Program-made: the position numbers and the translations under genes
Source: Pseudomonas sp. B21-040
Lineage (GTDB): Bacteria; Pseudomonadota; Gammaproteobacteria; Pseudomonadales; Pseudomonadaceae
DNA length: 64,000 nt
Reading direction: 5' to 3'
Assembly (NCBI RefSeq): GCF_024748695.1
Contig: NZ_CP087176.1
Span: forward strand, 799,501 to 863,500
Notes under the pieces: model-generated
Told to the model about the DNA's origin: nothing
The model's input: the letters and a program-made list of their open reading frames with translations, nothing else
The model's database searches: none
Shown: positions 1-64,000 of the stretch, in pieces
How positions within the stretch are numbered: position 1 is the first letter of the stretch
How the letters are laid out: the number at the start of each line of letters is the position of its first letter

Positions 1-564
1 TTTGTTCGCCTGCTTGAGCAGATCGTCATAACTGATGGACTCGTACCAGTTTTCCAGCGAGCCTTGTTGGGCGCACTCGAACATGGTTTGTTGGTAGGCG
101 CCGACCACTTGGCGGCAGACGGTTTCTTCAACCGTCTCACCGTGGCGCAGGTCGCGGGCCGCCACCATGAAACTCGCCACCAGACGTTTCAGGTCCCATT
201 CCCAGGGGCCGGGATGGACTTCGTCGAAATCGTTGACGCTGAACAACAGGTTGCGCTCGGGCGTGGCAAATCCGCCGAAGTTCATCAAGTGGCAATCGCC
301 ACAGATCGTCGAAATCAGGCCCATGTTCGACGTGCCCGCCAAGTCGTGGGCTTGCAGCAGTGCGTTACCGCGATAAAAGGTAAAGGGCGAAACCAGCATG
401 CGCCCATAACGCAGCTCGACCAGCGATTTGATCCGGCCTTCACTGGACCGCTTGATCAGCGGCAGCGGATCACGCGTTACTTTCCCGGTGGACGCCTGCG
501 AACTGCGCGGGCAGCTTTTGCGAGCATCCTTGCCTTGCTTCAAGCGGTCTTCGAGGGGCGTCAT
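1..564 (-). CDS. DUF2252 family protein (C-terminal part outside window)
   Basis: Reading leftward from an ATG at 564, 188 codons are open to the window edge, so only the N-terminal part is seen. The translation starts MTPLEDRLKQGKDARK and contains RYGRMLVSPFTFYRGNA, a DICGDCHLMNFG-like stretch (TICGDCHLMNFGGF) and NDFDEVHPGPWEWDLKRL. These are typical of DUF2252 proteins, which have a kinase-like fold and no firmly known substrate. The upstream purine stretch (AAAAGAG) is a modest ribosome site. The neighbour to the right is divergent, so this is probably the first gene of its own transcript. The family call is from remembered motifs. Confidence 0.8.
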   Translation of the reverse strand, partial: MTPLEDRLKQGKDARKSCPRSSQASTGKVTRDPLPLIKRSSEGRIKSLVELRYGRMLVSPFTFYRGNALLQAHDLAGTSNMGLISTICGDCHLMNFGGFATPERNLLFSVNDFDEVHPGPWEWDLKRLVASFMVAARDLRHGETVEETVCRQVVGAYQQTMFECAQQGSLENWYESISYDDLLKQANK

Positions 565-675
565 GAGGGCTCTTTTCTGGTCGGCATAAAAAGACGAATT
601 CGAACTGAGTGTAGAAGGGCTTTGCAGGCTCATCCGAAGTGTTTGAGCAGCGACTAATCTGTCCTTCATGCCCTG

Positions 676-1623
676 ATGACTTCTCGCTGCCCGGCAACAA
701 GGAGGTTTGTGCTCTCACTGCTGATTTCGCTGCTGCTGGCCTTCCTGATCGGCTGGGTGTCCCAGCGCATGGGCATGTGCCTGGTCAATGCCACGGGGCA
801 GTTGCTCAAGGGGCGGCCGACGTTGTTTGTGGCGTTGATCACGTGCGGTTTGTTCGGCCTGTTACTGGCGCCGCTCTACGCATTGCTGGGTGTCAGTCAG
901 CCGCTGTTCATTCCTGAAATCGGCTACCTGTCACTGGTCGGGGGCGGGCTGTTGTTTGGTCTCGCCTCGGTCCTCAATGACGGTTGCAGCGTCGGCACAC
1001 TCACCAAACTCGCCAGCGGCAACCTCAACAAAGCCTTCACCCTCTTCGGCTGGGTGCTGGGGATCGTCCTCTGGTACCACCTGAACATGCTCGCCGAACA
1101 CAAAGCCCTGCAAATGCCGACCATCACCAGCCGCCACTACTGGCTGACCCTGGGCATCGTCCTGCTGGTGCTGCTGTTGCTGATCCGCGTTCACGGTGAC
1201 AAACACCTGGTCCTGTCCAGCATGCTGCTGGGCGCCCTGACCAGCGCCCTCTACACCTTCGAACCGCTGTGGACCCCGAGCGTATTCATCTACAACGTTT
1301 CGCAACTGTTCTGGGACTCGGGGGACAGCTCCCTGACCAGCCGGCGGGTGGCCGTGTTCGTCGTGCTGTTGCTGGGGATGCTCAGCTACACGCTGCATCG
1401 CCGAACCTTCAGCTACCAGCGGTTTGATGTGATGGCCGCAGGGAAGCATTTGCTGGCGGGGGTGCTGATGGGGATTGGGGCGTCGATGATGCTGGGGGGG
1501 AATGACTCGCAGATCTTGTTGGTGTTTCCAACGATGACGTGGGTGGGGGCGGTGCCGTTGGGGGCGATTGTTTTGGGGATATTGGTGGGGGTTGGAGTGA
1601 GGCGGATTAGCGGCCGAATTTGA
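676..1623 (+). CDS. YeeE/YedE (DUF395) family inner-membrane transporter
   Basis: This 315-residue protein is almost entirely hydrophobic, with about nine or ten predicted membrane segments. It carries the two small-residue/cysteine motifs of the YeeE/YedE family: QRMGMCLVNATGQ near residue 32 and SVLNDGCSVGTLTKLASGN near residue 100. Family members import sulfur compounds such as thiosulfate; the substrate here is inferred only. The first ATG is at 676, but a GTG at 709 has an AAGGAGG only 3 nt upstream (699-705) and would put the first membrane helix at the N terminus. The start is therefore uncertain by 11 codons. It stands alone between a divergent DUF2252 gene and hipBA. Confidence 0.8.
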   Translation: MTSRCPATRRFVLSLLISLLLAFLIGWVSQRMGMCLVNATGQLLKGRPTLFVALITCGLFGLLLAPLYALLGVSQPLFIPEIGYLSLVGGGLLFGLASVLNDGCSVGTLTKLASGNLNKAFTLFGWVLGIVLWYHLNMLAEHKALQMPTITSRHYWLTLGIVLLVLLLLIRVHGDKHLVLSSMLLGALTSALYTFEPLWTPSVFIYNVSQLFWDSGDSSLTSRRVAVFVVLLLGMLSYTLHRRTFSYQRFDVMAAGKHLLAGVLMGIGASMMLGGNDSQILLVFPTMTWVGAVPLGAIVLGILVGVGVRRISGRI

Positions 1624-1654
1624 TAAGTCAGCAATTCGGGTTAGCTTGAATGTT

Positions 1655-1697
1655 GTGTATACGGTACATTGAGTTATAAATGTTACGGTAGCTACAC
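1655..1697 (+). promoter_or_regulatory. Putative hipBA operator/promoter with TACGGTA repeats
   Basis: The heptamer TACGGTA occurs twice just before hipB, at 1660-1666 and 1684-1690, 24 bp apart. The second copy runs into the perfect palindrome GTAGCTAC (1688-1695), which ends 2 nt before the hipB ATG. The first lies inside TGTATACGGTACA, with TGTA/TACA ends. Type II antitoxins of this class repress their own operon from such sites, so these are the likely HipB operators. No protein-binding evidence is available. Confidence 0.45.
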
Positions 1698-1949
1698 ATG
1701 GACTATTCTCTGATCATCACTCGCCTTGGCGATCAAATACGCGAAAAACGTATCAATCGTGGACTGACGCAAGCCCAGCTTGCCGAACTCGCCGGGCTGA
1801 CACGATACAAAGTTATCGCGGTAGAAAAGGGCACCGTTTCCGTCGGAATGATCGCTTTTGCGCGAATTCTAGCCGCACTGGATTGTGAACTATCGGTCAT
1901 TCCCGCGGCGATGCCGACGCTGGAAGAACTTGGGGATATGTTCGAATGA
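1698..1949 (+). CDS. hipB: HipB-like XRE-family antitoxin/repressor
   Basis: An 83-residue protein made almost entirely of one Cro/C1-type helix-turn-helix (about residues 14-68: RGLTQAQLAELAGLTRYKV, then VEKGTVSVGMIAFARILAAL). It is the typical antitoxin partner of HipA kinases and is expected to bind both HipA and the operon operator. The stop codon overlaps the start of the next gene by 4 nt (ATGA), so the pair is translationally coupled, as is usual for hipBA. The start at 1698 follows directly on the putative operator, leaving a very short leader. Confidence 0.85.
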   Translation: MDYSLIITRLGDQIREKRINRGLTQAQLAELAGLTRYKVIAVEKGTVSVGMIAFARILAALDCELSVIPAAMPTLEELGDMFE

Positions 1950-3145
1950 AAATGACCTCTCTGAACGTCAGTACACCGGAGGGTCGTAGCGGCAGGATCC
2001 TCACTAGCGGCCAGGATTTCCTCTTTCGTTATGACGAAGATGCATTGCCTCCCATGGCAATCAGTTTGTCGATGCCAGTGAGACCTGATGAGTTCCGTCG
2101 GCGTGAACTGCACCCTATTTTTCAGATGAACTTGCCGGAAGGTTATGTCCTGGAGCAATTACGTAATCGGTTGGCTAAAACCGTCAATGTCGATCCGATG
2201 TTGTTACTCGCCCTTTCCGGTAGCAGCTCTCCCATAGGACGGGTTCATGTGCGCTCCGAAACTGTCGATACCTTGCTGGCAGAACAACAGTTTCCGGGTG
2301 AAAAGCTCGATGAGATTCTGACGTGGGACGGAGCTGAAGATATCTTCGCTGACCTACTTGACCGCTACATTCTGCGTGCAGGTATTTCCGGTGTTCAACC
2401 CAAGGTGTTGGTACCTGAACAGCAGGAAACTGATTTGCCACGAGTCACTTCGAAAACATCTGACTTGATAATCAAAAGTGGTCGGGAAGAGTTTCCAGGG
2501 CTGGCGATCAATGAATTTCTTTGCATGTCCATTGCCAGGGAAGCGGGCATTCCCGTCCCGGAATTTTTCCTGTCCGATAATGCGCAGTTGTTTGTCATGC
2601 GGCGCTTTGACAGGGACGATCAGTTAAATCCGATTGGCTTCGAGGACATGGCAGCGTTGATGGGGCTTTCGGCCGATCAGAAATACAGCAAAAGTTACGC
2701 GGCAATTGCCAAGGCGGTACGGCTGTTTTGTCCGGCTAAACATTTGCAGTCTTCACTTGATCAACTGTTCGATAGCGTCGCCTTGAGTTGCATCGTCGGA
2801 AACGGTGACGCTCACCTGAAGAACTTTGGCTTGCTCTACTCCGAACCTACGCAGCGCGATGCGCATCTGGCGCCGGCTTATGACATCGTCAACACCACGG
2901 CCTATATCCCGGAAGATGTCTTGGCGCTGGATTTGGCAGGTAACAAGTCATTATTTGCCTCCCGCCAAGGGGTGCTGGAGTTTGCACAGACGTGTGAAAT
3001 CGAGCGGCCGAAGGAGCGTGTCCAGAAGTTGCTGGCGGCGGTGGAGGCGGTGCTTGATCGTTACCCGCAGCATCGGGAGCGAGCGCCTCATGTAGTCACT
3101 GCCATTCAACAAGCGGCAGCGCCATTTATGCTGTCGTTTGGGTAA
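1946..3145 (+). CDS. hipA: HipA-family serine/threonine kinase toxin
   Basis: A 399-residue HipA-like protein, slightly shorter than E. coli HipA (440). The N-terminal subdomain (HPIFQMNLPEGYVLEQLRN) is followed by the kinase region. GISGVQPKVLV (about 149-159) matches the glycine-rich loop of HipA, and IIKSG holds the probable ATP-binding lysine. GNGDAHLKNFG carries the catalytic Asp288 and Asn293, and PAYDIVNT has the metal-binding Asp313. All key residues are present, so the toxin looks intact. HipA kinases phosphorylate a translation component (GltX in E. coli) and cause dormancy; the target here is not known. It is co-transcribed with hipB (4-nt overlap). Confidence 0.87.
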   Translation: MKMTSLNVSTPEGRSGRILTSGQDFLFRYDEDALPPMAISLSMPVRPDEFRRRELHPIFQMNLPEGYVLEQLRNRLAKTVNVDPMLLLALSGSSSPIGRVHVRSETVDTLLAEQQFPGEKLDEILTWDGAEDIFADLLDRYILRAGISGVQPKVLVPEQQETDLPRVTSKTSDLIIKSGREEFPGLAINEFLCMSIAREAGIPVPEFFLSDNAQLFVMRRFDRDDQLNPIGFEDMAALMGLSADQKYSKSYAAIAKAVRLFCPAKHLQSSLDQLFDSVALSCIVGNGDAHLKNFGLLYSEPTQRDAHLAPAYDIVNTTAYIPEDVLALDLAGNKSLFASRQGVLEFAQTCEIERPKERVQKLLAAVEAVLDRYPQHRERAPHVVTAIQQAAAPFMLSFG

Positions 3146-3265
3146 TCGCGAATACCGAATGGCCTTTCACTGTAGTCAGCTCATTTAGTGCACGGGCCAA
3201 TGCGGGGGGAGGGCCCTCAGAAGGCTGGGGGCGTGCTGAGCCTGTTGACTAGAAACACTTTGCTG

Positions 3266-3305
3266 AAAAAAAGCACCTGCGATGTTTTCGTCAGGTGCTT
3301 TTTTT
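3266..3305. terminator. Bidirectional intrinsic terminator
   Basis: Perfect 14-bp inverted repeat: AAAAAAAGCACCTG at 3266-3279 and its complement at 3292-3305, with a 12-nt loop. An A-run precedes and a T-run follows, so it can serve the rightward hipBA transcript and the leftward gene ending at 3333. Confidence 0.9.
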
Positions 3306-3332
3306 AATGAGGCAGACTCAATAGCCATTCCG

Positions 3333-3590
3333 TTACATCGTCGAAACCTGCGCCTGCAATCGCCGACCGACGACATCCAGCAAATCGCAGCCATCGCGCA
3401 GCGACGTCACCAACCCCCGCGCCAGTTCACTGTGAACACCTTCGCCAACAGCGATGCTCTCCAGCAATTGAGTCGCGGTGCGGATGCGGTAAGCCGCGGT
3501 TTCGTGCAACACGTCCAGCGGTGCCTGGGTGTCGATCAGCAACGACGCGATGGTGCAGTCGATGCCGGTGACAGGCATGTATCGATCCAT
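3333..3590 (-). CDS. Small hypothetical helical protein downstream of a DUF6124 gene
   Basis: 85 residues starting MDRYMPVTGIDCTIASLL with a good ribosome site (GGAGGG, 6 nt before the ATG). The protein looks mainly helical, soluble and without a signal peptide (HETAAYRIRTATQLLESIAV, GLVTSLRDGCDLLDVVGRR). It follows the DUF6124-type gene by 35 nt on the same strand and is probably in its operon, ending at the shared terminator at 3266-3305. I do not recognise a defined domain; a role linked to the DUF6124 product is inferred from position only. Confidence 0.6.
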   Translation of the reverse strand: MDRYMPVTGIDCTIASLLIDTQAPLDVLHETAAYRIRTATQLLESIAVGEGVHSELARGLVTSLRDGCDLLDVVGRRLQAQVSTM

Positions 3591-3625
3591 GACAAACCCT
3601 CCATTGTGTAAAAAAACACGACCAC

Positions 3626-4006
3626 TCAGTGATTGGCGGATGCAACCTCGGGCAACCCGTCGGGCGGGTCGAGGTTGTCCAGTGCGCGGTTTACCAGCAG
3701 CTCGGCGAGTACGCTCAGTTGCTGAATGGCCAGTGCCACGTTGCGACGAGAGCCTTCGAGTTCACAAGCGAGGTCGGTGGTCATGACGTTGAGGGAAGCG
3801 AGGGTTTCGCAGGCGTGGGCCAGCAGGGTGGGAGTGTCGACGTCGGGGAGGAGGGTGAAGATGTGGCTGATGGGGTCGGGGCGTTTTGGGTTGCGGAGGC
3901 GGGCGCTGATGGTGCGTTCGGTGGTTTTGGATAGGTCTGATAAATCGAGGGGTTCTGACTCGGAAAGAGTCGGAACTTCAGGTTGGTTCGGGTTAGTTTT
4001 TTTCAT
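3626..4006 (-). CDS. DUF6124/DUF3077-type small protein
   Basis: 126 residues from an ATG at 4006 with GGAG 7 nt upstream; the open frame extends further to 4072, but the upstream ATG lacks a good ribosome site. After a polar, proline-rich N-terminal part (MKKTNPNQPEVPTLSES) comes a conserved helical core: LLPDVDTPTLLAHACETL, LACELEGSRRNVALAIQQL and LAELLVNRALDNLDPPDG. A clear paralogue lies at 19923-20231 with the same spacing of motifs. The family is common in fluorescent pseudomonads and, as far as I know, has no assigned function. It is probably transcribed with the 85-codon gene downstream. Confidence 0.72.
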   Translation of the reverse strand: MKKTNPNQPEVPTLSESEPLDLSDLSKTTERTISARLRNPKRPDPISHIFTLLPDVDTPTLLAHACETLASLNVMTTDLACELEGSRRNVALAIQQLSVLAELLVNRALDNLDPPDGLPEVASANH

Positions 4007-4220
4007 AAAGGAACTCCATTTATTTTCTGGATCTCCACTTTTTCGGCCTGTCAAAACCGTTCGCTGGTTCACAGCGAAGAACCAAGGTTATCTGCCGGAC
4101 GTGGTGTCCGCCAGTTCATGAAAGTCGATACGAGTTGCGGGAAGTTTCCTAGGGCGTGGACTACATATTTTTTTGCTGGGAAATCGGTCAATGCTGATCA
4201 GTTAAGCAATAACGCGATCC

Positions 4221-4351
4221 GTAGCAGCTGGCGAAGCCTGCGTCCGACTGCGCAGCAGTCGTAATACCTGCGTTTTCGGTTTTCCTGAAACACCGCGTCA
4301 CCTGATTTCACGACTGCTGCGCAGTCGGACGCAGGCTTCGCCAGCTGCTAC
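4221..4351. repeat. REPIN: two REP sequences in a 42-bp perfect inverted repeat
   Basis: Positions 4221-4262 (GTAGCAGCTGGCGAAGCCTG...) and 4310-4351 are exact reverse complements over 42 bp, separated by 47 nt. The sequence type is familiar from intergenic REP doublets of P. fluorescens. Outside the exact arms the symmetry continues imperfectly (ATCAGTTAAGCAAT on the left, ATTGCTTAACTGAC on the right), giving a cruciform of almost 190 nt. Confidence 0.85.
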
Positions 4352-4399
4352 AAAAATTGCGTTACCACAGAAATTGCTTAACTGACTGGCATCAGGGAA

Positions 4400-4716
4400 A
4401 TCGGTCTCTTTTTTTTCAAAAATACGGCTTGGGATAGCGCCCAAGAAATCTAGCTACATCACCAATCTATATTTCTTACGAGGCGTGTCCGTTGACTGCG
4501 ATTACCTCAATGCTTGTCCTCTACCTCGGCACCTCAACAACTCTCCGTGATCATCAGATGAGCATTGACGATGGTGGTCGAGCTGCTTAAAGTCTGCGTC
4601 AACAACTAACCCATATCTCCGGCGTGGCATGACCATCTGGAGAACGGGGGGGAAGCCGACGAAAGTCGGTTTTTTCGTATCTGGGGTATGGAAGTTCAGG
4701 GATGCCAGATTATTTC
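4400..4716. other. Intergenic stretch, no gene recognised
   Basis: No convincing coding frame is seen between the REPIN and the end of the next leftward gene at 4717. A purine-rich GGAGAACGGGGGGG tract lies near 4640. Base composition is more AT-rich than the flanking genes. I see no recognisable insertion sequence. Confidence 0.4.
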
Positions 4717-5634
4717 TTAATACTCCACCCCCTCATCCCCTTTCAAAACCCACCCCGCCTCCCCAGCCTCCAACCGATACCGAACCTGCCGCATCTTCCC
4801 CGTCCTCCCCGCCCCAGCATCCGCACTCTCATAAACCGGAAACCGCCGCACCAGCGCATTCTCCACCACCGCAAACTCATCCTCCCCTTGATACCCCTCC
4901 GCCCACTTCGCGTTTTCACTAACCGGCGGAAGGTAAATCTCACTCAGCGACTTCTTACGGTTAGCCGCGTACGCCACCAACTCCCCCGGCATGCCGCGAC
5001 CAGGTGATCGGGCGAAGACGTAAATCTCCGGCGAGCCGTCCTGGTCAAGGTCGGCGACTTCAGCGCGGGCGATGTTGCCGGTCTGCGGTCGGCTGATAGC
5101 CGAGTTGTCGATTTCCAGCCCTTGCGGCGAGATGCGCACCACCGGATTGCCGTCGACCCATTCGCCCTTCACCTGAAATCGAATGCCTTGCAGTTCAAGT
5201 GTTTGATCAAACGGCTGGGCGCTGTCCGAGGAGGGGCTGAGGTTCATGGACAGGCTGTAATTCGCCACTTCGTTGCGCCGTGCGGCGTTGCGCATGAGGT
5301 ACACCTGAACCGTGTATTCGCCATCCACGGGCAACGGGCCCATGAAGTGGTTGCCCATGATCGAGCCGTTGAACAGCGCAGCGTCCGCGCCTTTGGCGCT
5401 GATATTGAAATAGACAGATGTGTTGGACGTCTTGAGGTCGACGGTCAGTATCTGGCCGGCCTTGGCGGTGGTGCGGTACTGCGCGGTGAGCCGGCCTTTG
5501 ATGGACTCATTGAACCTGGCGCTATCGGTCCCCTTGTCGAAAGGCACTTGCTCGACCCGAGGTGCAACTTCAGTGGCGGCCTGTGCAGACGTGAAAATCA
5601 CGGTCAACAGAATGGCGCCCAGCCAAAAATTCAT
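4717..5634 (-). CDS. Secreted protein with PliG-like (g-type lysozyme inhibitor) domain
   Basis: 305 residues from an ATG at 5634 with AGGAA upstream. Residues 1-19 (MNFWLGAILLTVIFTSAQA) form a signal peptide with AQA cleavage. The N-terminal half (AKAGQILTVDLKTSNTSVYF, then DGEYTVQVYLMRNAARRNE) resembles the beta-sandwich of periplasmic PliG-type lysozyme inhibitors. The middle contains RAEVADLDQDGSPEIYVF, an FG-GAP/calcium-loop-like D-x-D-x-D motif. The C terminus (KMRQVRYRLEAGEAGWVL) is not recognised. An open frame extends upstream to 5901, but the signal peptide fixes the start. It sits alone, divergent from the pel operon. The PliG link is by eye and only moderately sure. Confidence 0.6.
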   Translation of the reverse strand: MNFWLGAILLTVIFTSAQAATEVAPRVEQVPFDKGTDSARFNESIKGRLTAQYRTTAKAGQILTVDLKTSNTSVYFNISAKGADAALFNGSIMGNHFMGPLPVDGEYTVQVYLMRNAARRNEVANYSLSMNLSPSSDSAQPFDQTLELQGIRFQVKGEWVDGNPVVRISPQGLEIDNSAISRPQTGNIARAEVADLDQDGSPEIYVFARSPGRGMPGELVAYAANRKKSLSEIYLPPVSENAKWAEGYQGEDEFAVVENALVRRFPVYESADAGAGRTGKMRQVRYRLEAGEAGWVLKGDEGVEY

Positions 5635-5975
5635 ATTTATTTTCCTGAGTACACCGACGACGAAAGGATAGATCAGGGAGTCCATTCGGCGCTGAAATCG
5701 ATTCGCCACTGGCTCGATCAGCCGTTCGACTCTGGTACTTGATACGCAGCGATCAGCCTCAATCACGCCGTCATCGTCCAGTGGCTTGCGTCGATAAGCG
5801 GTGATGCGGTCGGGGTGGGCTAGCCGTCGCCTATGTGCCCCTCGAAACCGGCGCAGAGCCCCGTTCCAGACGAGTCTGTCGTTCTTTCTTGGCAGTAGCA
5901 TGACATCTTGAATCTATTAAATGCCGCCAAATTAATGACGTGTTCGGCTGCGTTTTTTCATGCCTGATCAGATTA
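5635..5975. other. Intergenic region between the PliG-like gene and pel
   Basis: No gene is supported here. The leftward frame of the PliG-like gene stays open to 5901, but that extension lacks a secretion signal at its own N terminus and a convincing ribosome site. It is taken as the leader of the leftward gene and the upstream region of the rightward pel promoter. Confidence 0.4.
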
Positions 5976-6013
5976 GACAAACTATTGACAGTGCGCTCCT
6001 GAACTCCCATTAT
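5976..6013 (+). promoter_or_regulatory. Sigma70-type promoter of the pel cluster, with FleQ-box-like sequence
   Basis: TTGACA (5985-5990), 17-nt spacer, CATTAT (6008-6013): a near-consensus sigma70 promoter 70 nt before pelX. The -35 is overlapped by GACAAACTATTGAC (5976-5989), which loosely resembles the FleQ box GTC-N-TAAATTGAC reported for pel promoters in P. aeruginosa. The promoter is well supported by sequence; FleQ control is inference. Confidence 0.6.
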
Positions 6014-6082
6014 CGGCCGCGTTTTGGTGGCCTTGCGCCATAAAGTCGGCGGAACCCGCTCTACTGTTCAGGGAGAAATGTG

Positions 6083-7015
6083 ATGTTTGTCGAGCGAATA
6101 CTGGTGACTGGCGGGGCGGGATTTATTGGTTCGCACCTTGTCGAAGCGTTGCTTGGCAAGGGCTACAAAGTTCGCGTGCTGGATAATCTGTCGACCGGCA
6201 AAGTCGATAATTTGCCAATGGACAATGCCCATCTCAACCTGGTCATCGGTGATGCGGCGGATGGCGCTGTCGTTGAGCAGGCCATGCGCGATTGCAGCGC
6301 CGTGGTGCACCTGGCGGCAGTGGCTTCAGTGCAAGCCTCGGTGGATGATCCGGTCAGCACGCATCAAAGCAATTTCGTCAGCACCCTCAACGTCTGCGAA
6401 AGCATGTCGAGAGCCGGGATCAAGCGTGTGGTGTTTGCCTCCAGCGCGGCCATTTACGGCAATAACGGCGAAGGCACGGCGATCCACGAAGACACGCCAA
6501 AATCCCCGCTCACACCCTACGCTGCCGACAAACTGGCCAGCGAGTATTACCTCGATTTCTATCGTCGCGAGCACGGCCTGGAGCCGATGATCTTTCGCTT
6601 CTTCAATATTTTCGGGCCACGCCAAGACCCGTCTTCGCCGTACTCCGGCGTGATCAGCATTTTCACCAAACTGGCCATGGCCGAACAGTCGGTGGCGATT
6701 TTCGGTGATGGTGGGCAGACCCGCGATTTCGTGTTTGTTAAGGACCTGGTGAGCATTCTCGTCCAGGCCCTGGAAGTGAGCGAACCGAGCCCCGGTGCGG
6801 TCAACGTCGGTCTCAGCCGCTCCACCAGTCTCAACGACCTGATCACTGAGTTGGGGAGTGTGGTCGGCACGCCACTGAAGGTGGTTCATCACGCGCCACG
6901 ACAAGGCGACATTCGCCACTCGCGCGCCAACAACGCTCGCCTGCTCGAGCGTTTCACGCTCCCTGAGCCGACCACCATCGGCAAGGGTTTAGCGCAGCTT
7001 ATCCGCAGTCTGTAA
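6083..7015 (+). CDS. pelX: PelX-type UDP-GlcNAc C4-epimerase (SDR family)
   Basis: 310 residues from ATG 6083 (GGGAG 7 nt upstream; a GTG at 6080 is also in frame). It is an extended short-chain dehydrogenase/reductase: NAD-binding TGGAGFIGSH at residues 9-18, FASSAAIYG with the active-site serines, and the catalytic pair Tyr146/Lys150 in YAADK. It is immediately followed by pelA. In Pseudomonas with this arrangement (for example P. protegens), PelX interconverts UDP-GlcNAc and UDP-GalNAc, supplying the GalNAc precursor for Pel. P. aeruginosa lacks pelX in its operon. Function is inferred from family and position. Confidence 0.85.
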   Translation: MFVERILVTGGAGFIGSHLVEALLGKGYKVRVLDNLSTGKVDNLPMDNAHLNLVIGDAADGAVVEQAMRDCSAVVHLAAVASVQASVDDPVSTHQSNFVSTLNVCESMSRAGIKRVVFASSAAIYGNNGEGTAIHEDTPKSPLTPYAADKLASEYYLDFYRREHGLEPMIFRFFNIFGPRQDPSSPYSGVISIFTKLAMAEQSVAIFGDGGQTRDFVFVKDLVSILVQALEVSEPSPGAVNVGLSRSTSLNDLITELGSVVGTPLKVVHHAPRQGDIRHSRANNARLLERFTLPEPTTIGKGLAQLIRSL

Positions 7016-7078
7016 TTCGGCCGAGTCACTCGGCTCGACGTTGACGCGGTATCGATTCAGTCAATTCAAGAGTGCGTT

Positions 7079-9892
7079 ATGGAAATCGTTTTTCGCAGGA
7101 CGCGTGTCCGCTCGGCCGCTAAACGGCTGCTGGCTGCCATCGCGCTTATCGTGAGTGGCCCGGCAGCCCAGGCTGCTGCCTTGCCACAACCCTCTAGTGT
7201 GACGTTTTGGTACGCCGATCAGCCGCCGATCCCGGAGCTCGCACAGTTCGACTGGTCGGTGGTGGAGCCCGGGCACATGACCCAAGGCGACGTCAAAACC
7301 CTGCGCGACTTGGGCAGCCAGCCATTCGCCTATCTGTCGATTGGCGAGTTCAGCGGCAACAAGGCCGACATCGAAAAAGCCCACCTCGCCGGCGCGATCA
7401 GCCCGGTGCGTAACGGCGCTTGGGACAGTCAGGTGATGAACCTTGCCGCGCCGGCCTGGCGTGAGCATTTGTTCGGTCGCGCCAAGGCGTTGCAGGCCGA
7501 AGGCTATGCCGGGTTGTTCCTCGACACCCTCGACAGTTTCCAGTTGCAGCCCGAGGCAGACCGAGAAACACAGCGTCTGGCGCTCGCCAGTTTCCTGCGC
7601 GAATTGCACCAGCGCCAGCCGACACTGAAGCTGTTTTTTAACCGTGGTTTTGAAGTGCTGCCCGAGCTTGATGGTGTCGCAGCGGCTGTGGCTGTCGAAT
7701 CGATTCACGCTGGTTGGGATGCGACCGCCAAGCGTTATCGCCCGGTGCCTGAAGCCGACCGAGCATGGCTGGAAACCCAGATCCAGCCCTTGCGTGCCAA
7801 AGGCATCCCGCTGGTGGCGATCGACTACTTGCCGCCGGAGCGTCGCGATGAAGCGCGCAAACTGGCCGCGCGTCTGCGCGAAGAGGGGTTTATTCCCTAC
7901 ATCGGCACGCCTGAACTGGACTCGATGGGCGTCAGCAACATCGAAGTCCAGCCGCGCCGGGTCGCGCTGCTGTACGACCCGCGTGAAGGCGACCTGATTC
8001 GCAACGCCGGGCACACTTTGCTCGGTGGCTTGCTCGAATACCTTGGTTATCGCGTGGATTACCTGCCGGTCGACAACACCTTGCCGGAATATCGCTTCAG
8101 CGGTTTGTACGCTGGCGTCATCACCTGGATGACCAGCGGCCCGCCGCAGGATGCCCCGGCATTCAACAGCTGGATCGGCAAGCGTCTGGACGAGCAAGTG
8201 CCGGTGGTGTTTTTTTCCGGCCTGCCGATTCAAGACCCGCTGCTGCTCAAGCGTCTGGGCTTGAATCGTGCGGCGCCGATCGGCACGCAAGCGTTGAGCA
8301 TCACCTATCAGGACAAGGCGCTGATTGGAGCGTTCGAAGCACCGGTGCAGCCCCGATCCCGTGACCTGACTGCGATCTCCCTGTTACCCAAAGGTCCAAA
8401 AGCCGCGCTGCTGTTGACCGCTGCTGATGGCCAGACCTTTGCGCCGGTGGCGGTGGGCGAGTGGGGTGGTCTGGCCCTCGCGCCGTACATTCTCGAAACC
8501 AACAACGAGCGCAGCCGCTGGATTCTCGATCCGTTTGCTTTCCTTCAGGCCAGCTTGCGCCTGCCGGTGCAACCACGTCCGGACACCACCACCGAAAACG
8601 GTCGGCGCATCGCTACCGTGCACATCGATGGCGATGGTTTCCCGTCCCGGGCTGAAGTGCGCGGCACGCCGTATGCCGGCAAACAGGTGCTCGACGATTT
8701 CATTCGGCCCAATCCGTTTCTGACCTCGGTGTCGGTGATCGAAGGTGAGATTTCACCGCGCGGTATGTTCCCGTTTCTCGCCCGCGAACTGGAACCGATT
8801 GCCCGTGATTTGTTCGCCGACCCGAAAGTCGAAGTCGCCACTCACACCTTCAGCCACCCGTTTTTTCTGCAACCTGAACTGGCCAAGAAGCGTGAAAATT
8901 TCAACCCTGAATACGGCCTGAAAATGGCCATACCGGGCTACGACAAAATCGATTTTCGCCGCGAGATTTTTGGCTCGCGCGACTACATCAACCAGCACCT
9001 CACCACCCCGGAAAAACCGGTGAAGATGGTGTTCTGGCCGGGCGACGCATTGCCGTCTGCCGCCACGATCAAACTGGCGTACGACGCCGGTCTGAAAAAC
9101 GTCAACGGCGCCGAGACCATGCTGACCAAGGCCAACCCGTCGCTGACCGGTTTGAACCCGCTGCTGCGCCCGACCGAAGGGGGTTTGCAGTACTACGCAC
9201 CGATCATCAACGAGAACCTCTACACCAATTTGTGGAAGGGGCCGTATTACGGTTTCCGCGATGTGATCGACACCTTCGAGCTCACCGACAGCCCACGGCG
9301 CTTGCGTGGGCTGCACCTCTATTACCACTTCTATTCGAGCACCAAGCAGGCCTCGATCAAGGCCATGGACGACATCTACGGCTACATGAAGACGCAGCAG
9401 CCGATGTCGCTGTGGATGAGCGATTACCTGGATCGTTTGCACGGGTTGTATCAGGTCAGTCTGGCGCGGACCGCCGAGGGCGCCTGGCAGATTCGTGGGC
9501 TGGACGCACTGCGCACCCTGCGACTGGACCCTCAAATGGGCTGGCCGGACCTGATGCGTTCGCAAGGCGTGGCCGGTGTTCGCGACTTGCCGCAAGGCCG
9601 TTACGTGGCCTTGAGCAGCGACCATGCGTTGCTGGTGTTGCGCCCTGATCGGGATAACCGACCGGCACTGGAGGAGGCCAATCTGCCGTTGGTGGACTGG
9701 CGCTATGTGGATGAGCACCAGGTGGACTTTTCGTTTGCGGGGCAGGTCGACCTGACCTTCTCCGTACGCTCGGCGGGCACCTGCCGGGTTGAAGTGGATG
9801 GACAACGTTTTGCAGGCAAGGCATCTGCCGGCCTGTGGACTTTTCAATTACCAATGAAGCAGGTGAGTCATGGTCAGCTCTTCTGCAACTAA
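7079..9892 (+). CDS. pelA: PelA, periplasmic Pel polysaccharide deacetylase/hydrolase
   Basis: 937 residues (about 948 in P. aeruginosa). A signal peptide ends near AAQA (residue 32). The N-terminal glycoside-hydrolase domain (about 40-290) contains FWYADQPP and VAVESIHAG with Glu207, the probable catalytic acid. A central Rossmann-like part follows. The polysaccharide deacetylase domain starts near 510 with HIDGDGF (Asp517, Asp519) and continues with THTFSHPF (His589, His593), the metal site. PelA deacetylates and can cleave Pel in the periplasm. It is first of the pelA-G operon, 63 nt after pelX, and its end overlaps pelB by 23 nt. Confidence 0.95.
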   Translation: MEIVFRRTRVRSAAKRLLAAIALIVSGPAAQAAALPQPSSVTFWYADQPPIPELAQFDWSVVEPGHMTQGDVKTLRDLGSQPFAYLSIGEFSGNKADIEKAHLAGAISPVRNGAWDSQVMNLAAPAWREHLFGRAKALQAEGYAGLFLDTLDSFQLQPEADRETQRLALASFLRELHQRQPTLKLFFNRGFEVLPELDGVAAAVAVESIHAGWDATAKRYRPVPEADRAWLETQIQPLRAKGIPLVAIDYLPPERRDEARKLAARLREEGFIPYIGTPELDSMGVSNIEVQPRRVALLYDPREGDLIRNAGHTLLGGLLEYLGYRVDYLPVDNTLPEYRFSGLYAGVITWMTSGPPQDAPAFNSWIGKRLDEQVPVVFFSGLPIQDPLLLKRLGLNRAAPIGTQALSITYQDKALIGAFEAPVQPRSRDLTAISLLPKGPKAALLLTAADGQTFAPVAVGEWGGLALAPYILETNNERSRWILDPFAFLQASLRLPVQPRPDTTTENGRRIATVHIDGDGFPSRAEVRGTPYAGKQVLDDFIRPNPFLTSVSVIEGEISPRGMFPFLARELEPIARDLFADPKVEVATHTFSHPFFLQPELAKKRENFNPEYGLKMAIPGYDKIDFRREIFGSRDYINQHLTTPEKPVKMVFWPGDALPSAATIKLAYDAGLKNVNGAETMLTKANPSLTGLNPLLRPTEGGLQYYAPIINENLYTNLWKGPYYGFRDVIDTFELTDSPRRLRGLHLYYHFYSSTKQASIKAMDDIYGYMKTQQPMSLWMSDYLDRLHGLYQVSLARTAEGAWQIRGLDALRTLRLDPQMGWPDLMRSQGVAGVRDLPQGRYVALSSDHALLVLRPDRDNRPALEEANLPLVDWRYVDEHQVDFSFAGQVDLTFSVRSAGTCRVEVDGQRFAGKASAGLWTFQLPMKQVSHGQLFCN

Positions 9893-12800
9893 CTCCCCAG
9901 CAACTAAAAGCAGCCGCCTGCTCAATCCGTGGACATTGGCGGTGGTGGCAGTGGCGGTGGGTGGCATCCTTTGGCTGACGTTCCAGCGCGAAGAAGTGTT
10001 CCAGCCCGACGGTCGCGAGCCGGACGCGGTGTCGGCCAATTACGCCGAACTGCTGTTGTCGGCGCACCCGGACGACGATCACTTGCGACTGCAATTGGTC
10101 GACCTGTTGATCCGTCTCGGCGACTACACCAAGGCACGCCAGCACCTCGAAAACTGGCCGACACCGATGCCGGAGTTGCAGGCGTATTACCGGCTTGAAC
10201 TGGACGCACTGGAAGCGGCGAAGGCGCAGGATCCGGTTGCGCAGAAAACCTTGATCGAGCGCTTGCAAAGCTTCGATCACCGGATGCTGCCGCTGCCGCA
10301 ATTGCAGAACCTGGCCAAGCTTGCCCTGACGTTGCAGGCGCCGGCCTTCGCCGCCAGCGTCTACGAAGAAATCGCCGATCGTGATCCGGCGCAGCGCATC
10401 GAGGCGCTCAAGTCCGCCGCGCAGTGGTACCTGGGTGGTGAGCAGCCGGGGCGCGCAGCCGACATTTATCTGCTGCTCAAACAGGACAGCCAGCAAGCCT
10501 CAGAGCGTCGTGAGTATGCACAACTGGCGTTCAACAGCCTGTTGGCCGCTGGCCGTGGTGACCAGGCGTCGCGTGTGCTCGCCGATGAACTGGATCAGCT
10601 CAAGGGTCCGCAAACCGACGCACCGTGGCTGGAGCAGGGCGTCGATGTCGCCGTCGGCAGTCAGCGCTTTGATCTGGCGCAGCGCTTCCTTGATCAATGG
10701 CGTGTTTTGCAGCCGGACAACCCGCAAATACTCAGGAAAGAATTTGGCATGCGCCTGGCCCTCGGCGACCTGGCCGGTGCCTGGGAGAGCGGTCAACAGC
10801 TCGTGACCGAACACCCGGATGAGCCGGCCTTGCTGGAACAAATGGCGCACCTGGGTGAATGGCGTGGTGATGGTCAGGCGGCGCTGGCCTACTGGATTCG
10901 CGTGCTGGCATTGCACGAAGACCCGCAAACACGCGAGCACGCCTGGCGTCTGGCGAGTCAGCAGTTTGACTTTGATCAAGCCATCCCGTTGCTTGCCCAG
11001 ATCATGGAGCAGCGTGCGCTGACCGACGTCGAACTCGATGCGTTGATCTACGGTCACGAATCGCGCGGCACACCGACGCAAGCCGAAGCGTGGTTGCGCG
11101 CTTACCTGAAAAAGTACCCGGCGCATCGTCTGGCCTGGACGCGGCTGGTGCAAAACCTGGAGAACACCGGGCAATACGCGCATAAGGCCGAGGTCTACCA
11201 GACTTACTCCAAACGTTTTGCACTGACCACTGCCGAGCGTGTCGATTGGGCCAACACCTACCTGAAGCTGTTCGACAATCAGTCGGCGTGGGGCGTGATG
11301 CAGGTCGATAACCGCAAGATCGCCGATGAGGAATATTGGCGCCTGCGCTCGGCGCTGGCCTGGGATCTGGAACTCGACAACGAGTTGCAGACGTCGCTGG
11401 AAAAACTGCTCACGCTGCGAGGCTCGCTCAACAGTGGCGACGAAAGTCAGCTGATCACGATGTACCGCACCAGCAATCCCCAGCGTGCGCTGACCATGAT
11501 GGTCGGCAGTTGGAATCGTCTGCAAGACCCGCAGCGTCTGGTCGAAGCCTTGCAGCAAGCCCAGGATTTGCAGGACTGGCCGCAAGTGGCCGCGTTGCTC
11601 AAGAGCGCCGAGCAAAACCCGGACGCCTACGAGCAGGCTCAGGTACTGTCGATTCGGGGCGCCTTGGCGGTGCAGCAAGGGCAGCCCGAAGAAGCGCAGC
11701 GCTTGTACTTGTTGGGCTTGTCGCGTTACCCGGATGACAACCAGTTCCGCGAGCGCCTGATGTGGCTCTACATCGATCAGGGCAACACAACGGCTCTGAA
11801 ACCGCTGCTGACCGAGTGGCGCAAGCAGGCGCGGGAAGACCGGATTCTGTGGTTGCCGTTCGCCAGTGCCAGCCAGTTGCTCGGTCGTGAAAGCGAGGCC
11901 CTGGCCTGGTATCGCCTGTACCTCAAGACCAGCCCGCAGGATTGGCTGGTGCGCGCAGCCTATGCCGATGCGCTGGAAAGCGCCGGTTATACGGACGCAG
12001 CTCAACGCTTGCGTCTGAAGTTACTGCGCAGCCCCGAGGGTGAAGAAATCAAGCCGTCGTCCCAGCGTTACGCGGTCTGGTTACGCCTGATGGCCAGCAG
12101 TTATTCGCCTGGCAAGGCGTCGCAGGAAGTGTCGCAGTGGAAAGACGGCTCGCCGGCGATGCTGCAATTGTGGTTCGAACGGTTGCTGGCGCGTCTCGAC
12201 GCGACCAACCAGGAATCGCAGAAAGACCAATGGCTGGATTGGGCGCGCAGCCAGGGCTTGAAGGTCGAGCGTTATGAACAGATTCAGCAGGCCTTGCGCA
12301 GCCGCAACAAGCAGCACGTCGAAACGCTGTTGGCCAGCAACGACCTGAACCCGGCGCAACGCGCGCAGGCCCTCAGTCGTCTCGGCCGTTTCGGCGAGGC
12401 CCTGGACCTCAGCCAGTCCGCACTGGGTGACGATCAACCGGCCGCCGTGCGCGAGCAACTGCGTCGCCAGGCAGTGGAACTCCAGGAGCTCACTCCGCAA
12501 GGCGCGCTGCTGTCCTGGCATCAACAGGATTTCGGCGGCCTGGAAATCAACGGCCCGCGCTTGCAGGTCGGGCACAACATTGGCGATCAGTGGTACGCCG
12601 ACGTTGAGCTGGAGCAGGGCACGTACAACAGCGATCAGTTGATTGAATCGCGCATGGGTGATGAGAACAACGCCGGCCTGACCTTGCAGCGTTTCGTCGA
12701 GGACGGCAGCTACAAACTGTTCGCCGACACCAGCCAGCGCAAGGACGACGACCGCAATGGCCTGGGTCTGTCCCGGACCTGGCAGTTGGGCGCCAGTGAT

Positions 12801-13463
12801 CAAATCGAGAGCGGCCTGGACTGGCATCGCAAAAGCGAAGACAGCGGTTTGATGCGCGCTTTCGGTCAGCACGACAGCGTATGGCTCGGCGGTCGTCACG
12901 GGTTGTCGGCGCGAGACCAGCTCAGTTGGGAAGTGGCACAGAAATCGTTCTCCACCCGTGAAGGCGATTCCCTGGGCAACGGCCAGGCACTGAAGATGGA
13001 ATACAACCACACGCTGGAATTCGCCGGACCTAACTGGACCCTGCGCAGCGGCGTCGATTACCAGCACAACAACGTGGATGACCGCACGCTCAATGACTTG
13101 TCCAGCGCCAACGGCGGCCCGGTGAAAAACGTTGATAACTCGGATGATCCCTCAGTCGTCACGGCCAGCGATCTGCTGCAAAGCCGCTACGGCCAACTGT
13201 ATGTCGGCAGCTCCTGGCGTCGCGGTTTGCCGGGCGCATTGGTGCGCACTCGCCCGCAATACACCTGGCTGGTGGACGTGACGGCGGGCTGGCAATGGTT
13301 CGATCAAACCTTCAACTACGGCATCAACACCGGGATCGGCGTCGAAGTGCTGGGCAATGACGAATTGGCCCTGACCTTCGGTTACCAATCTGCGCCACAG
13401 GGCGGGGATGGTCAGGCGGGCGGAACACTGGGTGTGAGCTACGGCGTGCGTTTCGGACGCTGA
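9870..13463 (+). CDS. pelB: PelB, TPR-rich outer-membrane Pel export porin
   Basis: 1197 residues (about 1193 in P. aeruginosa). An N-terminal membrane anchor (LAVVAVAVGGILWLTF, about 19-40) is followed by a long helical region of tetratricopeptide repeats (about 50-870; for example AQVLSIRGALAVQQGQPEEA). The last 300 residues alternate short beta-strands (WYADVELEQGTYNSD, LTFGYQSAPQGGDGQ) and end in SYGVRFGR, an outer-membrane beta-barrel. PelB exports Pel, and its TPRs contact PelA. The start at 9870 overlaps the pelA stop by 23 nt and has AGGTGAG upstream. Confidence 0.95.
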   Translation: MVSSSATNSPATKSSRLLNPWTLAVVAVAVGGILWLTFQREEVFQPDGREPDAVSANYAELLLSAHPDDDHLRLQLVDLLIRLGDYTKARQHLENWPTPMPELQAYYRLELDALEAAKAQDPVAQKTLIERLQSFDHRMLPLPQLQNLAKLALTLQAPAFAASVYEEIADRDPAQRIEALKSAAQWYLGGEQPGRAADIYLLLKQDSQQASERREYAQLAFNSLLAAGRGDQASRVLADELDQLKGPQTDAPWLEQGVDVAVGSQRFDLAQRFLDQWRVLQPDNPQILRKEFGMRLALGDLAGAWESGQQLVTEHPDEPALLEQMAHLGEWRGDGQAALAYWIRVLALHEDPQTREHAWRLASQQFDFDQAIPLLAQIMEQRALTDVELDALIYGHESRGTPTQAEAWLRAYLKKYPAHRLAWTRLVQNLENTGQYAHKAEVYQTYSKRFALTTAERVDWANTYLKLFDNQSAWGVMQVDNRKIADEEYWRLRSALAWDLELDNELQTSLEKLLTLRGSLNSGDESQLITMYRTSNPQRALTMMVGSWNRLQDPQRLVEALQQAQDLQDWPQVAALLKSAEQNPDAYEQAQVLSIRGALAVQQGQPEEAQRLYLLGLSRYPDDNQFRERLMWLYIDQGNTTALKPLLTEWRKQAREDRILWLPFASASQLLGRESEALAWYRLYLKTSPQDWLVRAAYADALESAGYTDAAQRLRLKLLRSPEGEEIKPSSQRYAVWLRLMASSYSPGKASQEVSQWKDGSPAMLQLWFERLLARLDATNQESQKDQWLDWARSQGLKVERYEQIQQALRSRNKQHVETLLASNDLNPAQRAQALSRLGRFGEALDLSQSALGDDQPAAVREQLRRQAVELQELTPQGALLSWHQQDFGGLEINGPRLQVGHNIGDQWYADVELEQGTYNSDQLIESRMGDENNAGLTLQRFVEDGSYKLFADTSQRKDDDRNGLGLSRTWQLGASDQIESGLDWHRKSEDSGLMRAFGQHDSVWLGGRHGLSARDQLSWEVAQKSFSTREGDSLGNGQALKMEYNHTLEFAGPNWTLRSGVDYQHNNVDDRTLNDLSSANGGPVKNVDNSDDPSVVTASDLLQSRYGQLYVGSSWRRGLPGALVRTRPQYTWLVDVTAGWQWFDQTFNYGINTGIGVEVLGNDELALTFGYQSAPQGGDGQAGGTLGVSYGVRFGR

Positions 13464-13491
13464 TCATCAACTGTTTACAGGAGTAATACCG

Positions 13492-14010
13492 ATGCAAGCA
13501 ATTCGTAATCTGAGCCTGGCTCTGGCCGTCCTGTTCGTCGCCGGTTGCGCCAGTTTCACCGGCGACACCAGCCCCAATCTGCCGCGTAACGCGAAGTGGG
13601 GCGTGGTGCCGATGGTCAACTATTCGCAGACCCCGCAGGCCGGCGAGCGCAGTGAGCAAATCCTGCTCAGCGTGCTCAGCAGCCACGGTCTGCAACCCCG
13701 GGTTTACCCGGCCAGCACCCAGGGCGAACAAGCCTTGATGGATGACACCGAACGCCTGGCCGGCGCGCTCGATTGGGCACGCGATCAGAAGCTCGATTAC
13801 GTCCTGTCCGGCAGCGTTGAAGAGTGGCAGTACAAGAACGGTCTGGACGGCGAGCCAGCGGTGGGCATCAGCCTGCGCGTGCTCGAAGCCAGCAGCGGTC
13901 GTGTGCTTTGGAGCAAAAGCGGCGCCCGCGCCGGTTGGTCCCGTGAAAGCCTGGCCGGCACCGCGCAAACGGTGCTCGACACACTTGTTGGCGCCCTCAA
14001 GTTCGAGTGA
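13492..14010 (+). CDS. pelC: PelC, outer-membrane lipoprotein of Pel export
   Basis: 172 residues, the same length as in P. aeruginosa. A lipoprotein signal peptide ends in VAGC with Cys19 as the lipidated residue. The mature protein has the PelC core (NAKWGVVPMVNYSQTPQAG, LDYVLSGSVEEWQYKNG, RVLWSKSGAR). PelC forms a dodecameric ring on the periplasmic face of the outer membrane that funnels Pel towards PelB. A good AGGAG precedes the ATG. The stop lies 5 nt before the pelD start. Confidence 0.95.
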   Translation: MQAIRNLSLALAVLFVAGCASFTGDTSPNLPRNAKWGVVPMVNYSQTPQAGERSEQILLSVLSSHGLQPRVYPASTQGEQALMDDTERLAGALDWARDQKLDYVLSGSVEEWQYKNGLDGEPAVGISLRVLEASSGRVLWSKSGARAGWSRESLAGTAQTVLDTLVGALKFE

Positions 14011-14015
14011 ATGCA

Positions 14016-15383
14016 ATGAATTCTCCCCATATGGATTACAGCCTCGCGCCGCGTGCCAGCGGCCCGGTGTCTTGGCTGGAAACGCTGTTGGTGACCGGTG
14101 CGGCCATCGGCCTGGGCTTGTGGCTGACCCCGCAAGACCCGTTGCAAATGCACAGCGGTTTCCCCTGGCCGGTGCTGGCGCCGTTGCTGCTGGGTGTGCG
14201 TTACGGTTTTGTGCGCGGGCTGGTCAGCGCCAGTCTGTTGGTGATGGCGCTGTTCGCCCTGCGCTACGTCGGGCATGACGGCTACACAGAGCTGGATCCG
14301 TCGTTCATCGTCGGTGTGCTGGTCAGCGGCATGCTGGTGGGCGAGGTGCGTGATCTGTGGGAGCGACGTTTGCAGCGCCTGCAGATGGCCAACGATTACC
14401 GTCAGTATCGCCTCGATGAATTCACCCGGGCACACCAGATTCTGCGGGTCTCTCACGACCTGCTGGAACAGCGCGTGGCCGGCAGCGATCAGAGTTTGCG
14501 CAGTTCCCTGCTGGGCTTGCGCGACAAGCTGCGGGTGATGCCGAACGAAGGTGATGCGCTGCTCGCGCTGGCCGATCCGATCGTGACCATGCTCGGCCAG
14601 TACGGTGCGTTGCGCGTGGCCGGTTTGTACCGCGTCGACGAGCGTGAAGAAAATGTGTTGCCCGAAGCCTTGGCGACCATCGGCGTCATGGGGCCGTTGG
14701 GCACCGAGGACGGTCTGGTCAAGCTGTGCCTGGAGCGCGGTGAGCTGGTCAGCGTGCGTCAGGAACTGATCGATGCCGGCAGCTCGGCGCAATTCTCGTC
14801 GCTACAGGCGTGCATTCCGCTGATCGATGCCGAAGGTCGACTGCTGGCGATTCTGGCCGTGCGGCAGATGCCGTTCTTCGCCTTCCAGGATCGCACCCTG
14901 AGCCTGCTGGCGTTGCTCGCCGGGCACATCGCCGACCTGTTGCGCCGCGACCCGCAAGTCTTGCAACTGGCCGACGCCGACGCGCAGCAGTTCACGTTGC
15001 AACTCAAGCGATCGCTGGTGGATGTCGAGCAGCATCAACTGGCGGCCGGGCTGTTTGCCTTCGAAATCACTCGTCACAACGATGAGCTGACGCGTCTGCT
15101 TGAACGTAGTCAGCGCGGCCTCGATCTGCATTTGTCGCTGCGTAACAACCTCGATCATCAATTGCTGCTGGTGCTGCTGCCGTTGACCAGCCCGCAAGGT
15201 ACTGAAGGCTATCTGGCTCGGATCAACCTGATGCTGCACGAGCACTTTGGCGTCGAAAGTAGCCTGGAAAGCCTTGGCGTACGCGTGCTGCCGTTCAACC
15301 TGGAGCCTGGCTGCGAACGCAACGGGCTGCGTAATTTCCTGTTCAACGAGTGTGGCCTGAATGATCAGCAAGTGGCTGTTTAG
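14016..15383 (+). CDS. pelD: PelD, inner-membrane c-di-GMP receptor of the Pel synthase
   Basis: With the ATG at 14016 (GAGTGA 5 nt upstream) the protein has 455 residues, exactly the P. aeruginosa length; an in-frame GTG at 14007 would overlap pelC. Four membrane helices occupy the first 110 or so residues. They are followed by a short coiled coil, a GAF domain (about 155-310) and a degenerate GGDEF domain. The inhibitory-site motif RGLD is at Arg367-Asp370, the positions known to bind c-di-GMP in P. aeruginosa PelD. Pel production here should therefore depend on c-di-GMP. It overlaps pelE by 23 nt. Confidence 0.95.
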   Translation: MNSPHMDYSLAPRASGPVSWLETLLVTGAAIGLGLWLTPQDPLQMHSGFPWPVLAPLLLGVRYGFVRGLVSASLLVMALFALRYVGHDGYTELDPSFIVGVLVSGMLVGEVRDLWERRLQRLQMANDYRQYRLDEFTRAHQILRVSHDLLEQRVAGSDQSLRSSLLGLRDKLRVMPNEGDALLALADPIVTMLGQYGALRVAGLYRVDEREENVLPEALATIGVMGPLGTEDGLVKLCLERGELVSVRQELIDAGSSAQFSSLQACIPLIDAEGRLLAILAVRQMPFFAFQDRTLSLLALLAGHIADLLRRDPQVLQLADADAQQFTLQLKRSLVDVEQHQLAAGLFAFEITRHNDELTRLLERSQRGLDLHLSLRNNLDHQLLLVLLPLTSPQGTEGYLARINLMLHEHFGVESSLESLGVRVLPFNLEPGCERNGLRNFLFNECGLNDQQVAV

Positions 15384-16350
15384 CGGAGCCTTGTTGTTAG
15401 AGGCGGGCAGTTGGGCCAGTTTGTGGCTCGCGGCGCCCGAGTTACAACAATTGCTGGTGTTCACCCTCAGCCACGGTCTGGCCTGCGTGATGCTGTGCGC
15501 GGCGGTGTGGCTTTTGCTGCCGGCGCGTTACCGTTCGCCGTTGCCGTGGAGCCCGCTGTTCATCTTCAGCCTGGCGTTTTTTGTGCCGGTGCTGGGGGCG
15601 GTGGGCGTGGTCGCGGCGATTTTCCCGGCGCTGTACCTGCCGCGCAAACGCGACAAGCAGGCCTGGAAAGCCGTGGGTATTCCGAGCCTGCCGTACCGCG
15701 CGCAGTTGCAACTGCACAAGCCGATCTTCGCCGATGGCGGTTTGCAGGACGTGTTGCGTCATGCGCCCGATCCGGATCAGCGTCTGGCCGCGTTGCTGGC
15801 CACCCGGCGCATGCCCGGCAAAGAAGCCGTGCCGATCCTCAAACTGGCGCTCGCGGACCCGAGTGACGATGTGCGGCTGCTGGCGTATTCGATGCTCGAC
15901 AAGCAGGAAAGCGACATCAACCTGCACATCCAGATCGCGCTCGGTGAACTGGCTGACGCCAATGCCAAAGCGGCGGGCTCGCTGCATGGCCGGTTGGCGC
16001 GCTGGTACTGGGAACTCGCGTATCTGGGGCTGGCGCAAGGCAGTGTGCTCGAACACGTGCTGACTCAAGCGGGTGAGCACGCCGAGCTTGGCCTGGCAGC
16101 GGGCGAGGGCGGAGAACTGTTTCTGCTGGCCGGACGCATCGCCCTGGAACGTGGCGATATCGAGCGCGCCGAAGTGCTGCTCCGTCAGGCCCAGGAGAAC
16201 GGAATGGGCGCGGCGCAGGTGCTGCCCTTTCACGCCGAGCTGGCATTCGAGGCCGGTCGCTATCACGAAATTCCCGGATTGCTGGCGCGCCTTCCCGAGG
16301 AAACCCGTCAGCGTCCGCCGTTCGCCGCATTGGTCAGGAGCTGGACATGA
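15361..16350 (+). CDS. pelE: PelE, inner-membrane protein of the Pel synthase complex
   Basis: 329 residues, as in P. aeruginosa. Two or three membrane helices lie in the first 90 residues (LACVMLCAAVWLLLPARY, LFIFSLAFFVPVLGAVGVV). A soluble helical part with TPR-like repeats follows (LLATRRMPGKEAVPILKLAL, GELFLLAGRIALERGDIERA). PelE partners PelD and PelG in the inner-membrane complex. The start lies inside the end of pelD (23-nt overlap), indicating translational coupling. Confidence 0.92.
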   Translation: MISKWLFSGALLLEAGSWASLWLAAPELQQLLVFTLSHGLACVMLCAAVWLLLPARYRSPLPWSPLFIFSLAFFVPVLGAVGVVAAIFPALYLPRKRDKQAWKAVGIPSLPYRAQLQLHKPIFADGGLQDVLRHAPDPDQRLAALLATRRMPGKEAVPILKLALADPSDDVRLLAYSMLDKQESDINLHIQIALGELADANAKAAGSLHGRLARWYWELAYLGLAQGSVLEHVLTQAGEHAELGLAAGEGGELFLLAGRIALERGDIERAEVLLRQAQENGMGAAQVLPFHAELAFEAGRYHEIPGLLARLPEETRQRPPFAALVRSWT

Positions 16351-17861
16351 CTCACAAGGAACAGGCACCCGTTGCCGACATTTGCCTGCTGCTCGAAGGC
16401 ACCTGGCCTTATGTGCGCGGCGGCGTTTCCAGCTGGATTCACCAGATGATTCTGGGGCTGCCGGAGCTGACCTTCTCGGTGATGTTCATCGGTGGACAGC
16501 GTCAGGCGTATTCGGCGCGACGCTACGAAGTGCCGGCGAACGTGCTGCACATTGAAGAGGTGTTTCTCGAAGATGCGACGCATCCGACCGACACCCTTGG
16601 CGATCCGCGAGAGGCCGACGAGCAGCAATTGCAGGATTTGTATCGTTTCCTGCATCACCCGGATGCGCCAGAAGCGGAGCTGGGTGAACGCTTGCTCGAC
16701 TGCATCGCACAGGGCCGCTTGACCCTCGACGACGTCTTGCGCAGCCGCGCCAGTTGGTCGGCATTGAGCGAAGGCTACCGTCAGCATTGCGCCGACCCTT
16801 CTTTCGTCAATTATTTCTGGACCCTGCGCTCGATGCAGTCGCCACTGCTGATGCTCGCCGAAGCCTCGCGCCGGATGCCGAAAGCGCGAGTGCTGCACTC
16901 GATTTCCACCGGTTATGCGGGCTTTCTGGGATGCATCCTCAAGCAGCGCTGGAACTGCACCTATTTGCTCAGCGAACACGGCATCTACACCAAGGAACGC
17001 AAGATCGACCTGGCGCAGGCCAGCTGGATCGCCGAGAGCTCCGGTCAGGCGTTGAACCGCAGTCTCGACGCCGGTTCGGGGTACATCCGCACGTTGTGGG
17101 TGCGGTTTTTCGAGCGCATCGGTCAGCTGACTTACAACAGCGCCGACAACATCATCGCGCTCTATGACGGTAATCGTCAGCGGCAAATCAAGGACGGCGC
17201 CATCGGGGCCCGCACGCAGGTGATTCCCAATGGTATCGACCTGCCGGTCTGGACGGCCGCGCTGGAATCCCGTGCGCAGGGTATTGCACCGGTGGTGGGG
17301 CTGATCGGGCGAGTAGTGCCGATCAAAGACGTAAAAACCTTTCTGCGGGCGATGCGTGGCGTGATCAGCGCCATGCCGCAGGCCGAAGGCTGGATCGTCG
17401 GCCCGGAAGAGGAAGACCCGGAATACGTCAACGAATGCCGCAGCCTGATGGCCAGTCTCGGGCTGGAAGGCAAGGTGCACTTTCTCGGCTTCCAGCGCAT
17501 TCAGGACATCCTGCCCAAACTCGGCCTGATGGTGCTGACCTCGATCAGTGAGGCACAGCCGCTGGTGATCCTCGAAGCCTGGGCCGCCGGTACACCAGTG
17601 GTCAGCAGTGACGTGGGATCGTGCCGCGAGTTGATCGAAGGCGGCAGCGCCGAGGACCGTGACCTCGGGCACGCCGGCAAAGTGGTGGCCATCGCCGACC
17701 CGCAAGCCACCTGCGCGGCGATCCTCGAACTGCTGCGCAGCCCGCAACGCTGGGAGGCCGCGCAGGCCAGCGGCTTGTTGCGGGTCACTCGTTACTACAC
17801 CGAAGCCTTGATGCTGCAGCGTTATCGCGATTTGTATCAAGCTGCCATGGAGAACAGTTAA
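16347..17861 (+). CDS. pelF: PelF, cytosolic GT4-family glycosyltransferase
   Basis: 504 residues. The N terminus (LLLEGTWPYVRGGVSSWIHQ) is the typical start of PelF-like GT4 enzymes. VVGLIGRVVPIKDVKTFLRA marks the second Rossmann domain, and SEAQPLVILEAWAAGTPVV carries the E-x7-E motif (Glu402, Glu410) that binds the nucleotide sugar. PelF polymerises Pel from UDP-sugars, which ties in with PelX at the start of the cluster. The ATG overlaps the pelE stop by 4 nt with CAGGAG upstream. Confidence 0.95.
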   Translation: MTHKEQAPVADICLLLEGTWPYVRGGVSSWIHQMILGLPELTFSVMFIGGQRQAYSARRYEVPANVLHIEEVFLEDATHPTDTLGDPREADEQQLQDLYRFLHHPDAPEAELGERLLDCIAQGRLTLDDVLRSRASWSALSEGYRQHCADPSFVNYFWTLRSMQSPLLMLAEASRRMPKARVLHSISTGYAGFLGCILKQRWNCTYLLSEHGIYTKERKIDLAQASWIAESSGQALNRSLDAGSGYIRTLWVRFFERIGQLTYNSADNIIALYDGNRQRQIKDGAIGARTQVIPNGIDLPVWTAALESRAQGIAPVVGLIGRVVPIKDVKTFLRAMRGVISAMPQAEGWIVGPEEEDPEYVNECRSLMASLGLEGKVHFLGFQRIQDILPKLGLMVLTSISEAQPLVILEAWAAGTPVVSSDVGSCRELIEGGSAEDRDLGHAGKVVAIADPQATCAAILELLRSPQRWEAAQASGLLRVTRYYTEALMLQRYRDLYQAAMENS

Positions 17862-19232
17862 ATGGCCGGGATTGGCTTCGAACTGCGAAAAATCCTTTCG
17901 CGTGACTCCTACACCGCCACCTTGCACGCCTACGTGTACGCCGGCTTGATCAGCTCCGGCCCGTGGGTGTTGTCGATCATCAGCGTGATGTTGGTGGGGA
18001 TCATCAGCCTCGGCTTGTTGCTGCCCAACGCATTGGTCGGGCAGTTTCTGGTGACGGTGACGTACCTGATGGCCAGCTCGTTGATCCTCACGGGCGGCTT
18101 GCAGCTGTTCTTCACCCGGTTTGTGTCCGACCGCTTGTTTGAACACAAGTACGATCAGATTCTGCCCAACCTGCTGGGCGTGTTGTTGCTGGTGACGCTG
18201 GGCGCCGGGCTGCTGGGGATTGTCGTGCTGGGCTTGCTGTTCGACCAGCCGCTGATTTACCGCGTGTTGGTCCTGGCCAACTTTGTGGTGCTGTGCAACT
18301 TGTGGCTGGTGATCATTTTTCTCTCGGGGATGAAGGCCTATAACCGCATTCTGCTGGTGATGCTGGTGGGGTACTCGCTGATGGTCGCGAGTGCTTACGT
18401 ACTCAGCTTTCTGCAAATGCCGGGCTTGTTGCTGGCGCTGTTGATCGGGCACAGCACGCTGCTGTTCCTGTTCCTCTACGACATCCTGCGCGAGTACCGC
18501 GCCGAGAAACTGATCGCCTTCGATTTCCTCGCACGGCGCAACGTTTTCCTCAGCCTGCTGGCCACCGGCTTCTTCTACAACCTGGGCATCTGGATCGACA
18601 AATTCATGTTCTGGTTCAACCCCGGCACCTCCAGCGCAATTGTCGGCCCGCTGCGCGCTTCGATCCTGTACGACTTGCCGATCTTCCTCGCATACCTGGC
18701 GATCATCCCCGGCATGGCGGTGTTTCTGGTGCGCATCGAGACCGATTTTGCCGAGTGGTACGACCGACTTTTTCGGGCGATCCGCGAGGGTGAAACGCTG
18801 CAGCACATCGGTCAGCTGAAAACCGAAATGACCTTGTCGATCCGTCAGGGCCTGGTGGAAATCTGCAAGGTGCAGGGGCTGACGGCGGTGTTGTTGTTCC
18901 TGTTCGCACCGCGCTTGCTGGAGTGGCTGGGCATTTCCAGTTATTACCTGCCGCTGTTCTACATCGACTTGATCGGTGTGAGCATCCAGGTGGTGTTCAT
19001 GGCCTTGCTCAACGTGTTCTTCTACCTGGACAAACGCACCGTGGTGCTGGAGTTGTGCGTACTGTTCGCGGTGTTGAACGCCATGTTGACCCTGTTCAGC
19101 ATGTATCTGGGGCCAAGCTTCTTCGGTTATGGCTTTACCTTGTCGTTGCTGATTTGTGTATTGCTGGGTTTACACAGGCTGACAACCGCACTGGAAGATC
19201 TGGAGTACGACACGTTTATGTTGTCGCGCTGA
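17862..19232 (+). CDS. pelG: PelG, multipass inner-membrane Pel transporter (Wzx-like)
   Basis: 456 residues, identical in length to P. aeruginosa PelG, with about 12 membrane helices (AGLISSGPWVLSIISVMLVG, LLLVTLGAGLLGIVVLGLLF). It starts MAGIGFELRKILSRDSYTA, which is characteristic. The ATG follows directly on the pelF stop. PelG is thought to move the growing chain across the inner membrane with PelD and PelE. It is the last gene of the operon, followed by a strong terminator. Confidence 0.95.
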   Translation: MAGIGFELRKILSRDSYTATLHAYVYAGLISSGPWVLSIISVMLVGIISLGLLLPNALVGQFLVTVTYLMASSLILTGGLQLFFTRFVSDRLFEHKYDQILPNLLGVLLLVTLGAGLLGIVVLGLLFDQPLIYRVLVLANFVVLCNLWLVIIFLSGMKAYNRILLVMLVGYSLMVASAYVLSFLQMPGLLLALLIGHSTLLFLFLYDILREYRAEKLIAFDFLARRNVFLSLLATGFFYNLGIWIDKFMFWFNPGTSSAIVGPLRASILYDLPIFLAYLAIIPGMAVFLVRIETDFAEWYDRLFRAIREGETLQHIGQLKTEMTLSIRQGLVEICKVQGLTAVLLFLFAPRLLEWLGISSYYLPLFYIDLIGVSIQVVFMALLNVFFYLDKRTVVLELCVLFAVLNAMLTLFSMYLGPSFFGYGFTLSLLICVLLGLHRLTTALEDLEYDTFMLSR

Positions 19233-19246
19233 CGGATTATTCAGGC

Positions 19247-19288
19247 ACAAAAAAGGCACTGGCGATGATCGCCCAGTGCCTTTTTTTT
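19247..19288 (+). terminator. Intrinsic terminator of the pel operon
   Basis: AAAAAAGGCACTGG pairs with CCCAGTGCCTTTTTT around a GATGATC loop, followed by a run of eight T, 15 nt after the pelG stop. Confidence 0.92.
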
Positions 19289-19369
19289 CATCCGACCAAC
19301 GTCACCTGTGAACAGGGATTGCACTGCTAGGCTTGCCTACTCTGTCGCTTCCCTTCAGGAGTCACGGCC

Positions 19370-19792
19370 ATGAGTACTGCACTGGAAACCGTTCTGTACA
19401 CCGCAAAAACCCACACCGTCGGTGGCCGCACCGGCACTGGCAAATCCAGCGACGGCGAGCTGGACGTCACCTTCAGCTCCCCCGGTTCGGGCAAGCCCGG
19501 CACCAACCCGGAGCAACTGTTTGCACTGGGCTATTCGGCCTGTTTCATCGGCGCGATACAGGTGGCAGCGGGCAAGATGAAAATCAAATTGCCGGAAGAT
19601 ACCTCGGTGGATGCAGAGGTGGACCTGGGCAAAACCAGTGCCGGGGACTTTCAGTTGGCGGTCCGGCTGAGCGTCAACATTCCCGGGCTGGAGGCGGGGG
19701 TGAAGCGTGAATTGGCTGAGGCGGCGCATCAGATGTGCCCGTATTCGCGGATGACCCGTGGGCATGTTGAGGTGGAGTTGAAGGTGGTTTAG
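19370..19792 (+). CDS. ohr: Ohr, organic hydroperoxide resistance peroxidase
   Basis: 140 residues of the OsmC/Ohr fold. The two active-site cysteines are present: Cys58 in GYSACFIGA and Cys123 in HQMCPYSRMTRGH. The N-terminal motif (ETVLYTAKTHTVGGRTG) is that of Ohr rather than OsmC. The enzyme reduces organic hydroperoxides in the cytosol using lipoylated protein thiols. No OhrR-type regulator gene is seen next to it in this window. The start has AGGAG upstream (CTTCAGGAGTCACGGCC before the ATG). Confidence 0.95.
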   Translation: MSTALETVLYTAKTHTVGGRTGTGKSSDGELDVTFSSPGSGKPGTNPEQLFALGYSACFIGAIQVAAGKMKIKLPEDTSVDAEVDLGKTSAGDFQLAVRLSVNIPGLEAGVKRELAEAAHQMCPYSRMTRGHVEVELKVV

Positions 19793-19828
19793 GTGTGATG
19801 AAGAAATTTCAGTCATACACCTGACCCA

Positions 19829-19917
19829 TGTGGGAGCGGGCTTGCCCGCGATGACGATGGTTCATTCAATATGGATATCGAATGAACCATCGTCATCGTG
19901 AGCAGCTAACTCCCACA
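19829..19917. repeat. REPIN-type hairpin
   Basis: TGTGGGAGCGGGCTTGCCCG at the left and CTCCCACA at the right bound a symmetric element. The perfect arms are 19850-19867 (GATGACGATGGTTCATTC) and 19880-19897. The TGTGGGAG / CTCCCACA ends are typical of P. fluorescens REP sequences. Confidence 0.85.
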
Positions 19918-19922
19918 GGGGA

Positions 19923-20231
19923 CTAGCAGTGTGGTGATTTTGGCAACTCAACGTTATCCAGCATCCGGTTCACCGCCAGTTCCGCCAGCATCACAATCTG
20001 CTGAATCGCCATCGCCGTGTGCCGATGCGGCCCTTCCAGATACCCCGCAAAATTACTCGTCATCACACTCGCCGAAGCCAATGACTCACAGGCATACGCC
20101 AACAGGTCTTCGTCGTTGATATCCGGCGAAACGAAAAACATCGTGCTGGGTTTGCGGGATGCGGGGGATTTGAGGGCGGAGCACGGGGGCGCGTCGTCCG
20201 CAGTAGGCGGATTTGGGGTTTCTTTAATCAT
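19923..20231 (-). CDS. DUF6124/DUF3077-type small protein (paralogue of 3626-4006)
   Basis: 102 residues starting MIKETPNPPTADDAP. The core matches the gene at 3626-4006: FFVSPDINDEDLLAYACESL, SNFAGYLEGPHRHTAMAIQQ and LAELAVNRMLDNVELP, with the same spacing. The frame is open further upstream, but MIKETPNPP is the usual start for this family as I remember it. No partner gene follows; the stop abuts the REPIN. The structured element at 20310-20442 lies in its presumed leader. Function unknown. Confidence 0.7.
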   Translation of the reverse strand: MIKETPNPPTADDAPPCSALKSPASRKPSTMFFVSPDINDEDLLAYACESLASASVMTSNFAGYLEGPHRHTAMAIQQIVMLAELAVNRMLDNVELPKSPHC

Positions 20232-20309
20232 GGCAAATATCGTCCGTTGAGTCATAGGCGCTGCCACTGCTCCGATTCCACTCGAATGGGTGGCAACTGT
20301 GCGCGGGGT

Positions 20310-20442
20310 GGAATAACCGAGATAAACGGAGAAAACCCGGCAGGCCCGAAGGCCTCCCACGCACAGCCGCCATAACTTAAAACTGCGCCTGAAAAAGCGC
20401 CGCAGTATGCCATGGGGGCAAGTATGTTTATCTCGGGATTCC
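20310..20442 (-). ncRNA. Candidate structured leader element upstream of the DUF6124 gene
   Basis: Read leftward, GGAATCCCGAGATAAAC (20442-20426) pairs with GTTTATCTCGGTTATTCC (20327-20310), a closing stem of about 16 bp. Inside are a GC-rich hairpin near 20383-20405 (CTGCGGCGCTTTTTCAGGCG on the minus strand) and a UUCG-capped stem AGGCC-TTCG-GGCCT at 20342-20355. The element starts about 80 nt upstream of the DUF6124 ATG. I recall similar sequence translated as spurious small proteins in other Pseudomonas genomes. Leader RNA or stand-alone repeat are both possible. Confidence 0.45.
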
Positions 20443-20560
20443 ACACCCGATCGCTGATGCGCAGCGACCGACAAAGCCTACGGGCTCTGCTTCCCACCCA
20501 ACAACCGCCAAAACCTGTCGGAAATCTCTCCAAAAATCACAGCGTCTGTAGGACCCGAAA

Positions 20561-20764
20561 CTAATTCGAAGCCCCGACCCCAAACTTCAACCCACCCCAA
20601 TTCCAATCCTTCGACTGTTTCGTATAACAGCCCGGCTGATTGGCCGGCTCGGCATCACAGGCAATCCGCCCGTTCTTGTTGGTGTCCGTGGTGCGGTCGT
20701 TGTAGTACGCGCAACCGGACGTCAGGGAGAGGGTTAACGCGACAATCAGCATTTTGAATTTCAT
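20561..20764 (-). CDS. Small lipoprotein, hypothetical
   Basis: 67 residues from ATG 20764 with AAGGAAG upstream. A lipoprotein signal peptide (MKFKMLIVALTLSLTSGC) puts the lipidated cysteine at residue 18. The mature part is short, polar and contains a D-x-N-x-N-G-like loop (DTNKNGRIACD) plus two further cysteines that may form a disulfide. No family is recognised. It appears monocistronic. Confidence 0.65.
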   Translation of the reverse strand: MKFKMLIVALTLSLTSGCAYYNDRTTDTNKNGRIACDAEPANQPGCYTKQSKDWNWGGLKFGVGASN

Positions 20765-21103
20765 GGCGGCTTCCTTGCGAATAGAACGCCAGCATAGGCC
20801 CGATTGTGTTGGGCTGCCCAGCCCGCCGGTTCGATCCAGTGATGAGCCCACGGTCAAATCCGTAATCAACGTTGGCTGTAACCCCGCATCTTGGGGTTTT
20901 CATAGAACAAATTGAGTCGTTACCGATGTCCATCTTGCAATCATGCAGATAACAGCCTTGCGCCACTGCCTGTCTGTCCATATCGTCAGATTTCACATAC
21001 CGCAAAGTGCTTTGAGAGTCGCGAGCGCACGCTGTAACACACGTTTTCGCTGAGTTCTTCGGTGAGCAAACGAAGCGACTGAGCGATAAAAAATGGGAGA
21101 AAA
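20765..21103. other. Intergenic region, no gene recognised
   Basis: Divergent upstream region of the small lipoprotein (leftward) and the small periplasmic protein (rightward). AACCCCGCATCTTGGGGTT (20879-20897) is a short perfect hairpin. No convincing coding frame is seen. Confidence 0.4.
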
Positions 21104-21106
21104 ATG

Positions 21107-21370
21107 ATGATTCGCAAGCACTACTTGAAAGCCTTGGCGACGCTGCTCATCGCCGCCGGCGTGCAGTGGGTGACGCTACCCGCCTACGCGACCGAGCAGG
21201 GTGAACAACGGCGTGATGCTCGCGATACCAGGCAGGAAGGGCGTTCCGATGCCCGGCAAACCAAGGATGAGTGTAGAAAGGGCAATGACAAGAGCAACGT
21301 AGAGTGTCGCCAGGACAAGCGCAGTACCAAGCAAGATACCCGTCGCACAGCTCGGGACATCAAGTACTGA
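21107..21370 (+). CDS. Small periplasmic hypothetical protein
   Basis: 87 residues from ATG 21107 (GGGAGA 6 nt upstream; an ATG at 21104 is also in frame). A signal peptide ends near LPAYA (about residue 28). The mature part is very polar and rich in Arg, Asp, Lys and Gln (EQRRDARDTRQEGRSDARQ, DKRSTKQDTRRTARDIK), with two cysteines. It is probably an extended or helical charged periplasmic protein. I do not recognise a family with known function. Confidence 0.6.
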   Translation: MIRKHYLKALATLLIAAGVQWVTLPAYATEQGEQRRDARDTRQEGRSDARQTKDECRKGNDKSNVECRQDKRSTKQDTRRTARDIKY

Positions 21371-21543
21371 TCGTGAACGTGGTCTGCCAGTGGGTCAATC
21401 GCTCCACGCGTCGGTCAAGCGATCAGGGATTTCGAGCGGTCGGCAGAGTGCCGGAGAGGATGCCGCTGATAAGTCGCCGATGTGGGCGTGAGTCGACAGG
21501 ACGCCACAACAATCCTCCGCAATTTTCCAAACCCCAGATGCAA

Positions 21544-21568
21544 CAAAACCCGCACTTGGCGGGTTTTG
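21544..21568 (-). terminator. Terminator-like hairpin, probably the original tmRNA terminator
   Basis: Perfect 10-bp stem CAAAACCCGC / GCGGGTTTTG (21544-21553 and 21559-21568). On the minus strand it would directly follow the ssrA 3' end if the island were absent. A near copy lies at 37480-37504. It may also serve the rightward gene ending at 21370. Confidence 0.6.
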
Positions 21569-21582
21569 TCTTGCTTCGTATT

Positions 21583-21595
21583 TGGTGGGCCGGGG
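21583..21595. other. attL: left junction of the ssrA-inserted island
   Basis: TGGTGGGCCGGGG matches, with one base missing, the tmRNA 3' end TGGTGGAGCCGGGG at 36526-36539. The flank to its left (CTTCGTATT and hairpin) looks like the ancestral ssrA downstream region. The exact crossover cannot be fixed by eye, and the one-base gap makes the core imperfect. Confidence 0.5.
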
Positions 21596-21658
21596 TAATC
21601 TGAATCTGTTAATTAAGTTATTGATTTATAAAATTAATATCGGTTTTTGTTTTTGGCT

Positions 21659-21691
21659 GGAATACCACTTGGAATACCACCTGGAATGCCG
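21659..21691 (+). promoter_or_regulatory. Integrase arm-type repeats, left end of island
   Basis: Three direct copies of GGAATACCA or a near match (21659-21667, 21671-21679, and GGAATGCCG at 21683-21691) with an exact 12-bp period. The same motif with the same period recurs at the right end (36383, 36395). Positions 64-100 bp inside attL fit arm-type sites of a tyrosine integrase. Confidence 0.6.
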
Positions 21692-22005
21692 TGCGAAATT
21701 GGCCACCCGTTTGCATTCGATCTGACCACCGATTGCATCGGAGTTGACCAGCACACTTCGTAACCATGGTTGGCAGTTAACTGCGTATAGCTGCCGGTGA
21801 CGACAGGCAGAAATCGGCCAGAAGTGGGCGGTCGTCGTCCGCGACGAAGCCGTGCCTAACCGCTGCCTGGGCAGCGACATTCCCGCGGTAGGGCTGATCG
21901 GCGGCTACGACAAAGACCGCACAGCCCTGCCCGAGCGCCACGGGATTCTGCATCACAGCGTAGCGCGCGCCTGGACGGAGCGAGGCTTGGGCTAAACGTG
22001 CGCCG
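21692..22005. other. Left end of the island, no gene supported
   Basis: A leftward open frame covers 21777-22064, but it runs through a repetitive element and its translation resembles no protein I know. The region contains no clear ribosome site or promoter. It is taken as non-coding or decayed DNA. Confidence 0.35.
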
Positions 22006-22095
22006 TAGGATGTGTTGAGCGAAGCGATACCCATCGGCAGCGATCGCGGCAACAGCAAAAACAATGATGGGTATCACGCAGCTCAACTGATCCTA
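22006..22095. repeat. MITE-like inverted repeat
   Basis: TAGGATGTGTTGAGCGAAGC...ACCCATC (22006-22035) is an imperfect inverted repeat of GATGGGTATCACGCAGCTCA...ATCCTA (22066-22095). The motif of GTAGGATGGGTTGAGCGNAGCG ... ACCCATC type is a widespread small mobile repeat in gammaproteobacteria. It lies about 100 nt upstream of hsdR. Confidence 0.65.
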
Positions 22096-22190
22096 CGAAC
22101 TACGAACGCAGGCCCTTTCCAGCTAACATGTGGCGAATCACAATAGTCATGTTTTACTACGGGCCATATGAAGATCGCAGAGCACCATCA

Positions 22191-25100
22191 ATGAGTGAGC
22201 AAAGAATCGAACAAGGCTTTATAGACAAGCTAGTTGAGCTCAAATACACCTACCGCCCAGATATCAGAGACCGCGCCTCACTGGAGCGCAACTTTCGCGA
22301 TAAATTCGAGGCACTCAACCGCGTTCGCCTCACTGATGGCGAATTCGCACGCCTGCTCGACGAGATCGTCACCCCTGATGTGTTTGCGGCGGCGCGCACC
22401 CTGCGCGAGCGTAATGCGTTCACCCGCGAAGACGGCACTCCTCTGAACTACACACTGGTCAACATCAAAGACTGGTGCAAAAACACCTTTGAGGTGGTTA
22501 ACCAGCTACGCATCAACACCGACAACAGCCACCACCGCTTCGACGTCCTAATCCTTATCAATGGTGTTCCGTGCGTTCAAGTGGAACTCAAAACGCTGGG
22601 TATCAACCCGCGGCGCGCCATGGAGCAGATCGTCGAATACAAAAACGACCCCGGCAACGGCTACACCAAAACGCTGCTGTGCTTCCTGCAATTGTTCATC
22701 GTCAGCAACCGCGACAACACCTACTACTTCGCCAATAATAGCGCCCGTCATTTCTCGTTTAACGCTGATGAGCGCTTCTTGCCCATATATCAGTTTGCTG
22801 ACGAGGCAAATAAAAAGATTACCTACCTCGACAGCTTCGCCGAGACCTTCCTCGTCAAATGTACGCTTGGCCAAACACTTAGCCGCTACATGGTGCTCAT
22901 TGCCAGCGAGCAAAAGCTCATGATGATGCGCCCGTACCAAGTCTATGCAGTCAAAGCCATCGTCGAGTGCATCCAGCAAAACTGCGGCAATGGCTATATC
23001 TGGCACACCACCGGCAGCGGCAAAACGCTCACGTCCTTCAAAGCCTCTACCTTGCTCAAGGACACCCCAGAGATCGAGAAATGTCTCTTTGTGGTGGACC
23101 GCAAAGACCTCGACCGCCAGACCCGTGAAGAATTCAACAAGTTCCAGGAAGGCTGCGTCGAAGAAAACACCAACACCGCTGCGCTGGTGCGTCGGCTGCT
23201 GTCCGAGGACTACGCTGACAAAGTTATCGTCACCACCATCCAGAAGCTCGGCCTCGCGCTGGATGAAAACAGTAGACGTAACAAGCAGCGCAAACGGAAC
23301 GACCAGCTCACCTACAAAGAGCAGTTGGCCCCACTGCGCGACAAACGCATTGTGTTCATCTTCGATGAATGCCATCGCTCCCAGTTTGGCGAGAACCACA
23401 AAGCCATCAAGGAGTTCTTCCCCAAAGCCCAGCTCTTTGGCTTTACCGGCACGCCCATCTTCGAAGAAAACGCCTCACGCGTAAAAGTGGAAGACCAGCA
23501 GGCCTCTTACCAAACCACAGAAGAGCTTTTTCAGAAGCAGTTGCACGCTTACACCATCACCCACGCTATTGAAGACGCCAACGTGCTGCGCTTCCATATC
23601 GATTACTTTAAACCAGAGGGCAAAAAAATGCCCAAGCCTGGGGAAGGTTTGGCCAAGCGAGCCGTAATCGAAGCCATCCTCGCTAAGCACGACATGGCCA
23701 CCTCCCAGCGTCGTTTCAATGCCATTTTGGCTACGGCCAGCATCAACGACGCCATCGAATACCATAGCCTGTTTGCCGAGTTGCAACATGCCAAACAACT
23801 GGCCGAACCTGACTACCCGCTGCTGAATATCGCCTGTGTATTCTCGCCGCCAGCTGAAGGCAATGCGGACGTAAAGCAGATTCAGGAAGACCTGCCGCAA
23901 GAAAAGCAGGACAACGAAGAAGACCCAGAAAGCAAAAAAGCAGCGCTCAAAGCCATCCTGGGTAGCTACAACGCCCGTTATGGCAGCAACCACAGCATCA
24001 GCGAGTTCGACCTCTATTACCAAGACGTGCAAAAGCGCATCAAAGACCAACAGTGGCCCAATGCTGACCACCCACATACGCAGAAAATCGACATCACCAT
24101 CGTGGTCGACATGCTGCTCACTGGCTTCGATTCCAAATACCTGAACACGCTCTACGTGGACAAAAAACTCAAGTACCACGGTTTGATCCAGGCGTTCTCG
24201 CGTACCAACCGCGTACTTAACAGCACCAAGCCCTACGGCAACATTCTTGACTTCCGCCAGCAGCAAGATGCTGTAGATATCGCGATTACCCGGTTCTCCG
24301 GCGAACAATCCGGCAAACAGGCCCGCGAAATCTGGCTAGTTGACAAGGCTCCCGTAGTTATTGAAAAACTACAGGCTGCCGTGCAAAAGCTTGATGACTT
24401 TATGCAATCGCAAGGCGTGGCCTGCGCACCGGAGGCCGTGAATAACCTAAAAGGAGACGATGCCCGCGCTGCTTTTATTAGCCACTTCAAGGAAGTGCAG
24501 CGTCTCAAAACCCAGCTTGACCAATATACCGACCTCACTGAAGACAACGCCGCTGCCATTGAGCACATCCTGCCCAAGGAAAACCTGCTGGGCTTTCGCG
24601 GTGCTTATTTGGAAACAGCCCAGCGCCTCAAGGCTCAGCAAGATAAGCACAGCAAAGACAAAGATGGCAAAGCCAATGCAGTTGACCAGCTCGATTTCGA
24701 GTTCGTGCTCTTCGCCTCCACCGTTATTGACTACGACTACATCGTGGGGCTGATGTCACGCTTCTCGCAGCAAGAGCCCAGCAAGCAGAAAATGAGCCGC
24801 GAACAGCTGATTGGCCTGATTCAGGCTGATGCCAAGTTTATCAACGAGCGCGAGGACATTGCCGCCTATATCGCTACTCTTAAGGCCGGTGAGGGGCTGA
24901 GCGAAACCGCTATCCGGGACGGCTATAGCCGCTTCAAGCAACACAAAGACACCGCCGAACTCGCCGCTATCGCAGACAAACACAACCTGGCCCCAGCAGC
25001 CTTACAAGGTTTTGTGGATGGCATTCTGCAACGCATGATCTTCGACGGCGACCAGCTAAGTGACCTGATGGCCCCGCTCGACCTCGGCTGGAAAGCACGC

Positions 25101-25199
25101 GCCCAAGCAGAGCTGGCGTTGATGAAAGAACTCCACGACCTACTTATTAAACGCGCCCAAGGCCGCGAAATATCAGGACTTAGCGCGTATGAGCAGTAA
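22191..25199 (+). CDS. hsdR: HsdR, type I restriction endonuclease motor/nuclease subunit
   Basis: 1002 residues if started at MSEQRIEQGFIDKLVELKY (22191); the frame is open from 22128, but the first residues are atypical. The N-terminal nuclease domain has HRFDVLILINGVPCVQVELK with the D...E-x-K triad. The helicase part has WHTTGSGKTLTS (Walker A), FIFDECHRSQFG (DECH box), FGFTGTPIFEEN, and FSRTNRVLN (motif VI region). It cleaves unmodified DNA after ATP-driven translocation. First gene of the hsdR-hsdS-prrC-like-hsdM operon; it overlaps hsdS by 11 nt. Confidence 0.95.
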   Translation: MSEQRIEQGFIDKLVELKYTYRPDIRDRASLERNFRDKFEALNRVRLTDGEFARLLDEIVTPDVFAAARTLRERNAFTREDGTPLNYTLVNIKDWCKNTFEVVNQLRINTDNSHHRFDVLILINGVPCVQVELKTLGINPRRAMEQIVEYKNDPGNGYTKTLLCFLQLFIVSNRDNTYYFANNSARHFSFNADERFLPIYQFADEANKKITYLDSFAETFLVKCTLGQTLSRYMVLIASEQKLMMMRPYQVYAVKAIVECIQQNCGNGYIWHTTGSGKTLTSFKASTLLKDTPEIEKCLFVVDRKDLDRQTREEFNKFQEGCVEENTNTAALVRRLLSEDYADKVIVTTIQKLGLALDENSRRNKQRKRNDQLTYKEQLAPLRDKRIVFIFDECHRSQFGENHKAIKEFFPKAQLFGFTGTPIFEENASRVKVEDQQASYQTTEELFQKQLHAYTITHAIEDANVLRFHIDYFKPEGKKMPKPGEGLAKRAVIEAILAKHDMATSQRRFNAILATASINDAIEYHSLFAELQHAKQLAEPDYPLLNIACVFSPPAEGNADVKQIQEDLPQEKQDNEEDPESKKAALKAILGSYNARYGSNHSISEFDLYYQDVQKRIKDQQWPNADHPHTQKIDITIVVDMLLTGFDSKYLNTLYVDKKLKYHGLIQAFSRTNRVLNSTKPYGNILDFRQQQDAVDIAITRFSGEQSGKQAREIWLVDKAPVVIEKLQAAVQKLDDFMQSQGVACAPEAVNNLKGDDARAAFISHFKEVQRLKTQLDQYTDLTEDNAAAIEHILPKENLLGFRGAYLETAQRLKAQQDKHSKDKDGKANAVDQLDFEFVLFASTVIDYDYIVGLMSRFSQQEPSKQKMSREQLIGLIQADAKFINEREDIAAYIATLKAGEGLSETAIRDGYSRFKQHKDTAELAAIADKHNLAPAALQGFVDGILQRMIFDGDQLSDLMAPLDLGWKARAQAELALMKELHDLLIKRAQGREISGLSAYEQ

Positions 25200-26409
25200 G
25201 ACAAATACAACCAGTTCGATGGAAGACAGCACGCCCACGCTGGTGCCGAAACTGCGGTTTCCGGAGTTTCGGCAGGCAGAGGGCTGGAAGTTTACCCCTC
25301 TAAATCGCTTGGCGATTCGTGCTAAACAGAAAAATCGAGACGAAAAAATTGATCGTGTGCTAACCAATTCTGCTGAATTTGGTGTAGTAGATCAGAGAGA
25401 TTTTTTTGATAAGGACATCGCTACGCAAGGAAAACTTGAAGGCTATTTTGTTGTTGGGCTGGGCTGCTACGTCTACAACCCACGCATATCGTCAACAGCG
25501 CCAGTAGGCCCCATATCAAAGAACAAAATTGGCACAGGAGTAATGTCGCCGCTGTATACAGTCTTTAAATTCAAAGACGATAGGAACGATTTTTACGAAC
25601 ATTTTTTCAAGACTACCGGCTGGCACACCTATATGCGGCAGGCATCTAGCACTGGTGCACGCCACGATAGGATGGCCATATCAAGCGACGACTTTATGGC
25701 AATGCCTTTGCCTGTGTCGTCACCAGACGAACAACAAAAAATCGCTGATTGTCTGAATTCACTGGACGCATTGATAGTCGCTCAACGCAGCAAAGTGGAC
25801 GCGCTCAAGACCCATAAAGAAGGGCTGCTGCAGCAGCTTTTCCCACGCGAAGGCGAAACCCAACCTAATCTGCGCTTTTCTGGCTTCCGAGAATCATGGA
25901 TCGTAAATAAGCTCGATAGTCTTTGCATCAGTATTTCATCGGGTCGAGATAAGCTCAATCCTGAAGGAGCTTTTGATCTTTACGGATCGACTAGCATCAT
26001 CGGAAAAACGACAAGCCCAAGCTTTAGCGGCGAACGAATACTAATCGCCAGAGTTGGAGCAAATGCTGGCCTATTAACCAAAGCAAAAGGTTCGTTTGGC
26101 GTAACTGACAATACTATTGTGGTCAGCCTAAAGCCTTCAATCAATATTGATTTTATCTTTTACTACCTGGAAAGCATCAATATAAACAGACTCATCTTCG
26201 GTTCGGGTCAGCCACTAATAACTGGAAGTATCTTAAAAAAACTGCCAATTCTGGTGCCATCCGATCTGGAACAACGAAAGATCTCTGCCTGCCTGTCATC
26301 ACTTGGTGACCTGATCGTTACCCAAAGTCTTAAGCTTGAAGCCATAAAGGCCCACAAAATGGGCTTGATGCAGCAGCTCTTCCCATTATTTGCAGAGATC
26401 GACGTCTGA
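25189..26409 (+). CDS. hsdS: HsdS, type I RM specificity subunit
   Basis: 406 residues with the usual duplicated layout: two target-recognition domains (about 30-175 and 235-360), each ending in a conserved helix. The repeats are DEQQKIADCLNSLDALIVAQ...LLQQLFP and LEQRKISACLSSLGDLIVTQ...LMQQLFP. KLRFPEF and NLRFSGF mark the start of each half. It sets the bipartite DNA target of the complex; the target cannot be read from sequence. Base composition becomes clearly more AT-rich in the recognition domains, as expected for frequently exchanged sequence. It overlaps the next gene by 1 nt (TGATG). Confidence 0.95.
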   Translation: MSSKTNTTSSMEDSTPTLVPKLRFPEFRQAEGWKFTPLNRLAIRAKQKNRDEKIDRVLTNSAEFGVVDQRDFFDKDIATQGKLEGYFVVGLGCYVYNPRISSTAPVGPISKNKIGTGVMSPLYTVFKFKDDRNDFYEHFFKTTGWHTYMRQASSTGARHDRMAISSDDFMAMPLPVSSPDEQQKIADCLNSLDALIVAQRSKVDALKTHKEGLLQQLFPREGETQPNLRFSGFRESWIVNKLDSLCISISSGRDKLNPEGAFDLYGSTSIIGKTTSPSFSGERILIARVGANAGLLTKAKGSFGVTDNTIVVSLKPSINIDFIFYYLESININRLIFGSGQPLITGSILKKLPILVPSDLEQRKISACLSSLGDLIVTQSLKLEAIKAHKMGLMQQLFPLFAEIDV

Positions 26410-27533
26410 TGCCTTCTTCTTTTGCTAATTTAACGAATTTAGCACTCCACTTACGAGATGCATTGAATACTAAAAAAATTGTTATTCTCTACGCTTTCAA
26501 TGGCACTGGAAAAACACGTCTTTCTACAACATTCAAAGACCTTGGCAAGATTGATGGCGAGCCTGACACACTTTATTTCAACGCATTCACCGAGGACCTG
26601 TTTTACTGGGATAATGACCTTGAGGAAGACCGAGAGCGGAAGCTTAAAATAAACCGCAACTCGCGGTTCATCACCGCACTGTGGGAGCTGGAGATGGAAA
26701 CGCGAATTCGCCCGTTTCTTGCTCGCTATGCGGACTTCGACTTCCGAATTGACACCGAAAATTGGGAAGTTGTCTTTTCTCGAAAAATACCTAATCCAAA
26801 CTTCGATGAGAACGCAACCAGCCCTCTAGAAGAACGCACCAAGATGGAAACTCATATTAAAATTTCCCGAGGTGAAGAAAATATCTTCATCTGGTGCTTC
26901 TTTCTCGCCGTTGTTCAGTTAGTGCTGGATGACACAGAATCTTATAGCTGGGTAAAGTACATTTATATCGACGATCCAATCTCCTCTCTCGACGAGCATA
27001 ACGCAATAACCGTTGCCAATCATCTGGCGCAATTGTTAACCAAAACAGACAAGATGCCTAGAACAGTTATTTCATCGCACCATGTTCTCTTCTTTAACGT
27101 CCTAAGCAACGAACTGAAGAAGAAGGCCTATCGTCACTTTGTCAAAAAGGGGGCGGCTCCAGAAAACTATATCCTTGAGGACACAACCAGCAAGCCATTC
27201 CTACACCACCTTGCGACACTGGCTGAACTTAATGAGTCAATTGCCACAGGTGCCATATATACGCACCACTTCAACATGCTGCGCCGCGTAATGGAGCAAA
27301 CAGCGAATTTTTTCGACTTGAATAGCTGGGATGACTGCATCAAAATTGAGAATGATGACCAAGATAAAACTTTACACAAAAGAATCATTGATCTAATGAG
27401 TCATGGCGATTATTCGATATACGAGCCGAGGGAAATGATGGGCGAAAACAAAGAGCACTTCCAAAAAATCTTCAGAAACTTTATTGCCACTTACCCTTTT
27501 AACGAAGCGCTGTTTTCCAGCGAAACGAATTAA
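26409..27533 (+). CDS. PrrC/RloA-type AAA ATPase, candidate anticodon nuclease
   Basis: 374 residues (PrrC is about 396). An ABC-like ATPase core is visible: Walker A AFNGTGKTRL (Gly32-Thr36), the signature-like ISRGEENIFIW, and Walker B YIYIDDPISSLDEHN, a form typical of AAA_13 proteins such as PrrC and RloC. The C-terminal part has MLRRVMEQ (Arg292, Glu296) and LMSHGDYS (His332). This R-x3-E...H arrangement resembles the catalytic triad of tRNA anticodon nucleases. The gene lies inside the type I RM operon, after hsdS and before hsdM, as prrC does within its RM locus. Nuclease activity is inference; a plain RloA-like ATPase is the alternative. The region is AT-rich. Confidence 0.7.
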   Translation: MPSSFANLTNLALHLRDALNTKKIVILYAFNGTGKTRLSTTFKDLGKIDGEPDTLYFNAFTEDLFYWDNDLEEDRERKLKINRNSRFITALWELEMETRIRPFLARYADFDFRIDTENWEVVFSRKIPNPNFDENATSPLEERTKMETHIKISRGEENIFIWCFFLAVVQLVLDDTESYSWVKYIYIDDPISSLDEHNAITVANHLAQLLTKTDKMPRTVISSHHVLFFNVLSNELKKKAYRHFVKKGAAPENYILEDTTSKPFLHHLATLAELNESIATGAIYTHHFNMLRRVMEQTANFFDLNSWDDCIKIENDDQDKTLHKRIIDLMSHGDYSIYEPREMMGENKEHFQKIFRNFIATYPFNEALFSSETN

Positions 27534-27538
27534 TCACT

Positions 27539-29158
27539 ATGACCGAAAACCAAAAGAAACTCGGAAAAACCCTATGGGCCATTGCCGATCAATTGCGCGG
27601 AGCTATGGATGCGGATGATTTTCGCGACTATATGCTGTCCTTCCTCTTCCTTCGTTACCTCTCCGACAACTATGAAATAGCGGCGAAGAAGGAACTTGGA
27701 AAAGACTATCCAGAGTTGCCCACTGACGCCTTGCTAAAAACGGGGGCAGCGACTCCTCTTCAAGTCTGGTATGAGGAGAACAAGGCGGACATCCCCGCCT
27801 TCGAGAAGCAGATGCGCCGCAAAGTGCATTACGTCATCGAGCCGGCACATCTATGGAACAGCATCGCCAATATGGCACGCACTCAGGACGATGATCTGCT
27901 CACTACGCTGCAAGCGGGCTTTAAATACATCGAAACCGAGTCCTTTGAGAGCACCTTCCAAGGCCTTTTCTCGGAAATCGATCTGGGGTCCCCCAAGCTG
28001 GGCAGGAGCTATACGGAGCGCAACACTAAGCTCTGCACCATCATCCAAAAGATCGCCGAGGGCCTAGCAGACTTTTCCACAGATAGTGATGCACTGGGCG
28101 ATGCTTACGAATACCTGATCGGCCAGTTTGCCGCTGGTTCAGGCAAGAAGGCGGGCGAGTTCTACACCCCCCAACAAATTTCCGACATCCTTTCCGCTAT
28201 AGTCACCCTTGACAGCCAAAACCCCAAAACCGGGCCCAAAAAGCGCTTGGAAAGTGTGTTGGACTTCGCCTGCGGTTCCGGCTCGCTGCTGCTTAACGTG
28301 CGCAAGCGCATGGGGCAGCATGGCATTGGCAAGATTTATGGCCAGGAAAAGAACATCACCACCTATAACTTGGCCCGCATGAACATGCTGCTGCACGGGG
28401 TGAAGGACACCGAGTTCGCGATTTACCATGGCGACACTTTGAGCAACGACTGGGGCATTCTACGCGAGCTAAACCCTGCTAAAAAACCCACGTTTGATGC
28501 CATTGTCGCTAACCCGCCCTTCAGCTACCGCTGGGACCCCACGGAAGCCCTGGCCGATGACGTGCGCTTCAAAAACCACGGACTAGCACCTAAATCGGCT
28601 GCCGACTTTGCCTTTCTGCTGCATGGCTTTCACTTTTTGAAAGACGAAGGCGTGATGGCCATCATCCTGCCCCACGGTGTGTTATTCCGTGGCGGTGCTG
28701 AAGAGCGCATCCGCACCAAACTGCTAAAAGACGGCCACATCGATACCGTGATCGGCTTGCCATCTAACCTGTTTTATTCCACAGGTATCCCTGTCTGCAT
28801 TCTTGTGCTCAAGAAGTGCAAGCAACCGGACGACGTGTTGTTTATCAACGGGGCTGAACACTTCATCAAAGGTAAGCGCCAGAACCAACTGACCGATGAG
28901 AACATCGCCAAGATCATCGATACTTACCAGTTCCGTAAAGAGGAGCCCCGCTATGCTCGTAGGGTGGAGATGGGGGAGATTGAAAAGAACGGCTACAACC
29001 TGAATATTTCCCGCTACATCACTACCGCGAGCGCAGAGACAGACATTAACCTACAAGCCGTGAATGACAAACTGGCTACGTTAGAAGAAACCATTCAAGC
29101 GGCACGGGACAAACACAATGTGTTTCTGAAAGAGCTGGGCCTGCCATGCTTAATGTGA
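27539..29158 (+). CDS. hsdM: HsdM, type I DNA adenine methyltransferase
   Basis: 539 residues. The N-terminal HsdM domain (LGKTLWAIADQLRGAMDADD, LSFLFLRYLSDNYE) is followed by the methyltransferase domain. VLDFACGSGSLLLNV is the AdoMet-binding motif I, and VANPPFSYRW the catalytic NPPF motif IV of N6-adenine methylases. GEFYTPQQISDIL is also typical. With HsdS it methylates the host target. Last gene of the operon, 5 nt after the PrrC-like gene. The R-S-X-M order differs from the common R-M-S order. Confidence 0.95.
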   Translation: MTENQKKLGKTLWAIADQLRGAMDADDFRDYMLSFLFLRYLSDNYEIAAKKELGKDYPELPTDALLKTGAATPLQVWYEENKADIPAFEKQMRRKVHYVIEPAHLWNSIANMARTQDDDLLTTLQAGFKYIETESFESTFQGLFSEIDLGSPKLGRSYTERNTKLCTIIQKIAEGLADFSTDSDALGDAYEYLIGQFAAGSGKKAGEFYTPQQISDILSAIVTLDSQNPKTGPKKRLESVLDFACGSGSLLLNVRKRMGQHGIGKIYGQEKNITTYNLARMNMLLHGVKDTEFAIYHGDTLSNDWGILRELNPAKKPTFDAIVANPPFSYRWDPTEALADDVRFKNHGLAPKSAADFAFLLHGFHFLKDEGVMAIILPHGVLFRGGAEERIRTKLLKDGHIDTVIGLPSNLFYSTGIPVCILVLKKCKQPDDVLFINGAEHFIKGKRQNQLTDENIAKIIDTYQFRKEEPRYARRVEMGEIEKNGYNLNISRYITTASAETDINLQAVNDKLATLEETIQAARDKHNVFLKELGLPCLM

Positions 29159-29481
29159 ACCGCGAGACGACTCAACGAATTAGCACAACAAGGCACTAAA
29201 TAGAGAATAATGCCTCGTTATGCGTCTACAAATAACTGAAAGATTAAAAGGGGACGATTTATTTATAGGGCCGACCGGCCGCTTTTGGCCGGTTTATGCC
29301 TATCGGTACCCTCGGCATCGGGGGAGCGTTCAGCTAGGGACGATACTGCGAATGATACTGTACTGTAAAACTAGCGATACCATCACCGTAACTGAGGTTT
29401 AAGTGATCAAGCGACACGAACTCGCCGGTTGGGCGACTCGCGGTAACAGCAAGCGATTCAAGGCCAAATTAGAATGGCCGC
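29159..29481. other. Intergenic region after hsdM, no gene supported
   Basis: CCGACCGGCCGCTTTTGGCCGG near 29271 has the short hairpin CCGGCCGCTTTTGGCCGG, a possible weak terminator. A 60-codon rightward frame (29220-29402) has no ribosome site and no recognisable product, so it is not called. Confidence 0.35.
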
Positions 29482-29814
29482 TTACATCGACTTGACCGAA
29501 ATAACCTCCACAAACTTGAATTTTTTTCTAGCCGTCTTTTTAGCTTCTTGCTCCGCAACTAGGGTGCTCAGTGTATCGACCTCATGTACTTCCTCGTGCA
29601 TTTTGCCTTCAAACTCATTTCCCACCCGCAGCGTGACTCTCAGCCTGGGCGTAAAGGCTTTTGACGCTTTCTTTTTCTTCGCTGCCTTTACCGGTTGCAC
29701 GGTCACGACATCCGGAACGGTGTCTTGCACGTGTGAGTTAATTGCCGGTGCAGGGGACTTAGACTCACTGAATAGCGCCCGGCGCATCTCTTCTTCCGTC
29801 AACTCTATATTCAT
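29482..29814 (-). CDS. Island hypothetical protein, Lys/Ala-rich
   Basis: 110 residues from an ATG at 29814 (GAGAA upstream); the frame stays open to 29937. It starts MNIELTEEEMRRALFSESK. A lysine-rich linker (VKAAKKKKASKAFTPRLR) precedes a C-terminal charged region (RVGNEFEGKMHEEVHEVDTL, AEQEAKKTARKKFKFVEVIS) that could be helical. I have an impression that similar proteins occur in Pseudomonas integrative elements, but no function is known. It is transcribed against the RM operon. Confidence 0.55.
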   Translation of the reverse strand: MNIELTEEEMRRALFSESKSPAPAINSHVQDTVPDVVTVQPVKAAKKKKASKAFTPRLRVTLRVGNEFEGKMHEEVHEVDTLSTLVAEQEAKKTARKKFKFVEVISVKSM

Positions 29815-30133
29815 ATCATTTCTCAGAAGGGTGTTATGTACAGCCTGATCGATTCTATCAGTGTGGCCGGACTCGGCGGTAAATCGTCGTTGGGTCAGAC
29901 CTGAGGCGATAGAGGGCCACCAGATACCTGCGAGCATCAGCGTCTGGCCGGCAGCCTTCGTTCGGACGCATATCTTATTGATACTGCATGCTTGTGTTGT
30001 CGCTGCTTCACATTTACGCTTTGTCCGTCGCGGTCAGTCCCGTGACCGGGTGTCAGAACCTGAATTGTTCGAGGCGCATGGCGCCATAGCCAGCAATTAA
30101 GTGCTTACAGAGGCTTAGCTGCCGCTTTTCTAT

Positions 30134-30208
30134 GGCGGTCCGTGCGGGGCAGGCTTCGGCCTGGCCGGTTCCCTCGGACGCCGGTTTCTGACCCCCGTAC
30201 GGTCCGCC
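30134..30208 (+). ncRNA. Candidate three-way-junction structured element
   Basis: GGCGGTCCGTGCGGGG (30134-30149) pairs with CCCCCGTACGGTCCGCC (30192-30208) with two mismatches. Inside are CAGGC-TTCG-GCCTG (30150-30163, a UUCG-capped hairpin) and CCGG...CCGG (30166-30183). The fold is compact and lies about 140 nt before the ribosome site of the gene at 30350. I recall similar leaders in Pseudomonas integrative elements. Regulatory RNA is inferred from structure only. Confidence 0.45.
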
Positions 30209-30349
30209 ACCCATTTCGTGTCAGAACGGCTGGGTGGACGGTTCCTTAACTGTCCGAGGAGATAAGGAAAATGCCCTGTCCCCCTTTTAAGCTCGTGCGC
30301 CACCCCGGCCGTTTGTTTTGTACTTCAAACTATCTCGGAGGATTCCGTG

Positions 30350-30886
30350 ATGTTTGATCTCTCGCTTCTAATCGGCCTTCCCAAACCCAACACCATCGAT
30401 ACTGCATCGCTTACCCCTGAAGATGCCGCAGTTAAACTACGGCAGGCTGCCACGCTTCGGCTAAATGGAGCGCAGAGTATTCTGCTTCATTTTCCGCAGG
30501 ACGTTGAGCTGGCCGTAGAACTGCTGGATGACGCGGCAGTGCTTTTCGACAAGGCCTTTCGCTATTTGACTGGCATCCCGGCTCAGCGCGTTCATCAACA
30601 GATCGGTGAGTACGTCTCTGTTCCGTCCGCAGAAGGTTCGCCCGCGATTCAAACCCCCTGGGGTGATGAGTTCGCTCCGGCGATTAAGGATGGCGTTCGG
30701 TGTGCTGAGACCTGGCTTGAAGGCTCATCATTACCATTATGGTGGGCGCTGTCGCAGAATCGAAAACGTCATCGTCCAGGTGATTTTCAGGAAGCGTTCG
30801 AGGCCGGTTTTCTCCTGCGTTTGCAGCAGACGCTGATCAACCTTCGTGAAGTCGCGGCATCCCGACCAACAAGTTTCGATGCTTGA
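30350..30886 (+). CDS. Island hypothetical protein
   Basis: 178 residues from ATG 30350 with GGAGGA 6 nt upstream; a GTG at 30347 is also in frame. It starts MFDLSLLIGLPKPNTIDTAS. The middle is helical and acidic (LHFPQDVELAVELLDDAAVL, AIKDGVRCAETWLEG); the C terminus (EAGFLLRLQQTLINLREVAA) may be a coiled coil. No signal peptide or membrane segment. No family is recognised. The long leader with a structured element (30134-30208) suggests RNA-level control. A strong hairpin follows the stop. Confidence 0.6.
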   Translation: MFDLSLLIGLPKPNTIDTASLTPEDAAVKLRQAATLRLNGAQSILLHFPQDVELAVELLDDAAVLFDKAFRYLTGIPAQRVHQQIGEYVSVPSAEGSPAIQTPWGDEFAPAIKDGVRCAETWLEGSSLPLWWALSQNRKRHRPGDFQEAFEAGFLLRLQQTLINLREVAASRPTSFDA

Positions 30887-30924
30887 GGCTCTAATTGACG
30901 TTTGAGACTTTGCTTTTCCCGCCA

Positions 30925-30968
30925 AACCCTCCGATCCAGCGATCTTTGATCGCGCCGATCGGAGGGTT
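30925..30968. terminator. Strong hairpin after the 30350 gene
   Basis: AACCCTCCGATC (30925-30936) and GATCGGAGGGTT (30957-30968) are perfect complements; GCGATC-TTT-GATCGC forms an inner stem. No T-run follows, so termination would be weak or factor-aided. Confidence 0.6.
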
Positions 30969-31957
30969 CACCCGCTCTTTCTTGAAGCCACCTCGTTCCA
31001 CCCTCCCATTTCAAATATGATTAGCGCCACGCCGTTGTTTATCCGTCATTAATTGCCCGTGATCTCTATCGAGTATCGCGCAGTGCCAGAGCGTCAGAGC
31101 GGGGGTTGTCGTGGGGCTATGCTCGAGAGTTGGCGACACCGGCGACACCGGCGACAACCCTGGCAGAATGGGGCCTGGAGCGTGGCGACAAAAGTGGCGA
31201 CAGTCGCCATTTTCTGAGCGCTTTTGCCATGATGCTTGACGCGACTTTTCGCGTGGGTGTAAAAATTGGCGCACGGACCGCTGTCGTTGACAGCACCAGC
31301 CCAGGTAGCCAGAACCTTTAAGGCTACGCCACTTGTGTGGTGGTTCTTCCGAAGTGCGATTAGCGTCCGGCGGCTCGCACGGTCACTCCCCAAGAGTGAT
31401 GGACGCCTACTCGACTGATCTGCCCACCGCGGCAGACGATGGACCTTCCTCGCTGCACTGCAGCAACCTCACCTCTCGGCACACTTCGCTGCGCCAATCC
31501 GCGCCCGTCTCTTTCTCCTTGAAAGAGACGGGCGCTCGTACCACTGCTGCAAGCCACGTCGTACAAAGCATTGCCGCAACTCTCCTCGTGACAATCGGCC
31601 TGACAAATCCGATTCGTCGCCATCCGCAATAATACAGGCACCGGTGCCGCAGCCTAAGGAAAGGCTGCATCTGACTGACAGTCAGGCATGCCCCAGGTGT
31701 CGATGTTTTTGCCTTCTCCCACTCAGGATCTCCAGGTGCCGAACTCGTCAGTCGGTACAGCCTCCACCCGCCCGTGTCTTTGGATACGTCAAGGAGGTCA
31801 GGTTCATGGGGTCATGCCCTCGCTCCCGGCCGTAAGGAGCCGTGCGTTCCACGTCAGTGAACACCTCGCAGGCCGCAGGGGCCTTGATCCCTGATAACAC
31901 TCAACAGCCGTGGCGGGACTACGTGAGGACAACCAGCAATTACCGAGGAGAGAGCCC
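30969..31957. other. About 1 kb of non-coding, hairpin-rich island DNA
   Basis: No convincing gene is seen. It holds the GGCGACA repeat cluster (31132-31208), a 15-bp perfect hairpin GCGCCCGTCTCTTTC / GAAAGAGACGGGCGC (31501-31515 and 31521-31535), the palindrome CTGACTGACAGTCAG (31671-31685) and the leader of the DUF3987 gene. A leftward frame at 31094-31393 shows weak similarity, with a one-base shift, to the protein at 33342-33695, suggesting a decayed inverted copy. Confidence 0.5.
31132..31208 (+). repeat. GGCGACA iteron-like cluster, left copy
   Basis: GGCGACA begins at 31132, 31141 and 31150 (9-bp period), then at 31184 and 31196. The last forms the palindrome GGCGACAGTCGCC (31196-31208). 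The same spacing pattern is found inverted at 33410-33491. Confidence 0.7.
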
Positions 31958-33355
31958 ATGCAGCAGTTAGATCCGAAGCTTGAACTATCACGACCGCTAA
32001 TTGAGTCAAACCCCGTGGCCGAGCCTTATCCGGTCCAGGCACTGGGTGGAATTCTTGGGCCTGCGGTTGAGCGCATGGCCGAGGTCATCGGCGTGCCCCA
32101 GGCACTGGCCGCACAATCGGTCTTGGCTGCCTCGGCGCTGGCCACTCAAGGTCATGCGGGCTTGCAACTCGATGGACGAAATTACCCCCTGTCGCTGTTC
32201 CTGATTACAGTGGCCGCGTCAGGTGATCGCAAGACCGCGGCAGATCGTTTTGCATTGCTGCCAGCACGGCAATGGGAGCGTGAACAGTGGCAGCGCTATC
32301 GCGAACAACTTGCCCGGTACCGTGCCGCACAGCGACAGGCGCAGCGTATCAAGCCCGGCGATCCTGAGCCCGCAAACGGAATGTCGCTCGAAGCGGAGCC
32401 CTCAGCCCCTAGACTGATCACCACGGACCCGACTATCGAGGCCCTGATCAAGGGGCTCTGTCATGACCTGCCTAGCATGGGTCTGTTCTGTGATGAGGGT
32501 GGACAATTCCTCGGCAGCAGCACCATGAGTCGGGATAACCGTTTGAAAGCGGTCACGACCTTGTCGTCACTCTGGGATGGCAGCCCGATAGATCGCGCGC
32601 GTTCCATGGTTGGTGAAAGCTTGCGAGCCTATGACCGACGCTTGAGCCTGCACCTGATGCTGCAACCGTATTTGGCCATGCAGTTACTCAGTGACCCGTT
32701 GCTGCAGGGGCAAGGCATTCTAGGGCGCTGCTTGATGACCTGGCCCACCAGTCTAGCCGGGCAACGTAGCTACCAGGCTGTCGACTTGTCCAAAGACGCT
32801 GCCCTCAAGCGCTATCATCACCGCCTTTCGGCTCTGTTTTATCAGCCTTGGTCACTTTCCGCTGACGGAGCCTTGCAACTGTCAAAGCTGAGCCTCAGTC
32901 CGCTCGCGCGTCGTCGCTGGATTGATTTGCATGATGCTATCGAAGCTCAACTGGGTGAGTTTGGCGAGCTCGCCAGCGTGCGGCCCAGCGGTTCGAAGGC
33001 CGCCGACAACCTTTTGCGCGTCGCCGGCATTTTGGCCGTTGTGGAGGAGAGCAGTGTCGTGGAGGTCGACCATATCCAGCGGGCCTCGGCCTTAGTTGGC
33101 TACTACCTCACCGAGATGCAGCGCCTGACCGAGCAGGAGCCGGTGTGCAGGGTAAAAGAAGAGGCGGACCGGCTGTTGCGCTGGCTGCAGGTCAAGGATT
33201 GGAAGCGCTTCAGTATTCGAGATCTGAATCGCAACGGTCCCCGCTTTGCCCGCAAGAGCAGTCGTCATGCCGCAAAGCTGCTGGTCGAGTTGATTGATCA
33301 TCAGTGGTTGATCTCCGACGGCCACACCTTCGAGGTGCGCCATGTTCAATCTTGA
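31958..33355 (+). CDS. DUF3987 (YfjI-like) protein
   Basis: 465 residues from ATG 31958 with GAGGAGA upstream; the open frame starts earlier at 31910. The N-terminal part has LAAQSVLAASALATQGHA and TVAASGDRKTAADRFAL, a P-loop-like segment of DUF3987 proteins. ITTDPTIEALIKGL, GLFCDEGGQFLGSSTM and LGRCLMTWP continue the ATPase-like core, and the C-terminal 100 residues look like winged helices (WLQVKDWKRFSIRDLNRNG). Members sit in mobile elements and may act in element replication; function is not established. It overlaps the next gene by 14 nt, starting a compact four-gene operon. Confidence 0.75.
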   Translation: MQQLDPKLELSRPLIESNPVAEPYPVQALGGILGPAVERMAEVIGVPQALAAQSVLAASALATQGHAGLQLDGRNYPLSLFLITVAASGDRKTAADRFALLPARQWEREQWQRYREQLARYRAAQRQAQRIKPGDPEPANGMSLEAEPSAPRLITTDPTIEALIKGLCHDLPSMGLFCDEGGQFLGSSTMSRDNRLKAVTTLSSLWDGSPIDRARSMVGESLRAYDRRLSLHLMLQPYLAMQLLSDPLLQGQGILGRCLMTWPTSLAGQRSYQAVDLSKDAALKRYHHRLSALFYQPWSLSADGALQLSKLSLSPLARRRWIDLHDAIEAQLGEFGELASVRPSGSKAADNLLRVAGILAVVEESSVVEVDHIQRASALVGYYLTEMQRLTEQEPVCRVKEEADRLLRWLQVKDWKRFSIRDLNRNGPRFARKSSRHAAKLLVELIDHQWLISDGHTFEVRHVQS

Positions 33356-33695
33356 TGAAGCGCTGCGCAACCATCTGGCTCAACGCCAAAAGGAGCCGAA
33401 AGTGCGATTTGTCGCCGGTACTGTCGCCACTTTGTCGCCACGCTCAAAGGCAGGCAAGGCAAGGGGTGTCGCCGTTGTCGCCGGTGTCGCCACCCTCCAT
33501 AGAACTACCACCTCGACGACCTCCATTATCCAATGGTTGGAAGAGCAGGGCGCGCATCTTTACGTCACCGACAACACGCTGTGTTTTCGCCCGACTGATT
33601 GGGCTCAGTTCGCGATTGTAAGTGCGCACTGGCGAGCCCTTTTGCATGATCTCGCAGCAGCCGATCAGGAACAGAAAAATGGCTCGGGTCGGTAA
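33342..33695 (+). CDS. Island hypothetical protein overlapping the DUF3987 gene
   Basis: 117 residues starting MFNLDEALRNHLAQRQKEPK. The coding DNA includes the right GGCGACA cluster, read as TGTCGCC, giving the odd Val/Ala/Gly-rich stretch FVAGTVATLSP...GVAVVAGVATL. The C-terminal half (IIQWLEEQGAHLYVTDNTLC) looks like a small folded domain. Start and stop both overlap neighbours (14 and 17 nt), indicating translational coupling in the DUF3987-integrase operon. No family recognised. Confidence 0.6.
   Translation: MFNLDEALRNHLAQRQKEPKVRFVAGTVATLSPRSKAGKARGVAVVAGVATLHRTTTSTTSIIQWLEEQGAHLYVTDNTLCFRPTDWAQFAIVSAHWRALLHDLAAADQEQKNGSGR
33410..33491 (-). repeat. GGCGACA iteron-like cluster, inverted right copy
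   Basis: TGTCGCC occurs at 33410, 33422, 33433, 33467, 33476 and 33485. Read on the minus strand the order is three copies with 9-bp period, a 34-bp step, then 11 and 12 bp. The left cluster has 9, 9, 34 and 12 bp, so the two are inverted copies of one element. This copy lies within coding sequence. Confidence 0.7.
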
Positions 33696-34659
33696 GCGAG
33701 CAGGGCGCAATTTCGGCTACGGTCGCCAGCTCAGCTATGCCGGACCGCAAGCACTGAAAGAGCTGTTTGGCGACGGCCATTTTGCTACCGTCAAAGCCCA
33801 TAGTGATCGCTGGCAGGCCTTCGTGCGTTGGTGTCTATCCGAGGAAGGGCCGAGGCTCAATGATGCGCGACAGATCGACCGCGAAGTCCTAATGCGGTAC
33901 GCCGTCCACGTGCGGGAGCAGGTTGATCAGGGCAACGTCGGCATCGCTACCGCGCAGAACCGACTGTCCAGCGTGAACCGAACGATGGCTGCGCTGCGCG
34001 GTGATCAATACGTCAAAATCCCGAGTCCAAGTAAGGCGCTTGGCTTGCAGCGCTCAAGCGTGCGTAGTGAGGCGCCACAAGGCCAAGACCGTGTGCAGGT
34101 CAGGCTGATTGCGCAAGCGCTGTCAGAGCGACAGCAACTGAGGGTGAGTGCCATCGTGCTCCTCGCTCGGGAGACCGGCATGCGCCTGCGTGAAGCGATC
34201 TTGGCGGACTTGCCCCGGCTGCAACGTGAGGCTCGGCAACTGGGCAAGATCAATATCCAGGACGGCACCAAAGGCGGTCGATCAGGCGCATCGGCACCGC
34301 GTTGGATTGCGGTCACGGATCAAGTTCGTGGCGCCCTCGACAGGGCCAGCGAGGCCTCACCCAAGGGCAGTCGGAGTCTGTTAACACCTGATGAAAGCTA
34401 CAAAGATTTCTTACAGACAATCGTACGACCGGCGCGGGACATCATGCATGAGCATGGATTGAAAGGCTTTCATGAACTGCGGGCGGCTTACGCCTGTGAG
34501 CGCTATGAACAACTGACCGGCTTCTCCGCGCCCATCAATGGCGGTCGTGGTCAACGAGAGGATCGAGCACTCGATCAGCGTGCACGTCAGCAGATCAGCC
34601 ACGAGTTGGGGCATAACCGCATCGACGTGGTGAGTGCCTACATCGGAGGTCGTCGATGA
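33679..34659 (+). CDS. Second tyrosine recombinase (integrase-domain protein) of the island
   Basis: 326 residues from ATG 33679 (AGGA upstream), starting MARVGKRAGRNFGYGRQLSY. The N-terminal 110 residues look like a SAM-like core-binding domain (SDRWQAFVRWCLSEEGP). The catalytic domain shows ARETGMRLREAIL (first Arg), GTKGGRSG (beta-strand Lys), GFHELRAAYACERY (H-x-x-R) and HELGHNRIDVVSAYIGG (His and nucleophile Tyr). All catalytic residues appear present. It differs from the P4-type integrase at 35072 and may act on an internal site or resolve element forms. It overlaps both neighbours. Confidence 0.8.
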   Translation: MARVGKRAGRNFGYGRQLSYAGPQALKELFGDGHFATVKAHSDRWQAFVRWCLSEEGPRLNDARQIDREVLMRYAVHVREQVDQGNVGIATAQNRLSSVNRTMAALRGDQYVKIPSPSKALGLQRSSVRSEAPQGQDRVQVRLIAQALSERQQLRVSAIVLLARETGMRLREAILADLPRLQREARQLGKINIQDGTKGGRSGASAPRWIAVTDQVRGALDRASEASPKGSRSLLTPDESYKDFLQTIVRPARDIMHEHGLKGFHELRAAYACERYEQLTGFSAPINGGRGQREDRALDQRARQQISHELGHNRIDVVSAYIGGRR

Positions 34660-34925
34660 AGTCCGAGTTCGATATGGCGTTGTTTCTGAGCCCCGTGCTC
34701 AAAGGTGCGCATGCCACGCGGCAGCGGCATATCAGGCAGGCAGAAAGGATGCACGAGGCGATTCGTGAGCGCTGGAGTTGTGCGACCCCTTGGTCCTGGA
34801 AGGAAAAGCACACCAGATGGTTTTTAGAGCACTACCTGCGTTGCTCAGCACCAGCGACCATCTATTACTATGAGTTAACAGCAGGGCTGATCCGCCGCAG
34901 AAAGACGCAACTCGTGGTTGTCTGA
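34656..34925 (+). CDS. Small protein coupled to the second integrase
   Basis: 89 residues starting MKSEFDMALFLSPVLKGAHA. It is basic and helical, with many Arg, His and Trp residues (WSWKEKHTRWFLEHYLRCSA, then TIYYYELTAGLIRRRKT). The pattern resembles the SAM-like N-terminal domain of tyrosine recombinases, so it could bind DNA alongside the integrase. The start overlaps the integrase stop by 4 nt. No named family; last gene of the DUF3987 operon, followed by a strong hairpin. Confidence 0.55.
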   Translation: MKSEFDMALFLSPVLKGAHATRQRHIRQAERMHEAIRERWSCATPWSWKEKHTRWFLEHYLRCSAPATIYYYELTAGLIRRRKTQLVVV

Positions 34926-34942
34926 TAGATCTTTAAGCGTGA

Positions 34943-34985
34943 GCCCCTAAGTATGGGAATGCGGAGCCTTCCCATACTTAGGGGC
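34943..34985. terminator. Perfect 16-bp hairpin at the end of the integrase operon
   Basis: GCCCCTAAGTATGGGA (34943-34958) and TCCCATACTTAGGGGC (34970-34985) are exact complements. No T-run follows. It lies between the rightward operon and the leftward integrase gene, and may terminate or be an inverted-repeat binding site. Confidence 0.6.
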
Positions 34986-35071
34986 TTGGCCGAAGAAGCG
35001 CAGGCATGCGGCTGATTTAGCGACAGTCGCCACTTCAGTCGCCCTGCTGCACTGCACGAATTGTCGCCTGC

Positions 35072-36328
35072 TCAGCGTATCGGCACGACGTTACGGTCCC
35101 TGGTTTGATTGATGGCGGATGCCGACAGGCTGCCGGTGGCTGCCTTCTGGATATGTTCACTCCACCAGGCCATCATCGGACGCCGGCGTTCGATGTAATC
35201 CGCCCGGTTGTAGGCGCTTCGAACTTCGTCTTTATCGACATGCGCCAGCGCGACTTCGATTAGCTCCGGATCCCATCCATGCTCATTCAGAATTGTGCTG
35301 GCCATGGAGCGCATGCCGTGGCTGACTAAGCGGTCCTGAAAGCCCATTCGTTTCAATGCCATGTTGGCTGTCTGGCTATTCGCGTGGGTGCGCGGATTTC
35401 TATCTGACGGGAACACATATTCCCTGTGGCCGCTATGGGGCTTAAGCGTCTCCAATAACGAGAGTGCATGTTCGGTCAGCGGGATTGTGTGCGGACGACG
35501 CTTTTTCATTCGCTCCGGAGGGATGGTCCAGATGCGTTTTTCGAAGTCGATGTCTGCCCATCGGGTAGTCGCCGCTTCGGCAGGGCGGGTCATAGTGTGT
35601 AGCTGCCATTCGATCAGGCAGCGGGTCGTCCGCTTGATGCTGGCGTTCGCGATTTCCATCATGAGCTCCGGAAGCTCATCTGGTGGTAGCGCTGCCATGT
35701 TCTCTTTCTTAGGTTTCTTGAACACCGCTCGAATGCCGCTGAGAGGGTTGGCAAAGATCATTCCGGAATTGACCCCGTAGGTCATGATCTCGTTAAGGCG
35801 CTGGCTCACTCGCTTAACTGTCTCGAGGCTGCCTTTGGCCTCAATCGGACGAAGGAGCTTGATGACCATTGGGGCGCTGACTTCGGAGAGAGGCGTTGAT
35901 TTCATGCTCGGAAAAACATGCAGTGTGAGGGAGCGCCAAATGTCTTCGGCATACGCCGGCGTGACGGAATCCTTCTTCAGCTCGAACCAGGCGGAGGCCA
36001 CGTTCTCGAAGGTGTGTTCCGTTTCCGCTCGTTTGGCTTCCTGTAGCTCATTGCGCTGAGCTTTTGGGTCGATGCCCTGTGCAAGCAGCTCTCTGGCCTC
36101 AACGGTTTTCTTCCTCGCTTGCGCAAGAGAAACCTCGGGATAAGAGCCGAGTGCCATGTTGATTCGATTTTTGGTGACGGGATGCCGGTAGTTGAAATTC
36201 CACTGCATCGAGCGATTGACCCTGACTCGCAGTTGGAGCCCGTCGCCATCCGTGAGGACGTAATCCTTGTCTTTCGGTTTGACCGCCTTGAGCTGGCGGT
36301 CGGAGAGGCGGGTGGTTTGAGCGCACAT
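35072..36328 (-). CDS. int: P4-type tyrosine integrase of the ssrA island
   Basis: 418 residues from ATG 36328 (GGAG upstream). The N-terminal DUF4102 arm-binding domain (LSDRQLKAVKPKDKDYVLTD, MALGSYPEVSLAQARKK) is followed by a core-binding domain and the catalytic domain. Catalytic residues are in TMTRPAEAATTRW (Arg), MKKRRPHTIPL, LVSHGMRSMAST (H-x-x-R), ALAHVDKDEVRSAYNR (His, Tyr). P4/CP4-57-like integrases commonly use the ssrA or tRNA 3' end. The gene is about 200 bp from the tmRNA 3' end, with arm repeats between them, and should drive insertion and excision of the 21.58-36.53 kb island. Confidence 0.93.
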   Translation of the reverse strand: MCAQTTRLSDRQLKAVKPKDKDYVLTDGDGLQLRVRVNRSMQWNFNYRHPVTKNRINMALGSYPEVSLAQARKKTVEARELLAQGIDPKAQRNELQEAKRAETEHTFENVASAWFELKKDSVTPAYAEDIWRSLTLHVFPSMKSTPLSEVSAPMVIKLLRPIEAKGSLETVKRVSQRLNEIMTYGVNSGMIFANPLSGIRAVFKKPKKENMAALPPDELPELMMEIANASIKRTTRCLIEWQLHTMTRPAEAATTRWADIDFEKRIWTIPPERMKKRRPHTIPLTEHALSLLETLKPHSGHREYVFPSDRNPRTHANSQTANMALKRMGFQDRLVSHGMRSMASTILNEHGWDPELIEVALAHVDKDEVRSAYNRADYIERRRPMMAWWSEHIQKAATGSLSASAINQTRDRNVVPIR

Positions 36329-36351
36329 GAGAAGTACTCCATGACACCTTT

Positions 36352-36403
36352 TGGTATTCCCAAGATTAGCGCCGGGTAGCCGGGAATACCATTGGGAATA
36401 CCA
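36352..36403. promoter_or_regulatory. Integrase arm-type repeats, right end of island
   Basis: GGAATACCA at 36383-36391 and 36395-36403 (12-bp period) and an inverted copy TGGTATTCC at 36352-36360. The same motif and period are found at the left end (21659-21691). The cluster overlaps the promoter region of the integrase gene, so integrase may autoregulate. Confidence 0.6.
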
Positions 36404-36482
36404 AACTGCCTGGAACTCAAAAAGCCTGGAAAGCCTCCCGTGGCCCTGAACCCCCCGTATTTACTGGATTGCAGGCACAAAA

Positions 36483-36504
36483 AAAGACGTCCGTGGACGT
36501 CTTT
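36483..36504 (-). terminator. ssrA: Intrinsic terminator just downstream of the tmRNA
   Basis: AAAGACGTCC / GGACGTCTTT (36483-36492 and 36495-36504). On the minus strand the hairpin is followed by seven T (plus-strand A-run 36479-36485 region), 22 nt after the tmRNA CCA end. It lies on the island side of the att site, so it appears to be supplied by the island. Confidence 0.75.
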
Positions 36505-36525
36505 AGTTGATCAAATGGTGGAGCC

Positions 36526-36541
36526 GGGGGGATTTGAACCC
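36526..36541. other. attR: tmRNA 3' end as island junction
   Basis: TGGTGGAGCCGGGGGG is the complement of the tmRNA acceptor 3' end. A near copy is at 21583-21595. This copy restores a full CCA-ended tmRNA after insertion. Confidence 0.6.
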
Positions 36542-36913
36542 CCGTCCGCCAGTACTCCGCTGTCGGTACTACATGCGTAGCCGTTTCTATTAAGTTAACC
36601 CTCAGCGACCCGAAGGGCAGGGTGCTTTGGGCGAGTTGTGTAAGTTTTAGCCGCTTCGTCCACAACGTACTGCACGGCGATTCTGTTCTATATGACAATC
36701 ACTTTGGGTTTACAGACATCCCCTGGTGATTGCTGGACCCGAAGGTACCAGAAGCTCAGGATCTAAAGCTGCTTACGCAGCGAGAGAGAATTCCTGGCCG
36801 TAGGTTTCGTCATTGGCAACTATAAGTAGTTGCAACAGTGGATTTACGAGTTCTGTTACCAACTCGGCATGCACCTAAAGTTTCGCAACCGGCGTCGAAT
36901 CCTAAACGGCCCC
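36526..36913 (-). ncRNA. ssrA: tmRNA (SsrA)
   Basis: 388 nt on the minus strand. The 5' end GGGGCCG...GGATTCGACGCCGG and the 3' end GGGGGTTCAAATCCCCCCGG...CTCCACCA form the tRNA-like domain with a T-loop. The tag reading frame (36817 down to 36773) encodes ANDETYGQEFSLAA followed by TAA. CCA is encoded. tmRNA rescues stalled ribosomes and tags the nascent protein for degradation; its partner SmpB is encoded at 46813-47295 in the same window. An island is inserted at its 3' end. Confidence 0.97.
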
Positions 36914-36954
36914 GAGCCTGTTGCTCCGTGAATCAAAGTGAGCAACAAGCCTTT

Positions 36955-37000
36955 GCAGTGTACGCCAACACGCCTCAGAAGGCCACCCGCAAGGTTGGCC
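36955..37000 (-). terminator. Terminator-like hairpin between gene 37028 and the tmRNA, duplicated at 37527-37570
   Basis: The stretch contains GGCCACCCGCAAGGTTGGCC, an imperfect hairpin, downstream of the leftward gene. The copy at 37527-37570 has GGCCAACCCGAAGGTTGGCC downstream of the paralogous gene. The two stretches match over about 45 nt with few changes. Confidence 0.55.
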
Positions 37001-37027
37001 TCGATTGATCATGGGGTGGTTCCTTGT

Positions 37028-37279
37028 TCAATTTGCCATCGACAATGCCTGGCTGGCCTCGGTGGCGCATTTTTTTTCATCGTTGGCGGCTTGTGAAGCC
37101 TTGGCGCTGGCCAACAGTCTTTTGATCTCCGGCGCATTGCTGGAGGTCGCTGGCAGCGAATTCACTTTGGCTTCGAGCTCTTGCAGCTTGCTCGTACACA
37201 GGTTGTTGTCCGCAGCAAATACGGGAGAGGCCAGCATTGCAGCAGAAATGAACAGACCAGCGAGTGCGGTACGTTTCAT
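37028..37279 (-). CDS. Small secreted protein, paralogue of the 37581 gene
   Basis: 83 residues from ATG 37279 with AGGAGAT upstream. A signal peptide (MKRTALAGLFISAAMLASPVFA) precedes a short helical mature part (LCTSKLQELEAKVNSLPATS, EIKRLLASAKASQAANDEKK) with two cysteines. The neighbour at 37581-37856 has the same layout: signal peptide, early Cys, helical repeat, later Cys. The two are probably tandem duplicates. Similar small periplasmic proteins occur in Pseudomonas without known function. Confidence 0.7.
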   Translation of the reverse strand: MKRTALAGLFISAAMLASPVFAADNNLCTSKLQELEAKVNSLPATSSNAPEIKRLLASAKASQAANDEKKCATEASQALSMAN

Positions 37280-37466
37280 GGGTATCTCCTCGAACTGATG
37301 GTCTCGGTGCTGCCGCATGGGCGGGCGGCTCGGCCGAGTCTGAAAAATCAGCCACGATTGATGGGCTTATCCAAAAGACTACGGAGCGGCACAGGAATTC
37401 GGTTTTTGCAGAAAAGCGATGAAAAAACTGTGTGACAGGAGCAATGGCACTAAAACGGATTACCAG

Positions 37467-37524
37467 ACCCCAGATGCGACAAAACCCGCAATTGACGGGT
37501 TTTGGTTTGCTTCGTATTTGCTGG
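37467..37524. repeat. Copy of the ssrA downstream flank (58 nt)
   Basis: This 58-nt stretch matches 21531-21588, the sequence left of the island, at all but about six positions, including the CAAAACCCGC hairpin and CTTCGTATTT. It ends in GCTGG, where the other copy has GGTGG at the tmRNA end. Confidence 0.65.
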
Positions 37525-37580
37525 AGGCAGCACGCCAACACGGCCCAGAAGGCCAACCCGAAGGTTGGCCCGGAGCTGAG

Positions 37581-37856
37581 TTACTTCCCGCCTTTGTGCG
37601 CGTCGGTGATGGTCTTGATGATGTCGTTGGTCTCGGCGATGCAATCATCAATACCTTCCTTGGTGCCTTTTGCCTGGTCGGCTTTGGCCTGCTTGACGGA
37701 GGCCTCCACCTGGTCCGCCATTTCCTGAGGAACCTGTGCCTTGCCGTTTTCAATGGTTTGCAGGTTGACATCGCATTGGGTTTTTTCGGCCGCAAACGAA
37801 GTGGAAGCCATCATGGAAGCAGTAACGAACAAACCTAAAAGCACAGAACGATTCAT
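37581..37856 (-). CDS. Small secreted protein, paralogue of the 37028 gene
   Basis: 91 residues from ATG 37856 (AGGAG upstream). Signal peptide MNRSVLLGLFVTASMMASTSFA, then a helical mature domain (CDVNLQTIENGKAQVPQEMA, VEASVKQAKADQAKGTKEG) with Cys residues near both ends that could pair. It resembles the 37028 gene in length, signal peptide and helical pattern. Function unknown. A terminator-like hairpin copy lies just downstream at 37527-37570. Confidence 0.7.
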   Translation of the reverse strand: MNRSVLLGLFVTASMMASTSFAAEKTQCDVNLQTIENGKAQVPQEMADQVEASVKQAKADQAKGTKEGIDDCIAETNDIIKTITDAHKGGK

Positions 37857-38007
37857 GTGTTTCTCCTTGGACTGAAGGACCAGGCATTGCTGGCCATCAA
37901 AACGGTCTACCGATTTTTTAGGAGGTCCCGCATTAGCGGGACTTGGTCAGTGGACTGCGGCGGCACGTCAGGGTTCTTTTTTTTGCTTTAAATCTGTCGT
38001 TTCCAGC

Positions 38008-38040
38008 AAGAAGCATAAGCACGGCATGCCTATGCTTCTT
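38008..38040 (-). terminator. Hairpin after the lactate operon
   Basis: AAGAAGCATA (38008-38017) and TATGCTTCTT (38031-38040) form a perfect stem with a 13-nt loop, 17 nt past the dld stop. On the minus strand an A-rich rather than T-rich stretch follows, so termination strength is uncertain. Confidence 0.5.
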
Positions 38041-38056
38041 CCTTTAGATCCTGCTA

Positions 38057-40867
38057 TCAGGGCACCCTAGCCTGGGTAACGCGGTCCACCAGATAGACTA
38101 GTCCGTGGTAGTCAATGCCGCCATGTTGCGTCAAACCAATCTCACAAGTGCGGCTGGTAGAGATCCCTTCGCTGCACTGCTGAACCGCATCCTTGAGCGT
38201 GCGCAGCGAGTGGGCGTTCAGTTCGGGCGTCGTGAATCCTTTGTCACCGGCAAACCCGCAGCAGTGAATGCCTTCAGGAATCACCACGTTTTTACTGCAT
38301 TTGCGCGCCAGTTCGATCAGCGCCTGACTTTCCCCAAGGTGCTGAGTGCTGCACGTGACGTGCACTGCAATCGGCGCTTCCTGCGGTGTGAAGTCGAGGC
38401 GATCCATCAAATGCGTACGGATGAAACGCACCGGGTCGTACAGGTCGAGTCGAACTTCACCCTGGTCTTGAACCAGCCGTAACGTGCACGGGCTGGTGTC
38501 GCAATAAATCGGATCAAGCCCGCCGCGACTGGCGTGCAGTAATGCGCCGATCAGTTCCTGGCGCTTGTGTTCGGCCTGTTCGGCGTAGCCTTTGGAGGCG
38601 AATGGCTGGCCGCAGCAGAGGTTGTCCAGGTTGTCCGGGAAGACCACTTGGTAACCGGCTTTTTCCAGCAGCCCACGGGTTTTGTCGTACAGCGACATCT
38701 GCTCTTTATCCGCCGCCGCCGGGCCCATGACCCGCGACACGCACGCCGCCAGGTACACCACGCGAGGGCGTTCGTCCGACACGGTGGGGCTGAAGCGAAT
38801 GGCTTTTTCCGGCTGCGGCATGGCGTTGGTCCATTGCGGGACCTGACCTTTGGACAGCTTCGTCAGCGACGCCGAAAGTTTCGCCAGGCGTGGTGCTCCC
38901 AGCAGCATCCGTGCGCCATTGGCGACGTGCAGAGTGAAACGTGCACCTTGCAGCGCCGTGGCGAAATTGCCTTCCAGCCAGTTGGCAGTTTTCGTACGTG
39001 TTGCGTGACGGCTGCGCAGCTTTTTCACCAGCTCGCCGGTATTGATGCCGACAGGGCAACGTTGAGCGCAAAGACCGGTGGCCGCGCAAGTATCGATGCC
39101 TTGGTATTCGTAGGCCGCTTCGAGTTCGGTGGCATCAACGCCCGCACGCTTTTTCGCCTGAATATCCCGCCAGATCACGATGCGCTGGCGCGGGCTCAGG
39201 GTCAGGCCTTTCGAGGGGCAGACCGGCTCACAGAAACCGCATTCGATGCACTTATCCACAATCTCGTCGGCGGCCGGCAACGGCTTCAGATGCTTGAGGT
39301 GGATTTGCGGGTCCTCGCTGAGCACCACGTCCGGGTTGAGAATGCCGTTGGGGTCGAGCAGGCGCTTGAGCTGCCACATCAATTGGTAGGCATCGCTGCC
39401 CCATTCCAGCTCAACGAACGGCGCCATGTTGCGACCGGTGCCGTGTTCGGCCTTCAACGAGCCGCCGAATTCCACCGCCACCAACTGCGCCACGTCGTCC
39501 ATGAACGCTTGATAGCGTGCGACTTCTTCCGGGTTGTTGAAGCCTTGGGTGAAGACAAAGTGCAGATTGCCTTCCAGTGCGTGTCCGAAAAGGATCGCTT
39601 CGTCGTAGTGATGTTTGTCAAACAACTCGATCAGGCGATTGACGCCGATGGCCAGTTGTTCCACCGGGAACGTCACGTCCTCGATGATCACCGTGGTGCC
39701 GGTTTTGCGCACGGCGCCGACGGCGGGGAAGGTGTCTTTGCGGATCGCCCAGAGACGGGCGTTTTCCACCGGGTCTTCGGTGAAGTCGACCTGTTTCTCC
39801 ACCGGGAACGAAGACAGCGACGCCATGATCTGCGCCAGTTGTTCCTGCAACAAAGTGGACGATGCGGCGCGGGATTCGATCAGCAGCGCGCAGGCATTAT
39901 TCGACAGGTGTTGTACGAAAGACGGCATGCCGGGTTTGTCTTGCACCGAGCGCAGGCTGCGGCGGTCGAGCAATTCCACCGCTGACACCGGCTGGCTTTT
40001 CAGCACGCTGACGGCATTGCAGCAGGTTTCCACATCCGGGAACACGATCAGCGCGGACGCCTTGTTCGGGTGATCGATCACCGTGTCGTACGTCACGGCA
40101 CTGATAAAACCGAGGGTGCCTTCGGAACCCACCAGCAAGTGGCTCAAGATATCCACAGGCTCGTCGAAATCCACCAGCGCATTGAGTGACAGGCCGGTGG
40201 TATTTTTCAGACGGTATTTGTGGCGGATTCTCGCAGCCAATTCAGCATTGGCGCGGGTCTCGCGGCCCAAGGTCGCCAGGCGTTCGAGCAACGAGGCGTG
40301 GCTTTGGCGAAACGCCGCGACACTGGCCGAATCTTCGGTATCGAGGCGGCTGCCATCGGCCAGCACCAGCCGAATGCCGGCCAGGGTGTGATAGGTGTTC
40401 TGCGCCGTGCCGCAACACATACCGCTGGCATTGTTGGCGACGATACCGCCGATTTTGCAGGCGTTGATCGAGGCCGGGTCCGGGCCGATCTTGCGGCCGA
40501 ACGGTGCCAGCCAGGCGTTGGCCTGCGCGCCGATCACGCCCGGTTGCAGACGGATTTGCGTGCCTTGGCCACGGATCTCGCGACCATTCCAGTTATCCCC
40601 CAACACGATCAGCACCGAATCGCTGATGGCTTGACCAGACAGGCTGGTGCCGGCGGCGCGGAACGTTACCGGGACGTGATCCCGTTGCGCCAGCTTGAGT
40701 AGCGAGACCACTTCGTCTTCCGACTCGACGCGAATCACCAGCTTCGGAATCAGCCGATAGAAACTGGCGTCAGTGCCAAAGGCCAGGGTCGATAGCGGGT
40801 CGTCGAAACGTCGCTCGTGGGGGATCAGTTTTTCTGCATCTCTGAGGAACGCCGTCGGTAGACTCAT
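38057..40867 (-). CDS. dld: D-lactate dehydrogenase, FAD- and Fe-S-containing (Dld-II type)
   Basis: 936 residues from ATG 40867, overlapping the lutC stop by 4 nt; the open frame extends further but MSLPTAFLRDAEKL is the expected start. The N-terminal FAD-binding domain includes FRAAGTSLSGQAISDSVLIV and NNASGMCCGT. The middle is the FAD-oxidase C-terminal domain. CIECGFCEPVCPSKGL and CAATGLCAQRCPVGIN are ferredoxin-like clusters, and CCGQPFASKGY and CCGFAGDKGF are CCG-type cysteine motifs. It oxidises D-lactate at the membrane quinone pool. Length and layout match the Pseudomonas lld-locus enzyme (about 938 residues). Last gene of the operon. Confidence 0.9.
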   Translation of the reverse strand: MSLPTAFLRDAEKLIPHERRFDDPLSTLAFGTDASFYRLIPKLVIRVESEDEVVSLLKLAQRDHVPVTFRAAGTSLSGQAISDSVLIVLGDNWNGREIRGQGTQIRLQPGVIGAQANAWLAPFGRKIGPDPASINACKIGGIVANNASGMCCGTAQNTYHTLAGIRLVLADGSRLDTEDSASVAAFRQSHASLLERLATLGRETRANAELAARIRHKYRLKNTTGLSLNALVDFDEPVDILSHLLVGSEGTLGFISAVTYDTVIDHPNKASALIVFPDVETCCNAVSVLKSQPVSAVELLDRRSLRSVQDKPGMPSFVQHLSNNACALLIESRAASSTLLQEQLAQIMASLSSFPVEKQVDFTEDPVENARLWAIRKDTFPAVGAVRKTGTTVIIEDVTFPVEQLAIGVNRLIELFDKHHYDEAILFGHALEGNLHFVFTQGFNNPEEVARYQAFMDDVAQLVAVEFGGSLKAEHGTGRNMAPFVELEWGSDAYQLMWQLKRLLDPNGILNPDVVLSEDPQIHLKHLKPLPAADEIVDKCIECGFCEPVCPSKGLTLSPRQRIVIWRDIQAKKRAGVDATELEAAYEYQGIDTCAATGLCAQRCPVGINTGELVKKLRSRHATRTKTANWLEGNFATALQGARFTLHVANGARMLLGAPRLAKLSASLTKLSKGQVPQWTNAMPQPEKAIRFSPTVSDERPRVVYLAACVSRVMGPAAADKEQMSLYDKTRGLLEKAGYQVVFPDNLDNLCCGQPFASKGYAEQAEHKRQELIGALLHASRGGLDPIYCDTSPCTLRLVQDQGEVRLDLYDPVRFIRTHLMDRLDFTPQEAPIAVHVTCSTQHLGESQALIELARKCSKNVVIPEGIHCCGFAGDKGFTTPELNAHSLRTLKDAVQQCSEGISTSRTCEIGLTQHGGIDYHGLVYLVDRVTQARVP

Positions 40868-41535
40868 TGGTCCTCCAGGATCAGCACCACGAGGTCTTTC
40901 GGTCCATGCGCGCCGTACGCCAGGACTTGTTCGATGTCCGCAGTTTTCGACGGGCCGGATACCAGCAAAGCGTTGGTCGGCATGCCTTGGGCCCAATTGA
41001 ATTCCTGCTGCACCTGATAGAAGTTGTCGCGGATTTCACTGGCCTTGAGCAGGGCGAAATGCACCGGCGGTACCAGGCTCATCAAGCGCGGTTCTTCACG
41101 CGTCGGCCAGAGAATCAGGCTGCCGGTTGCGGCAATGGCGCCAAGGGTGCCGGTGAGGCTGGCCGGGGTATCGTTGAACAGCTCGGCTTTCCATTCTTCA
41201 ACCGGACGATCGTAGGCTTTGAGCGTTGGCAGCTCAGGATGATTCGCCCAGTGCCCAGTGATGCGTTGGCCGTGGGGCGTCGTCGGGGCGATCAAAAGGC
41301 TTGGCAACTGGCGATCACGCAGCAGTTGGGCGAGCAATGCGGGCCAGGCTTCACTGGAGGTCAGATGGATTTCGGTGTGCACCGCTTCCATCAGTTTGCG
41401 CAGTTGTGGAATGCGTTGTTCAGGTGTGTAGGTGTAGGGCGCTGTCACCAGTTCGACGTCGAATTCGTCAGGCACGGGCGTAGTGCCGGTCAGACTTTTC
41501 CGTAACTTGGCAAGGATGTTTTGCTTGGCGCTCAT
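40864..41535 (-). CDS. lutC: LutC, L-lactate utilisation protein C (LUD domain)
   Basis: 223 residues from ATG 41535, sharing 1 nt with the lutB stop (TGATG). It starts MSAKQNILAKLRKSLTG and contains the LUD-domain segments ASLTGTLGAIAATGSLILWP, EEPRLMSLVPPVHFALLKAS and VSGPSKTADIEQVLAYGAHG. With LutA and LutB it forms the three-part L-lactate oxidase (LldEFG/LutABC). No lldD gene is present, so this complex is probably the L-lactate dehydrogenase of the locus. It overlaps dld by 4 nt. Confidence 0.9.
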   Translation of the reverse strand: MSAKQNILAKLRKSLTGTTPVPDEFDVELVTAPYTYTPEQRIPQLRKLMEAVHTEIHLTSSEAWPALLAQLLRDRQLPSLLIAPTTPHGQRITGHWANHPELPTLKAYDRPVEEWKAELFNDTPASLTGTLGAIAATGSLILWPTREEPRLMSLVPPVHFALLKASEIRDNFYQVQQEFNWAQGMPTNALLVSGPSKTADIEQVLAYGAHGPKDLVVLILEDQ

Positions 41536-42989
41536 CAACGGTCTCCCTGTTTGGCCAGGTGTTCGCGGGCCATGTCGTGCAGTGAGCGGGCGGCGGGCTT
41601 TGGCGCGCTGTGGTTTTGCGTCCAGGGGCCGACATTGTTTGGCGTGAGGGCGCGCAGGCGAGTGGCGAAGAAACCGAACAGGCGATAAAGCGTCGGCGAA
41701 CTGTTGAGCCTGGCCCAGGCGTTCCAGATGAACCGTTCCTTGCGCGAATACTTGCTGCCTTGACCGCGCATGACCTGATTCGGGCTGTCCGGGGCTTTGA
41801 CGTTCTCTTCCCGCAGGCGACGCAGCAATGCAGGGATAGGAATTTTTACCGGGCAGACTTCGCCGCAAGCACCGCAAAGCGATGAAGCGCTGGGATGATC
41901 CGGGACTTTCGCCAGGCCGACCATGTGAGGCGTGATGATTTTTCCGATAGGCCCAGGGTAAACCTCCCCATAGGCATGGCCGCCGATTCGGGTGTAGACC
42001 GGGCAATGATTCATACAGGCACCGCAGCGGATGCAGTTCAGGGTCTGGCGCAATTCGCTGTCGGCAAACGCCTGGCTGCGACCGTTGTCGAGCAATACCA
42101 GGTGCACTTCCCGGGGGCCGTCGAGTTCATGCTCCTGGCGTGGGCCGGAGATCATGTTGACGTAGGTGGTGATCGGAATGCCCAGCGCCGAGCGGGTCAG
42201 CAGTGACAGCAGCGGCACCACGTCGCGCAGGTTTTCCACGACTTTTTCGATGCCGGTCACGGCGATATGCACGGGTGGGACAGCGGTGGTCATGCGCCCG
42301 TTGCCTTCGTTTTCCACCAGCAACAGGGTGCCGGTTTCGGCCACGGCGAAGTTGACGCCGGAGACGCCGATGTCCGCTTCGAAGAATTTCTGCCGCAAGA
42401 CTCTGCGACCGATCTGAATGAGTTGGTCAACGTCCTTTGTGTATTCCACGCCAAGTTTGTCGTGGAACAAGGACGCGACCTGACCGGCATTCTTGTGGAT
42501 CGCCGGCATAATAATGTGTGAAGGCTTCTCGTGGTCGAGCTGGACGATGTACTCACCCATGTCCGACTCCAGGCATTCAATGCCTTGAGCCTCGAGGACA
42601 TGGTTCATCTCCATCTCTTCGCTGACCATCGATTTGCCCTTGATCACTTGCCGCCCCTCGTGAGCGCGGATGATCGAGAGGACGATGCCATTGGCTTCGT
42701 CCACCGTTTCCGCCCAGTGCACTGTCACACCGTTGCGGGTCAGGTTCTGTTCAAGCTGCTCGAGCAGGTCGGGCAACTTGGATAACGCACGGGCGCGGAC
42801 AGCATTGCCCAGCGCTCGCAAATGTTCTCTTTCGTGGGCATCGCTGAAGGACGCTGCCCGTTTGGTCATCAGTGAATCCATCGCAGTGCGAAAGTTGTTT
42901 CGCAGTTGCTTGTCGTCCAAAGCCTTGTGAGCCCGGGTGCGAAAATCCTCTTCTACGGCAACCGTAGGAATAATCGTGGAAGTGCTCAT
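41535..42989 (-). CDS. lutB: LutB, L-lactate utilisation iron-sulfur protein
   Basis: 484 residues from ATG 42989 (GGAGGTG upstream, 4-nt overlap with lutA); the open frame extends to 43211 but that start is unlikely. The N-terminal LUD domain has VIKGKSMVSEEMEMNHVLEA and FAVAETGTLLLVENEGNGR. Two 4Fe-4S motifs follow: CIRCGACMNHCPVYTRIGG and SLCGACGEVCPVKIPIPAL. It passes electrons from L-lactate oxidation together with LutA and LutC. Confidence 0.93.
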   Translation of the reverse strand: MSTSTIIPTVAVEEDFRTRAHKALDDKQLRNNFRTAMDSLMTKRAASFSDAHEREHLRALGNAVRARALSKLPDLLEQLEQNLTRNGVTVHWAETVDEANGIVLSIIRAHEGRQVIKGKSMVSEEMEMNHVLEAQGIECLESDMGEYIVQLDHEKPSHIIMPAIHKNAGQVASLFHDKLGVEYTKDVDQLIQIGRRVLRQKFFEADIGVSGVNFAVAETGTLLLVENEGNGRMTTAVPPVHIAVTGIEKVVENLRDVVPLLSLLTRSALGIPITTYVNMISGPRQEHELDGPREVHLVLLDNGRSQAFADSELRQTLNCIRCGACMNHCPVYTRIGGHAYGEVYPGPIGKIITPHMVGLAKVPDHPSASSLCGACGEVCPVKIPIPALLRRLREENVKAPDSPNQVMRGQGSKYSRKERFIWNAWARLNSSPTLYRLFGFFATRLRALTPNNVGPWTQNHSAPKPAARSLHDMAREHLAKQGDR

Positions 42990-43810
42990 CGGGCACCTCC
43001 GGTTCGCTGCCAGAGAAAACTGGCCAGGTGTTGGCCGCGCAGCGCTTCCTTTTGTTTCTCCAGCGAGCCGTTGATGTTCATCAGGCAACCGCAGTCGGCA
43101 CTGAGTACCTTGTGCGCGCCGGACTCCTTCAACGACCGGGTCTTGTCCACCACCATCGCACCGGAAATGTCTGGCATACGGACGCTGAACGTCCCGCCAA
43201 AGCCACAACATTCACTTTCGTGATCGTGATTGACCCGCTCTACGTTGCTCAATTGCGCCAACAACTCGCGACCGTGCAGGTGGGTGTTCATTTCGCGGCG
43301 TGCCGAGCACGACGTGTGCAGCGCCACTTTGACCGGCTCGCCGCTGTCCTTGAGCTGCACCTTGCAGACAAACAGCAGGAACTCGGCCAGCTCATACGTC
43401 CTGGCCGCCAAGGCCTGAACCTGTTTCAACGTCTGCGGCTCGTCCTTGAACAAGTCGGCGTAGTGTTCGCGCAACATCCCGGCACACGATCCCGACGGCA
43501 CCACCACCGGATAATCCCCGGCAAACAGCGCCAGTTGCGAGCGCGCCACCGTCCTTGCCTGCTCGGTGTAACCCGAGGTGTAGGCCGGTTGTCCGCAGCA
43601 GCTTTGCCCTTGCGGGTACTCGACACGAATACCTTCGCGTTCCAGCAAGTGAATCGCGTCCATCCCGGCTTCGGGGTAGAACAAGTCCACCACGCAGGTT
43701 CCGAACAGGTAAACCCGTGACGGTTTCTCGCTAGGGTATTGCCGAGGCTCGTGCAGTGGCGGGGCGACGCGGGTCGCATTCGGCACGGCGTTGTAAAAAA
43801 GCTCGCTCAT
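42986..43810 (-). CDS. lutA: LutA, L-lactate utilisation (Fe-S)-binding protein
   Basis: 274 residues with two CCG domains: SCCGQPAYTSGYTEQA and ECCGFGGTFSVRMPDIS, plus VPSGSCAGMLREHY and LSADCGCLMNINGS. It starts MSELFYNAVPNATRVA; in many species the start is nearer SRVYLFGTCVVDLFYPEAG, so the N-terminal 30 residues are an extension or the start is further in. It partners LutB and LutC. It follows lldP by 151 nt in which two hairpins are seen, possibly separating permease and enzyme expression. Confidence 0.92.
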   Translation of the reverse strand: MSELFYNAVPNATRVAPPLHEPRQYPSEKPSRVYLFGTCVVDLFYPEAGMDAIHLLEREGIRVEYPQGQSCCGQPAYTSGYTEQARTVARSQLALFAGDYPVVVPSGSCAGMLREHYADLFKDEPQTLKQVQALAARTYELAEFLLFVCKVQLKDSGEPVKVALHTSCSARREMNTHLHGRELLAQLSNVERVNHDHESECCGFGGTFSVRMPDISGAMVVDKTRSLKESGAHKVLSADCGCLMNINGSLEKQKEALRGQHLASFLWQRTGGAR

Positions 43811-43850
43811 CAGGCGTGTCTCCGGGTGGTCCCGGTTATCCGTCCGCTGA

Positions 43851-43940
43851 GGCTGCTGAATATAGAGAGGGAAGCTTTCAGCAGCCTTGCAGACCGGGTT
43901 GTGAATTGCTGACGCCGGAATCGTGGTCCGGCGTCGGTTT
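43851..43940. other. Two hairpins between lldP and lutA
   Basis: GGCTGCTGAA...TTTCAGCAGCC (about 43850-43885) and GACGCCGGA...TCCGGCGTC (43911-43935) are inverted repeats; the second has a T-rich stretch on its plus-strand side. They lie inside the leftward operon, where they could stabilise or process the mRNA. Confidence 0.4.
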
Positions 43941-43961
43941 TTGCTTTTTAACGTGTAGTAC

Positions 43962-45656
43962 TTAGTGCACCAGCATGCCGGTGAACCAGTAGGCCTGGGC
44001 CAGGGTGATCAAGCCGACTATCGTTGCAAAGAATAGGCTGTGCTTGAGGGTGAAGCGGAACAGATCCGATTCCTTGCCCACCAGACCGGTCGCGGCGCAG
44101 GCCACGGCGATCGATTGTGGCGAGATCATCTTGCCGGTCACGCCGCCACTGGTGTTTGCCGCCACCAGCAACACATCGTTGACGCCGATCTGGTGCGCGG
44201 TGGTTGCTTGCAACGAACTGAAGAGTGCGTTGGAGGAGGTGTCGGAACCGGTCAGGAACACGCCCAGCCAGCCGAGGAACGGCGAGAAGAACGGGAACGC
44301 TGCACCCGTCGCCGCCAGCACCAGAGCCATGGTCGAAGACATGCCCGAGTAGTTGGTGACGAAAGCGAACGCCAGCACCATGCCGATGGACAGGATCGGC
44401 CAACGCAGTTCGTAGAAGGTCTCTTTCAAAGTGGTCAGACCAGTTTTGATGTTGATCTTCAGAACCAGCATCGAGATCAGCGCAGAGAAGAAAATCGCCG
44501 TGCCGGTCGCGGAAATCGGGTCAAGTTTGAACACCGCCGGAATGGCAGTCGGCGCCGCCACGATCGGAGCAACCTTGATCACCATTTGGTCCAGGTGCGG
44601 AATGGCGAAGTTGAATACGAAGCTGTACATCGAACCGCCAGCAGCGAACATGGCTTTGAACGGTTTCAGGGTCCAGATGGTGACCAGTACGGTGAGGATC
44701 AGGAACGGTGACCAGGCTTTGAAAATTTCACCGAGGCTGTAAGGCGAGGCCACGGTGGTGCGCGGTTGACCGAAGCCGCCGGCGCTGGCGGTCACCACGG
44801 ACGCCGAGACGGCACCGACAATGTGTTGGCCCGCGGCGCGTTTCGGCTGCCAGACTTTCAGGAACAGGGTCAGCGAAATCAGGCTGACCAGAGCCGAGGT
44901 GATGTCCGGCAGTTCCGGTCCAATGAAGTTGGACGTGAAGTATTGGGTGATGGCGAAGCTCAAACCGGCCACCAGGGCAGCGGGCCAGGTTTCCTTGACG
45001 CCGCGCAGGCCGTCCATCATGAACACCAGCCAGAACGGCACGAACAGCGACAGCAGCGGTAGTTGGCGACCGGTCATGGCGCCGATCTTGAACGCGTCGA
45101 TGCCGGTCACTTGCCCGGCGACGATGATCGGGATGCCCAGGGCGCCGAAGGCTACCGGCGCGGTGTTGGCAATCAGGCACAGGCCCGCGGCATACAGCGG
45201 ATTGAAGCCCAGGCCAACGAGCAGTGCGGCGGTAATCGCTACCGGCGCGCCGAAACCGGCTGCACCTTCCAGGAAAGCGCCGAAGCAGAAGCCGATCAGC
45301 AAAACCTGCAAGCGCTGGTCGTCGGTGATCGACAGTACCGAGCTGCGGATGACTTCAAACTGACCGCTCTTGACCGTCAGTTTGTAGAGGAACACGGCTG
45401 CCACAATGATCCAGGCGATGGGCCAGAGACCGTAGGCGAAACCATAACCGGCGGCGGCGAACGCCATGTCGACCGGCATCTGGAAGGCAAAAATCGCCAC
45501 GGCGATGGATAACGCCAGGGTGATGCTGCCGGCCACATGACCTTTGAGGCGGAACACCGCCAACGCCAGGAAGAAAAACACGATAGGGATGACGGCTGCG
45601 AGGGCGGAGACGCCGAGACTGCCGAGCGGGGTGTAGAGCTGTTGCCAGGTTTGCAT
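43962..45656 (-). CDS. lldP: LldP, lactate permease
   Basis: 564 residues, all-helical membrane protein of the LctP family with about 13 segments. Typical stretches are [60 protein letters not shown] and [19 protein letters not shown]. It imports L- and D-lactate with protons. First gene of the leftward lactate operon and divergent from lldR, with a GntR-type operator between them. Confidence 0.95.
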
Positions 45657-45708
45657 ATGGGGTGGCCCCTAATTGTTGTTGGTCAGGCACTGGGCAGCGT
45701 TTTTGGTT

Positions 45709-45725
45709 AATTGGTAATACCAATT
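45709..45725. promoter_or_regulatory. Putative LldR operator
   Basis: AATTGGTAATACCAATT is a 17-bp palindrome with the TGGT-N3-ACCA core known for FadR-subfamily GntR regulators including LldR and PdhR. It lies in the lldP-lldR divergent region, 53 nt from the lldP start. Assignment is by motif match. Confidence 0.7.
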
Positions 45726-45919
45726 TACAATCGCTGTTGGCTAGGGTAAAAGCCTTATGCGCGGCGTGTCAATTTGCCGCCCTAAAACTTTTGTCGAATA
45801 AGCCGTGTGCAGCGCATCGGATCGGTTTGATCGAGCGTCGTCTTGCCAGATGCTGGCGTCGCGCCAATAGGCCAGAATAGAGATCCCGGCAAGCTGTCGG
45901 GATCGTGGAGAATTGAGTT

Positions 45920-46687
45920 ATGGGGTTTGATCAGATTCGTCAGCGCCGTTTGTCTGACGATATTGTCGAGCGGCTCGAAGGGATGATCCTGGAAGGCACG
46001 CTGAAGCCTGGTGAGCGCTTGCCGGCCGAGCGCACGCTGGCTGAGCAGTTCGGTGTGTCACGCCCTTCATTGCGCGAGGCGATTCAGAAGCTGGCGGCCA
46101 AGGGTTTGCTGGTCAGTCGCCAGGGCGGTGGCAATTACGTCGTCGATTCGTTGGGGTCGACCTTCAGCGATCCATTGCTGCAGCTGTTGGAAAATAACCC
46201 TGAGGCGCAACGCGATCTATTGGAGTTTCGCCACACGCTGGAAGCGTCCTGCGCTTACTACGCGGCCTTGCGTGCCACCGATGTGGACCGTGAGCGGCTG
46301 ACGGCCGCGTTTGATGAGTTGCAGGACTGTTATTCGCGTCACGATGACGTCAGTCGGGCTGAAGAGGGTGCGGCAGATGCGAAATTTCACCTGGCGATTG
46401 CCGAGGCCAGTCATAACGCGGTGTTGCTGCACACCATTCGCGGGCTGTTCGATCTGCTCAAGCGCAACGTGGTGACCAATATTGGCGGCATGTACAAGCA
46501 GCGCACCGAAACCCGCGACATGCTGATCACGCAGCACCGGGAGTTGTACCTGGCGATTATCGAGGGGCGGGCGGAGCAGGCGCGGGAAGTCTCCAGCCGG
46601 CACATTTTGTATGTGCAGGAAGTGCTGGAGGAAGTGCGTCAGGAAGTGCAGCGCATGGCTCGGGCGGAGCGGCGCAAAGGGATGTAG
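45920..46687 (+). CDS. lldR: LldR, FadR/GntR-family lactate-responsive regulator
   Basis: 255 residues. An N-terminal winged helix of GntR type (GTLKPGERLPAERTLAEQFG, then SRPSLREAIQKLAAKGLL) is followed by an FCD ligand-binding domain (LLEFRHTLEASCAYYAALRA, DAKFHLAIAEASHNAVLLHT) with the metal-site Asp/His residues. It should repress the divergent lldP operon and release it with lactate. ATG 45920 is preceded by GTGGAG. A REPIN follows the stop. Confidence 0.92.
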   Translation: MGFDQIRQRRLSDDIVERLEGMILEGTLKPGERLPAERTLAEQFGVSRPSLREAIQKLAAKGLLVSRQGGGNYVVDSLGSTFSDPLLQLLENNPEAQRDLLEFRHTLEASCAYYAALRATDVDRERLTAAFDELQDCYSRHDDVSRAEEGAADAKFHLAIAEASHNAVLLHTIRGLFDLLKRNVVTNIGGMYKQRTETRDMLITQHRELYLAIIEGRAEQAREVSSRHILYVQEVLEEVRQEVQRMARAERRKGM

Positions 46688-46690
46688 TCT

Positions 46691-46796
46691 GATCGTTCCC
46701 ACGCTCCGCGTGGGAATGCATCCCGTGACGCTTCGCGTCACAAGGCGGACGCAGAGCGTCCATTGCTGCATTCCCACGCAGAGCGTGGGAACAATC
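46691..46796. repeat. REPIN-type repeat, GTTCCCACGC family
   Basis: GATCGTTCCCACGCTCCGCG (from 46691) and its near complement ending GAGCGTGGGAACAATC (46796) enclose GACGCTTCGCGTC and GACGCAGAGCGTC hairpins. GTTCCCACGC...GCGTGGGAA is a common Pseudomonas REP sequence. It lies between convergent lldR and smpB and may end both transcripts. Confidence 0.85.
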
Positions 46797-46812
46797 AACT
46801 CAAGGCAAAGAG

Positions 46813-47295
46813 TTAGTCTTCCTTGCCCTTGTTGCGCACCGCACGCTGCAACTCGCGACCGGCGTCGCGCTCGCGTTCGGTATCACGCTTGTCGTATTCC
46901 TTCTTGCCCTTGCCCAGTGCGATCTCGCACTTGACCATGTGCTTACTCCAGTACCAGGACAAGCATACGCAGGCATAACCTTTCTGTTGCACGGCCGCGG
47001 CGAGCTTTTCCAGCTCGCGGCGGTTGAGCAGCAACTTTCGGGTGCGGGTCGGGTCAGCAATGACGTGGGTGCTGGCGGTCATCAGGGGCGTAATGTGGCT
47101 GCCAAGCAGCCAGGCTTCGCCATCCTTGAGCAGCACGTAACTGTCGACCAGTTGCAGCTTGCTTGCCCGCAGACTTTTTACTTCCCAGCCGGCCAGGACC
47201 AGACCAGCCTCGAACCGATGTTCGATGAAGTAATCGTGTCGCGCCTTTTTGTTCTGCGCGATGGTCCCTGTTGGGTGTTTCTTCTGTTTAGCCAT
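46813..47295 (-). CDS. smpB: SmpB, tmRNA-binding protein
   Basis: 160 residues from [20 protein letters not shown] (ATG 47295). The oligonucleotide-binding barrel contains [20 protein letters not shown], and [20 protein letters not shown] leads into the basic tail [18 protein letters not shown]. SmpB delivers tmRNA to stalled ribosomes; the ssrA gene is 10 kb to the left. An upstream in-frame extension is open to 47526 but not plausible as coding. Divergent from the transporter gene at 47414. Confidence 0.96.
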
Positions 47296-47413
47296 AGGGG
47301 CGGCATTATAGGGAGTTGCGCGCGAGTCGGCTACGGTATCGCTACGTGCTTGAGCAGGTTGATTGAATCCCGGACAATGCGGCCTCTTTTTTGAACGCTT
47401 GGGCGTGATAACG

Positions 47414-48817
47414 ATGTCGACAGACAAGGTTTCTGTCCACGGCAGTTGGGCTAGCCGCTGGGTCTTCATACTCGCCGCGACCGGTTCGGCCGTGGGCCTG
47501 GGTAGTATCTGGAAATTCCCGTACATGGTCGGCGTCTATGGCGGCGGCGCTTTCGTGCTGATGTTTCTGGCCTGTATCGCGCTGATCGGTGTGCCGGTCA
47601 TGCTGGCCGAAACCCTGATTGGTCGTCGCGCCCGGCAAAGTCCGGCCAACGCCTTGAAGGTGTTGGCGCTTGAAGCAGGGCATTCGGCCAAATGGTCGTG
47701 GGGCGCATTTGCCGGGATGATCACGGCGTTGCTGATCCTGTCGTTCTACAGTGTGGTCGGTGGCTGGTCGCTGGATTACATCATCGACATGGGGCGAGGC
47801 GACTTCCAGGGCGTGACGGCTGACCAGGTCGGCGCGTACTTCGGCAATGTGATCGCCGATCCTTGGCGCCTGACACTTTGGCACACGATTTTCATGCTGT
47901 TGTCTGCCGTGGTGATCGCCAAAGGCGTGGTCGCCGGGCTTGAGCGCAGCTTGCGGATCATGATGCCGCTGCTGTTTGTGATGGTCATCGTGCTGCTGGG
48001 TTACAGCATGACCACCGGCCACTTCATGGAAGGCGTGCATTTCATGTTCGACTTCCACCCGGAAAAAGTACTCGACGGTTTACTGCCTGCCATGGGGCAC
48101 GCGTTCTTCTCGCTGAGCGTCGGTGTCGGTTCGATCATGATCTATGGCGCCTACATGCCAAAGCATTCGTCGATTTCCGGCACCGTCGTGGGCGTGGCGC
48201 TGCTGGATACGTTCGTTTCGCTGGTGGCCGGCCTGGCATTGTTTCCGATTGTGTTCGCAGCGGGCTTGAACCCGAGCGAAGGCCCTGGCTTGATGTTCGT
48301 CAGCCTGCCATTTGCTTTCGGCAACGTAGCGTTTGGTCAGTTGATGGGCGTAGTGTTCTTCGTGCTGGTTGCGGTTGCTGCCTGGAGTTCGGCGATTTCG
48401 CTGCTTGAGCCCATGGTGGCTTACCTGGTTGAACGCACCAAAATCCGCCGCGCCTGGGTGACGTTCTGGTTGGCTTTCTCCTGCTGGTTCGTCGGTCTGG
48501 GTACCGTGTTTTCCTTCAATATCTGGAAGCAAGCCAAGTTTTTCGTGAACGATGGCGGGATGTTCCACCTCTACCAATGGGGGGCGACCGGTGGTCTGGA
48601 CTTCTTTGGTGTGATCGATTTCTTTACCTCACGGATCATGTTGCCACTCGGTGGTTTGTGTTTCGTGGTGTTTGCGGGCTGGATCATGGGGCGTGAAGCG
48701 GTGCGCGACGAGTTGTCGATCCGCAGCCCGATGCTGTTCGGTCTGTCCCTGTTCTTGATGCGCTATGTGGCGCCCATCGGCATTCTCGTAGTGTTTGCCG
48801 CCCAGCTGTGGAAGTGA
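47414..48817 (+). CDS. Sodium-dependent transporter (NSS/SNF family)
   Basis: 467 residues with about 12 membrane helices. [20 protein letters not shown] and [20 protein letters not shown] near the N terminus are the sodium- and substrate-binding first helix of the neurotransmitter:sodium symporter family. The substrate is probably an amino acid but cannot be read here. The start at 47414 ([11 protein letters not shown]) is chosen over one at 47363 because the upstream residues are atypical. Followed by ratA after 7 nt. Confidence 0.9.
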
Positions 48818-48824
48818 CGCTGAC

Positions 48825-49259
48825 ATGACGACGCATATTCAACGTTCGGCCTTGCTGCCGTATCCGGCACAAGCGCTGTATGACCTGGTCAACGACGTAG
48901 CGCGTTACCCCGAGTTTCTGCCGTGGTGTTCGGCCGCCGAAGTGCTGGAAATTTCGCCTGAGTACATGCGTGCCAGCGTGGGTGTGGCCAAGGGCGGCCT
49001 CAGCCAGCATTTCGTCACCAGAAATACTCTGGTGCCGGGGCAATCGATCGAAATGAACCTCGAGGAAGGTCCTTTCACCCAATTGCACGGCGTGTGGGTG
49101 TTCAAGTCGCTGACTGAGAAGGCCTGCAAGATCAGTCTGGACCTGTCGTTCGACTACGCCGGGCCGATTGTTCGCGCAACGTTGGGGCCTTTGTTCAATC
49201 AGGCGGCCAACACGCTGGTGGACGCGTTCTGCCAGCGCGCCAAGCAGATACATGGTTGA
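48825..49259 (+). CDS. ratA: RatA-like START/COQ10-domain protein
   Basis: 144 residues of the polyketide cyclase/START fold: RSALLPYPAQALYDLVNDVA, RYPEFLPWCSAAEVLE, and FDYAGPIVRATLGPLFNQAA. In E. coli RatA (PasT) was described as a ribosome-association toxin, while the family also resembles COQ10 ubiquinone-binding proteins; which applies here is open. It overlaps rnfH by 8 nt, the common ratA-rnfH pair, and lies opposite smpB as in most Pseudomonas. Confidence 0.92.
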   Translation: MTTHIQRSALLPYPAQALYDLVNDVARYPEFLPWCSAAEVLEISPEYMRASVGVAKGGLSQHFVTRNTLVPGQSIEMNLEEGPFTQLHGVWVFKSLTEKACKISLDLSFDYAGPIVRATLGPLFNQAANTLVDAFCQRAKQIHG

Positions 49260-49566
49260 GTCGGTGATTGAGGTCGAAGTGGTGTATGCCGCCGTGGATC
49301 GCCAGGTATTGCTCTGCGTAACGATGCCAGCAGCATCGACGGTGCGAGCCGCCGTGCAATGCTCAGGCATTGGCGCAGCGTTTCCGGAACTGGATCTGGC
49401 GGCTTGCCCTGTAGGGATTTTCGGCAAGGTCGTCGCTGATCCGGACAGTCGACGGGTTCTGGCTGGAGATCGCATCGAGATCTATAGGCCTTTGCTGGCC
49501 GACCCGAAGGAGGTTCGCCGGTTGCGCGCAGCCAAGGCTGCCGAGGCCAAAGCCCGGAATCAGTGA
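49252..49566 (+). CDS. rnfH: RnfH family protein (UPF0125)
   Basis: 104 residues, ubiquitin-like beta-grasp protein: MVESVIEVEVVYAAVDRQVL, VGIFGKVVADPDSRRVLAGD and RIEIYRPLLADPKEVRRLRA. The last of these is the family hallmark. Function is not firmly known. It is coupled to ratA by overlap and ends at a shared terminator. Confidence 0.93.
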   Translation: MVESVIEVEVVYAAVDRQVLLCVTMPAASTVRAAVQCSGIGAAFPELDLAACPVGIFGKVVADPDSRRVLAGDRIEIYRPLLADPKEVRRLRAAKAAEAKARNQ

Positions 49567-49584
49567 TTCGGTCAAACGCCAGAC

Positions 49585-49617
49585 AATAAAAAACCCGGTA
49601 ATTCCGGGTTTTTTATT
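49585..49617. terminator. Bidirectional intrinsic terminator between rnfH and omlA
   Basis: AATAAAAAACCCGG (49585-49598) and CCGGGTTTTTTATT (49604-49617) pair perfectly with a TAATT loop; A-run and T-run on either side serve both converging genes. Confidence 0.93.
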
Positions 49618-49627
49618 GCGTCGCAAA

Positions 49628-50155
49628 TTATTGCGGCGTGGTGTCCAGCGGTTCTGGCGTCGGGACTGGAACGGTTTCTACACCGTCGACGTCCTTCTGG
49701 ATCTGATCCAGCAACGAACCAGGCTTGGCCGGTTTTTCCGGTTTCGGCTTCTCGACATTTTCAACTGGCGCAGTGACTGTGGTGCCTTTGTCCTTGCCGA
49801 GAATGGCTTCGTCGCGGCTCACGCCTGGCATGAAATCACCAGAGAGGCTGACAAGCTGGTCATTTGGGTTGAAGATAACGCTAATGCGTTCCTGTTGGCG
49901 TTCACCGCCACCCGGTTGCAGGCTGTACAGATAATCCCAGCGATCGGCATGGAACGTGTCAGTCAACAGAGGGTTGCCCATGATAAACCGTACTTGCTTG
50001 CGGGTCATTCCCGGGCGTAACTGGTCTATCATGTCCTGCGTGACGACATTGCCCTGCTGGATGTCGATTTTGTAAACCCCGGGGAATGAACAACCGGCGA
50101 GTGCGAGCAGTCCCACAAAGGTGAAACTGGTTAGCAAGAGCTTGGTGTTTTGCAT
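49628..50155 (-). CDS. bamE: BamE/OmlA, outer-membrane assembly lipoprotein
   Basis: 175 residues. Lipoprotein signal LLALAGC with Cys22. The SmpA/OmlA domain shows [20 protein letters not shown] and [20 protein letters not shown]. The C-terminal extension beyond about residue 125 is Pro/Lys/Glu-rich ([13 protein letters not shown]) and probably disordered. BamE supports the BAM complex in inserting outer-membrane proteins. Divergent from fur, the classical omlA-fur pair of pseudomonads. Confidence 0.95.
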
Positions 50156-50252
50156 CGGTGGGCGACTTCCACTATCTTGGCTGGGACAACGTAAACGCCG
50201 ATCATACCCGCATTAAGAGAAGCTGCGAAGCAGCATCGCGAGAAAGCTGACC

Positions 50253-50657
50253 ATGGTTGAAAATAGCGAACTACGCAAAGCCGGCCTCAAAGTGACCCTG
50301 CCAAGGGTCAAAATTCTGCAAATGCTCGATTCCGCCGAGCAACGCCACATGAGTGCCGAAGATGTTTACAAGGCGCTGATGGAGGCTGGTGAGGACGTCG
50401 GTCTGGCCACGGTTTACCGTGTACTGACTCAGTTCGAGGCAGCTGGCCTTGTGGTGCGGCACAACTTCGACGGAGGCCACGCGGTCTTCGAACTGGATGA
50501 CGGCAAGCATCACGACCATATGGTCAACGTCGAAACCAGCGAAGTGATCGAATTCTTCGACGAAGAAATCGAGCGCCTGCAGAAAGCCATCGTCGACAAG
50601 TATGGTTTCGAGATGGTTGATCACAATCTGGTGCTGTACGTACGCAAGAAAAAGTAA
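50253..50657 (+). CDS. fur: Fur, ferric uptake regulator
   Basis: 134 residues, the Pseudomonas length. Winged helix: LRKAGLKVTLPRVKILQML and GLATVYRVLTQFEAAGLVVR. Metal-binding segments: GHAVFELDDGKHHDHMVNVE and IVDKYGFEMVDHNLVLY. No cysteine is present, so it lacks the Cys-based structural zinc site of E. coli Fur, as known for P. aeruginosa. It represses iron-uptake genes when Fe(II) is bound. Confidence 0.97.
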   Translation: MVENSELRKAGLKVTLPRVKILQMLDSAEQRHMSAEDVYKALMEAGEDVGLATVYRVLTQFEAAGLVVRHNFDGGHAVFELDDGKHHDHMVNVETSEVIEFFDEEIERLQKAIVDKYGFEMVDHNLVLYVRKKK

Positions 50658-50691
50658 GCATGTCGCGCGAATTTCAGATTCGCGAAACGAA

Positions 50692-50717
50692 CGAAGGCGA
50701 CCCCAGGGTCGCCTTCG
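50692..50717. terminator. Hairpin between convergent fur and recN
   Basis: CGAAGGCGACCC (50692-50703) and GGGTCGCCTTCG (50706-50717), perfect 12-bp stem with a 2-nt gap. No T-run, but placed to end both fur and recN transcripts. Confidence 0.7.
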
Positions 50718-50732
50718 TGCTGTCTGCTGTTC

Positions 50733-52406
50733 CTAAATTTTTGCGGTAACAACCATTTTTTTCGCGTGTGCCAGAGATTCCTTGGTGAGGTCGATGCCTC
50801 CCAGCATCCGCGCCACTTCTTCGATGCGATCATTTTTGCTCAGCTTGGAGACAGCCGTATGAGTTGCATCCTCGCCCCGCACCTTGTGTACGAACAGGTG
50901 TTGGTGACCCTGCGCAGCCACTTGCGGCAAGTGAGTCACTGTCAGCACCTGCCCCCGCTCCCCAAGTCGACGCAGCAGTTGGCCGACGATTTCGGCGGTC
51001 GGACCACCGATACCCACGTCCACTTCGTCGAACACCAGTGTTGGTACGCGTGAGGTTTGTGCGGTGATCACCTGAATAGCGAGACTGATCCGCGACAGTT
51101 CGCCACCCGAAGCTACTTTGGCCAAGGCTTTCAATGGCTGTCCAGGGTTGGCGCTCACCAGCAGTTCTACCTGTTCGAGCCCGTTGGGTAACAGCTCATC
51201 GCTGCTGTTGGGTCGTAGTTCGATGGTGAAGCGGCCCCCCGGCATGCCCAGTCGCTGGATTTCCTGCTCCACGGCGCTGGCCAGGCTGCTCGACGCCTGA
51301 TGGCGCAAGTCACTCAGTTCACGCGCGCGCTCCTGATAATGACGGGCATAGGAGGCCAGCTCATCGCTGAGCCGCTCGATGGATTCGTCGTTGGCATTCA
51401 GGGTTTCGATTTCATCCAGCAGCCGTTGCTGCATCTCCGCGACTTCGGTCGGCTGGATGCGGTGCTTGCGTGCCATGGTGTAGATCGCATCCAGGCGTTC
51501 TTCCAGGTATTGCAGTCGCGCCGGGTCGGCGTCGAAGTTGTCGAGGAAGCGGTTCAGCTCGCCCACGGCTTCTTCTACCTGGATTTGTGCGCTGGTCAGC
51601 AGGCTGCTGGCTTCGCCCAGGGCGCCGATTGAATTGTTCACGCTCGAAAGACGGTTGAGGCTGGCGGTCAGGGCGTTCAGGACGTTGCCGGAATCACTTT
51701 CGCTGCATTGCTCGACGACTTGTCGGCAGATGCCCAGCAGGGTTTCGGCGTTGGTAAGGTTCTTGTGTTCCTGCTCCAGTTGTTCCAGCTCGTTTTCGCC
51801 GAGGCCGAGGTTTTCGAGTTCTTCGAGTTGATAGCTGAGCAATTGATGGCGAGCGCGCTGCTCGTCGCCGGAGTTGGAAAGGCGTTCGAGCTCCTGGCGC
51901 GTCTGGCGCCAGCGCTGGGCAGCCAGTTGTACCTGGCGGGCAAGGTCCGTGGCTCCGGCGTACTCGTCGAGGAGGCGGCGGTGGGTGTCGGTCTTGAGTA
52001 GCGATTGGTGTTCGTGCTGGCTATGGATGTCGATCAGCAACTCGCCCAGGGCCTTGAGGTCGCCGAGAGGGCAGGGCGTACCGTTGATGTAGCCGCGGGA
52101 GCGGCCTTCGGCAGTGATGACTCGACGCAGGATGCAGGGACCATCGCTTTCGAGGTCGCGCTCGGCGAGCCAGGCACTGGCTTCCGGAATATCAACAAGG
52201 TCGAAGGTGGCCAGGATGTCAGCCTTGTCTGCGCCTGGGCGGACCACGCCGCTGTCGGCGCGGTCACCCAGAGTCAGGCCCAGGGCGTCGAGCATGATCG
52301 ACTTGCCAGCGCCGGTTTCCCCGGTGATCACGCTCATCCCGCGATCGAGTTCGAGATCGAGATGTTCAACGATGGCGTAGTTATGTACGGACAGGTGCAC
52401 CAGCAT
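50733..52406 (-). CDS. recN: RecN, SMC-like DNA repair ATPase
   Basis: 557 residues. Walker A VITGETGAGKSIMLDALGL near the N terminus, a central coiled-coil region (about 150-370), signature VASGGELSRISLAIQV and Walker B PTLVFDEVDVGIGGPTAE near the C terminus. RecN acts in recombinational repair of double-strand breaks. A near-consensus LexA box lies 25 nt before the start codon, so SOS induction is expected. Confidence 0.97.
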   Translation of the reverse strand: MLVHLSVHNYAIVEHLDLELDRGMSVITGETGAGKSIMLDALGLTLGDRADSGVVRPGADKADILATFDLVDIPEASAWLAERDLESDGPCILRRVITAEGRSRGYINGTPCPLGDLKALGELLIDIHSQHEHQSLLKTDTHRRLLDEYAGATDLARQVQLAAQRWRQTRQELERLSNSGDEQRARHQLLSYQLEELENLGLGENELEQLEQEHKNLTNAETLLGICRQVVEQCSESDSGNVLNALTASLNRLSSVNNSIGALGEASSLLTSAQIQVEEAVGELNRFLDNFDADPARLQYLEERLDAIYTMARKHRIQPTEVAEMQQRLLDEIETLNANDESIERLSDELASYARHYQERARELSDLRHQASSSLASAVEQEIQRLGMPGGRFTIELRPNSSDELLPNGLEQVELLVSANPGQPLKALAKVASGGELSRISLAIQVITAQTSRVPTLVFDEVDVGIGGPTAEIVGQLLRRLGERGQVLTVTHLPQVAAQGHQHLFVHKVRGEDATHTAVSKLSKNDRIEEVARMLGGIDLTKESLAHAKKMVVTAKI

Positions 52407-52430
52407 AAAGGCCGCTCCCAGGCTTTAGGT

Positions 52431-52446
52431 CTGGTTATTTATACAG
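52431..52446 (-). promoter_or_regulatory. LexA (SOS) box of recN
   Basis: On the minus strand CTGTATAAATAACCAG, matching the consensus CTGT-N8-ACAG with one deviation and an AT-rich core, 25 nt upstream of the recN ATG. RecN is a standard SOS gene. Confidence 0.8.
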
Positions 52447-52565
52447 TGTTTTATTTGTGCCTGACAATGGCCTCGCTTGGCTCGATTTGCTTGGCCTGAC
52501 GAAATGCCCGGTGCGTCGGGTAATCGCAATGCAGCGCTTTTTGTAAGGGTAATCGCAAGAATCCC

Positions 52566-52591
52566 CTTGAAGCTGGATTTTGCGGCCCCAT
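52566..52591 (+). promoter_or_regulatory. Sigma32 (RpoH) heat-shock promoter of grpE
   Basis: CTTGAA (52566-52571), 14-nt spacer, CCCCAT (52586-52591) followed by ATA. This matches the RpoH consensus CTTGAAA / CCCCATNT. It lies 56 nt before grpE and can drive grpE-dnaK. Confidence 0.85.
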
Positions 52592-52646
52592 ATACCGGGA
52601 CAGAAGCGCGAGTTGAGCTCGCGGACGATATTGAAAGGAGAAATCT

Positions 52647-53213
52647 ATGGCTGACGAACAGACAGTGGATACGCAAAATCTAGACGCCGATCAGGCTCCA
52701 CAAGCTTCGGGCGATGACCTGACGGCTCGTGTACAAGTGCTCGAAGAGCAACTGGCAGGCGCGCAGGATCAGGCTTTGCGTGTAGCCGCCGATCTGCAGA
52801 ACGTCCGCCGTCGCGCCGAGCAGGATGTAGAAAAGGCTCACAAATTTGCCCTGGAGAAATTCGCGGGCGATTTGCTGCCGATCATCGACAGCCTTGAGCG
52901 CGGTCTGGAGTTGTCCAACCCGGACGACGAAAGCATCCGTCCAATGCGCGAAGGCATCGAGCTGACCCTGAAAATGTTCCAGGACACCCTGAAGCGTTAT
53001 CAGCTGGAAGTGATCGATCCGCATGGCGAACCGTTCAACGCTGTTCAGCATCAGGCAATGGCCATGCAGGAAAGCGCCGATGTCGAGCCGAACAGCGTGC
53101 TCAAGGTGTTCCAGAAGGGCTATCAGCTCAATGGCCGCCTGCTGCGCCCGGCCATGGTCGTGGTCAGCAAGGCGCCTGCGCCAGTTTCGCCTTCGATTGA
53201 TGAGCAGGCTTGA
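52647..53213 (+). CDS. grpE: GrpE, nucleotide-exchange factor of DnaK
   Basis: 188 residues. A polar N terminus, a long coiled coil (about 25-85: [40 protein letters not shown]) and the beta domain with [20 protein letters not shown] and [20 protein letters not shown]. It releases ADP from DnaK. AAGGAG precedes the ATG, and dnaK follows after 102 nt. Confidence 0.97.
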
Positions 53214-53315
53214 AAATGGCCGCAAGGCCCCCATTTATAAGTCAAGCGTTTAAGTGCTACCGCAGTTAGCCACCACTGCTGCGGCAACCAAATCCAAAGT
53301 TTCGGGAGAGTGAAC

Positions 53316-55232
<1,917 letters not shown>

Positions 55233-55286
55233 GTTGTTGGTCGCCCGGTTGACTGCCTTTAGGCGGTGACTGGTAGGATGTCGCCG

Positions 55287-55306
55287 CGCGGGAGCTTGCT
55301 CCCGCG
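55287..55306. repeat. Short REP-like hairpin between dnaK and dnaJ
   Basis: CGCGGGAG-CTTG-CTCCCGCG, a perfect 8-bp stem of the GGGAGC REP type, 55 nt after dnaK. It may protect or attenuate the dnaK mRNA; dnaJ starts 220 nt later with no clear promoter recognised. Confidence 0.7.
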
Positions 55307-55529
55307 TTGGCGTGTCTGGAATACGCGAATTTTTACAGCATGCGACAGCGTTCGCGTGCTGCTGGTATGGCCGGGAATGCTCCTGCTTTTCGAGCCGCAA
55401 GTACCGCAATGAATCAAAGACCAGGATCGTTGAATTGACGTGAGTTGGGTCCGGGCCTGTATTGGGGCTCAACGAGTTTGGCAAGGCTCAGGAGAGGTTT
55501 GCCGAACGTCCTCAAGAGTGCAAAGACTT

Positions 55530-56654
55530 ATGACAAAGCGTGACTATTACGAAGTATTGGGTGTTGAGCGTGGCTCAAGCGAAGCAGACCTGAAGAAGGC
55601 CTACCGCCGCTTGGCGATGAAGCATCACCCGGACCGTAATCCCGATGACAAAGCGTCGGAAGAAATGTTCAAAGAGGCTAACGAAGCCTACGAAGTGTTG
55701 TCCGATTCCAGCAAGCGCGCGGCCTACGACCAGTACGGTCATGCCGGTGTCGACCCGAGCATGGGTGGCGGCGGTGCCGGTTTTGGCGGTCAGAACTTCT
55801 CCGACATCTTTGGCGATGTCTTCAGTGACTTCTTCGGTGGCGGTCGCGGCGGTTCCCGTGGCGGTGCCCAGCGCGGCAGCGACCTGCGTTACACCCTGGA
55901 ACTGAACCTGGAAGAGGCGGTGCGCGGTACCACCGTGAACATCCGCGTTCCGACGCTGGTCAACTGCAAGCCGTGCGACGGCTCGGGTGCCAAGAAAGGC
56001 TCCTCGCCAGTTACCTGCCCGACTTGCGGCGGTATCGGCCAGGTCCGCATGCAGCAGGGCTTCTTCTCGGTGCAGCAGACCTGCCCGCGTTGCCATGGCC
56101 AGGGCAAAATCATTTCCGACCCGTGCAACTCCTGCAACGGCGAAGGCCGTGTTGAAGAGTACAAAACCCTTTCCGTGAAAGTGCCGGCCGGTGTCGATAC
56201 CGGTGACCGCATTCGTCTGTCCGGCGAAGGCGAGGCGGGCGCTCAGGGTGGGCCGACTGGCGACCTGTACGTGGTGATCAATGTGCGCGAGCACGCGATC
56301 TTCCAGCGTGATGGCAAACACCTGTTCTGCGAAGTGCCGATCAGTTTTGTCGATGCGGCGTTGGGCGGTGAGCTGGAGATTCCGACCCTTGATGGTCGAG
56401 TCAAACTGAAGATCCCTGAGGGGACCCAGACCGGCAAGCAGTTCCGCGTTCGCGGCAAAGGCGTGGCGCCAGTGCGTGGCGGCGGTGCGGGTGATCTGAT
56501 GTGTCGTGTCGCGGTCGAAACCCCTGTCAATCTGGGTCGTCGTCAGCGTGAATTGCTGGAAGAGTTCCGTAGCTCCCTGGCAGACGACAACAGCCATTCG
56601 CCGAAAACCACCGGTTGGTTTGAAGGCGTGAAGCGCTTCTTCGGCGATTTGTAA
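55530..56654 (+). CDS. dnaJ: DnaJ, Hsp40 co-chaperone
   Basis: 374 residues from ATG 55530; upstream in-frame codons to 55440 are not plausible. J domain with [17 protein letters not shown] (HPD), a Gly/Phe-rich linker ([20 protein letters not shown]), four CxxCxGxG zinc motifs ([42 protein letters not shown]) and the C-terminal substrate domain. It stimulates DnaK ATPase. dapB follows after 9 nt. Confidence 0.98.
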
Positions 56655-57470
<816 letters not shown>

Positions 57471-57484
57471 GATGCGCCCGAAAT

Positions 57485-57516
57485 CGGGTTCAAACACAGT
57501 GTTTGAGCCCGGTTTT
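57485..57516 (+). terminator. Terminator-like hairpin after dapB
   Basis: CGGGTTCAAA and TTTGAGCCCG pair around CACAGTG, followed by GTTTTAC, 15 nt past the dapB stop. The T-run is short. Confidence 0.6.
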
Positions 57517-57646
57517 ACACCGCCAAGCGACATCCTGTCGCATTCTCCAGCCTTTCGGGCTCATTGGCGGTAGACCAAAAATGCCTTTTTCTGTAAGCTA
57601 CAGCTTTAGTGTGTCCACTAAAAGCGCGCAGAATAATTCAGTGAAG

Positions 57647-57688
57647 AAGCGGGGTGACGTGTCCATACGTCACTCCGCTTTTTTACAA
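57647..57688 (+). promoter_or_regulatory. Attenuator-like hairpin upstream of carA
   Basis: AGCGGGGTGACGT and ACGTCACTCCGCT pair around GTCCAT (57648-57680), with one bulged G, followed by six T, 40-50 nt before the carA start. This has the form of an intrinsic terminator inside the carA leader. A short frame from ATG 57581 reads through it and could be a leader peptide. Attenuation by pyrimidine or arginine supply is inference. Confidence 0.55.
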
Positions 57689-57729
57689 CCTGCGATCGCC
57701 CTTTCAGGCTTTATTTACGGGAGGTCTTC

Positions 57730-58866
57730 TTGACTAAGCCAGCCATACTCGCCCTTGCTGATGGCAGCATTTTTCGCGGCGAAGCCATTGGAGCCGACGG
57801 TCAAACCGTTGGTGAGGTGGTGTTCAACACCGCAATGACCGGCTATCAGGAAATCCTTACCGATCCTTCCTACGCCCAACAGATCGTTACCCTGACCTAT
57901 CCGCACATCGGCAACACCGGCACCACGCCGGAAGACGCCGAATCCGACCGCGTCTGGTCCGCTGGCCTGGTCATCCGTGACCTGCCACTGGTTGCGAGCA
58001 ACTGGCGTAACACGATGTCCCTGTCCGATTACCTGAAAGCCAACAACGTTGTGGCTATCGCCGGTATCGACACCCGCCGCCTGACGCGCATCCTGCGTGA
58101 GAAAGGCGCACAGAACGGCTGCATCATGGCCGGTGACAACATTTCCGAAGCCGCCGCCATCGCCGCTGCACAGGGTTTCCCTGGCCTCAAGGGCATGGAC
58201 CTGGCCAAAGTCGTCAGCACCAAAGAGCAATACGAATGGCGCTCGACGGTCTGGGATCTGAAAACCGACAGCCACGCGACGATCGAAGCCTCCGAGCTGC
58301 CGTACCACGTGGTCGCCTACGACTACGGCGTCAAGCTGAACATCCTGCGCATGCTGGTCGAGCGCGGTTGCCGCGTGACCGTGGTGCCAGCACAAACTCC
58401 GGCCGCAGACGTTCTGGCGATGAAGCCGGACGGCGTGTTCCTGTCCAACGGTCCTGGTGACCCTGAGCCGTGCGACTACGCGATTCAGGCGATCAAGGAT
58501 GTGCTGGAAACCGAGATTCCGGTCTTCGGTATCTGCCTCGGTCACCAACTGCTGGCCCTGGCCTCTGGCGCCAAGACTCTGAAAATGGGTCACGGCCACC
58601 ACGGTGCCAACCACCCGGTCCAGGACCTGGACAGCGGTGTGGTGATGATCACCAGCCAAAACCACGGTTTTGCGGTAGACGAAGCGACCCTGCCAGCCAA
58701 CGTCCGTGCGATCCACAAATCGCTGTTCGACGGCACCCTGCAAGGGATCGAGCGTACCGACAAGAGCGCCTTCAGCTTCCAGGGTCACCCGGAAGCCAGC
58801 CCTGGCCCGAACGACGTAGCGCCATTGTTTGATCGCTTCATCAATGAGATGGCCAAGCGACGCTGA
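57730..58866 (+). CDS. carA: CarA, carbamoyl-phosphate synthase small subunit (TTG start)
   Basis: 378 residues. The start codon is TTG at 57730, supported by CGGGAGG 5 nt upstream and by the family N terminus [20 protein letters not shown]. The C-terminal class I glutamine amidotransferase has [14 protein letters not shown] (nucleophile Cys) and [13 protein letters not shown] (His, Glu). It supplies ammonia from glutamine to CarB for arginine and pyrimidine synthesis. The rare start codon may limit translation. Confidence 0.97.
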
Positions 58867-58985
58867 TCGCTCACCTTTATTGGTGCAAGGCTTGAGGGCG
58901 GTCCCGACACCGGCGGTCCCCTCAAGGCTTCAAAGATTGAACAAGACGGCTTGCCGACTGACCTGCGGATTTGAGTGACAAACCC

Positions 58986-62203
<3,218 letters not shown>

Positions 62204-62207
<4 letters not shown>

Positions 62208-62686
62208 GCATAACCAAGTACCCAATGACTGTTCAGGGCGCTCGCGCCCTGGAAGAAGAACATACTCACCTGACCAAGGTCGTCCGTCCGAAGCTCAGCC
62301 AGGACATCGGTACGGCCCGCGAGTTGGGTGACTTGAAGGAAAACGCCGAATACCACGCTGCTCGTGAGCAGCAGGGTATGGTCGAGGCGCGTATTCGTGA
62401 CATCGAAGGCCGGATTCAGAATCAGGTCATCATCGACGTTACGAGCATTCCTCACACAGGCAAAGTGATTTTCGGTACCACCGTTGAGATTGCCAACGTT
62501 GAGACGGATGAGCGCGTGACTTACCACATCGTTGGTGAAGACGAGGCTGATTTCAAACTGGGCAAGATTTCGGTTGGATCGCCACTGGCCCGCGCCTTGA
62601 TTGCCAAGGAAGAGGGTGATGTGGTGGCGGTGAAAACGCCAAGCGGCGTCATCGAGTACGAGATTGTCGAAGTTCGCCACATCTAA
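62204..62686 (+). CDS. greA: GreA, transcript cleavage factor
   Basis: 160 residues. N-terminal coiled coil with the acidic tip ([20 protein letters not shown], containing the conserved Asp/Glu), then the FKBP-like C-terminal domain ([20 protein letters not shown]). It rescues backtracked RNA polymerase. ATG 62204 overlaps the carB stop (4 nt); an in-frame ATG at 62225 (MTVQGARAL) is a possible alternative. Confidence 0.96.
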
Positions 62687-62691
62687 AGACC

Positions 62692-62714
62692 TGCGCCCGC
62701 TACGTGCGGGCGCG
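62692..62714 (+). other. GC-rich hairpin abutting the next start codon
   Basis: GCGCCCGC-TACGT-GCGGGCGC ends right before ATG 62715. There is no T-run. In mRNA it would cover the initiation region of the following gene, so it may lower its translation or mark the greA mRNA end. Confidence 0.5.
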
Positions 62715-63119
62715 ATGGGTTGGCAGCTGACTCAGATGTTGTGGGTTGGCGGCCTGTGGCTGTTACACATCGGTCTGGCGCCGGCGCTGGGTCAAATAGG
62801 CCTGGCGCCGCTGCTGATCGACGAAATTGCAGGCATGCTGAATGCGCTGATGGTGGGATTTGCCGCAGCGTGTGTGATTTTTCAGGCTTTGGTGCTGGTT
62901 CAGACCGAGGGCCTTGCCAGTCTATGGCGCGATATTCGCGGGCAACTGCTGCTGGTGGCGCTGTATGCGTGTGCGATGTTTTTCGCGGTGCGCTTTGCTT
63001 GGCCGGATGCGGTGCGTTGGCAGGTGTTCAGCTATCTGGTGTTGGGGTTTTCCGGGCTGCTGCTGGTGTTACAACCGGTGCCAGGAGGGAGTGGCAGGGT
63101 GCGCGAGGCACACCCTTGA
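62715..63119 (+). CDS. DUF4149-like small membrane protein
   Basis: 134 residues from ATG 62715 (MGWQLTQMLWVGGLWLLHIG), a start with no clear ribosome site; an in-frame TTG at 62664 would overlap greA. Four membrane segments: 7-27, 45-68, 78-98 and 107-125 approximately. The W-x-G-G motif in the first helix and overall layout resemble DUF4149. No function is established. It lies directly after greA, as commonly in Pseudomonas. Confidence 0.65.
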   Translation: MGWQLTQMLWVGGLWLLHIGLAPALGQIGLAPLLIDEIAGMLNALMVGFAAACVIFQALVLVQTEGLASLWRDIRGQLLLVALYACAMFFAVRFAWPDAVRWQVFSYLVLGFSGLLLVLQPVPGGSGRVREAHP

Positions 63120-63128
63120 CCCTTGTCA

Positions 63129-63437
63129 TCACTTGAAGCGATGGACGTTCGACAGCTGCTTGTTGACGCTGAAGTTCTTGCGGTAAATCAGTGCCATCTT
63201 GCCGATGACTTGAACCAGATCCCCTTTGCCAACCTTGCAGAGTTCTGCAATGGTCGCCAGGCGCGATTCGCGATCGAGGATGTTGAGCTTGATTTTGATC
63301 AGCTCGTGATCCGCCAAAGCGCGTTCAAATTCGGCTAACACACCTTCAGTCAAACCGTTGTCAGCCACAATCAAAACTGGTTTCAGATGGTGGCCAATGG
63401 ATTTGTACTGTTTCTTCTGCTCTTGAGTGAGCGGCAT
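63129..63437 (-). CDS. yhbY: YhbY-family CRM-domain RNA-binding protein
   Basis: 102 residues forming one CRM domain: MPLTQEQKKQYKSIGHHLKP, GLTEGVLAEFERALADHELI and the GxxG loop in ELCKVGKGDLVQVIGKMALI. It associates with pre-50S ribosomal particles. It is divergent from rlmE, the conserved arrangement in gammaproteobacteria. Confidence 0.95.
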   Translation of the reverse strand: MPLTQEQKKQYKSIGHHLKPVLIVADNGLTEGVLAEFERALADHELIKIKLNILDRESRLATIAELCKVGKGDLVQVIGKMALIYRKNFSVNKQLSNVHRFK

Positions 63438-63538
63438 AATCTGACCCTTTCGTCTGGATTCTGTAAAATGGCGGCCATTTTACCCGAGGGCTCGTGGATC
63501 CGCCCAATTAATCACGACCCTTATCATCGAGGTGCCCA

Positions 63539-64000
63539 ATGGCGCGTTCCAAGACAAGCCTTGGTTGGCTGAAAAGACATGTCAATGATCCCTATGTGAA
63601 GCAGGCGCAGAAGGATGGCTACCGCTCGCGTGCGAGTTACAAACTTCTGGAGGTCCAGGAGAAATACAATCTGATCCGTCCCGGCATGAGCGTTGTCGAC
63701 CTGGGTGCGGCGCCCGGGGGTTGGTCGCAGGTGACTAGCCGTCTGATCGGTGGTCAGGGGCGCCTGATCGCCTCGGACATTCTGGAAATGGACAGCATTC
63801 CGGACGTGACTTTCATCCAGGGTGACTTCACCGAGGACGGAGTGCTCGCGCGGATCCTTGAAGCCGTGGGTAATTCGCAGGTGGACCTTGTGATTTCCGA
63901 TATGGCCCCCAATATGAGTGGTACGCCTGAAGTGGACATGCCAAAAGCCATGTTTCTTTGCGAGCTGGCGCTTGATTTGGCGGAACGGATACTCAAGCCA
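63539..64000 (+). CDS. rlmE: RlmE (FtsJ/RrmJ), 23S rRNA Um2552 methyltransferase, partial
   Basis: 154 codons are present from ATG 63539 (GAGGTG upstream) to the window end; the full protein is about 207-209 residues. [40 protein letters not shown] (catalytic Lys), [20 protein letters not shown] (AdoMet motif I) and [19 protein letters not shown] (catalytic Asp) are all seen. It methylates the 2'-O of U2552. ftsH normally follows outside this window. Confidence 0.96.

Follow-up and report, generated by a model that had tools for sequence, protein, structure and literature searches.

The window analysed here (64,000 nucleotides of Pseudomonas sp. B21-040) carries an intact prrC gene, embedded between hsdS and hsdM of a type I restriction-modification (R-M) operon, whose sequence, operon, motif alignment, family and branch we describe. 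Taken jointly, the data are very probably best explained by a prrC of R-S-C-M order (hsdR, hsdS, prrC, hsdM) whose product would be silenced by HsdRSM, released upon phage infection and able to cut tRNA, the gene behaving as an exchangeable cassette. The operon comprises the following genes:

22128..25199, + strand: hsdR, type I restriction subunit, 1023 aa (PADLOC REase_I 1103 bits; TIGR00348 above cut-off)
25189..26409, + strand: hsdS, specificity subunit, 406 aa (PADLOC Specificity_I 302 bits; Pfam Methylase_S)
26409..27533, + strand: prrC, candidate anticodon nuclease, 374 aa (PADLOC PrrC; Pfam AAA_13; alignment with E. coli anticodon nucleases)
27539..29158, + strand: hsdM, type I methyltransferase, 539 aa (TIGR00497 397 bits, above cut-off; PADLOC MTase_I 512 bits)

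The four genes run in one direction with all frames open, hsdS overlapping hsdR by 11 nt and prrC starting with ATG. A sequence-only reading of this DNA had proposed the order R-S-X-M, with which the neighbours' matches to PADLOC, NCBIfam and Pfam models agree, and had placed spacers of 1 nt after hsdS and 5 nt before hsdM; the second is present, while the first is in fact a 1-nt overlap (TGATG). HsdR contains the Pfam domains EcoR124_C, HSDR_N and SWI2_SNF2, and because of the EcoR124_C domain the operon is taken to be type IC-like. The GC content of prrC is 42.8%, compared to 53.2% for hsdR, 45.9% for hsdS, 52.5% for hsdM and 57.4% for the whole window. A protein identical to that of the window (100%) occurs in a Pseudomonas fluorescens C8 record (L039).

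Membership of the window protein in the PrrC family is well supported by sequence comparison. The PADLOC PrrC model matches residues 6-367 with 438.7 bits (E 4e-132), a model that also matches, at unstated strength, in 2 of 14 control genomes, and an HMM built only from M-S-C-R (EcoPrrC-like) proteins scores it at 232.7 bits, compared to at most 46.1 bits for 14 AAA_13-like frames of 390-753 aa. When the window protein was shuffled, the HMMs of either branch reported 0 of 1000 sequences. Moreover, 374 aa falls within the PrrC length range of 341-416 aa (PMC2610378). The NCBIfam search gave no PrrC name for the window protein, nor for its E. coli counterpart. The PrrC-like reading proposed from the sequence alone, for which an HMM check against PrrC was run, is thus borne out by the PADLOC match together with the triad alignment given below, and the AAA_13-type ATPase that it had recognised agrees with a Pfam AAA_13 match of 61 bits. 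In contrast, its 'weak overall resemblance' understates a clear match, namely 35% identity over 356 aligned positions with the E. coli protein (L002, from CP057689) that serves here as the EcoPrrC stand-in. RloC or generic AAA_13 membership is rejected because of length, the absent zinc hook and the HMM scores. The prrC of the window is an ordinary gene for the PrrC family and an additional Pseudomonas member of it.

The motifs recognised in the protein are the following:

26493..26516, + strand: Walker A AFNGTGKT, residues 29-36
26571..26621, + strand: LYFNAFTEDLFYWDNDL block, residues 55-71, largely conserved in 79 rows, residue 66 variable
26862..26879, + strand: degenerate ABC signature ISRGEE, residues 152-157
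26964..26993, + strand: Walker B / D-loop YIDDPISSLD, residues 186-195
27078..27080, + strand: H224, likely linchpin histidine, invariant (79/79 rows)
27282..27284, + strand: R292, equivalent of EcoPrrC R320 (133/133 rows)
27294..27296, + strand: E296, equivalent of EcoPrrC E324 (133/133 rows)
27381..27404, + strand: R325-x6-H332, HEPN-type R-x4-6-H motif, H332 being the equivalent of EcoPrrC H356 (133/133 rows)

The open reading frame 26409-27533 and the residue numbers of AFNGTGKT, ISRGEE, YIDDPISSLD, R292, E296 and H332 are as the sequence-only reading had assigned them, and so is the R292-x3-E296...H332 triad, which aligns with R320/E324/H356 and is invariant both over 133 PrrC rows and over all 79 of alignment A4. 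R325 is kept in 129 of the 133 rows, and the spacing between this arginine and the histidine is 6 in every one of them. The block at residues 55-71 is common to the window protein and E. coli PrrC in the alignment, and it is probably the 'PrrC box'. The PrrC box consists of 15 conserved residues (PMC3014915). The stand-in L002 (396 aa) carries Arg320, Glu324 and His356, which is the published numbering of the E. coli PrrC triad (PMC2610378), and shares with the window protein the triad, Walker A and B, the signature, the linchpin histidine, the likely PrrC box and the embedding in a type I operon. The nuclease domains of PrrC and RloC have been assigned to the HEPN RNases with their R-x4-6-H motif (PMC3710099). 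Walker A, signature, Walker B and His224 all lie in the N-terminal two thirds of the window protein, with no zinc-hook insert, and the best explanation of this arrangement is an ABC-ATPase (residues ~1-240) fused to a predicted HEPN-type anticodon nuclease (residues ~250-374). Note that the searches against solved structures returned two chance-level matches with the single protein, and three weak ones with the profile of alignment A4 (one Rad50, two uncharacterised).

The window prrC belongs, as judged from sequence comparison, to a branch of PrrC defined by gene order. Nuclease loci were pooled from genomes (the best 80 of 558 relatives, chosen by closeness to the window), from 34 viral contigs (33 with a usable nuclease), from Pseudomonas genomes and from plasmids, in which tblastn found two E. 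coli 'anticodon nuclease' genes in the order hsdM-hsdS-gene-hsdR. The resulting 139 nuclease frames, which include near-copies and the window's own, divide into 111 R-S-C-M and 28 M-S-C-R, some orders being judged from one side because the locus is cut. An unrooted quick tree was computed from 128 sequences, the window's among them, after removal of near-copies and of frames that were short or cut; the program warned of long branches, notably L074 and L139. In this tree the 24 M-S-C-R rows lie beyond one branch with an SH-aLRT of 100. The operon partners split in the same way: HsdM/HsdR score best against those of the window or of its plasmid relative in 109 of 109 R-S-C-M loci and against E. 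coli or Klebsiella ones in 28 of 28 M-S-C-R loci, 20 of these 137 loci lacking an M or R match and being judged on the remaining one. Identity to L002 ranges from 30.0 to 37.2% in 104 R-S-C-M rows and from 45.7 to 100% in 27 M-S-C-R rows (L002 included), and L002 residues 289-290 are absent in 104/104 of the former and in 8/26 of the latter. A third small nuclease type (L022, L023 and the first copy in L074) also sits in R-S-C-M operons, on a long branch. The 'distinct branch' suggested from the sequence alone is borne out, since operons of the two orders separate on one well supported branch.

Among the known systems closest to that of the window are EcoPrrC and PrrC170. The EcoPrrC locus has the order hsdM-hsdS-prrC-hsdR (PMC3014915), in contrast to R-S-C-M, and HsdR and HsdM of the L002 locus are only 31% and 36% identical to those of the window. 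For PrrC170 of Klebsiella quasipneumoniae, the genes are listed as HsdR, HsdS, PrrC and HsdM, the clone included 300 nt before HsdR, and the protein has an ABC-ATPase domain and 35% identity to EcoPrrC; it was active against T1 and T7, arrested growth on expression, and had tRNA-Lys as its target by tRNA sequencing (PMC11555353). Its 35% identity falls inside the R-S-C-M range and outside the M-S-C-R range, and because of this value and the listed order we infer that PrrC170 goes with the R-S-C-M branch. Its host differs from ours, and two members of the branch from Klebsiella plasmids share 56-57% identity with the window protein. The novelty of the window gene is lowered accordingly, because PrrC170, apparently of the same gene order, has already been tested. 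Activity has also been claimed, on the basis of unpublished data, for the PrrC proteins of Haemophilus influenzae and Streptococcus mutans (PMC2610378).

By analogy with EcoPrrC and PrrC170, the mechanism would be as follows. PrrC, probably co-translated with HsdS and HsdM, would be kept silent inside the type I HsdRSM complex; a phage inhibiting or perturbing this complex would cause the nucleotide-driven release of the nuclease; and the freed enzyme would cut the anticodon loop of a host tRNA, most likely tRNA-Lys(UUU), so that translation would stop and the infection be aborted.

For the tRNA target, tRNA-Lys is our best guess because of PrrC170, but it is not assured, because the position of EcoPrrC Asp287, the presumed contact of the modified wobble base (PMC3014915, PMC13191261), aligns with Ser261 in the window protein and varies within the branch. 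In this column, where the loop aligns with gaps, aspartate occurs in 26/26 M-S-C-R rows and in 62/104 R-S-C-M rows, and alignment A3 (49 rows, three being M-S-C-R) has S 17, A 11, D 9, E 6, G 4 and N 2 times. Asp287 was not treated as defining PrrC because of this variability within the R-S-C-M branch. The window nuclease could consequently keep the same fold and release and cut a different tRNA, its wobble-base contact having changed, and the remark that substrates may vary since the recognition stretch varies (PMC3014915) points the same way. We hold this to be possible but rather doubtful, since PrrC170, placed above in the same branch, targets tRNA-Lys (PMC11555353) and Asp258, three residues upstream of Ser261, could serve instead. 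Moreover, the host genome has a tRNA-Lys(ttt) whose anticodon loop, CTTTTAA, equals that of E. coli.

The search with the window protein gave at least 8000 scored relatives. The PrrC model found a match at E 1e-3 in 101 of 398 Pseudomonas genomes, and a match of at least 190 bits in 16 of the 398 (own genome included), the next best being 59 bits in a longer frame. Close HsdM relatives had PrrC in 9 of 9 cases (own genome included) in 298 Pseudomonas genomes. As a general rule, that close HsdM relatives always have PrrC fails in the wider class sample: among 13 HsdM relatives other than the window's own, PrrC or part of it lay within ~1.5 kb upstream in 6, a contig end cut 3, and 4 had none in reach. 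In the close HsdM relatives L199, L205, L208 and L210, with no PrrC within ~1.5 kb, another gene lies upstream of hsdM, preceded by hsdS in L199 and L205; we take these genes to be DUF1016-like, zeta-like and Fic-like. In addition, gaps of more than 500 bases occur between R and S in 21, between S and C in 12 and between C and M in 14 of 90 four-gene loci, mostly with another ORF inside, and by the look of their sequences we presume the interval genes to be RhuM-like, DinD-like, Fic-like, zeta-like and DUF1016-like. RhuM-like and Fic/Doc-like genes near the PrrC/RloC nuclease family have already been noted (PMC3710099), and type I loci of Campylobacter have been mentioned as carrying inserts (PMC2610378). 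The presence of other kinds of genes in the same intervals of some related operons could favour a decayed or catalytically dead R-M accessory protein, or one with a substrate other than tRNA, but such a reading is improbable given the intact ORF, the kept ATPase and nuclease residues and the intact hsdR, hsdS and hsdM frames. An RloC-like, DNA-break-activated anticodon nuclease outside R-M control is very improbable: the window protein shares with RloC the ABC-ATPase, the R-x3-E...H triad and the Pfam AAA_13 match, but RloC proteins, of 658-897 aa, are about twice as long, carry a zinc-hook coiled coil and are rarely R-M-linked (PMC2610378), whereas the 374-aa window protein contains no CxxC zinc hook, lies in a tight operon within hsd and resembles EcoPrrC-type rows far more than it does the other AAA_13-like frames.

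Several related loci show further arrangements. The plasmids that carry the E. coli M-S-C-R prr operons L002 (CP057689.1) and L003 (NZ_CP061756.1) also have genes for terminase, PdcA, a late-promoter activator and Phd/Doc-type proteins, and we take these plasmids to resemble P1-type phage-plasmids. On Klebsiella and E. coli plasmids with R-S-C-M operons (L004, L006, L007 and L008), genes for a TrlF-family AAA-like ATPase and an 'RNA-binding domain' protein stand between hsdR and hsdS, annotated under other names in L008. One contig (L100) has tandem R-S-C-M operons, each with its own nuclease, the first being cut at the hsdR end, and in L074 one operon (R-S-C-C-M) encodes a pair of differing PrrC-type nucleases, of which one belongs to the third type. 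PrrC relatives also occur on 33 IMG/VR viral contigs (L119-L151), beside at least one hsdR or hsdM and in both orders; these contigs may be phage or island DNA.

The surroundings of the operon fit a variable island at a tmRNA site. A tyrosine integrase gene (35072-36328) adjoins the tmRNA gene (36516-36913), and a related genome without a PrrC match (G005) has other DNA between a gene that we take to be pelG-like, an OsmC gene and the tmRNA. Similarity to this genome ends at about position 21580 of the window and is back only at 31279, a gap that spans the hsd-prrC genes, which are therefore absent from it. In the search for island ends, no stretch of more than 14 bases of the tmRNA end recurred in the rest of the window. 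The G005 interval also has a second copy of the tmRNA end, and window positions 31490-34729 (a DUF3987 gene and an integrase-like gene) are inverted there.

Within Pseudomonas, this nuclease looks like an exchangeable effector cassette, because the interior of the operon appears to have undergone repeated replacement, with hsdR and hsdM remaining almost the same. Seven Pseudomonas operons (L190-L195 and L198) have HsdR 88-94% identical (with only 506 HsdR residues aligned for L194) and HsdM 85-93% identical to those of the window, whereas their nucleases are merely 35-48% identical. At the DNA level, the match with the window begins before hsdR or within its first bases and extends to positions 25205-25877 (the hsdR end or into hsdS); beyond this only short hsdS and prrC pieces match, and similarity is back 0-19 bases into hsdM. 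Over 94 R-S-C-M loci, some of them near-copies, the identities of HsdM and nuclease to the window are uncorrelated (Spearman 0.05, p 0.66), as are those of HsdR and nuclease (0.06, 78 loci), compared to 0.77 for HsdR and HsdM (78 loci). The trees point in the same direction. In the HsdM tree, built from 76 rows, one branch (SH-aLRT 99) separates the window operon and its seven relatives from the rest, and the HsdR tree (FastTree) groups seven of the eight with support 100, L194 having been omitted on account of its short hsdR match, while in the nuclease tree the eight operons need five changes, at least four of which are forced by well supported branches. An AU test that forced the remaining six operons to group, computed without the third type (L190, L191) and without L130 with its long branch, rejected this grouping (p-AU 3.4e-6, 225 log units); it should be noticed that the operon group was chosen by HsdM identity and that this p-value is not blind, because a previous tree containing these nucleases had already been seen.

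Fast divergence alone does not fit these data, since the window nuclease shares more identity with nucleases from other genera (60-65%, among the best 80 of 558 relatives) than with those of these seven operons. The window-type nuclease is also found in other Pseudomonas, with 89% identity in P. sichuanensis among the matches listed. The plainest reading of the sequences is that recombination in hsdR and hsdM, the conserved ends, has repeatedly replaced the hsdS-prrC interior. Three natural nuclease types, those of the window, of L192 and of L190, thus occur with one R/M chassis. HsdS and the nuclease also move separately, the nucleases of L192, L198 and L193 being 88-90% alike and their HsdS only 38-41%. 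Tentatively, and with less confidence than for the exchange itself, the R-S-C-M operon could be seen as a constant HsdR/HsdM chassis accepting and silencing exchangeable anticodon nucleases of widely divergent sequence, traded independently of HsdS, whose types would differ in the tRNA that they cut. Among the matches listed, titles and abstract openings held no report of PrrC cassette exchange, the phylogeny of Blanga-Kanfi 2006 lying outside this scope, and we claim no priority.

Altogether, the window gene adds a Pseudomonas member to the permuted-order branch of PrrC, of which PrrC170 is apparently a tested example, and it is the trading of nucleases over a common chassis that deserves a second look by a specialist. 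If the chassis reading were true, the operon would alter its RNA target much as it alters its DNA target. Such exchange would allow natural operons to be used for testing which part of the R-M complex is responsible for PrrC silencing, and also whether the tRNA specificity of PrrC has been diversified by an arms race with phage tRNAs and tRNA-repair enzymes.
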